Below, in pieces: positions 1 to 22,342 of a DNA stretch of 22,342 nucleotides; position 1 is the stretch's first letter, and every line of letters starts with the position of its first letter. Where the stretch lies: positions 1-22,342 of IMG/VR virus record IMGVR_UViG_3300001450_000362; one strand, given 5' to 3'. The position numbers and the translations under genes are program-made. The notes below the pieces were generated by a model. That model saw nothing but the letters and a program-made list of their open reading frames with translations, was not told where the DNA came from and ran no database searches. This DNA is from a virus.

Positions 1-18
1 TATAAGATAAAGATACTA

Positions 19-75
19 TCACGGGTTGCTCTCCGCTGATTCGTTGTGATATCCTTGGCTTGCCGCTTTTATCAT
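19..75 (-). other. Possible 18-codon leader ORF
   Basis: An ATG at 75 opens 18 codons ending in TGA at 19-21. It is preceded by GAGGTGACC, the same ribosome-binding sequence used by several genes near 12-13 kb, but 13 nt from the ATG, which is long. Bases 1-8 (TATAAGAT) and 74-81 (ATCTTATA) are inverted repeats that could pair around it. It could be a tiny peptide, a gene remnant or nothing. The window edge hides its context. Confidence 0.15.
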
Positions 76-103
76 CTTATAGCTGCGGTCACCTCGTGTT
101 GTA

Positions 104-138
104 GGAGAGCGGATTAGTCACCCGCTCTCCTTCTTTTT
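104..138 (+). terminator. Rho-independent terminator, rightward
   Basis: A perfect 9-bp stem (GGAGAGCGG at 104-112, CCGCTCTCC at 122-130) with a 9-nt loop is followed by TTCTTTTT at 131-138. The T-run lies on the plus-strand side, so it would stop rightward transcription entering from before the window. No T-run follows the hairpin on the minus strand, so it is a poor terminator for the leftward genes beside it. Confidence 0.75.
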
Positions 139-424
139 AAAGTCCCTTTTCCACCTTATCAACAATCGTATCACCCAAGGTTTTGCCGTTAGCGTACTTC
201 GGGAAAGTAAATTCCTTGCGAATTATCGCAAATATCTTTTCCTTTAAGCCGCTACTGTTGGTCTCGCTAGGAGCGTCTAACTCTTCCCTCACCAAAGATG
301 CAGCCGTTATGCTCCTTTCAGCGGCCTTGGCCTTTATCTTCTCTATTAGCCTGACAGGAAAAACAATGTTCCAAGTCCTTGAAACCTCATCCATCCGTCT
401 TGGTCTGTTTTTCCGTCCCGCCAT
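137..424 (-). CDS. Ribbon-helix-helix (Arc-like) small protein
   Basis: A 95-aa protein. Residues about 15-50 fit a ribbon-helix-helix fold: a short strand (TWNIVFPV), a charged amphipathic helix (RLIEKIKAKAAERS), a turn, then a second helix (TAASLVREEL). Such proteins dimerise, bind palindromic DNA through the strand and are usually transcription regulators. The C-terminal 45 residues are unassigned. I chose ATG 424 over the TTG three bases upstream because GGAG sits 9 nt before it; a later ATG at 394 would reduce the 38-bp overlap with the preceding gene. It is the last gene of the leftward recombination cluster. Its target is unknown; the repeated palindromes elsewhere in the window are one candidate, by inference only. 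Confidence 0.6.
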   Translation of the reverse strand: MAGRKNRPRRMDEVSRTWNIVFPVRLIEKIKAKAAERSITAASLVREELDAPSETNSSGLKEKIFAIIRKEFTFPKYANGKTLGDTIVDKVEKGL

Positions 425-725
425 CAACCTTTACTCCAACTATGGTTTCGTAAATATCATTCGCAACCGCTGCATATCCCGCAATGTCAACATGAGAATC
501 GTGCTTAGGTTTATTCATACACCGTGCAAATTTAGTTAAGTTCATCATCATTGCAACATCGTATGCTGTTAAGGGGTTACCGGCCCATCTTCGATTGGTG
601 ATCCAGACATTCCACAACGCTGCAATCCGCGTGTGGTTCAGTGTGGCGTCCCCATAATCATCATGCCGATCTCCGCAGACTTTGTCTGTGGCCTCTTCAA
701 GAATTATTTTTTTGTCGTCGTGCAT
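387..725 (-). CDS. DUF6378-family phage protein
   Basis: A 112-aa protein matching my recollection of the DUF6378 pattern: an N-terminal 'ILEEATDKVCGDRHDDYGD' helix, a middle 'TAYDVAMMMNLTKFAR' helix and a C-terminal 'DSHVDIAGYAAVANDIYE' segment. The acidic/His helices resemble all-alpha NTP pyrophosphatases (MazG-like), so nucleotide clean-up is possible, but the family's activity is not established. The gene starts at ATG 725, overlapping the upstream stop as TAATG, with a purine-rich GGGGGGAATA just before it. It is translationally coupled within the recombination/DNA-metabolism cluster. Confidence 0.7.
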   Translation of the reverse strand: MHDDKKIILEEATDKVCGDRHDDYGDATLNHTRIAALWNVWITNRRWAGNPLTAYDVAMMMNLTKFARCMNKPKHDSHVDIAGYAAVANDIYETIVGVKVDGGTEKQTKTDG

Positions 726-1159
726 TATTCCCCCCTCGATTCAAACCGGGCTAACAGCGCTATCCACATTGTTTGTGCCTCGATGTTAGATTTAAGCTCT
801 GATCTGCTATCTATAACGCAAAACTCTCTCACTGCGGCGATTGCGCTCTCTTCATCTACAGCAAAAGACAAATCTGCGTCTACTAACCACTGTTGAAACA
901 CTTGATCTCTGCAAAACATCCCAGCTTGATTAGATAGTTTTCTACCTTCCTTCACGCTTTCAGGCTCAATAATCTGTTCTTGCTCGTCCAATCGCGCCAT
1001 CCCGATCATATACCGCGAACCAATCGGATCACTCATAAGATCAGAGGGGACATCATTTGGGTGGACAACGATTGTTACTGCAATCCCGTCCTTTGTTTGG
1101 CGAAGCGCGGTCTTTACCGCTTCAAATCCGTAACTTCGCTCTCGAACTTCGATATCCAT
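725..1159 (-). CDS. Conserved phage protein of unknown function
   Basis: A 144-aa soluble protein. The N-terminal half reads like a compact beta-rich domain ('GIAVTIVVHPNDVPSDLMSD... GSRYMIGMARL'). The C-terminal half (from about residue 80) is helical, with 'LSNQAGMFCRDQVFQQWL' followed by 'AIAAVREFCVIDSRSEL'. I recognise this two-part pattern from phage genomes, where it lies near HNH and recombination genes, but I cannot name a family or function. Start ATG 1159 has AAGGAG 13 nt upstream and lies 46 bp inside the preceding HNH-like gene. The stop overlaps the next start (TAATG). Confidence 0.6.
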   Translation of the reverse strand: MDIEVRERSYGFEAVKTALRQTKDGIAVTIVVHPNDVPSDLMSDPIGSRYMIGMARLDEQEQIIEPESVKEGRKLSNQAGMFCRDQVFQQWLVDADLSFAVDEESAIAAVREFCVIDSRSELKSNIEAQTMWIALLARFESRGE

Positions 1160-1407
1160 TCTTCTGGATCAACTCCTTGCTTGGCCCACCACCGTCTTTC
1201 GTTACCATCCATATGAAGCTCCATGTGATGAGGAGTACATAAAGGGACGGTCTTATCGTCCGGTACTTTAAGAGACATGGCGGCGGGTGCCGTAAACATT
1301 ACATGATGGGCTACGGTGTAGGGAGAGCCGCATATTAGGCACGGCTCTTCCCTGACACGCGCTAACCATTTCTTAGAACGGTATCTCGTCATCAAGCTCA
1401 ACTTCAT
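1114..1407 (-). CDS. HNH-like zinc-binding putative nuclease (DUF968/Ref-like)
   Basis: From ATG 1407 this is a 97-aa protein. It contains 'WLARVREEPCLICGSPYTVAHH', then 'DKTVPLCTPHHMELHMDG' and 'RRWWAKQGVDPEEW'. The CxxC pair, the AHH motif and the CxxHHxxxH motif are the arrangement of small phage HNH/Ref-type (DUF968-like) nucleases, in which cysteines hold zinc and histidines bind the catalytic metal. Start is uncertain: ATG 1407 has AAGG 8 nt upstream; ATG 1392 is also possible; a longer frame extends to 1506 but lies deep within the upstream gene. Its place among recombination genes suggests processing of DNA branches or ends. RusA at 3757 covers the resolvase role more clearly. Confidence 0.7.
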   Translation of the reverse strand: MKLSLMTRYRSKKWLARVREEPCLICGSPYTVAHHVMFTAPAAMSLKVPDDKTVPLCTPHHMELHMDGNERRWWAKQGVDPEEWISKFESEVTDLKR

Positions 1408-1738
1408 CTGCTGGGCCTTGCTGGGGCTCTGGTTTCTTGTATGGCTCTTGGAGCCACATAGAGAAGTACTGATCGCCGCTGCGGCTTTCCCACACGCGAC
1501 CACCAACCTCTAGCTTAACGATCTCCTGCCCCTCAGTTTGGCGGCGTTTACTACGATCAGTTTCCCGATTCTTAAAAGCCTCCATAAGGAACTTCACGCA
1601 ATCCTTTGTGATCTCAATATCGCCTGAGAAGTCGGGTTGTTTAGGGTTGTGGTTACTTGCAAAGTCCAACCGGACGTTCATGGTTTCTATCTTCCGCTTA
1701 TTGCGAAAGAAGTTACCGCCACCAAAGTTTGCCTTCAT
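1373..1738 (-). CDS. Single-stranded DNA-binding protein-like
   Basis: A 121-aa protein ending in ELDDEIPF, the acidic tail plus terminal Phe typical of bacterial and phage SSBs, which recruits partner proteins. The body has alternating strands ('MNVRLDFASNH', 'GDIEITKDCVKFLM', 'IVKLEVGGRVWE', 'YFSMWLQEP'), compatible with an OB fold. The first 19 residues are Gly/Arg/Lys-rich; a second Met at residue 20 is a possible start, but ATG 1738 has AAGGAG 10 nt upstream and forms a TAATG overlap with the Sak3 gene. Direct coupling to the annealing protein supports a role in single-strand annealing. The fold is inferred; the tail is seen directly. Confidence 0.65.
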   Translation of the reverse strand: MKANFGGGNFFRNKRKIETMNVRLDFASNHNPKQPDFSGDIEITKDCVKFLMEAFKNRETDRSKRRQTEGQEIVKLEVGGRVWESRSGDQYFSMWLQEPYKKPEPQQGPADEVELDDEIPF

Positions 1739-2616
1739 TATGCTGCTACTCCTTCATACTGCTCACCCTTTTGGGCTGCTCCTTTAGCCGCCTTAAATAT
1801 ACCCATTACCTGCTTATGATAAGATGGCGCATCTGAGGACAGCATTGAAACCACCTTTTTGTTCTTTAGGTAGAAACCTTCGATTGCCTTTACGCAATCA
1901 TCATTGTTCTCGTACATATCTTCACCGCTGTATCCTTCCTCTGGCCCTGATCCCCACTTATCGTGGATGCGAGGCATGAATGTCTCAAACACTTTGAGAA
2001 CCACATCAAAGCTGTCACTTTCCGTTATGTCGGCAAGCTTCGCATCCTCATCCATCTCAACAATATCTGCGTGATGGTCTAGGAATTGAGAGCGGAACTC
2101 CTCTAACTTAACATTGGCTGGGTTAATTTTAACCTGAGGCTTTGCTGCCTTAGGTTGATCCTTAACTTTCTTAGGCGCTTCTTTAGGCTCTTCCTTAGAC
2201 ACTTCCTTGGGGGCCTCGTCTCCATCACTAGGCGGCAAATCTTCACCAGCATAGATGTAATGGCCTAGCCCGTGGTATGAGATAGCTTTGGTCAAGCACC
2301 TCTGCAAAGAAGTATTGACCGCGAAAGCGTCTGGATTTTTTACCGCTTTGTTGCGGTAGTCCAAGACAGGCAATGTCTCTGTCTGATCATTGCCATCAAC
2401 CGTCACCGTCACCTTTACAAAAGCAAAACCACTAGTGTCCGCCGTGTAAGGAACACCATCAAAATAGTGTTTCTCGAAAGTAGCATCAGGAAAGTTCTCT
2501 TTCAGAATCCCCCATGCCCATGCCCAAGATAGGTAAGTTAGCCCGTTTTTATTCTCGGCATGTTCTGTGCAGTCAATCTTACTTAGCGTCTGCCAAGTGT
2601 TCTTTTTTGTCGTCAT
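1738..2616 (-). CDS. Sak3-type single-strand annealing protein (DUF1071)
   Basis: A 292-aa protein. The N-terminal 130 residues carry the DUF1071/Sak3 signature: 'TYLSWAWAWGILKENFPDATFE', 'GVPYTADTSGFAFVKVTVTVDG', 'LPVLDYRNKAV' and 'INTSLQRC-like' VNTSLQRCLTKAISYHGLG, then HYIYAGEDLPP. Sak3 proteins are Rad52-like annealases of phage recombination systems. The middle (about 133-170) is a Lys/Glu/Pro-rich linker, and the C-terminal 120 residues are an acidic helical domain not typical of the core. The start ATG 2616 is preceded by AGAAGGTGAC. It sits between a RecB-like nuclease and an SSB-like protein, the expected exonuclease-annealase-SSB set. One copy of the window's palindrome lies inside its coding sequence at 2119-2136. 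Confidence 0.85.
   Translation of the reverse strand: MTTKKNTWQTLSKIDCTEHAENKNGLTYLSWAWAWGILKENFPDATFEKHYFDGVPYTADTSGFAFVKVTVTVDGNDQTETLPVLDYRNKAVKNPDAFAVNTSLQRCLTKAISYHGLGHYIYAGEDLPPSDGDEAPKEVSKEEPKEAPKKVKDQPKAAKPQVKINPANVKLEEFRSQFLDHHADIVEMDEDAKLADITESDSFDVVLKVFETFMPRIHDKWGSGPEEGYSGEDMYENNDDCVKAIEGFYLKNKKVVSMLSSDAPSYHKQVMGIFKAAKGAAQKGEQYEGVAA
2119..2136. repeat. Palindrome copy inside the Sak3 gene
   Basis: TGGGTTAATTTTAACCTG matches the intergenic palindrome of the 7.7-14.9 kb region (core GTTAATTTTAAC). It is coding here (part of VKINPANVKLEE), far from any start codon, so it may be chance or an internal operator. Confidence 0.35.
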
Positions 2617-2643
2617 CTTTTGTCACCTTCTTCTGTTATAAAT

Positions 2644-2877
2644 CTATTTCTGAAATATCGATGGCACATAAACGAGTTGCTGTGCCTGTTCTTCTTTCTG
2701 CTCCTCTCTCCGTCCCCCTTGCTGCTCTTCTTTTTTACCTTCCAGCTTGTCTAGTCTCTCTCCTAGCCGTTCAAACCTAGAATGGGTCACGATATGAGAT
2801 AAAGCTGAAGGCACCACTATATGTACGCACCCGCTGAAAATGATACACGCACCTATTAAGAATATTAATCTAACCAT
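2644..2877 (-). CDS. Small lipoprotein with coiled-coil tail
   Basis: A 77-aa protein. Residues 1-16 are a short lipoprotein signal peptide (MVRLIFLIGACIIFSG) ending in a lipobox with Cys17; Phe at -3 is less usual than Leu. The residue after Cys is Val rather than Asp, so by the bacterial sorting rule it would go to the outer membrane. Residues about 33-68 are highly charged (RLGERLDKLEGKKEEQQ) and likely form a coiled coil in the periplasm. It overlaps the end of the upstream nuclease gene by 13 bp, so it is part of the recombination operon, an odd place for an envelope protein. It could be a superinfection-exclusion lipoprotein (compare T5 Llp) or an Rz1-like spanin part. I favour the former because no lysis genes are near. 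Confidence 0.6.
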   Translation of the reverse strand: MVRLIFLIGACIIFSGCVHIVVPSALSHIVTHSRFERLGERLDKLEGKKEEQQGGRREEQKEEQAQQLVYVPSIFQK

Positions 2878-3725
2878 TGCTCACACCATTCGTTAACTCG
2901 ACAATAATTATTAGAACAACGAACATACTCAGACTTTCTTTCTTCAATCCTCCTATCGTCCGTTTCGTTTGCGAGGGCTTCTGCCTCTTCCTTTGTATCA
3001 AATAGTCTTAGAGCGCGCTTGTTCTTGCCTTTGTACACAGCCCACTTACCGGGCCTCGTCCATCTCTCCTCATCTGTGCATTCCGGCAGTCCAGAAAATT
3101 CCTTCTCAAGCTCCGCTACGCGGTGAAGCCGGATACGTTCTCTCACAAATTCATCCTGCTCTTCCTCTGACCAAAGCGGAACATTAAGCTCCAAAATAGG
3201 CGCTGATGGATACCCGGCCCTTCTCTCTGAGTCAGCCTTCCGCCAGTCCCTTAACACACCAATAACGCTTAACGATCTAACCTTTAACCCCTTGGAGTGC
3301 CGCACCAGAAATGCATATACATTAAGTTGTTTCTCCCAGTCGGGGTGTCCGTCTTGCATGACCTTATAGACGCTTGTGCTTTTAAAGTCCTTGAGATCAA
3401 CAACTCCATCGTCCTCATACTGAAGATCGATAGCGCCCGATATAAGGGTGCCATCTACCGTATGAGACAACCTCTCTTCAGCAACATATGAATTGCTGCT
3501 GGCATTCTCAAAAACCTTATGTATCGCAGTGCCCATGACGCGATAAACTAACTCGCTAACATCCTCCGTAATATTATGTGAGTGCTCTTGCCTCAATTGT
3601 GAAATTCTGGGAGAATCGATAAGCGTGGTAACGCGAATACCATCGATCCTTTCCGGTGAACCCTCGAACTCTGTCAGAGCTTTAACGACAGGCTCAGGTA
3701 AGTCATTTTTGTTTGTGTACCTCAT
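2865..3725 (-). CDS. RecB/Cas4-like PD-(D/E)XK exonuclease
   Basis: A 286-aa nuclease of the PD-(D/E)XK superfamily. Motifs are in order: GTAIHKVFE with His69, the metal-binding Asp100 in ISGAID, Asp110-x-Lys112 in VVDLKDFK, and QLNVYAFL (Gln133, Tyr137), the RecB-family helix. Four cysteines follow (Cys216, Cys270, Cys275, Cys281); the last three form a Cx4Cx5C cluster reminiscent of the iron-sulphur cluster of Cas4 and AddB, though the first Cys is not N-terminal as it is in those. The likely job is to resect double-strand ends so that the Sak3 annealase can load. It is the first gene of the leftward operon; ATG 3725 is preceded by AAGG and lies 31 bp from the divergent RusA start. Confidence 0.8.
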   Translation of the reverse strand: MRYTNKNDLPEPVVKALTEFEGSPERIDGIRVTTLIDSPRISQLRQEHSHNITEDVSELVYRVMGTAIHKVFENASSNSYVAEERLSHTVDGTLISGAIDLQYEDDGVVDLKDFKSTSVYKVMQDGHPDWEKQLNVYAFLVRHSKGLKVRSLSVIGVLRDWRKADSERRAGYPSAPILELNVPLWSEEEQDEFVRERIRLHRVAELEKEFSGLPECTDEERWTRPGKWAVYKGKNKRALRLFDTKEEAEALANETDDRRIEERKSEYVRCSNNYCRVNEWCEQWLD

Positions 3726-3756
3726 GAATGGCGGACCTTAAATAATTAGGTGTGTA

Positions 3757-4155
3757 ATGGCAATAGATAATTTAGATGATTTTGGTAAAAAATTTAACTG
3801 GTTTTTTGAATGTACTATAATTGGGGAACCGGCAAGCAAATCAAACTCAAGAAAATTAGTTAAGTTTGGGAACCGGCCAGCAGTAATTAAGTCTGACAAG
3901 GCGCGTGGCTACGAGAAGATATTTCGAGGGCAATGCCCGGTGTTAGAGCCTTTGGTAACAGACGATGTTATCCTAGCTTGCCATATCTTTTATGCTAGTC
4001 GCCGTCCTGACCTAGATGAGAGTTTAATTATGGACCTGTTGCAAGACTATGTGATCAAGAATGATCGGCAGATTAAGGCAAAAATTATCTTGCATGGTCT
4101 GGACAAAGAGAACCCACATACAATTATCAAGGTTGCAAGACTGAGTGATTCCTGA
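3757..4155 (+). CDS. RusA-like Holliday junction resolvase
   Basis: A 132-aa protein. It has the RusA signature: an N-terminal strand followed by GEPASKSNSRKLV, then 'RRPDLDESLIMDLLQDYVIKNDRQI' (read in two halves: RRPDLDES and IMDLLQDYVIKNDRQI). The Asp residues in PDLD and the one in KNDRQ are the metal-binding acids of this family. A C-terminal strand 'NPHTIIKV' completes the fold. RusA dimers cut four-way junctions, here probably to resolve recombination or replication intermediates before packaging. An AGGTG ribosome-binding site precedes ATG 3757. It is divergent from the recombination operon and directly upstream of the primase-helicase. Confidence 0.8.
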   Translation: MAIDNLDDFGKKFNWFFECTIIGEPASKSNSRKLVKFGNRPAVIKSDKARGYEKIFRGQCPVLEPLVTDDVILACHIFYASRRPDLDESLIMDLLQDYVIKNDRQIKAKIILHGLDKENPHTIIKVARLSDS

Positions 4156-4167
4156 TATCTCCGATGG

Positions 4168-4189
4168 AGAGGTGACTAAGAGGTGACTA
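4168..4189 (+). promoter_or_regulatory. Tandem duplicated ribosome-binding site
   Basis: AGAGGTGACTA occurs twice head to tail (4168-4178, 4179-4189), directly before the GTG start of the primase-helicase at 4190. The second GAGGTGA ends only 3 nt before the start, the first 14 nt before it. The duplication itself is seen; any effect on translation is inference. Confidence 0.6.
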
Positions 4190-5923
4190 GTGAAAAGCGA
4201 TATCTCAGACGAAATCCGTGCGTTATTTGGTAACAAACCTGACGGCCAATACAGGCATACCTGTCCAGCCTGTAGCCATACACGCAAGCGGTCAAGCCAA
4301 CGTCAGCAATGCCTTTCGATAAAAGTAATCGATAAGGATGTCCGGTGGCTTTGCCATCATTGCGGAGAAAATGGGGGAACAATGAGGGAAGAAAAGCAAG
4401 ATAATATTGTGAAATTTAAGCCGCCTGTTGAGAAGATCGAAGACGCTGCCGTCACTTACCTGAAGAAGCGTGGCTTGTCTGAGGAGGTGATATCCTCTGG
4501 GCGCGTATTGTCTGCCAGCAAATGGTTGAGAAAAGCTGGCAAAGAGGAGCTATGTTGCGGCTTTCCATACGTCGATCCTGTCTCAGATAATATTTACGCA
4601 GTCAAATATCGTGGCATAGAGATCAAGGATTTCATACAGGAGGGCAGCGCCTCTTCGTTTTACGGTATAGAGCGGGTAAAACCTGAAGACCCGATAGTGA
4701 TTGTTGAAGGGGAAATAGATGCGCTTTCGCTAAGGGAAGCTGGCGTTAAGAACGCTATATCAGTTCCAAACGGCGCACCGCTGAAGGCGTCAGATGGATC
4801 GGTTGACCCGTCTGAAGATCGCAAGTTCAGCTACGTCTGGAACGCGAATGATGCTTTGAAAGAGTGCGATAAAATTGTCATAGCCGTGGACAGAGATGGA
4901 CCGGGCAAGGCGCTTGCTGAAGAACTGGCAAGGCGTATCGGTAAATCCAAATGCTTTACAGTTAATTTTCCCGAAGATTGTAAAGACGCGAATGATGTCT
5001 TGTTAAAGCATGGCAAGGCTACACTCTGTAATATTATAGATGCAGCGGAAGGATGGCCTATTGCTGGCCTGTTTGATGCAGAACATTATGCTGATCAAGT
5101 GCGTAACCTATATGAGAATGGCGCAGGTAAGGGCCTGACGACCGGCTTGGCGAATATAGATGAGCTGTTCACGATCAAATCTGGCATGGTGCATGTGATC
5201 ACCGGGGTGCCTAGCATGGGCAAGTCAGAGTTTGTTGATCAATTATTATTTAATCTCGCCCGCACATACGATTGGAAACACGCAGTCTGCTCTTTCGAAA
5301 ACCCACCACATATGCACATCAGTAAGTTCTTGGAGAAGACGCTGGGCAAGCCATTTCATAACGGGCCAAGCCCTCGAATGTCTGAGGAGGAAATGGAGGG
5401 TGCGCTTGATTGGCTCAAGGAGCATTTTATTTTTATGGAGCAGAGCGACGGTACGACTGCCACAATAGATGATATCTTGGAGAGGGCGTCTGCTGCTGTA
5501 TCTCGGATGGGGGTCAGGACATTAACCATTGACCCGTACAATTATATGGAGATGAACGTCGGGTCGAAATCCGAAACCAATCTGATCAGCGAGATGCTGA
5601 CTAAGGTTAGAAACTGGGCAGCAGCGCATGATGTCGCGGTGTTTTTCATAGCGCACCCGGCGAAATTATATCGCCAGACAGATGGCAACTATCCCGTGCC
5701 TAAGGGTTACGACATCTCCGCGTCAGCTAGTTGGTTTGCTAAAGCTGATATTGGGTTCACTGTGCATCGTAACTTCGACACAGAGCGCGTCGAAATCCAC
5801 GTTTGGAAAGTTCGCTTTAAACATTTGGGGAAGCAGGGTATGTCAGAATTGCAATACGATGTGGTGACTGGCACCTATTCTGAAATCCCTGATGTGTGGG
5901 ACAACGATTGGATGAAGGATTAG
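4190..5923 (+). CDS. Bifunctional primase-helicase (T7 gp4-like)
   Basis: A 577-aa replication protein with three parts. Residues 25-58 hold a zinc-binding domain (Cys25, Cys28, Cys55, Cys58). Residues about 168-275 form a TOPRIM primase core with VEGEID (Glu173, Glu175) and the DxD motif VDRDGPG (Asp234, Asp236). Residues about 315-577 form a RecA-type hexameric helicase with Walker A GVPSMGKS (339-346), SFENP near 368-372, Walker B TLTIDPYN (444-451) and FFIAHPAKL. Length is close to T7 gp4. It unwinds the fork and lays down primers. The start is GTG 4190, needed to keep the zinc domain whole. It follows RusA by 34 bp and ends 5 bp from a convergent small gene. No DNA polymerase is present in the window. 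Confidence 0.92.
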   Translation: MKSDISDEIRALFGNKPDGQYRHTCPACSHTRKRSSQRQQCLSIKVIDKDVRWLCHHCGENGGTMREEKQDNIVKFKPPVEKIEDAAVTYLKKRGLSEEVISSGRVLSASKWLRKAGKEELCCGFPYVDPVSDNIYAVKYRGIEIKDFIQEGSASSFYGIERVKPEDPIVIVEGEIDALSLREAGVKNAISVPNGAPLKASDGSVDPSEDRKFSYVWNANDALKECDKIVIAVDRDGPGKALAEELARRIGKSKCFTVNFPEDCKDANDVLLKHGKATLCNIIDAAEGWPIAGLFDAEHYADQVRNLYENGAGKGLTTGLANIDELFTIKSGMVHVITGVPSMGKSEFVDQLLFNLARTYDWKHAVCSFENPPHMHISKFLEKTLGKPFHNGPSPRMSEEEMEGALDWLKEHFIFMEQSDGTTATIDDILERASAAVSRMGVRTLTIDPYNYMEMNVGSKSETNLISEMLTKVRNWAAAHDVAVFFIAHPAKLYRQTDGNYPVPKGYDISASASWFAKADIGFTVHRNFDTERVEIHVWKVRFKHLGKQGMSELQYDVVTGTYSEIPDVWDNDWMKD

Positions 5924-5928
5924 GGTAG

Positions 5929-5949
5929 CTACCCTCTGCGTGAGGGTAG
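5929..5949 (+). terminator. Hairpin at the end of the primase gene
   Basis: CTACCCTC (5929-5936) pairs perfectly with GAGGGTAG (5942-5949) around a 5-nt loop, 5 bp after the primase stop. No immediate T-run follows; T-rich sequence begins about 15 nt later. It may end rightward transcription weakly or protect the 3' end. The same bases encode the last residues and the stop of the convergent gene. Confidence 0.4.
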
Positions 5950-6099
5950 TCCCATTCTACTTTGCAATTTCTTTTTTGTGGCTTTGTTCTCTGGTGTGGG
6001 GGCAATAGTTTTGGGTCTAGCAATCTTTGTGCCCACCCACATACCAACAAAATATGATACGATCACAAACCCAAAAAATAAAATACCTATCGTGCTCAC
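5929..6099 (-). CDS. Small single-span membrane protein
   Basis: A 56-aa ORF from GTG 6099. Residues 4-23 are a hydrophobic span (IGILFFGFVIVSYFVGMWVG), followed by a basic tail (KATKKKLQSRMGLPSRRG) that should stay in the cytoplasm, giving an N-out, C-in arrangement by the positive-inside rule. GAGAG lies about 9 nt upstream of the GTG. It is packed 15 bp after the preceding small gene, which supports it being real. Function unknown; early phage membrane peptides often modify host envelope functions, but nothing here shows that. Confidence 0.55.
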   Translation of the reverse strand: MSTIGILFFGFVIVSYFVGMWVGTKIARPKTIAPTPENKATKKKLQSRMGLPSRRG

Positions 6100-6114
6100 T
6101 TGTGTTGCTCTCTT

Positions 6115-6297
6115 CTATTGCCTCAATCTCTGGTAGTGATCTTCGGCTAGTCTTGTGCAAATAGGGCAAGCGTCTATGTGTGTAATCAAAAGATCACGCC
6201 CGGTGCCAGAGCACACTTTGCAACTGTGATGTGCGTTGGTCGAGCGCCTTGTCTCACTATCGTCATTCTCCCTTGGTGAATGCCTGTAACTATACAT
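6115..6297 (-). CDS. Small Cys-x2-Cys zinc protein
   Basis: A 60-aa protein from ATG 6297, with GGAG 7 nt upstream. It has paired CxxC knuckles, CKVCSGTG and CPIC, 16 residues apart, like one repeat of the DnaJ-type zinc finger. The N-terminus is rich in Ser, Arg and Asn and probably disordered. Phages often carry such single-knuckle proteins of unknown role. It belongs with the other small leftward genes and resembles the CxxC protein at 7499-7654 in its CxxCxGxG motif. Confidence 0.65.
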   Translation of the reverse strand: MYSYRHSPRENDDSETRRSTNAHHSCKVCSGTGRDLLITHIDACPICTRLAEDHYQRLRQ

Positions 6298-6508
6298 CAA
6301 TCGTCTCCATTTATTAAGGAGCGGGGGCCTTGTTTCTCAGAATTTCTTCTCCACAAGACCCCCTATCGACTACTCAGAGCCGCCATGATTTAAACCTCAC
6401 ATGGACCGGGCGCGTTTGCGGCTTCGCTAATGGTGCTAATTCACCAGCTAATCCACTTCTTTATCGCAGCGCCTCTGCGACTACCCAGCAGCCACCGGGA
6501 CGTTATGA
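6298..6508. other. Hairpin-rich non-coding stretch
   Basis: About 210 bp between two leftward genes without a convincing gene. It holds a series of inverted repeats: GGGGG-CC-TTGT (6323-6333) with ACAA-GA-CCCCC (6353-6363); CCATG (6383-6387) with CATGG (6400-6404), enclosed by AGCCGC (6378-6383) with GCGGCT (6418-6423); TGGTG (6431-6435) with CACCA (6442-6446); CGCAG (6465-6469) with CTGCG (6475-6479). GCTAAT is repeated three times at 6426-6452. It could be a structured RNA on either strand, but I match it to no known family. Confidence 0.4.
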
Positions 6509-6691
6509 TTATGTGGTCAAACCAACAAGCTCAGAGCCAGCGGCTGGGTTCTCTCTGTCATACTTTAGCTCCGCGTTTTTTATAAGAAACTGAACCTGCG
6601 CCGAAACATTTCGACATTCTTTGTTGCACATTTTTTTAAGTGATTCATGCACTTCGTCTGGTAAGTTGATGTGAATTCTTTTCATAGCCAT
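6509..6691 (-). CDS. Ribbon-helix-helix (Arc-like) regulator
   Basis: A 60-aa protein from ATG 6691 (AGAGG 7 nt upstream; an upstream TTG at 6712 is not needed). It is almost only an RHH domain: strand MKRIHINLP, helix DEVHESLKKMCNKECR, turn NVS, helix AQVQFLIKNAEL. This is the Arc/MetJ class that binds palindromic operators as dimers of dimers. It is the second RHH protein in the window and, like the first, sits at the far end of a leftward cluster. Candidate operators are the repeated TTAA palindromes, by inference only. Confidence 0.75.
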   Translation of the reverse strand: MAMKRIHINLPDEVHESLKKMCNKECRNVSAQVQFLIKNAELKYDRENPAAGSELVGLTT

Positions 6692-6854
6692 CGTAAATCC
6701 TCTTTCTGACAAGTTCCCTTGCCTTAATAAAAAACAATCTTTTGAATTCTTCGCAGTTAGCTTTGTGACTAGCCTTGAAGAGCAAATCTACCTGCGATTC
6801 ATAAGGCGTCCTCTCGACAATCAGAGGAGGAGAATATGGCCTTTGTTGTTTCAT
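6645..6854 (-). CDS. Small basic protein of unknown function
   Basis: A 69-aa protein starting at ATG 6854, chosen because AAGGAG lies 9 nt upstream; the open frame extends further upstream only as a shadow of the neighbouring gene. It has a Pro-rich start (QQRPYSPPLIVERTPYE) and a long basic helix (LLFKASHKANCEEFKRLFF then IKARELVRKRIYDGYEK). It overlaps the preceding gene by 56 bp and the RHH gene by 47 bp in different frames, which is extreme even for a phage. No family recognised. Confidence 0.5.
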   Translation of the reverse strand: MKQQRPYSPPLIVERTPYESQVDLLFKASHKANCEEFKRLFFIKARELVRKRIYDGYEKNSHQLTRRSA

Positions 6855-7152
6855 AGACCTGCTCTCCTTCTGAATCGCTGACAGATATTTTGCATTTTCC
6901 GTTGATTTCAACAGACGCAATTTCGTCCTGATCGTATTTGATTTTGATACTAACGTCCTGCATGACATCTTCACCTCTCTCCTTTGTTGTTTCAGTAAGG
7001 ACTGTTGCGAAACTAAATGCCTCGGTAGCCCAATCCGGCGGCATTCTCTCTGCCCAGCCTCTTGAGATGAGAGACTGAGCCAAGTTAATGTGATCATCGA
7101 ACGTGGCATCGCCGCGCTGCATCCGATGCATGAGCATGAGTTCACTTGTCAT
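6799..7152 (-). CDS. Phage protein of unknown function
   Basis: A 117-aa protein. The N-terminal 60 residues are helical ('FDDHINLAQSLISRGWAERM'), and the C-terminal half reads as beta strands ('VSIKIKYDQDEIASVEINGK', 'KISVSDSEGEQVYE'). The ATG at 7152 overlaps the previous stop as ATGA, which supports translational coupling; no clear ribosome-binding site is seen, and ATG 7137 is an alternative. An internal Met (at 6963) could start a short version containing only the beta part. No family recognised. Confidence 0.5.
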   Translation of the reverse strand: MTSELMLMHRMQRGDATFDDHINLAQSLISRGWAERMPPDWATEAFSFATVLTETTKERGEDVMQDVSIKIKYDQDEIASVEINGKCKISVSDSEGEQVYETTKAIFSSSDCREDAL

Positions 7153-7337
7153 TTCGATACCAAATACACTGTTGCAGTTAAAGTTAATGTCATTAGAGGT
7201 ACCGTTAAGACCAACCCAATAACATTAGCCGCAATTTGTCGCCAGCATCGTGCTTGCCTGACTGCCACCGGCAGTAGGCATATCACACACACAAACGAAC
7301 ATATTGCACTCACTAAGTACCATATATGCCACTCCAT
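7149..7337 (-). CDS. Two-span small membrane protein
   Basis: A 62-aa protein from ATG 7337, with GGAG 6 nt upstream (the TTG at 7349 lacks such support). Two hydrophobic segments are visible: residues about 5-26 (IWYLVSAICSFVCVICLLPV) and 37-58 (AANVIGLVLTVPLMTLTLTA), joined by a short basic loop with Arg residues (VRQARCWRQ). That loop is likely cytoplasmic, so both ends would face the periplasm. Holin-like in size, but it lies in an early-type cluster without lysis genes, so I leave function open. It begins 1 nt after the stop of the zinc-ribbon gene. Confidence 0.6.
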   Translation of the reverse strand: MEWHIWYLVSAICSFVCVICLLPVAVRQARCWRQIAANVIGLVLTVPLMTLTLTATVYLVSK

Positions 7338-7338
7338 G

Positions 7339-7506
7339 TCACTCTCCAAACCTATCTATTGCTATTGTCCTAGGGGTATCGAGATCAAAGTCATTGACCT
7401 CCCGTTCAGTTCCGCAATCAGCGCAGAACCATTGCTGTTTACCGCCAATAGTCATCAGCAGCTCATCCAGCCCACCGCAGTTGCGGCACTTCTGGAACTT
7501 AGTCAT
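7339..7506 (-). CDS. Zinc-ribbon protein
   Basis: A 55-aa protein with two CxxC knuckles, CRNCGG (Cys7, Cys10) and CADCG (Cys28, Cys31), separated by a hairpin-like segment with an aromatic residue before the second knuckle (QQWFC). This is a classic zinc ribbon. Such small ribbons in phages may bind nucleic acid or host RNA polymerase, but nothing specific is shown here. GGAGGTGAGAG precedes ATG 7506. It overlaps the upstream gene by 8 bp (ATGACTAA). Confidence 0.7.
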   Translation of the reverse strand: MTKFQKCRNCGGLDELLMTIGGKQQWFCADCGTEREVNDFDLDTPRTIAIDRFGE

Positions 7507-7654
7507 CTCTCACCTCCCCACTTGAATTGCAGTTTTCGCATTGCCTTACTTCACGGGGATGGTTAGGAAGCCCAGCAGCCAACGTGTCAAAAATAGTAAC
7601 GTCTACAAATCCATTACCGTTGCATTCTGGGCATATTTTAGTATTGTTTTTCAT
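7499..7654 (-). CDS. DnaJ-like double CxxC zinc protein
   Basis: A 51-aa protein with CPECNGNGFV (Cys8, Cys11) and CENCNSSGEV (Cys39, Cys42), i.e. two CxxCxGxG-type knuckles as in one zinc module of DnaJ. A strong ribosome-binding site, AAAGGAGG, lies upstream of ATG 7654, and the palindrome at 7684-7701 lies 8 nt before that. It appears to be the first gene of the small-gene group running to 5929. Function unknown. Confidence 0.7.
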   Translation of the reverse strand: MKNNTKICPECNGNGFVDVTIFDTLAAGLPNHPREVRQCENCNSSGEVRDD

Positions 7655-7683
7655 CGTTATTCCCTTTCCTCCTTTAATATTGT

Positions 7684-7701
7684 CAGGTTAATTTTAACTT
7701 G
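7684..7701. repeat. Palindromic boundary repeat, copy 1
   Basis: CAGGTTAATTTTAACTTG, between the VWA gene end and the ribosome-binding site of the gene starting at 7654. A G8 tract follows at 7711-7718, immediately 3' of the VWA stop. Confidence 0.8.
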
Positions 7702-7724
7702 TAGAGGTGAGGGGGGGGTGCCCC

Positions 7725-8948
7725 CTACATCTCCACTTTCACAAAGTCCCCGAAGGGATCAGTGTGCGTCCTTGGATCAACGCCTGTTGATGCCCAAAGT
7801 ACCGGGAAGCCCGTCTCCTGCTGCACCTCCCTAGACAGGCTGGCATAGCCGTCTGTGAAGTAGATCAGTGCGGCAGGATCAATGCCCTCCTGTTGACACA
7901 GCTTGAACGGCGGCTCGAAACGAGTGCCGCCGCCTGACTTGTTCTCAATCTCGATATCATTGTGGTCGAGGAACTCATCATAAAGATCGCCCCCAGCAGT
8001 GCGCTGGATACGAGCATCGCAGTAGATAACCACAACACGGTCAGGCTTGATAACATCGCGCAAGCTATCGATCTCATCGGCAAATCGCTGGGCTTCTTGA
8101 GATGAGACGCTGCCGCTGGTATCGATAGCGAACACCAAGTCACCGCCACCTACGCCCTCAGTTGAGGGGAAGTAGTCACCGCCCCCAATGAAGCGACGAT
8201 TAGGCCGCGCCAATGTCGGCTCACTGCCAAACGCTTTCGACAGGAAGTCAGCTAATGCTTCCCGCCAGTCAACACTTGCAGCCTTGGCGGCATCAAGGAC
8301 GCCATCACTGATGTTGATCGTGCCGGAACCTGTCACCTTCTCGACTTCGGCAGCAACGATGATGTCACGCCGCACCGCCTCAGCAGCATCTTCCAAGTCA
8401 TCACCCGACAGGCGCTCACCGTCTTCGTCGGTGGCATCCCATATCTCCCCAGCATGATCGGGGTTTGATGGTGCGCCAGATGGCTTCCCGTCATCACCTT
8501 GAGCATCTTGAGGCTGGCTCTGCTGCTGCTGCTGATCATCGCCCAGCAACTTGGCAATCTGCTTCGCAGATAACCCACGATATTTGGTGTCGAACAATGC
8601 CGAGTCGGGCAGCTTCAATCCTGCATCTGCCACAATAATATTTATTGCGTAGTCACAAGCCTGATTCCACAGGTCAGGGTTGATATCACCGCGTAACAGG
8701 TGATGCATCAGGGTAACATGGAGCCCCTCATGCAGAACAACTGCCTCAAGCTCCGCATCGGGGACCGACTGAACGAAAGCGCGGTTCCAGAACATACTGG
8801 TGCCGTCAGTCGCCATCGTGTCGGTCAATGTGGTCTCGATCAACGGCAAGCCAAACACAATACCAGCATAGCCCGGTGCCTTGCTGCCAAGGCGAGAACG
8901 AGCGCGAACCAAGCGCCCGTATTCTGGATCAGTGATGGATTGATACAT
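7725..8948 (-). CDS. DUF2201-type protein: HExxH metallopeptidase-like plus VWA domain
   Basis: A 407-aa protein. The N-terminal domain (about 1-135) contains LHEGLH (HExxH at 73-77), the zinc-binding helix of the putative metallopeptidase domain of DUF2201. Next comes a Gln/Asp-rich linker with five Gln (139-143). The C-terminal domain (about 265-407) is VWA-like, with a MIDAS motif DTSGS (276-280), GGGT (339-342) and TDG (365-367) for a bound metal ion. VWA proteins of this type work with MoxR-family AAA+ ATPases, here encoded two genes upstream. Start ATG 8948 follows AGGAGGTGACT; that site overlaps the stop of the preceding gene. CobT-like names are a likely mis-annotation. The substrate is unknown. 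Confidence 0.85.
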   Translation of the reverse strand: MYQSITDPEYGRLVRARSRLGSKAPGYAGIVFGLPLIETTLTDTMATDGTSMFWNRAFVQSVPDAELEAVVLHEGLHVTLMHHLLRGDINPDLWNQACDYAINIIVADAGLKLPDSALFDTKYRGLSAKQIAKLLGDDQQQQQSQPQDAQGDDGKPSGAPSNPDHAGEIWDATDEDGERLSGDDLEDAAEAVRRDIIVAAEVEKVTGSGTINISDGVLDAAKAASVDWREALADFLSKAFGSEPTLARPNRRFIGGGDYFPSTEGVGGGDLVFAIDTSGSVSSQEAQRFADEIDSLRDVIKPDRVVVIYCDARIQRTAGGDLYDEFLDHNDIEIENKSGGGTRFEPPFKLCQQEGIDPAALIYFTDGYASLSREVQQETGFPVLWASTGVDPRTHTDPFGDFVKVEM

Positions 8949-8957
8949 AGTCACCTC

Positions 8958-9869
8958 CTAGTTAAAGATTGAAACAAGATTGTCGGCCAGCTTGGTGGCC
9001 TCGGCAGCAACGTGCTGCCTATCAATCGCGTCCTCACGCAGTGACGCAGCAGAGCGATTGCCCAGCACCCTGACGATGTCTGTGAGGGCATTGTCTACTC
9101 TCGCATCCCCGTCAATGTTCAGCGCCCGTGCTACCGGGATTAACTCCCGCACCTTGTCCACTGTCGAGTCGCGGAACGCGGTTGCACGTTTGTTTTCCGG
9201 GTCATAGTCGGAAAGGCTATCCGCGAAGTGGCGGATTGTGCTGATAATCGCAGAGCGGGTATGCTCTGCGACCTCGTTGAGCCGCTTGTTGGCGCGGTCC
9301 TCAACCTCGCCCCTGAGAGCGGCAACGAACTCCGCACTGGCAGATACGCGGATATCACCTGCGTCGGGTATGATATCAAGCTCCCTGCCGATTTCGTAAT
9401 GCTCTGCAATAATCGAGGAGGCATCACCGTGGTAGTCGCCGTCCTTGAACAGGTCCGGGTTTTCCCGACGAGCCTGTTCGATAGCATCAGGCAGCACCCT
9501 CGACAGATCATTCACTGCCTTCTCGAATTGAGACTGGAACTCCCCCAGATTGCGAAGGACCTGCTCGTTCAGAGCATTTGGCAAGATATGCTTGCCATTG
9601 TCATCCCAAGCAGGGAGGCCACCGGGTATGCGGTTGCCGTCGAGCGCACCTGCGCTATTGCCCCGGAGATAGTTTCGGGCTGCACCCAAAATTTTCTTAG
9701 GCTGTTGCAGGATAGCAGGATCAACCAGCCGCTTGCTCAACGTCACCCACTTGTCGGTAGTGTTGAAGTTAGCCGCCGCAGTCTGCGTGGCTTCCTTGTC
9801 CTTGACAACGCCGCGCCAAGTCTTGCCGTGAACCTTAACGAGTACAGCTTTCTCTGATAATTTAGTCAT
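8958..9869 (-). CDS. Third component of the MoxR/VWA cassette, unknown fold
   Basis: A 303-aa soluble, mostly helical protein. It begins with a strand (KAVLVKVHGKTWRGVVKD), then 'ILGAARNYLRGN', a Gly/Pro-rich 'DGNRIPGGLPAWDDNG', and long helices ('LNEQVLRNLGEFQSQFEKAV'). Residues about 140-185 contain 'NPDLFKDGDYHGD... DIIPDAGDIRVSA'. The order and spacing resemble DUF3150-like proteins that accompany phage and plasmid MoxR/VWA pairs, but I cannot confirm the family by eye. It has its own palindrome (9896-9915) and GAGGAG site and lies after a terminator, so it may be transcribed separately from the ATPase. Its stop overlaps the ribosome-binding site of the VWA gene, so these two are coupled. 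Confidence 0.6.
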   Translation of the reverse strand: MTKLSEKAVLVKVHGKTWRGVVKDKEATQTAAANFNTTDKWVTLSKRLVDPAILQQPKKILGAARNYLRGNSAGALDGNRIPGGLPAWDDNGKHILPNALNEQVLRNLGEFQSQFEKAVNDLSRVLPDAIEQARRENPDLFKDGDYHGDASSIIAEHYEIGRELDIIPDAGDIRVSASAEFVAALRGEVEDRANKRLNEVAEHTRSAIISTIRHFADSLSDYDPENKRATAFRDSTVDKVRELIPVARALNIDGDARVDNALTDIVRVLGNRSAASLREDAIDRQHVAAEATKLADNLVSIFN

Positions 9870-9895
9870 AACAACTCCTCATGATGTAAAGATTG

Positions 9896-9915
9896 TCAGG
9901 TTAATTTTAACCTGA
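9896..9915. repeat. Palindromic boundary repeat, copy 2 (perfect)
   Basis: TCAGGTTAATTTTAACCTGA: 9-bp arms pair perfectly around a 2-bp centre. It sits between the terminator at 9918-9948 and the start of the gene at 9869, 15 nt from its ribosome-binding site. This is the best-formed copy in the window. Confidence 0.85.
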
Positions 9916-9917
9916 AA

Positions 9918-9948
9918 GAAAAAAGGGAAGGGCCTAAGCCCCCCCCCC
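9918..9948 (-). terminator. Rho-independent terminator after the MoxR gene
   Basis: On the minus strand a run of ten G (9948-9939) can pair with CCCTTCCC (9932-9925) around a 6-nt loop, two of the pairs being G-U, followed by TTTTTTCTTT. It lies 3 nt after the MoxR stop. The next palindrome follows immediately, suggesting a unit of terminator, then control site, then gene. Confidence 0.75.
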
Positions 9949-9950
9949 TA

Positions 9951-11039
9951 CTAGGAACGAATGTCTGCCCAGCGTAGGGCAAAGTCGCGATAGGTTGCAG
10001 TCTCAGCGATCAACGGAACCCGCCGCTTGATTGCCTCGACGGTGAACACCCCGATCTCTGGAGATGTCCAGCCAGCACGTTCAACGAAAGTCACCACGTT
10101 GGCGAAGTTCTCAGCGTTGGCCCTGCGTATCAGCAGAGACGCAGCCGCAAACTGGTGGCCCGCATCAATAGGCACCGGGCAGGTCTCAGGAGAGGTCAGA
10201 GCCTCGTCGATATTGATGCCCCGTGCAGCGTGGCACAGTGCTAGGAATGAACGCGCACACTCCTCACCAACAATGCCGGAATACACCGCCGTCTCCAGTG
10301 CAGGAGATGGTGCCAGCTTGACCGCCTCGGATAGCTTGGCAAGTGTCCGTGGCGTTGCGCCCGTTGGCGTGTCCGACTTCACTGTCGGATCAAGCTTGTA
10401 CAGATACTCAGGCATCTGCTTTACGAAGGCAGTTACCAGCGGGTCAATATCCGCTGTAGCTGCCCAGTCAAGCCAATCCCCAACGTCTGGAGCCAGCGTG
10501 AAATGAACCAGCCGAGAGCCGGTCTGGCTACCCATGCCGTGCGAGTTGGCGCGGTCAGACTGGCGGTTGCCAGCCAGCACCACAACAACAAGACCTCGCT
10601 TGCAGTTGGGGTCAGCCTTGGGATGCCCCGGCAACACATAGTCGCCAATGCGACCTTCATCCAGCAAGCGCTGGACTGCGGTTTGTTTTTCCCGCGCACC
10701 CTGCGGGAACTCGTCCAAAAACAGGACGCCATAGACTGGATCACTCGATCCAACGCCCGGCCAGATGTCTGGTAAGGCGCGGCGCTGTACGCCATCCACG
10801 ACTACCGGCAACCCGGCGAAATCGAGAATGTCATAATCGTTGATGCGCCGCTCGAAAAGAGCAGGCTCCGCACCATCAGGGACGTTGCGCCCTTTGGAAG
10901 CAGCGCCGAATATCTTGGCAATGCCGCCCTGAATTATCTGGGACTTGCCCACGCCGGGAGCGCCCCAGATCATTGCGGGTGAATAGGGAAGACTGAGGCA
11001 TAACGCCTCAACCAATTGTGAAGGTTTAACGTGAGTCAT
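9951..11039 (-). CDS. MoxR-family AAA+ ATPase
   Basis: A 362-aa protein. Walker A GAPGVGKS is at 26-33 and Walker B VLFLDEFPQ about 80 residues later, followed by the arginine-rich 'AREKQTAVQRLLDEGRIGDY'. A sensor segment VVVLAGNRQ and 'GSQTGSRLVHFTL' follow. The C-terminal lid has 'TGATPRTLAKLSEAV'. These are the features of MoxR-type ATPases, hexameric remodelling machines that partner with VWA proteins (as in RavA-ViaA, NorQ-NorD and CobS-CobT). ATG 11039 was chosen because GAGGAG lies 6 nt before it; ATG 11045 abuts the site. It is preceded by the palindrome at 11068 and followed by a terminator. The remodelled target is unknown. Confidence 0.88.
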   Translation of the reverse strand: MTHVKPSQLVEALCLSLPYSPAMIWGAPGVGKSQIIQGGIAKIFGAASKGRNVPDGAEPALFERRINDYDILDFAGLPVVVDGVQRRALPDIWPGVGSSDPVYGVLFLDEFPQGAREKQTAVQRLLDEGRIGDYVLPGHPKADPNCKRGLVVVVLAGNRQSDRANSHGMGSQTGSRLVHFTLAPDVGDWLDWAATADIDPLVTAFVKQMPEYLYKLDPTVKSDTPTGATPRTLAKLSEAVKLAPSPALETAVYSGIVGEECARSFLALCHAARGINIDEALTSPETCPVPIDAGHQFAAASLLIRRANAENFANVVTFVERAGWTSPEIGVFTVEAIKRRVPLIAETATYRDFALRWADIRS

Positions 11040-11067
11040 AATCATCTCCTCATGCTGTAAAAGTTTA

Positions 11068-11085
11068 CAGGTTAATATTAACTTA
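11068..11085. repeat. Palindromic boundary repeat, copy 3
   Basis: CAGGTTAATATTAACTTA, 16 nt before the ribosome-binding site of the MoxR gene. It supplies the TAA stop of the small gene ending at 11083. Confidence 0.8.
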
Positions 11086-11259
11086 ATCAGATAGCGTCAG
11101 AAAGCTTGCCAGCGCGATGACCGGAGCAGCCCCTGCCATCGTCACGATGAAAGCAAACTGGGTTTGATCTAGTGGTGATGGTCCGAATGCGACAATAAAA
11201 GGAATTGAGCATGTCATTCCTACAGACAATCCTAAGTTAATCACGTTTAGCGTTTTCAT
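11083..11259 (-). CDS. Small two-span membrane protein
   Basis: A 58-aa protein from ATG 11259. Two hydrophobic stretches are visible: residues about 5-24 (NVINLGLSVGMTCSIPFIVA) and 36-56 (FAFIVTMAGAAPVIALASFL), joined by a polar turn (PSPLDQTQ). GGAGG lies about 7 nt upstream. It is coupled to the preceding gene by an ATGA overlap. No signal peptide cleavage motif and no family recognised; an inner-membrane location is expected. Confidence 0.6.
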   Translation of the reverse strand: MKTLNVINLGLSVGMTCSIPFIVAFGPSPLDQTQFAFIVTMAGAAPVIALASFLTLSD

Positions 11260-11489
11260 TGTGTCGCCTCCTCACCAAATGGGTTGGGCAGATTGTCCTC
11301 GGCTAAACATTCTGCCTTGTAAATATCGACTATTTTTGACCGCAGTGTGTGAGCATTGGCGTCTTCTAATGCTGCTGCAAACACGTTGACAATATCGTCT
11401 ATATCCCAGCGATATTTTTGCGACAGACGGATACCGTCTCGCTCAATCTCGACTAAGCGTTGATAATCATTACCAAAAACATTAGGCAT
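11256..11489 (-). CDS. Small helical protein of unknown function
   Basis: A 77-aa acidic protein from ATG 11489, chosen because AAGGAG lies 7 nt upstream; the frame continues to 11537 but runs over the palindrome. Predicted by eye as three helices ('YQRLVEIERDGIRLSQKY', 'IDDIVNVFAAALEDANAH', 'LRSKIVDIYKAECLAED'). It ends in NPFGEEATQ. No family recognised. Confidence 0.55.
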   Translation of the reverse strand: MPNVFGNDYQRLVEIERDGIRLSQKYRWDIDDIVNVFAAALEDANAHTLRSKIVDIYKAECLAEDNLPNPFGEEATQ

Positions 11490-11507
11490 TAGTTTTCTCC
11501 TTGCTGG

Positions 11508-11525
11508 CGGGTTAAAATTAATTCG
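11508..11525. repeat. Palindromic boundary repeat, copy 4
   Basis: CGGGTTAAAATTAATTCG, upstream of the AAGGAG site of the gene starting at 11489. Outer bases are less symmetrical than in other copies. Confidence 0.65.
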
Positions 11526-11533
11526 TTTGTCAA

Positions 11534-11785
11534 TCAACTATCACGGTCCCTAAATAATCCGGGAAGCTTCTTCAGTGCCTTACGCTTGGATTTCCAGATA
11601 GCGGTTACTGTAGGGCTAGGCGTATAGAGGTTTGCGCTCTTGATTTGATCCCAGAAATGTTGACGGCTTAACTCCATGATATTCGGCGGGATTTCCGAGA
11701 TCATTTCGATTGGCAAGCCAAGGGTTTCCGCAATGATTCCATCAAGATAATTGTTATCGTTCAGGTTGCGCTTTTTATTCTTCAC
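11534..11785 (-). CDS. Small basic protein of unknown function
   Basis: An 83-aa protein starting at GTG 11785, which overlaps the upstream stop as GTGA; an ATG at 11815 has no ribosome-binding site and lies 34 bp inside the upstream gene. It is basic at both ends (KNKKRN and WKSKRKALKKLPGLFRDRDS), with a helical middle ('DGIIAETLGLPIEMISEIPP'). The charge suggests nucleic acid binding, but no motif confirms it. Confidence 0.5.
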   Translation of the reverse strand: MKNKKRNLNDNNYLDGIIAETLGLPIEMISEIPPNIMELSRQHFWDQIKSANLYTPSPTVTAIWKSKRKALKKLPGLFRDRDS

Positions 11786-11991
11786 GGGTTTCCGCCTACA
11801 TACCCATGAAACCAAGGGTTACGGTTATGTCTAAGGACTATCGCTTTGGTACGCTTACCGCTGGTCGCGGTGCATGTGGCTGAGCTTGTTTGAGGGTCTT
11901 GGCAATGCGCTTGCGCTTCTTCCAGCGACAAGCCGCGAAACATGGTGCGCTTGCTTCCATCAAAATTGAAGCGGATTATATCGTAAATCAT
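11782..11991 (-). CDS. Short phage protein of a recurring unknown family
   Basis: A 69-aa protein. It has the pattern 'IYDIIRFNFDGSKRTMFRGL', then 'SLEEAQAHCQDPQTSSATCT' and a terminal 'WFHGYVGG'. I have seen this arrangement (an IIRF strand, GLxLEEAQAHCxDPxTSS, WFDGY end) in many phages. Its function is not known to me. GAGGTGACC precedes ATG 11991, and the palindrome copy at 12004 lies 2 nt before that site. Confidence 0.65.
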   Translation of the reverse strand: MIYDIIRFNFDGSKRTMFRGLSLEEAQAHCQDPQTSSATCTATSGKRTKAIVLRHNRNPWFHGYVGGNP

Positions 11992-12003
11992 TGGTCACCT
12001 CGT

Positions 12004-12021
12004 TGAGTTAAAATTAACCTG
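12004..12021. repeat. Palindromic boundary repeat, copy 5 (extended cassette)
   Basis: TGAGTTAAAATTAACCTG. With the adjoining ribosome-binding site (GTCACCTCGT on the plus strand) it forms a 28-bp block at 11994-12021, nearly identical to the blocks at 12564-12591 and 13122-13149. Confidence 0.85.
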
Positions 12022-12181
12022 TAAATATTTGCGATTTCAGCGCCTCAAAAACATCATCAAATCTAGGATGCTTAGAGTTTCGCACTGCGAGATTACGAAG
12101 CAGCCAGCGGACATTCTCCGGCTTGCTCGTATCCCTTCGGCGCGTAGGCACCGTCATATCCGGCGGGATTATTATAATCAA
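12014..12181 (-). CDS. Small basic protein with non-ATG start
   Basis: A 55-aa protein if read from TTG 12181, which follows AAGGAG by 4 nt. The reading is LIIIIPPDMTVPTRRRD, so ATT (12178) or ATG (12157) are alternatives; the ATG is 28 nt from the ribosome-binding site, too far to use it. The C-terminal part ('ENVRWLLRNLAVRNSKHPRF' then DDVFEALKSQIF) looks like two helices. Its end overlaps palindrome copy 5. No family recognised. Confidence 0.5.
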   Translation of the reverse strand: MIIIIPPDMTVPTRRRDTSKPENVRWLLRNLAVRNSKHPRFDDVFEALKSQIFTG

Positions 12182-12195
12182 TTTTCTCCTTGTTT

Positions 12196-12217
12196 GGGGA
12201 GGGCCTGAACCCTCCCC
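12196..12217. terminator. GC-rich hairpin between small genes
   Basis: GGGGAGGG (12196-12203) pairs perfectly with CCCTCCCC (12210-12217) around CCTGAA. It has no T-run on either strand, so it is not a standard intrinsic terminator. It resembles the terminator at 9925-9946 in both arms and loop, suggesting a related element. It lies between the stop at 12226 and the ribosome-binding site at 12186. Confidence 0.45.
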
Positions 12218-12225
12218 CGGTGGGG

Positions 12226-12561
12226 TCAGCACTCCTCAAAGCCTTCTTCTGTCACAAAATGCCGATTGCCGTCAGGACCCTCGACAACATCGCCGACACT
12301 GATCGAGTGCATCACGCCTAGCCGTTCGATTGATTCTTCGGGGCCGATGTTACCGACCTCGAAGACGCCGTCGAGACTGCCAGCTTCAATGCGACACGCT
12401 GGTGCGTAATCCCCGGCATTCCAAGCGGCGGCGACACGATCCGGTGTCGGATCGAATTTCGTATGGGCATACCGATAATGGGACTCTGGGGTTTCACCCC
12501 CCGCGTTGATTGCGTCAATGTCGTCACGGGTGAGATTAATCTGATGTACTGTGTAGAGCAT
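12226..12561 (-). CDS. Conserved phage protein of unknown function
   Basis: A 111-aa acidic protein. The recognisable stretch is 'FEVGNIGPEESIERLG', then 'MHSISVGDVVEGPDGNRHFV' and 'EEGFEEC'. This resembles a small phage/plasmid domain with the wording 'MHSxSVGD', similar to YodL-like domains, but I am not certain of the family. The N-terminus (LYTVHQINLTRDDIDAINAG) is a strand plus helix. GAGGTGACCC precedes ATG 12561, and the palindrome block lies directly upstream. Confidence 0.6.
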   Translation of the reverse strand: MLYTVHQINLTRDDIDAINAGGETPESHYRYAHTKFDPTPDRVAAAWNAGDYAPACRIEAGSLDGVFEVGNIGPEESIERLGVMHSISVGDVVEGPDGNRHFVTEEGFEEC

Positions 12562-12573
12562 GGGTCACCTCGT

Positions 12574-12591
12574 AAAGTTAAAATTAACTTG
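12574..12591. repeat. Palindromic boundary repeat, copy 6 (extended cassette)
   Basis: AAAGTTAAAATTAACTTG; with the adjoining ribosome-binding site it is part of the 28-bp block 12564-12591 before the gene starting at 12561. It partly overlaps the stop of the peptidase gene at 12584. Confidence 0.85.
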
Positions 12592-13120
12592 ATAATATTT
12601 GATTGTACGCCTTCCATCGCGAGACGATATCGTCGGCTTCGGATTGCGGCGCGCTGGCACCCTTGCGGTCAACCGTGACAACAAGGAACACCTTCTTCCG
12701 ACGGCCCCAGTACTCCTCCGGGGTATCGCCCTCAGGTTTGGTCGATTGGTCAAACACCAAGCCATCCACATATGCCTGTGCATGGCCGCCGGTAATGAGT
12801 AGGTAAGCGCCTGATTTTGGCAGGGCCTTCACTGCATTCTGGAACGTGCAGCGCTGAAGCCGCTCGTTGATGTCGGGATCGATACACGGGTTTAGGCCAG
12901 CATGGTTAAGCGCCCTAAAGAGGTCCCCGCCATGCGGGTCTCGAACACTGCCGAAGCGCGGGTTCTTGGTGCCACCCTTCCACTTAGGTCCATAGCCGCA
13001 GAGATTGCGGATATTCGCCATAGACTGGCGCAAGCTTACGCCAGCCAGCACGGCCACGCTCGTTGGGCCGCATATTGGTAGGCGATTGCTGACGCCGTCA
13101 GGTTGTCGATACTCAGTCAT
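12584..13120 (-). CDS. Papain-like (C39-type) cysteine peptidase-like protein
   Basis: A 178-aa protein. The motif 'RLPICGPTSVAVLAG' places a likely nucleophile Cys17 at the start of a helix. 'YLLITGGHAQAYVDGLVFDQ' supplies His113 and Asp124, the usual Cys-His-Asp order and spacing of C39/papain-fold peptidases. No signal peptide and no transporter domain are visible, so it would act in the cytoplasm. Start ATG 13120 follows GAGGTGACT (the GTG at 13126 lies inside that site). Possible roles are cleaving a host or phage protein early in infection, or an inactive relative; the substrate is unknown. It shares its leader block with two neighbouring genes. Confidence 0.65.
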   Translation of the reverse strand: MTEYRQPDGVSNRLPICGPTSVAVLAGVSLRQSMANIRNLCGYGPKWKGGTKNPRFGSVRDPHGGDLFRALNHAGLNPCIDPDINERLQRCTFQNAVKALPKSGAYLLITGGHAQAYVDGLVFDQSTKPEGDTPEEYWGRRKKVFLVVTVDRKGASAPQSEADDIVSRWKAYNQILSS

Positions 13121-13131
13121 AGTCACCTCGT

Positions 13132-13149
13132 TGAGTTAAAATTAACTTG
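13132..13149. repeat. Palindromic boundary repeat, copy 7 (extended cassette)
   Basis: TGAGTTAAAATTAACTTG; with the adjoining ribosome-binding site it forms the block 13122-13149 before the peptidase gene. Confidence 0.85.
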
Positions 13150-13168
13150 AAATGATGGGCTTATTCGG

Positions 13169-13193
13169 CGGCACCCGCAGGTTGCGGATGCCG
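13169..13193. terminator. Strong hairpin after the 190-aa gene
   Basis: CGGCACCCGCA (13169-13179) pairs with TGCGGATGCCG (13183-13193) over 11 positions; the single mismatch becomes a G-U pair in the leftward transcript. The loop is 3 nt. No T-run follows, so it may mark a 3' end or processing point rather than a classic terminator. Confidence 0.5.
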
Positions 13194-13206
13194 TCTGATA
13201 AAACCA

Positions 13207-13779
13207 CTATTTTAGTACGTCAGGATAAACCAACTTGACCGCATCAAGCAGTAGCTTGGCAGCTTCTTTGTCTGCGTCGGTGCCAGAGACCACAGACCTC
13301 GCCTTGATCTTGATCTTGTTTTTACGAACGCCGGATGCCTTCAGTGCAGCGACCGCAAGCTCTTGAGCGGCAGTCAGTTCTTCCTTGGGGTTGAGCAAGG
13401 CAATCAGCTTGCTCTGAGTGGTGATTTCAAGAGTGTCGAGGACCGCCTTGATCTCCTGAGAGTAGGCCCCGGTGTCGCTCCAGTCTTCGCCAACCTCTGT
13501 GCCGGCACGTTCGACGGTGGCCTGAAACTCTGGATGCTGATGGAACTTGACAGCATTCTCAGCCAAGATTTTGGCCTTGGCTTCCTTCTGACCAGCGGCC
13601 TCTAATTTCTTGCGGAGGTCGATGGCCTTTAGGCCACCGTCTAGTGCGTAAACTGACAGGTAGGCAATCGAGTAGACCTTACAGGTTTCGACCTTGCTGC
13701 GAGTGTCGTTGATTGTTTTTTCGCCCTCGGCGGCGGTAGCGAGTTCAGTTTTAGCAGCGGAGAAAAATGGGTTAGTCAT
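13207..13779 (-). CDS. Unknown protein; first gene of the leftward operon, hammerhead in its leader
   Basis: A 190-aa soluble, mainly helical protein of unknown family. Start ATG 13779 is chosen because GAGGTGAT lies 6 nt upstream; an open frame reaching 13869 would run through the ribozyme and is not believed. The N-terminal part ('AAKTELATAAEGEKTINDTR') and 'LRKKLEAAGQKEAKAKILAE' look like helices; the C-terminal part is basic ('GVRKNKIKIKARSVV') and could touch nucleic acid. Transcription probably begins near 14069, leaving a leader of about 290 nt with a self-cleaving RNA. The first position suggests strong early expression. I cannot assign a function. Confidence 0.65.
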   Translation of the reverse strand: MTNPFFSAAKTELATAAEGEKTINDTRSKVETCKVYSIAYLSVYALDGGLKAIDLRKKLEAAGQKEAKAKILAENAVKFHQHPEFQATVERAGTEVGEDWSDTGAYSQEIKAVLDTLEITTQSKLIALLNPKEELTAAQELAVAALKASGVRKNKIKIKARSVVSGTDADKEAAKLLLDAVKLVYPDVLK

Positions 13780-13805
13780 GGTTATCACCTCATGGTTTGA
13801 ATATT

Positions 13806-13857
13806 GTGTTTCGGCCATGCTTGGCCTCATCAGCGGTACAGCAACAGTACCGGACAC
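13806..13857 (-). ncRNA. Hammerhead ribozyme, type III
   Basis: Read on the minus strand, every hammerhead element is present in order. Stem III 5' strand is GUGU (13857-13854), then C17 at 13853 completes the GUC cleavage triplet. Stem I is CGGUAC (13852-13847), loop UGUUGCU, GUACCG (13839-13834). The core CUGAUGA is at 13833-13827. Stem II is GGCC (13826-13823), loop AAGCAU, GGCC (13816-13813). GAAA (13812-13809) follows, with its last A plus CAC (13808-13806) closing stem III. Stems I and II are capped and stem III is open, hence type III. Cleavage is expected between 13853 and 13852, 73 nt before the ATG at 13779. Stem III is only 4 bp, so activity needs testing. Confidence 0.9.
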
Positions 13858-14075
13858 TTTTTGCCCCACGCCTGCTGTAACGGTGTCTTTATTTCGGCCC
13901 CTTGGGGTTGAGAGCAGTGGCTTTAGCCATCTAGGTTCTTGCCTGCCTGTCTTTCCCGGCGACCCCCACCTCTCTGTGGGTATCCAGTGGCCTTTGCCTC
14001 CGGGGGACTGGGCTAGGGAGTTTTTCCCGCCTCAGTGGTGCGCGTTGTTTGGGCCTCGCGAGGGCGCATGAACAT

Positions 14076-14105
14076 TGTATATCGGAATGGGTATGGGACA
14101 GTCAA
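14076..14105 (-). promoter_or_regulatory. Sigma-70-like promoter for the leftward operon
   Basis: On the minus strand TTGACT (14105-14100) and TATACA (14081-14076) are 18 bp apart. Transcription would start near 14069 and run through the hammerhead into the gene at 13779. The -35 is one base from consensus. Confidence 0.55.
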
Positions 14106-14112
14106 CACATTA

Positions 14113-14143
14113 ATTGCACATTCAATGCATATTATTGCACATT
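14113..14143. repeat. Operator-like direct repeats in the divergent control region
   Basis: ATTGCACATT occurs at 14113-14122 and 14134-14143, exactly 21 bp (two helical turns) apart, with ATGCAT at 14125-14130 between them. They lie between the leftward and rightward -35 elements, where a repressor or activator could control both. The surrounding 13858-14070 stretch has no gene, only short GC-rich inverted repeats. Confidence 0.5.
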
Positions 14144-14170
14144 GCTTGGAACCCGCAGTGACTGTACATT
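14142..14170 (+). promoter_or_regulatory. Possible rightward promoter
   Basis: TTGCTT (14142-14147) and TACATT (14165-14170) are 17 bp apart, with three and four matches to consensus. Transcription would start near 14177, within palindrome copy 8, and lead to the 25-aa ORF and the terminase small subunit. Confidence 0.35.
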
Positions 14171-14173
14171 TGA

Positions 14174-14191
14174 CGGGTTAATATTAATTGA
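14174..14191. repeat. Palindromic boundary repeat, copy 8
   Basis: CGGGTTAATATTAATTGA, immediately before the GAGGTG site of the 25-aa ORF at 14201. The gene is on the plus strand, so the repeat is used for both transcription directions. Confidence 0.75.
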
Positions 14192-14200
14192 GGTGCGGAT

Positions 14201-14278
14201 ATGAGTGACGGCGACGAAATTAATTCAGATCATAACGCGCCTGAATTAACACATTCCGGGCCTGATTCGCAGGGTTAA
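14201..14278 (+). CDS. 25-aa acidic peptide ORF
   Basis: ATG 14201 has GAGGTG 5 nt upstream and reads MSDGDEINSDHNAPELTHSG then PDSQG, ending at TAA 14276-14278. It lies exactly between two palindrome copies, the second supplying its stop codon. The peptide is polar and acidic with no hydrophobic part. Either it is a real leader peptide before terS, or the ribosome-binding site belongs to the repeat cassette and the ORF is incidental. Confidence 0.4.
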   Translation: MSDGDEINSDHNAPELTHSGPDSQG

Positions 14279-14288
14279 GATTAACCTG
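14271..14288. repeat. Palindromic boundary repeat, copy 9
   Basis: AGGGTTAAGATTAACCTG, about 100 bp before the terminase small subunit start. Confidence 0.75.
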
Positions 14289-14358
14289 TAAATGAGAACG
14301 TAAAGGGAACAAATCGCCTTAGCCCATTTTATGGGTCAGAGTACCCGAAAAGCCAAAG

Positions 14359-14373
14359 GCCCCTCAGAGGGGC
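14359..14373 (+). terminator. Hairpin in the terS leader
   Basis: GCCCCT (14359-14364) pairs with AGGGGC (14368-14373) around a 3-nt loop and is followed by ATTTTAG. The T-run is short, so it would be a leaky terminator or attenuator 17 nt before the terS start. Confidence 0.4.
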
Positions 14374-14390
14374 ATTTTAGAGGTAGAACC

Positions 14391-14915
14391 ATGTCAGACG
14401 ACAAGAATCAGGCCGACGATGCGCCAACTCTCACACTGGTGGAAGGTGGCAAGGACGCGGACGGTGAGAAGCCGAAGCAAGCAAAGCGCAAGCTAACAGC
14501 AAAGCAGGAGCGGTTCCTTTCAGGATTGATACGAGGGCAGTCTCAATATGAGGCGTATTGCAACGCTTACAATGCGAAGGGGATGAAGCGTAGCGCTATC
14601 GATACAGAAGCGTGGCGACTTGCAGCGCACCCGGAGATCAGCCGGAGACTACATGCCCATCATGCGAGCATTGAGCGTGCTGCATCAGCCTCCGCACTCT
14701 CGCGACGGCGGCTCGTTCTTGAACGGCTCGAACATGAAGCAGTGAATGCCGAGAGTGACTCGGCCCGTGTCCGTGCGCTGGAGCTATTGGGTAAGACCCA
14801 CGATGTGGGCTTGTTCGTCGAACGCATAGAGACAGACAACGGTGACCGCTCGCCGGAAGAACTGCGCCGCGAGCTACAGGATAAGTTGACTGCGTTGCTC
14901 ACTGCCTCAGGTTAA
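14391..14915 (+). CDS. terS: Terminase small subunit
   Basis: A 174-aa protein from ATG 14391 (GAGGT site 6 nt upstream; the frame is open from 14331). After a disordered acidic start, residues about 31-85 match the terminase small subunit DNA-binding domain: 'LTAKQERFLSGLIRGQSQYEA', then YCNAYNAKGMKRSAIDTEAW and LAAHPEISRRL, a helix-turn-helix typical of the Terminase_2-like group. The rest is a helical oligomerisation region ending 'SPEELRRELQDKLTAL'. TerS rings recognise pac or cos DNA and hand it to TerL. Unusually, terL lies 2.9 kb downstream, with a reversed methyltransferase and six small genes between. Its stop lies in palindrome copy 10. Confidence 0.85.
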   Translation: MSDDKNQADDAPTLTLVEGGKDADGEKPKQAKRKLTAKQERFLSGLIRGQSQYEAYCNAYNAKGMKRSAIDTEAWRLAAHPEISRRLHAHHASIERAASASALSRRRLVLERLEHEAVNAESDSARVRALELLGKTHDVGLFVERIETDNGDRSPEELRRELQDKLTALLTASG

Positions 14916-14925
14916 AAATAACCCT
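14908..14925. repeat. Palindromic boundary repeat, copy 10 (degenerate)
   Basis: CAGGTTAAAAATAACCCT, overlapping the terS stop codon. One base breaks the inner symmetry. Confidence 0.5.
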
Positions 14926-15107
14926 ACCCACCTGCCTCTCTCTCACAGAAAATCGACAGGGGGGTACCCCTTATAGCCACACTATCTGACAGCGCTGGGG
15001 GGTGAGGGGCGGGGGGACCCTATAAGTTATCGCGAGGGTGCCGGGTATACACACTATTCCACACAGATAATAACACCATTTTCATGAACATGGGGTACTA
15101 CCCCCAT
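14926..15107. other. G-rich intergenic region after terS
   Basis: No gene is visible. On the plus strand it has G6 at 14959-14964 within GGGGTACCCC, then G6, G4 and G6 at 14997-15016, separated by TGA and C. ATGGGG (15090-15095) and CCCCAT (15102-15107) form a hairpin at the end of the leftward methyltransferase gene. G-tract clustering beside terS makes this a candidate packaging (pac/cos) site or G-quadruplex; neither is shown. Confidence 0.35.
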
Positions 15108-15632
15108 TTAGGTACCATTCTGGCCCACAAACACAGTTTTACCCGTGTAATTCTTATCAAATTGGTACCATGCACAGTTATCTTTGCCTGTATTGGGTGA
15201 ATTTTCGATCCACTTCACTCTTCCTACGCTAATAACCTTCTTGCATAGGTGCATATACTCTGCGCTTTGCTTGGTGTGCATCCAGTCTGCATCGAACAGC
15301 AGATAAGTTGGTGCGATACTCGATAGCCTTACTATAATTTTATGGAGTATGTCTCTTGACCAAGGTGGGTTCGTGATAAAAGCCTGACCTAGACAAGAAT
15401 ACTGGTGGGTTGCATCACCTGTTTTGATGTATGCGTTCTTTGGTTCTATATCGGAAGCTCTGCCACACACCTTACCATGTTTCGTAAGGTAGCTTATTAG
15501 TGCTCCATTGCCTGCACATGGCTCTTCGTACCGTGTGATATCCGCTATATGCGGTATTAGGGGGGTTACTGCCTTGTACGGCGTCGGATAAAAATCTCTT
15601 TCTACCCTATCAAAATTTGATCTTTTGCCCAT
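15108..15632 (-). CDS. Adenine-specific DNA methyltransferase-like protein
   Basis: A 174-aa protein. 'FYPTPYKAVTPLIPHI' precedes motif I, EEPCAGNGALISYL, which binds S-adenosylmethionine. Motif IV is ITNPPWSRD (NPPW), the catalytic motif of N6-adenine methyltransferases. Later 'YLLFDADWMHTKQSAEYM' continues the fold. At 174 aa it is short and has little room for a target-recognition domain. No restriction enzyme lies beside it, so it is an orphan enzyme, most likely for protecting phage DNA or marking its own sites. It is the only leftward gene after 14.2 kb. ATG 15632 is preceded by AGAGAAA. A reduced or inactive enzyme cannot be excluded. Confidence 0.8.
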   Translation of the reverse strand: MGKRSNFDRVERDFYPTPYKAVTPLIPHIADITRYEEPCAGNGALISYLTKHGKVCGRASDIEPKNAYIKTGDATHQYSCLGQAFITNPPWSRDILHKIIVRLSSIAPTYLLFDADWMHTKQSAEYMHLCKKVISVGRVKWIENSPNTGKDNCAWYQFDKNYTGKTVFVGQNGT

Positions 15633-15650
15633 TTTCTCTAAAAAAAAATG

Positions 15651-15851
15651 CTAGACCAGCTTCTCTAGCGATAGGTGTGCTGGCCTAGCTAGTTTGTGCT
15701 GTTATAGGTATCAGCACAGGGAGGAAACATCGAAAAACTCTGTTTGACCAAACTAACTAGGCTAGTTCTAGCATAGATTCTAGTTCTAGTCTATAGCTAG
15801 TCTAGCCTATATATTATATTTTTAGTCTAGACTAAGTTCTAGTAGTACTAG
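15651..15851. repeat. CTAG cluster
   Basis: Fourteen CTAG tetranucleotides lie in 201 bp (first at 15651, last at 15848), several in larger palindromes: CTAGCTAG (15685-15692), AACTAGGCTAGTT (15755-15767) and TAGTCTAGACTA (15823-15834). The stretch is non-coding, between the methyltransferase start and the rightward gene at 15893. A hairpin, TGTGCTG (15695-15701) with CAGCACA (15712-15718), lies inside it. Confidence 0.85.
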
Positions 15852-15857
15852 TATAAG
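15828..15857 (+). promoter_or_regulatory. Possible rightward promoter at the end of the CTAG cluster
   Basis: TAGACT (15828-15833) and TATAAG (15852-15857) are 18 bp apart and overlap the last three CTAG sites. It would drive the small-gene operon beginning at 15893. Confidence 0.4.
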
Positions 15858-15892
15858 GGTTTGTGCGTTACAAATTTGTTCGGGGAAATGCT

Positions 15893-16027
15893 TTGCCAAA
15901 AAAAGTTGAACACAAGTACGAGTTTAGTCGGGATAAGAAAACCTCTATCGGCTCCTCCACATTCAGCAGACCTCTGAACAAACACAAACGCAGAGATTGG
16001 AAGAAGTACATAGGTCAAGGCAGATGA
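15893..16027 (+). CDS. Small basic phage protein
   Basis: A 44-aa protein read from TTG 15893, with GGGGAA 4 nt upstream. It is very basic and ends in 'KHKRRDWKKYIGQGR', a C-terminus I recognise from short phage proteins located near terminase genes. The start MPKKVEHKYEFSRDKKTS is also charged. It is coupled to the next gene by an ATGA overlap, which supports its being real despite the TTG start. Likely nucleic acid binding; function unknown. Confidence 0.55.
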   Translation: MPKKVEHKYEFSRDKKTSIGSSTFSRPLNKHKRRDWKKYIGQGR

Positions 16028-16251
16028 AGTGGGTGATCATTGTCATCATGACCACATTTTCTGTCGATGGTCACGATGCGGTTGAAATTTCCATGAGGTA
16101 CGACAAGCCATTCTATTTTGAAACGAAGAATGATTGTTTGGTTTACGTCAAAGAAAACGCCCTTGAGCTATCTCTTTTTGCAATTTCAAAATTCAACGGC
16201 GAAAAGCAAGTTGAAAATATATTCTGCATTCCGAAAGAAGCATCAATATGA
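16024..16251 (+). CDS. Small, possibly exported protein
   Basis: A 75-aa protein from ATG 16024 (overlapping the previous stop). The N-terminus MKWVIIVIMTTFSVDG is short and hydrophobic, a weak signal peptide or anchor. The rest has the pattern 'FETKNDCLVYVKENALELSL', then 'QVENIFCIPKE', with two cysteines that could pair in the periplasm. This layout recurs in small marine phage and bacterial proteins of unknown role. The next gene overlaps it by 4 bp (ATGA). Confidence 0.6.
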   Translation: MKWVIIVIMTTFSVDGHDAVEISMRYDKPFYFETKNDCLVYVKENALELSLFAISKFNGEKQVENIFCIPKEASI

Positions 16252-16748
16252 ATTTCACCACAATTGAAATTGCGCGGGACCTATCGAAGACTGAAACATT
16301 CTTCCTTCTTGCTGCATCATGTAAAGACAATTTGGTGTATCTGGCATCTCCGTTCAAATCAGAAAAGGTATTCCAGCCCTATAAAGGGGTCCCTGAGTGG
16401 GTTTGGCGTGAAAGGGCTGCACAGACAGCCATTGTTACCGAATGGCTACTCAACAACGGAATATGGGCCTTCTCGCCTATAGTCTACGGGATGCATATTG
16501 AAGAAATGTGTGGCAGTCATGATTCTGGCTGGTGGCTGCGTAGGGATTTTGAATTTTTTAAAAAATGCGATGTCTTTGCAATTCTCGCATTAGCTGGATG
16601 GGAAGAAAGTCCCGGCGTCCAAAAAGAGATTGAATGGGCATTAACAACTGGGAAAACAATATTTAAGTTAGAGTTGGAGGATAGTTTTTTTGACGAAGAA
16701 ACAACAGCAAGTGCTGAATTTCATAGAAAAATTTTGGGAAACGCATAA
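16248..16748 (+). CDS. DUF1937-type protein (nucleoside deoxyribosyltransferase-like)
   Basis: A 166-aa protein. After an N-terminal extension comes 'LVYLASPFKSEKVFQPYKGV', where YLASPF is the DUF1937 start motif. It is followed by 'WAFSPIVYGMHIEE', 'WWLRRDFEFFKKCDVFAIL' and 'GWEESPGVQKEIEWALTTGK'. This is the Rossmann-like fold shared with nucleoside 2-deoxyribosyltransferases; the Glu in the ES-x-GVxxEIE region corresponds to the active-site region of that superfamily. In phages DUF1937 proteins are assumed to act on nucleotides, but substrates are unproven. It sits in an overlapping operon between terS and terL. Confidence 0.75.
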   Translation: MNFTTIEIARDLSKTETFFLLAASCKDNLVYLASPFKSEKVFQPYKGVPEWVWRERAAQTAIVTEWLLNNGIWAFSPIVYGMHIEEMCGSHDSGWWLRRDFEFFKKCDVFAILALAGWEESPGVQKEIEWALTTGKTIFKLELEDSFFDEETTASAEFHRKILGNA

Positions 16749-16935
16749 GTACTCTCCTTCATATCGAGAGATATCAGACATTGAGGGAACAACATTATCT
16801 CACGCACACGCTATCGTGTCGGCGTTGTCCAAAAGAGGATTTATTCACACAGAAAAAGGTCAGGCTAGAGCAATCTATCCCATACCTGTATGGAGGTGCA
16901 TGAGGCATGAGGCCGATATATCAGACGCAAAATGA
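16690..16935 (+). CDS. LexA-type winged-helix DNA-binding protein
   Basis: An 81-aa protein starting at TTG 16690, supported by GGAGG 9 nt upstream. It matches the LexA N-terminal domain: 'LTKKQQQVLNFIEKFW-like' TKKQQQVLNFIEKFWETHKY, then SPSYREISDIEG, the recognition helix 'TLSHAHAIVSALSKRGFIHT', and a wing 'EKGQARAIYPI'. The self-cleaving peptidase half of LexA is absent, so it would not respond to RecA directly. It may regulate phage or host promoters; CTAG-bearing palindromes upstream are possible targets (host LexA boxes are also palindromic). It overlaps the previous gene by 59 bp. Confidence 0.75.
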   Translation: MTKKQQQVLNFIEKFWETHKYSPSYREISDIEGTTLSHAHAIVSALSKRGFIHTEKGQARAIYPIPVWRCMRHEADISDAK

Positions 16936-17485
16936 TCTAGATAACGAGACCAGCGTTCTTACTGACTTTGAGACGTTCCTGTTGGATGATGTATATTTTG
17001 CAACAGAAGGCCCTGTGAAGAATGATTTCTGGTCTATCAAGTCTCCAAATTTTTCATGCTACGATTATGTTCTCACTTGTGGCGATGAAAATGAGCCGGG
17101 GGACCCTATTGCTTTGATCGAGGTCAAGCAAAGAAGATATAAATCAAATAGCTTTCCAACCTATAAAATATCAAAAAAGAAAATCGACAACATCATTTGT
17201 GCATCTTACGAGCGCAATATGATATCGATGTTGATCGTTCAGTGGAACGATGCCGTCACCAGTATGATTATTTGCAATCCATTTGATCAGATAGATAATT
17301 ATCTTAATAGCCCAGTGACGGACGAAGGCTTTTCAATTTTCGACAATTGGTGTGGAGATATGAACTCTTATATTTCGAGAGGCAAAATAACAACCACAAC
17401 GTGGGGCAGGACAGACAGAAACGATCCTCGCGACATCGAAGCTGCCTATGAGATACCAATGACCCTATTCAGATCAGTTGACTAA
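16907..17485 (+). CDS. Putative PD-(D/E)XK nuclease-like protein
   Basis: A 192-aa protein. Asp53 in 'CYDYVLTCG' and 'IALIEVKQRRYKSNSFPTY' with Glu72-x-Lys74 make the D...ExK signature of the restriction-endonuclease fold. It is followed by a helix 'KISKKKIDNIICASYERN' and a strand 'MISMLIVQW'. Phage proteins with this layout are often annotated as VSR- or resolvase-like, without proof. GGAGG precedes ATG 16907 by 10 nt, and it overlaps the LexA-like gene by 29 bp. The C-terminus has low-complexity Thr ('KITTTTWGRTDRND'). It could cut DNA near the packaging genes or be inactive. Confidence 0.6.
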   Translation: MRPIYQTQNDLDNETSVLTDFETFLLDDVYFATEGPVKNDFWSIKSPNFSCYDYVLTCGDENEPGDPIALIEVKQRRYKSNSFPTYKISKKKIDNIICASYERNMISMLIVQWNDAVTSMIICNPFDQIDNYLNSPVTDEGFSIFDNWCGDMNSYISRGKITTTTWGRTDRNDPRDIEAAYEIPMTLFRSVD

Positions 17486-17495
17486 CAATCACCCT

Positions 17496-17636
17496 ATGAA
17501 ACCATGTGAGATAAAAATGTATGAACTAAAAGTAAAAGACGGAACATATAAATCAGACACTTTATTTTCATTAATGTGGGCTGTGTTTTATCACAGGCTG
17601 CATCATTGGAAAAAAGGTGAAGGATTTAAGGATTAA
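17496..17636 (+). CDS. Small basic protein of unknown function
   Basis: A 46-aa ORF from ATG 17496, or 39 aa from ATG 17517, which has a GAG 6 nt upstream. It reads MYELKVKDGTYKSDTLFSLM then WAVFYHRLHHWKKGEGFKD, a basic protein with an aromatic middle. It ends about 40 bp before the terL promoter. No family recognised; it fills what would otherwise be a 330-bp gap. Confidence 0.45.
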   Translation: MKPCEIKMYELKVKDGTYKSDTLFSLMWAVFYHRLHHWKKGEGFKD

Positions 17637-17672
17637 GCTGATTGTTAGAAAAAACAAACAAAATACAAAATA

Positions 17673-17701
17673 TTGATTTTGTGGTCATTGTTTATTATAA
17701 A
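17673..17701 (+). promoter_or_regulatory. Sigma-70-like promoter for terL
   Basis: TTGATT (17673-17678) and TATAAA (17696-17701) are exactly 17 bp apart, four and five matches to consensus. The transcript would start near 17708, giving a leader of about 110 nt before the terL ATG at 17819. The sequence around is strongly AT-rich. Confidence 0.6.
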
Positions 17702-17709
17702 TAGCATGT

Positions 17710-17773
17710 ACCTATTATTTAGGTCCGGTGCCGGGAATACCGATACCCGTGCAAGTTCCCCTTTACGCACCGG
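17710..17773 (+). ncRNA. Folded leader RNA upstream of terL (riboswitch-like)
   Basis: ACCTA (17710-17714) pairs with TAGGT (17720-17724). Directly next to it CCGGTGC (17725-17731) pairs perfectly with GCACCGG (17767-17773). Inside that stem, GGGAA (17733-17737) pairs with TTCCC (17756-17760), or CGGG (17732-17735) with CCCG (17746-17749). CCCTTT (17759-17764) could instead pair with AAAGGG (17776-17781) of the terminator that follows, acting as an antiterminator. I do not recognise a known aptamer. Confidence 0.5.
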
Positions 17774-17800
17774 GAAAAGGGCGCTTCGGCGCTCTTTTCC
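17773..17800 (+). terminator. Strong intrinsic terminator in the terL leader
   Basis: GGAAAAGGGCGC (17773-17784) pairs with GCGCTCTTTTCC (17789-17800) around a TTCG tetraloop, 12 bp with one G-U pair, the T-run lying in the 3' arm. It lies 18 nt before the terL start and only about 65 nt after the predicted transcript start. It would work on both strands. Confidence 0.75.
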
Positions 17801-17818
17801 TAATTTGAATGGGGTTAT

Positions 17819-19318
17819 ATGGACGTTCAGCTAGAAAGCTACTTGAATAAGGTTTCTACTCTGCCTGCTGCGGAGCAAGAAGAAATATTGAAGTTGCTAC
17901 AAGACTTGGATGTGGCGACAAAAAGAGAAGCATCCCAAACTAGTTTCCTCAGGTTTGTACAAGAAATGTGGCCTGCTTTTATTCATGGCTCTCATCATGA
18001 GATCATGGCAGATGCCTTTGAAAAGGTGTGTGACGGTAAGTTAAAAAGATTAATTATTAATATGCCGCCACGGCATACCAAATCAGAGTTTGCTTCGTAT
18101 CTTCTACCCGCTTGGTTCTTGGGCAGGTATCCAGAAAAGAAAGTTATCCAAACCGCACATACAGCAGAACTGGCCGTAGGGTTTGGTCGTAAAGTGCGAA
18201 ACCTAGTTGGAGACGATACCTTCAAGTCGGTGTTCAAGGACGTATCTTTGAGATCAGACTCGAAAGCTGCCGGTCGATGGAGCACCAACAAAGATGGTGA
18301 ATATTTTGCTATTGGTGTTGGCGGTGCTGTTACTGGTAAGGGCGCTGATCTTTTAATCATTGATGATCCGCACAGTGAGCAAGAGGCTAGGTCTTCTGAT
18401 ATCTCTGTATTTGACCCTGTGTACGAGTGGTATACATCAGGCCCTAGACAGAGATTACAACCGGGTGGTGCGATTGTGATCGTTATGACGCGGTGGCATC
18501 AACGAGATTTGGCTGGTCAAATATTGAAAGCTTCTCAACAAAGGGATGGCAGTGATGAATGGAAGGTTATCCAGTTGCCTGCAATCCTGCCGTCAGGGAA
18601 TTCTCTTTGGCCTGAGTTTTGGCCCCAGCCAGAACTAGAGAAGCTAAAGGCTGAGTTGCCTGCATCAAAGTGGTCAGCACAATATCAACAAGACCCCACT
18701 GCTGAAGAAAACGCTATTATCAAAAGAGATTGGTGGCGTGTGTGGGAAGAAAAAGAACCGCCTAACTGTGAGTTTATAATACAATCATGGGATACAGCTT
18801 TTCTGAAAACAGAAAGGGCTGACTATTCAGCTTGCACAACGTGGGGTGTTTTTTATCCTAACGAAGACGAAGGCGGTAACGCAAACATAATTCTTTTAGA
18901 CGCATTCAAAGATAGAATGGAGTTTCCAGAATTAAAAAGTGTTGCAATGAAAACATACAATGAATGGGAACCAGACGCCTGTATTGTAGAGGCCAAAGCG
19001 GCTGGTATGCCGCTTATATTTGAGTTGCGTCAGATGGGGATGCCTATCGGGGAATTCACTCCATCTAGAGGCAACGACAAGATAGCCCGTGTAAATGCTG
19101 TTAGTGATCTCTTTGCCTCTGGCGTTGTGTGGACGCCCCAAACTTCTTGGGCAGAAGAGGTTATAGAAGAATTCGCAGCGTTTCCTGTCGGAGAGCATGA
19201 TGACTTGGTTGACAGTAGCACTCAAGCATTACTCAGGTTTAGGCAGGGCGGTTTCATAAGAATGTCATCTGATGATGATGAGGATTTTATTCCCCGATCA
19301 AAGGCGGATTATTACTAA
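17819..19318 (+). CDS. terL: Terminase large subunit
   Basis: A 499-aa packaging motor. The N-terminal ATPase has a Walker A-like NMPPRHTKSE (81-90) and Walker B LLIIDDP (178-184), with the coupling 'VMTRWHQRDLAG' after it. The C-terminal RNase H-like nuclease has Asp325 in SWDTAF, Glu391 in VEAKAAG and the Asp pair in EHDDLVDS (459-466). Motif order and length are those of the Terminase_6 type with RNase H-like C-domain. It cuts concatemers and drives DNA into the prohead. ATG 17819 follows GGGG by 4 nt. It is preceded by its own promoter, a folded leader and a terminator, and its stop overlaps the next start (TAATG). Confidence 0.93.
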   Translation: MDVQLESYLNKVSTLPAAEQEEILKLLQDLDVATKREASQTSFLRFVQEMWPAFIHGSHHEIMADAFEKVCDGKLKRLIINMPPRHTKSEFASYLLPAWFLGRYPEKKVIQTAHTAELAVGFGRKVRNLVGDDTFKSVFKDVSLRSDSKAAGRWSTNKDGEYFAIGVGGAVTGKGADLLIIDDPHSEQEARSSDISVFDPVYEWYTSGPRQRLQPGGAIVIVMTRWHQRDLAGQILKASQQRDGSDEWKVIQLPAILPSGNSLWPEFWPQPELEKLKAELPASKWSAQYQQDPTAEENAIIKRDWWRVWEEKEPPNCEFIIQSWDTAFLKTERADYSACTTWGVFYPNEDEGGNANIILLDAFKDRMEFPELKSVAMKTYNEWEPDACIVEAKAAGMPLIFELRQMGMPIGEFTPSRGNDKIARVNAVSDLFASGVVWTPQTSWAEEVIEEFAAFPVGEHDDLVDSSTQALLRFRQGGFIRMSSDDDEDFIPRSKADYY

Positions 19319-20442
19319 TGAGTATATCAGATAAGTTACAGAAAAATTGTCAGGTTGACAGTAGAAACAATCCATATTCTCTAGATCAGTGCGAAGAAGT
19401 CCACCAGTCTTTTGTAGCAAGTGGAATGGGCCATTCGCAGTACGCAAAGAATATTGGAATTGGAGTTGGCAAGCTCCGATATATTCTAAGGCGTAGGCTA
19501 GAGCTAATAGAAAAGTTTGATACAGATGCTCCTTTTTTTGTAAGAAAAGAAGATATCGGTGACGATATAGCTGACGTTAATGATATCATTGCCAGAAGAA
19601 GACGCGAATTCAACAGAAGAGATAAGGCTACAAAATCAAACGCATTGATACCGTGCTTTGTCAAAATCAAAGGCCCTGTGGGAATTTTGCACATGGGGGA
19701 CAATCACGTTGATGACCCCGGAACAGACATCCACCTTCTTCAGAAACATATTGACCTGATTAACGGTACGGAGGGATTGTTCGGTGCTAATGTTGGCGAC
19801 ATGGCAAATCACTGGGTTGGACGGCTCGCTCGCCTCCACGCATATCAGTCAACTACTGAAGCAGAAAGTTGGAGACTGGTGGAATGGCTTATGACCAGTG
19901 TTGACTGGTTATATATAATTGGCGGCAATCACGATATGTGGGTTGGTGATGGCGATCCTATTGAGTGGATGGTTAGAAATCAGATGGGGGTTTATAAGTC
20001 CCACGGCGCTAGAATAGAGTTAAGATTTCCTAATGGCAATTCAGCTATTATTAACGCTCGTCATGACTGGCCGGGGCATTCTCAGTATAATCCAGCGCAC
20101 GGTCCAGCGAAGGCAATACAAAGAGGTGTAACTGACCATATAGTTATCGCTGGTCATAAGCACATAACGGGATACCAAATCTTAAAGAACCCGTTGTCTG
20201 GCGTCATATCTCATGCGCTAAGGGTTGCTTCATATAAAATCCATGACGATTATGCTAATGCCTTGGGTTTGCCGGATCAGAATATATCGCCAGCAGTTTT
20301 GACTATTATAGACCCAGAAAAAGATCAAAGCGATCCGGGTATGATCAATGTTTTCCACGATGTTGATAGCGGTGTGGAATTTTTAAGATTTTTAAGAAAA
20401 AAATATGTTAAAGTTAATGAAGCATCTCAAGGAAAAGTCTGA
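19318..20442 (+). CDS. Calcineurin-like metallophosphoesterase with N-terminal HTH-like region
   Basis: A 374-aa protein. Residues about 20-65 ('YSLDQCEEVHQSFVASGMGH', then SQYAKNIGIGVGKLRYILRR) look like a helix-turn-helix. The catalytic domain shows the full set of two-metal ligands: GDNH (127-130), GD (160-161), GNHD (203-206), ARHDWPGH (His249, His254) and GHKH (279-282). Members hydrolyse phosphoesters, including nucleic acids and nucleotides. Lying between terL and portal with 1-bp overlaps on both sides, it is locked into the packaging operon, so a role in DNA end processing or packaging is plausible. HTH plus phosphoesterase suggests it acts on DNA. Substrate unproven. Confidence 0.88.
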   Translation: MSISDKLQKNCQVDSRNNPYSLDQCEEVHQSFVASGMGHSQYAKNIGIGVGKLRYILRRRLELIEKFDTDAPFFVRKEDIGDDIADVNDIIARRRREFNRRDKATKSNALIPCFVKIKGPVGILHMGDNHVDDPGTDIHLLQKHIDLINGTEGLFGANVGDMANHWVGRLARLHAYQSTTEAESWRLVEWLMTSVDWLYIIGGNHDMWVGDGDPIEWMVRNQMGVYKSHGARIELRFPNGNSAIINARHDWPGHSQYNPAHGPAKAIQRGVTDHIVIAGHKHITGYQILKNPLSGVISHALRVASYKIHDDYANALGLPDQNISPAVLTIIDPEKDQSDPGMINVFHDVDSGVEFLRFLRKKYVKVNEASQGKV

Positions 20443-22342
20443 TGGCTGTAGAAAAGCGTCTTGAAGAGAGTGAAATTGAATTAATGAACCCCGACAGCCC
20501 TGCCCAAGAGGTGGAAGTCGCTGTTGTTAATCCTGAGGCTGTTGCGATTTCAACAGATGATGGTGGTGTTGTGATTGACTTTAGCCCTGAAGGCGAAGGC
20601 ATTTTTGAGGGCGGTCATGATGCAAATCTAGCTGACGCAATGGATGATAAGGAGCTTCAGGGTCTTGCTTCAGAACTTTCTTCTGACTTTGAGATGGATC
20701 AAAACTCTCGTTCTGATTGGGCAGACGCTTATGTTAAGGGCCTAGACCTGTTGGGTTTAAAGGCCGAAGACAGAACCACGCCTTGGCCCGGAGCTTGCGG
20801 AGTTTACCATCCTATCTTGACAGAGGCAGTGATACGCTTTCAATCGCAAGCGATTATGGAGGTGTTTCCAGCGTCTGGACCCGTCAAGACTAAAGTTGTT
20901 GGTAAGATTACGAACGAAAAACAAGAACAGGCAAACCGCGTTCGAGATTATATGAATTACCTCTTGACCGAAAAAATGACAGAGTATCGTCCAGAGATGG
21001 AACAACTGTTGTTTAGTCTGCCGTTAGCTGGGTCAGCCTTTAAAAAAGTTTACTTTGATGCCAGCATGGATCGTATTTGCACTACGTTCGTACCCGCCGA
21101 AGATTTTGTAGTTAGCTATGGAAGCTCTGATTTGCCGTCAGCAGAAAGATACACGCATATTATGCGTAAATCTTCTAATGAGATTAGGAAGTTGCAAGTC
21201 GCTGGTTTGTATAGAGATGTAAAGATTGGTAATGCTCCTAACTATGAGACTGATATTCAAGAGAAGTATGACGAAATAGAGGGCGAGAGCCGCGCAGGCG
21301 ACAATGACAATCGTCACATTGTTCTAGAAATGCATGTTGATCTTGATCTGGAAGGCTTTGAAGATAGAGACGATAGCGGAGAACCGACAGAGATAGCGTT
21401 GCCGTATGTTGTGACTATTTTAAAGTCTGGCAATAAGATTTTGTCTATACGCCGCAATTGGTATGAAGATGATAATAAGAAAATGAAGCGTATGCACTTT
21501 GTGCATTATCAATATATGCCCGGTTTAGGGTTTTATGGCTTCGGACTTATTCATCTGATTGGTGGTATTGCTAAAAGCGCAACTTCAATTCTTCGTCAGT
21601 TAGTCGATGCTGGCACACTCTCTAACCTTCCGGGTGGTCTAAAGTCTCGCGGTTTGCGTATAAAGGGAGACGATAGTCCAATCATGCCGGGTGAGTTCAG
21701 GGATGTTGATGTTCCGGGTGGAGCAATCAGGGATAATATCACATTCCTTCCATACAAAGAACCAAGCGGCGTACTTCATCAGATGCTGGGTGAGCTTGTT
21801 GATGAAGGCAGGCGTTTCGCTTCCTTGACCGATTTAAAGCTTGCTGACATGAAGCAGGACGCTCCCGTGGGCACAACCTTGGCTTTAATTGAACGGTCAA
21901 TGAAGGTTATGACTGCAATTCAAGCTCGTTTACATGCTTCGATGAAGCGAGAGTTTGTTTTAGTTTCTGACCTTGTTCATGATTATGGGGCAGACGATGG
22001 TTATGAGTACGAATCAGAGGATGACGCTGTAAAAGTAGAGGACTTTGATAATCGTATAGATGTCATCCCTGTTAGCGATCCAAACTCATCTACGATGAGT
22101 CAACGCATTATGCAGTATCAGGCTGCATTACAGCTATCTCAACAAGCCCCTCAAATGTATGATTTGCCAGAACTGCATAGGCAAATGCTTGATGTTCTTG
22201 GAATTCAAGATGCAGATTCTATTATTCCTCTTACTGGAGAGAGGAAGCCCCGTGATCCTGTATCAGAGAACATGGATGTTCTGAACGGCAAGCCAATGAA
22301 AGCGTTCTCATATCAAGATCATGAAGCGCATATACAGGTGCA
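20442..22342 (+). CDS. Portal protein (3' end beyond window)
   Basis: The frame is open from ATG 20442 to the window edge, at least 633 codons. Recognisable portal segments are 'NSRSDWADAYVKGLDLLGL', 'CGVYHPILTEAVIRFQSQAI', 'PLAGSAFKKVYFD', 'EDFVVSYG', and the hallmark 'GLGFYGFGLIHLIGGIAKSA' followed by TSILRQLVDAGTLSNLPGG. The acidic first 75 residues (many Asp/Glu) are a variable tail. The twelve-subunit portal ring forms the DNA channel of the capsid vertex and docks TerL. The length and motifs fit podovirus-type portals. It starts within the previous stop (TGATG). No ORF ends in the window, so the C-terminus is unseen. Confidence 0.88.
   Translation, partial: MAVEKRLEESEIELMNPDSPAQEVEVAVVNPEAVAISTDDGGVVIDFSPEGEGIFEGGHDANLADAMDDKELQGLASELSSDFEMDQNSRSDWADAYVKGLDLLGLKAEDRTTPWPGACGVYHPILTEAVIRFQSQAIMEVFPASGPVKTKVVGKITNEKQEQANRVRDYMNYLLTEKMTEYRPEMEQLLFSLPLAGSAFKKVYFDASMDRICTTFVPAEDFVVSYGSSDLPSAERYTHIMRKSSNEIRKLQVAGLYRDVKIGNAPNYETDIQEKYDEIEGESRAGDNDNRHIVLEMHVDLDLEGFEDRDDSGEPTEIALPYVVTILKSGNKILSIRRNWYEDDNKKMKRMHFVHYQYMPGLGFYGFGLIHLIGGIAKSATSILRQLVDAGTLSNLPGGLKSRGLRIKGDDSPIMPGEFRDVDVPGGAIRDNITFLPYKEPSGVLHQMLGELVDEGRRFASLTDLKLADMKQDAPVGTTLALIERSMKVMTAIQARLHASMKREFVLVSDLVHDYGADDGYEYESEDDAVKVEDFDNRIDVIPVSDPNSSTMSQRIMQYQAALQLSQQAPQMYDLPELHRQMLDVLGIQDADSIIPLTGERKPRDPVSENMDVLNGKPMKAFSYQDHEAHIQV

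Follow-up and report, generated by a model that had tools for sequence, protein, structure and literature searches.

What hammerhead ribozymes do in phages and bacteria is a stated open question of the field (PMC6155905). Such ribozymes were already known from phages, one of them lying 13 nt ahead of an early operon (Perreault et al. 2011, PMC3088659). The DNA analyzed here (22,342 nt, hereafter the window) comes from an uncultivated tailed phage and covers part of its genome. A preliminary description had placed an intact hammerhead on its minus strand, in the 5′ leader of an early operon. A 34-kb contig with an identical ribozyme and an identical protein downstream of it also exists. The genes to the left of the ribozyme mostly run leftward; they comprise a gene for a 190-aa protein (13207–13779, minus strand), which is the first of the operon, small genes, and genes for a phrog_1297 ATPase, an HNH endonuclease, an exonuclease and a Sak-like annealing protein. 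The last four make ‘early operon’ a reasonable label, as far as gene content can tell. A primase-helicase gene and a RusA-like gene run rightward, interspersed among the leftward genes, and the terminase small and large subunit genes run rightward from 14331. The ribozyme is thus placed between the divergent terminase small subunit gene and the 190-aa gene.

Read on the minus strand, positions 13857–13806 are GUGUC^CGGUAC-UGUUGCU-GUACCG-CUGAUGA-GGCCA-AGCA-UGGCC-GAA-ACAC, a complete type III hammerhead with no core base missing and with every letter as first described. Stem III (GUGU/ACAC, 13857–13854 with 13809–13806) has four base pairs. The cleavage triplet, GUC (13855–13853), conforms to the NUH rule, and the predicted cut falls between 13853 and 13852. 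Stem I (CGGUAC/GUACCG, 6 bp, 13834–13852) is closed by the 7-nt loop UGUUGCU. The core contains CUGANGA, as CUGAUGA (13827–13833), GAA (13812–13810) followed by A15.1, and the A15.1–U16.1 pair. The 3′ edge of CUGAUGA is the A9/10.1 junction (13827/13826), which is the site of inserts in relatives; the window ribozyme has no insert between A9 and stem II, so it is not of the inserted-hairpin type. Stem II (GGCCA/UGGCC, 13813–13826, minus strand) carries an AGCA tetraloop; it had been given as four base pairs but is counted here as five because the fifth pair covaries in relatives, while the lengths assigned to stems I and III stand. The three helices meet at the core, with stems I and II capped and stem III open-ended, a topology seen in the fold and borne out by compensatory changes in relatives. 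The minimum-energy fold recovers all three stems, although its energy z-score (−1.7) is unconvincing if taken alone. The GCU of loop I is complementary to the AGC of the stem II loop, which predicts a kissing contact. The ribozyme lies 27–78 nt ahead of the ATG at 13779, in agreement with the distance first reported. Pattern scans for types I, II and III, and a search with RF00163, found no second hammerhead in the window.

The search with Rfam's type III model that had been proposed gave a significant match (RF00008, 33.6 bits; E 5.2e-6 on 151 nt and 1.8e-7 for the whole 22-kb record), but one that lies below the curated cut-off of 48.5 bits, a database threshold; under Rfam's rule the window ribozyme is not an RF00008 entry, and this counts against its being functional. 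None of 11 related phage records reached that cut-off either. The match was not listed in the Rfam scan of the whole window, presumably owing to scan filters. A covariance model named R2, made from 26 other phage hammerheads with the window left out, scored the ribozyme at 68.8 bits (E 5.6e-19 over 103 kb). The preliminary description had held that a non-significant covariance score would speak against a ribozyme; the score obtained was highly significant. The same model found no hammerhead in the three named phages with the nearest terminase.

A search with the ATPase identified six related contigs besides the 34-kb one. In all the syntenic contigs that cover the site (L146, L147, L149, L150 and L227, the last standing for the contig of L151), a hammerhead lies just ahead of a homologue of the 190-aa gene. 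These five ribozymes are 85–94% identical to that of the window; identity is 34–73% over the 100 nt upstream and 59–74% over the 60 nt that follow. The core is retained throughout, so the loss of CUGAUGA or GAAA in close relatives that would have argued against the ribozyme did not arise. The compensatory changes that had been looked to for further support are present in both capped stems: an A–U pair of stem I becomes G–C, stem II changes from GGCC/GGCC to GACC/GGUC, and its fifth pair appears as A–U, U–A or C–G. These relatives and the model scores uphold the assignment to a type III hammerhead in a 5′ leader. A second hammerhead, of type I, was observed downstream of the 190-aa homologue in L147 (3356), L149 (4245), L150 (4705), the contig of L227 (L151, 246), L165 and L181; none was found in the window or in L146.

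The gene downstream of the ribozyme is the other recurrent element. The program-made open reading frame begins farther upstream, at a GTG (220 aa); the 190-aa start was preferred because it has a Shine-Dalgarno sequence (GAGGTGAT, 13791–13784, minus strand) and is supported by relatives. Among 86 phage type III hammerheads directly followed by a Shine-Dalgarno-led open reading frame, 21 precede a member of the 190-aa protein family, a few of these proteins being truncated or forming domains within longer ones. Most of the loci had been found with RNA patterns, without regard to the gene, and a few through the ATPase search. The ribozyme family is thus tied to one gene family, a link that could not be seen from the window. 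In the alignment of the protein family, identity to the window protein falls to about 15%, and a K-x-x-x-E-N-x-x-K segment is conserved. An AlphaFold2 model of the 190-aa protein is mostly helical (mean pLDDT 84). For this protein, whose family is otherwise unannotated, comparisons with PHROG, Pfam, PDB sequences and known folds gave nothing convincing, and neither the leader nor the gene has a match in named phages. Some ribozymes of the 21 members follow a promoter-like leader, while in seven another gene ends 15–43 nt upstream. The downstream gene is therefore the constant partner, and on this ground we would assign the function of the ribozyme to the mRNA side.

Placement ahead of genes extends beyond this family. 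Intact phage hammerheads of both type I and type III turned up in large numbers when viral contigs were scanned with patterns; one pattern specified no more than the core, the extra U and some letters of stem II, and 57 of its 78 unique matches had all three stems. A Shine-Dalgarno-led start codon was found 5–45 nt downstream of 68% of 120 type III hammerheads, a set enriched in the family of the window, and of 63% of 91 type I hammerheads, compared with 8–10% of random positions, the 10% applying to the type III set; in the first, less specific scan alone, the figure was 39% of 23 against 9% at random. The idea that type III ribozymes mark mRNA 5′-ends and type I ribozymes 3′-ends, with both bodies staying on the mRNA, was ruled out by the 63% of type I copies in that position. 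In L172, L179, L180 and L188, a GC-rich hairpin (e.g. GGGGGCTTCGGCCCC) adjoins the 5′ side of the hammerhead, directly past the stop codon of the previous gene.

We consider it probable that the type III hammerhead of the window is functional: transcribed within the 5′ leader of the leftward operon, it would self-cut at 13853/13852, remove the leader sequence upstream and define the 5′-end of the 190-aa mRNA. This reading draws on the motif, its conservation, the covariation of stems and tertiary contact, and the linkage to a gene family, all of them read from sequence; that cutting takes place in infected cells, and that 5′-end definition or stability is the selected trait, we infer. Stems I, II and III and the kissing contact would form co-transcriptionally, and the transcript would then cleave itself. 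Hammerheads do so at C17 and yield 2′,3′-cyclic phosphate and 5′-hydroxyl ends. The cut would take off a structured leader of some 215 nt and leave the mRNA of the 190-aa gene with a 5′-hydroxyl and with the hairpins of stems I and II just ahead of the Shine-Dalgarno sequence. A 5′-hydroxyl and 5′ hairpins are expected to hinder 5′-end-dependent decay. The likely benefit would be a defined, protected mRNA 5′-end, uncoupled from the upstream sequence. Two points count against cleavage: stem III, with four pairs, is short, and 4 of 18 hammerheads that conformed to the consensus were inactive in vitro (PMC3088659). There are also precedents for it. In the haloviruses HF1 and HF2 a hammerhead precedes an early operon by 13 nt and the 5′-end of the mRNA has been mapped to at most 3 nt from the cut, and the tandem hammerheads of Agrobacterium tumefaciens cleave when expressed in E. 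coli (PMC3088659). With the same ribozyme standing before one gene family in about 20 phage contigs whose leaders otherwise differ, the family offers a handle on what hammerheads do.

The cut would also release a 5′ fragment, and this fragment might be the selected product. The GC-rich leader that the predicted cleavage would remove (13858–14070, minus strand) had been described as lying downstream of a promoter-like sequence. Such a site is present (TTGACT, 14105–14100, and TATACAAT, 14081–14074, minus strand) and relatives carry TTGACA or TTGACG with TATAAT-like hexamers at the same place; a consensus scan found no sigma-70 promoter, so the assignment depends on those relatives. Near the predicted 5′-end of the leader lies an H-type pseudoknot with an A-rich loop (14065–14041, minus strand). 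Its stem 1 pairs GCC (14065–14063) with GGC (14055–14053), and its stem 2 pairs CGCG (14060–14057) with CGCG (14044–14041). The window sequence fits the pattern S1-NN-CGCK-A-S1′-N..AACAA-MGCG, with both stems pairing. In stem 1, which the search pattern left free, both sides change at all three counted pairs; in stem 2, which it constrained, CGCG:CGCG becomes CGCU:AGCG in 4 of 12, with 100% of cells pairing. Twelve of the 13 matches to the motif lie 93–264 nt upstream of a type III hammerhead, a biased count, as the loci scanned had mostly been collected for their hammerheads. By its place, the pseudoknot could serve RNA stability or the control of early-operon transcription. Across the middle part of the leader, a GC-rich segment that contains self-complementary stretches (13938–14060, minus strand) is 75–77% conserved in L149 and L227. 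The ribozyme would then make the 3′-end of a promoter-driven, structured non-coding RNA of about 215 nt that begins with the pseudoknot, and the mRNA would be a by-product. This is unlikely, however, as the leader varies widely in length and sequence and matches no Rfam family. No pseudoknot was detected in 10 of the 21 members of the gene family, in seven of which the hammerhead closely follows another gene; the downstream gene is constant and the 5′ fragment is not.

Across phages, the kissing contact is well conserved as a pairing: in 41 of 45 hammerheads (0 of 5000 shuffles), and in 19 of 22 when the AGCA class is excluded (shuffled mean 5.6; 0 of 5000 shuffles), loop II contains the reverse complement of the three letters that end loop I. 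The combinations include GCU/AGC, GCC/GGC, GUC/GAC, CCU/AGG and CCC/GGG. The rows of alignment A3 had been pre-filtered for stem pairing, so that the strong stem covariation in it is overstated; this selection did not extend to the kissing contact or to pseudoknot stem 1. The tertiary contact between loops I and II that had been thought possible is thus upheld by covariation. At the A9/10.1 junction, in turn, many members of the family carry whole hairpins between core residue A9 and stem II, among them four of the five syntenic relatives (L146, L147, L150 and L227), and L149, L154 and many other phage members carry a single extra nucleotide, mostly U, after A9. The hairpin inserts are 14–27 nt long, form one or two hairpins, and all lie at this junction. 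Their classes are GCGCAAUCCUGCGC-CUUG with its variants GGGCAAUCCUGCCC-CUUG and GCCGCAYGGUGCGGC-CUUG, other single hairpins, and two hairpins in tandem. In 12 of 13 distinct inserts, a perfect hairpin of 3 bp or more starts right at the first base (shuffled mean 5.4, maximum 11 in 2000). In L206 (about 1080–1155), the hammerhead has a 37-nt insert that holds a further CTGACGAT-like core, which gives the impression of a core duplication.

A literature search of incomplete coverage found no published description of hairpins at A9/10.1, and to our knowledge only single nucleotides have been known as additions at this spot. The viroid CChMVd is said to have a hammerhead with one extra core nucleotide after A9 (reportedly described by De la Pena and Flores in 2001), which is where L149, L154 and many other phage members have theirs; in the phages, however, this junction also houses whole hairpins of 14–27 nt. 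The core variants given in the text of Perreault et al. are 2a/2b, A6, A6a, C3–G8, U13a, 10.1–11.1 and 15.1–16.1 (PMC3088659), whereas the relatives of the window carry their inserts at A9/10.1. If active, the ribozymes with hairpin inserts would demonstrate that the hammerhead core can accommodate additional helices at that position. We tentatively propose, at somewhat below even confidence, that the window ribozyme represents, without an insert, a phage hammerhead family in which one or two additional helices stand between A9 and stem II and make a natural four- or five-way core. On this view the family would be kept as a 5′ processing element dedicated to one gene family, in many cases linked to a promoter and an H-type pseudoknot leader farther upstream.

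Inserts at exactly this junction suggest a different function, in which the hairpins of relatives, or a ligand or protein, would govern cutting and so the expression of the 190-aa gene. The class of 18/19-nt inserts has a conserved CUUG linker; the predicted minimum-energy fold pairs this linker with the AA of GAAA, and such pairing would mask the core. Yet this alternative pairing amounts to just two A–U pairs, no ligand or binding protein is known, and the window ribozyme, with no insert, and that of L149, with one nucleotide, occupy the same genomic place as the forms with hairpins. A regulated switch is accordingly rather improbable here.

On the opposite strand, a scan found a stem with a T tail (13834–13852, plus strand), so that stem I and its T run might act as an intrinsic terminator for rightward transcription. 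This reading was rejected: the A run upstream of the hammerhead, which provides the T run on the plus strand, is missing in L146, L147 and L149, all of which have the ribozyme, and a terminator would leave the conserved CUGANGA, GAAA, stem II and kissing contact unexplained; we regard it as very improbable. An inactive relic or chance match, conceivable in that simple motifs arise by chance in large databases (PMC3088659), is hardly credible given the conservation and covariation in relatives, the absence of any equally strict, intact hammerhead of type III or type I from 6.7 Mb of simulated sequence with the dinucleotide content of the window, and the yield of a wide (hairpin-insert) pattern in about 85,000 bacterial and archaeal genomes, where 54 hits included no complete hammerhead while phage contigs gave dozens.

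Cleavage that sets the 5′-end of the mRNA remains the preferred reading, and the ribozyme can be compared with those already described. With the type III hammerheads of bacteria and prophages (PMC3088659, RF00008) it shares topology, core, cleavage triplet, the kissing contact between loops I and II, a phage location and a position before genes; it differs from them in its score below the Rfam cut-off and in its family, where the UGNNGCU/AGCA loops are conserved and the same gene recurs downstream. Like HHphage of HF1/HF2, it precedes the leading gene of an early operon by a few to tens of nucleotides. The core of HHphage, however, carries an unusual insertion near C3, and the host is an archaeal halophile, whereas the window core is canonical and the gene downstream encodes no helicase. 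What is new in the present analysis is the syntenic conservation, the linkage to a gene family, the covariation of the kissing contact, the hairpins at A9/10.1, and the promoter-like site with its covarying pseudoknot.

The Rhizobium phages RHEph01 and RHEph21 (Paadamvirus) have a closely related ribozyme upstream of their first early genes, at the left end of the genome, which is unannotated in their records. The BLAST match to the window is limited to the ribozyme, in which stem II and the kissing letters are identical; the triplet is GUA, stem III has 3 bp, the downstream gene is a different one, and a boxA-like sequence lies directly upstream. Model R2 gave 52–60 bits for these two phages and their IMG/VR relatives. 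Since RHEph01 is a cultured phage (listed host: a Rhizobium etli strain), cleavage of this kind of ribozyme is within experimental reach. RHEph01 (L002) has a second hammerhead-like match at 2544–2605 besides its leader copy, and a similar one was seen in a related record behind L144. In the Paadamvirus-like leaders (L002, L003, L125, L128 and L132), a conserved GTTCTTTGACAAYYGAATA abuts the 5′ side of the ribozyme and resembles the boxA antitermination signal of rRNA leaders; it was not found in five Hyphomicrobiales genomes and is called boxA-like for that reason.

Two other observations concern the window outside the ribozyme locus. A weak mir-3618 match (17549–17628, minus strand; 32.2 bits against a cut-off of 99) corresponds to an inverted repeat, imperfect in its pairing, that directly precedes the gene for the large terminase subunit and is surely not a microRNA. 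An AT-rich palindrome, AGGTTAAWWTTAACYT, recurs in the leftward operon, at 7676–7701, 9889–9914, 11060–11085, 11995–12029, 12565–12599 and 13123–13150. Several copies adjoin the Shine-Dalgarno sequences of early genes, and it is also found ahead of gene starts in relatives; it looks like a repeated operator or RNA element.
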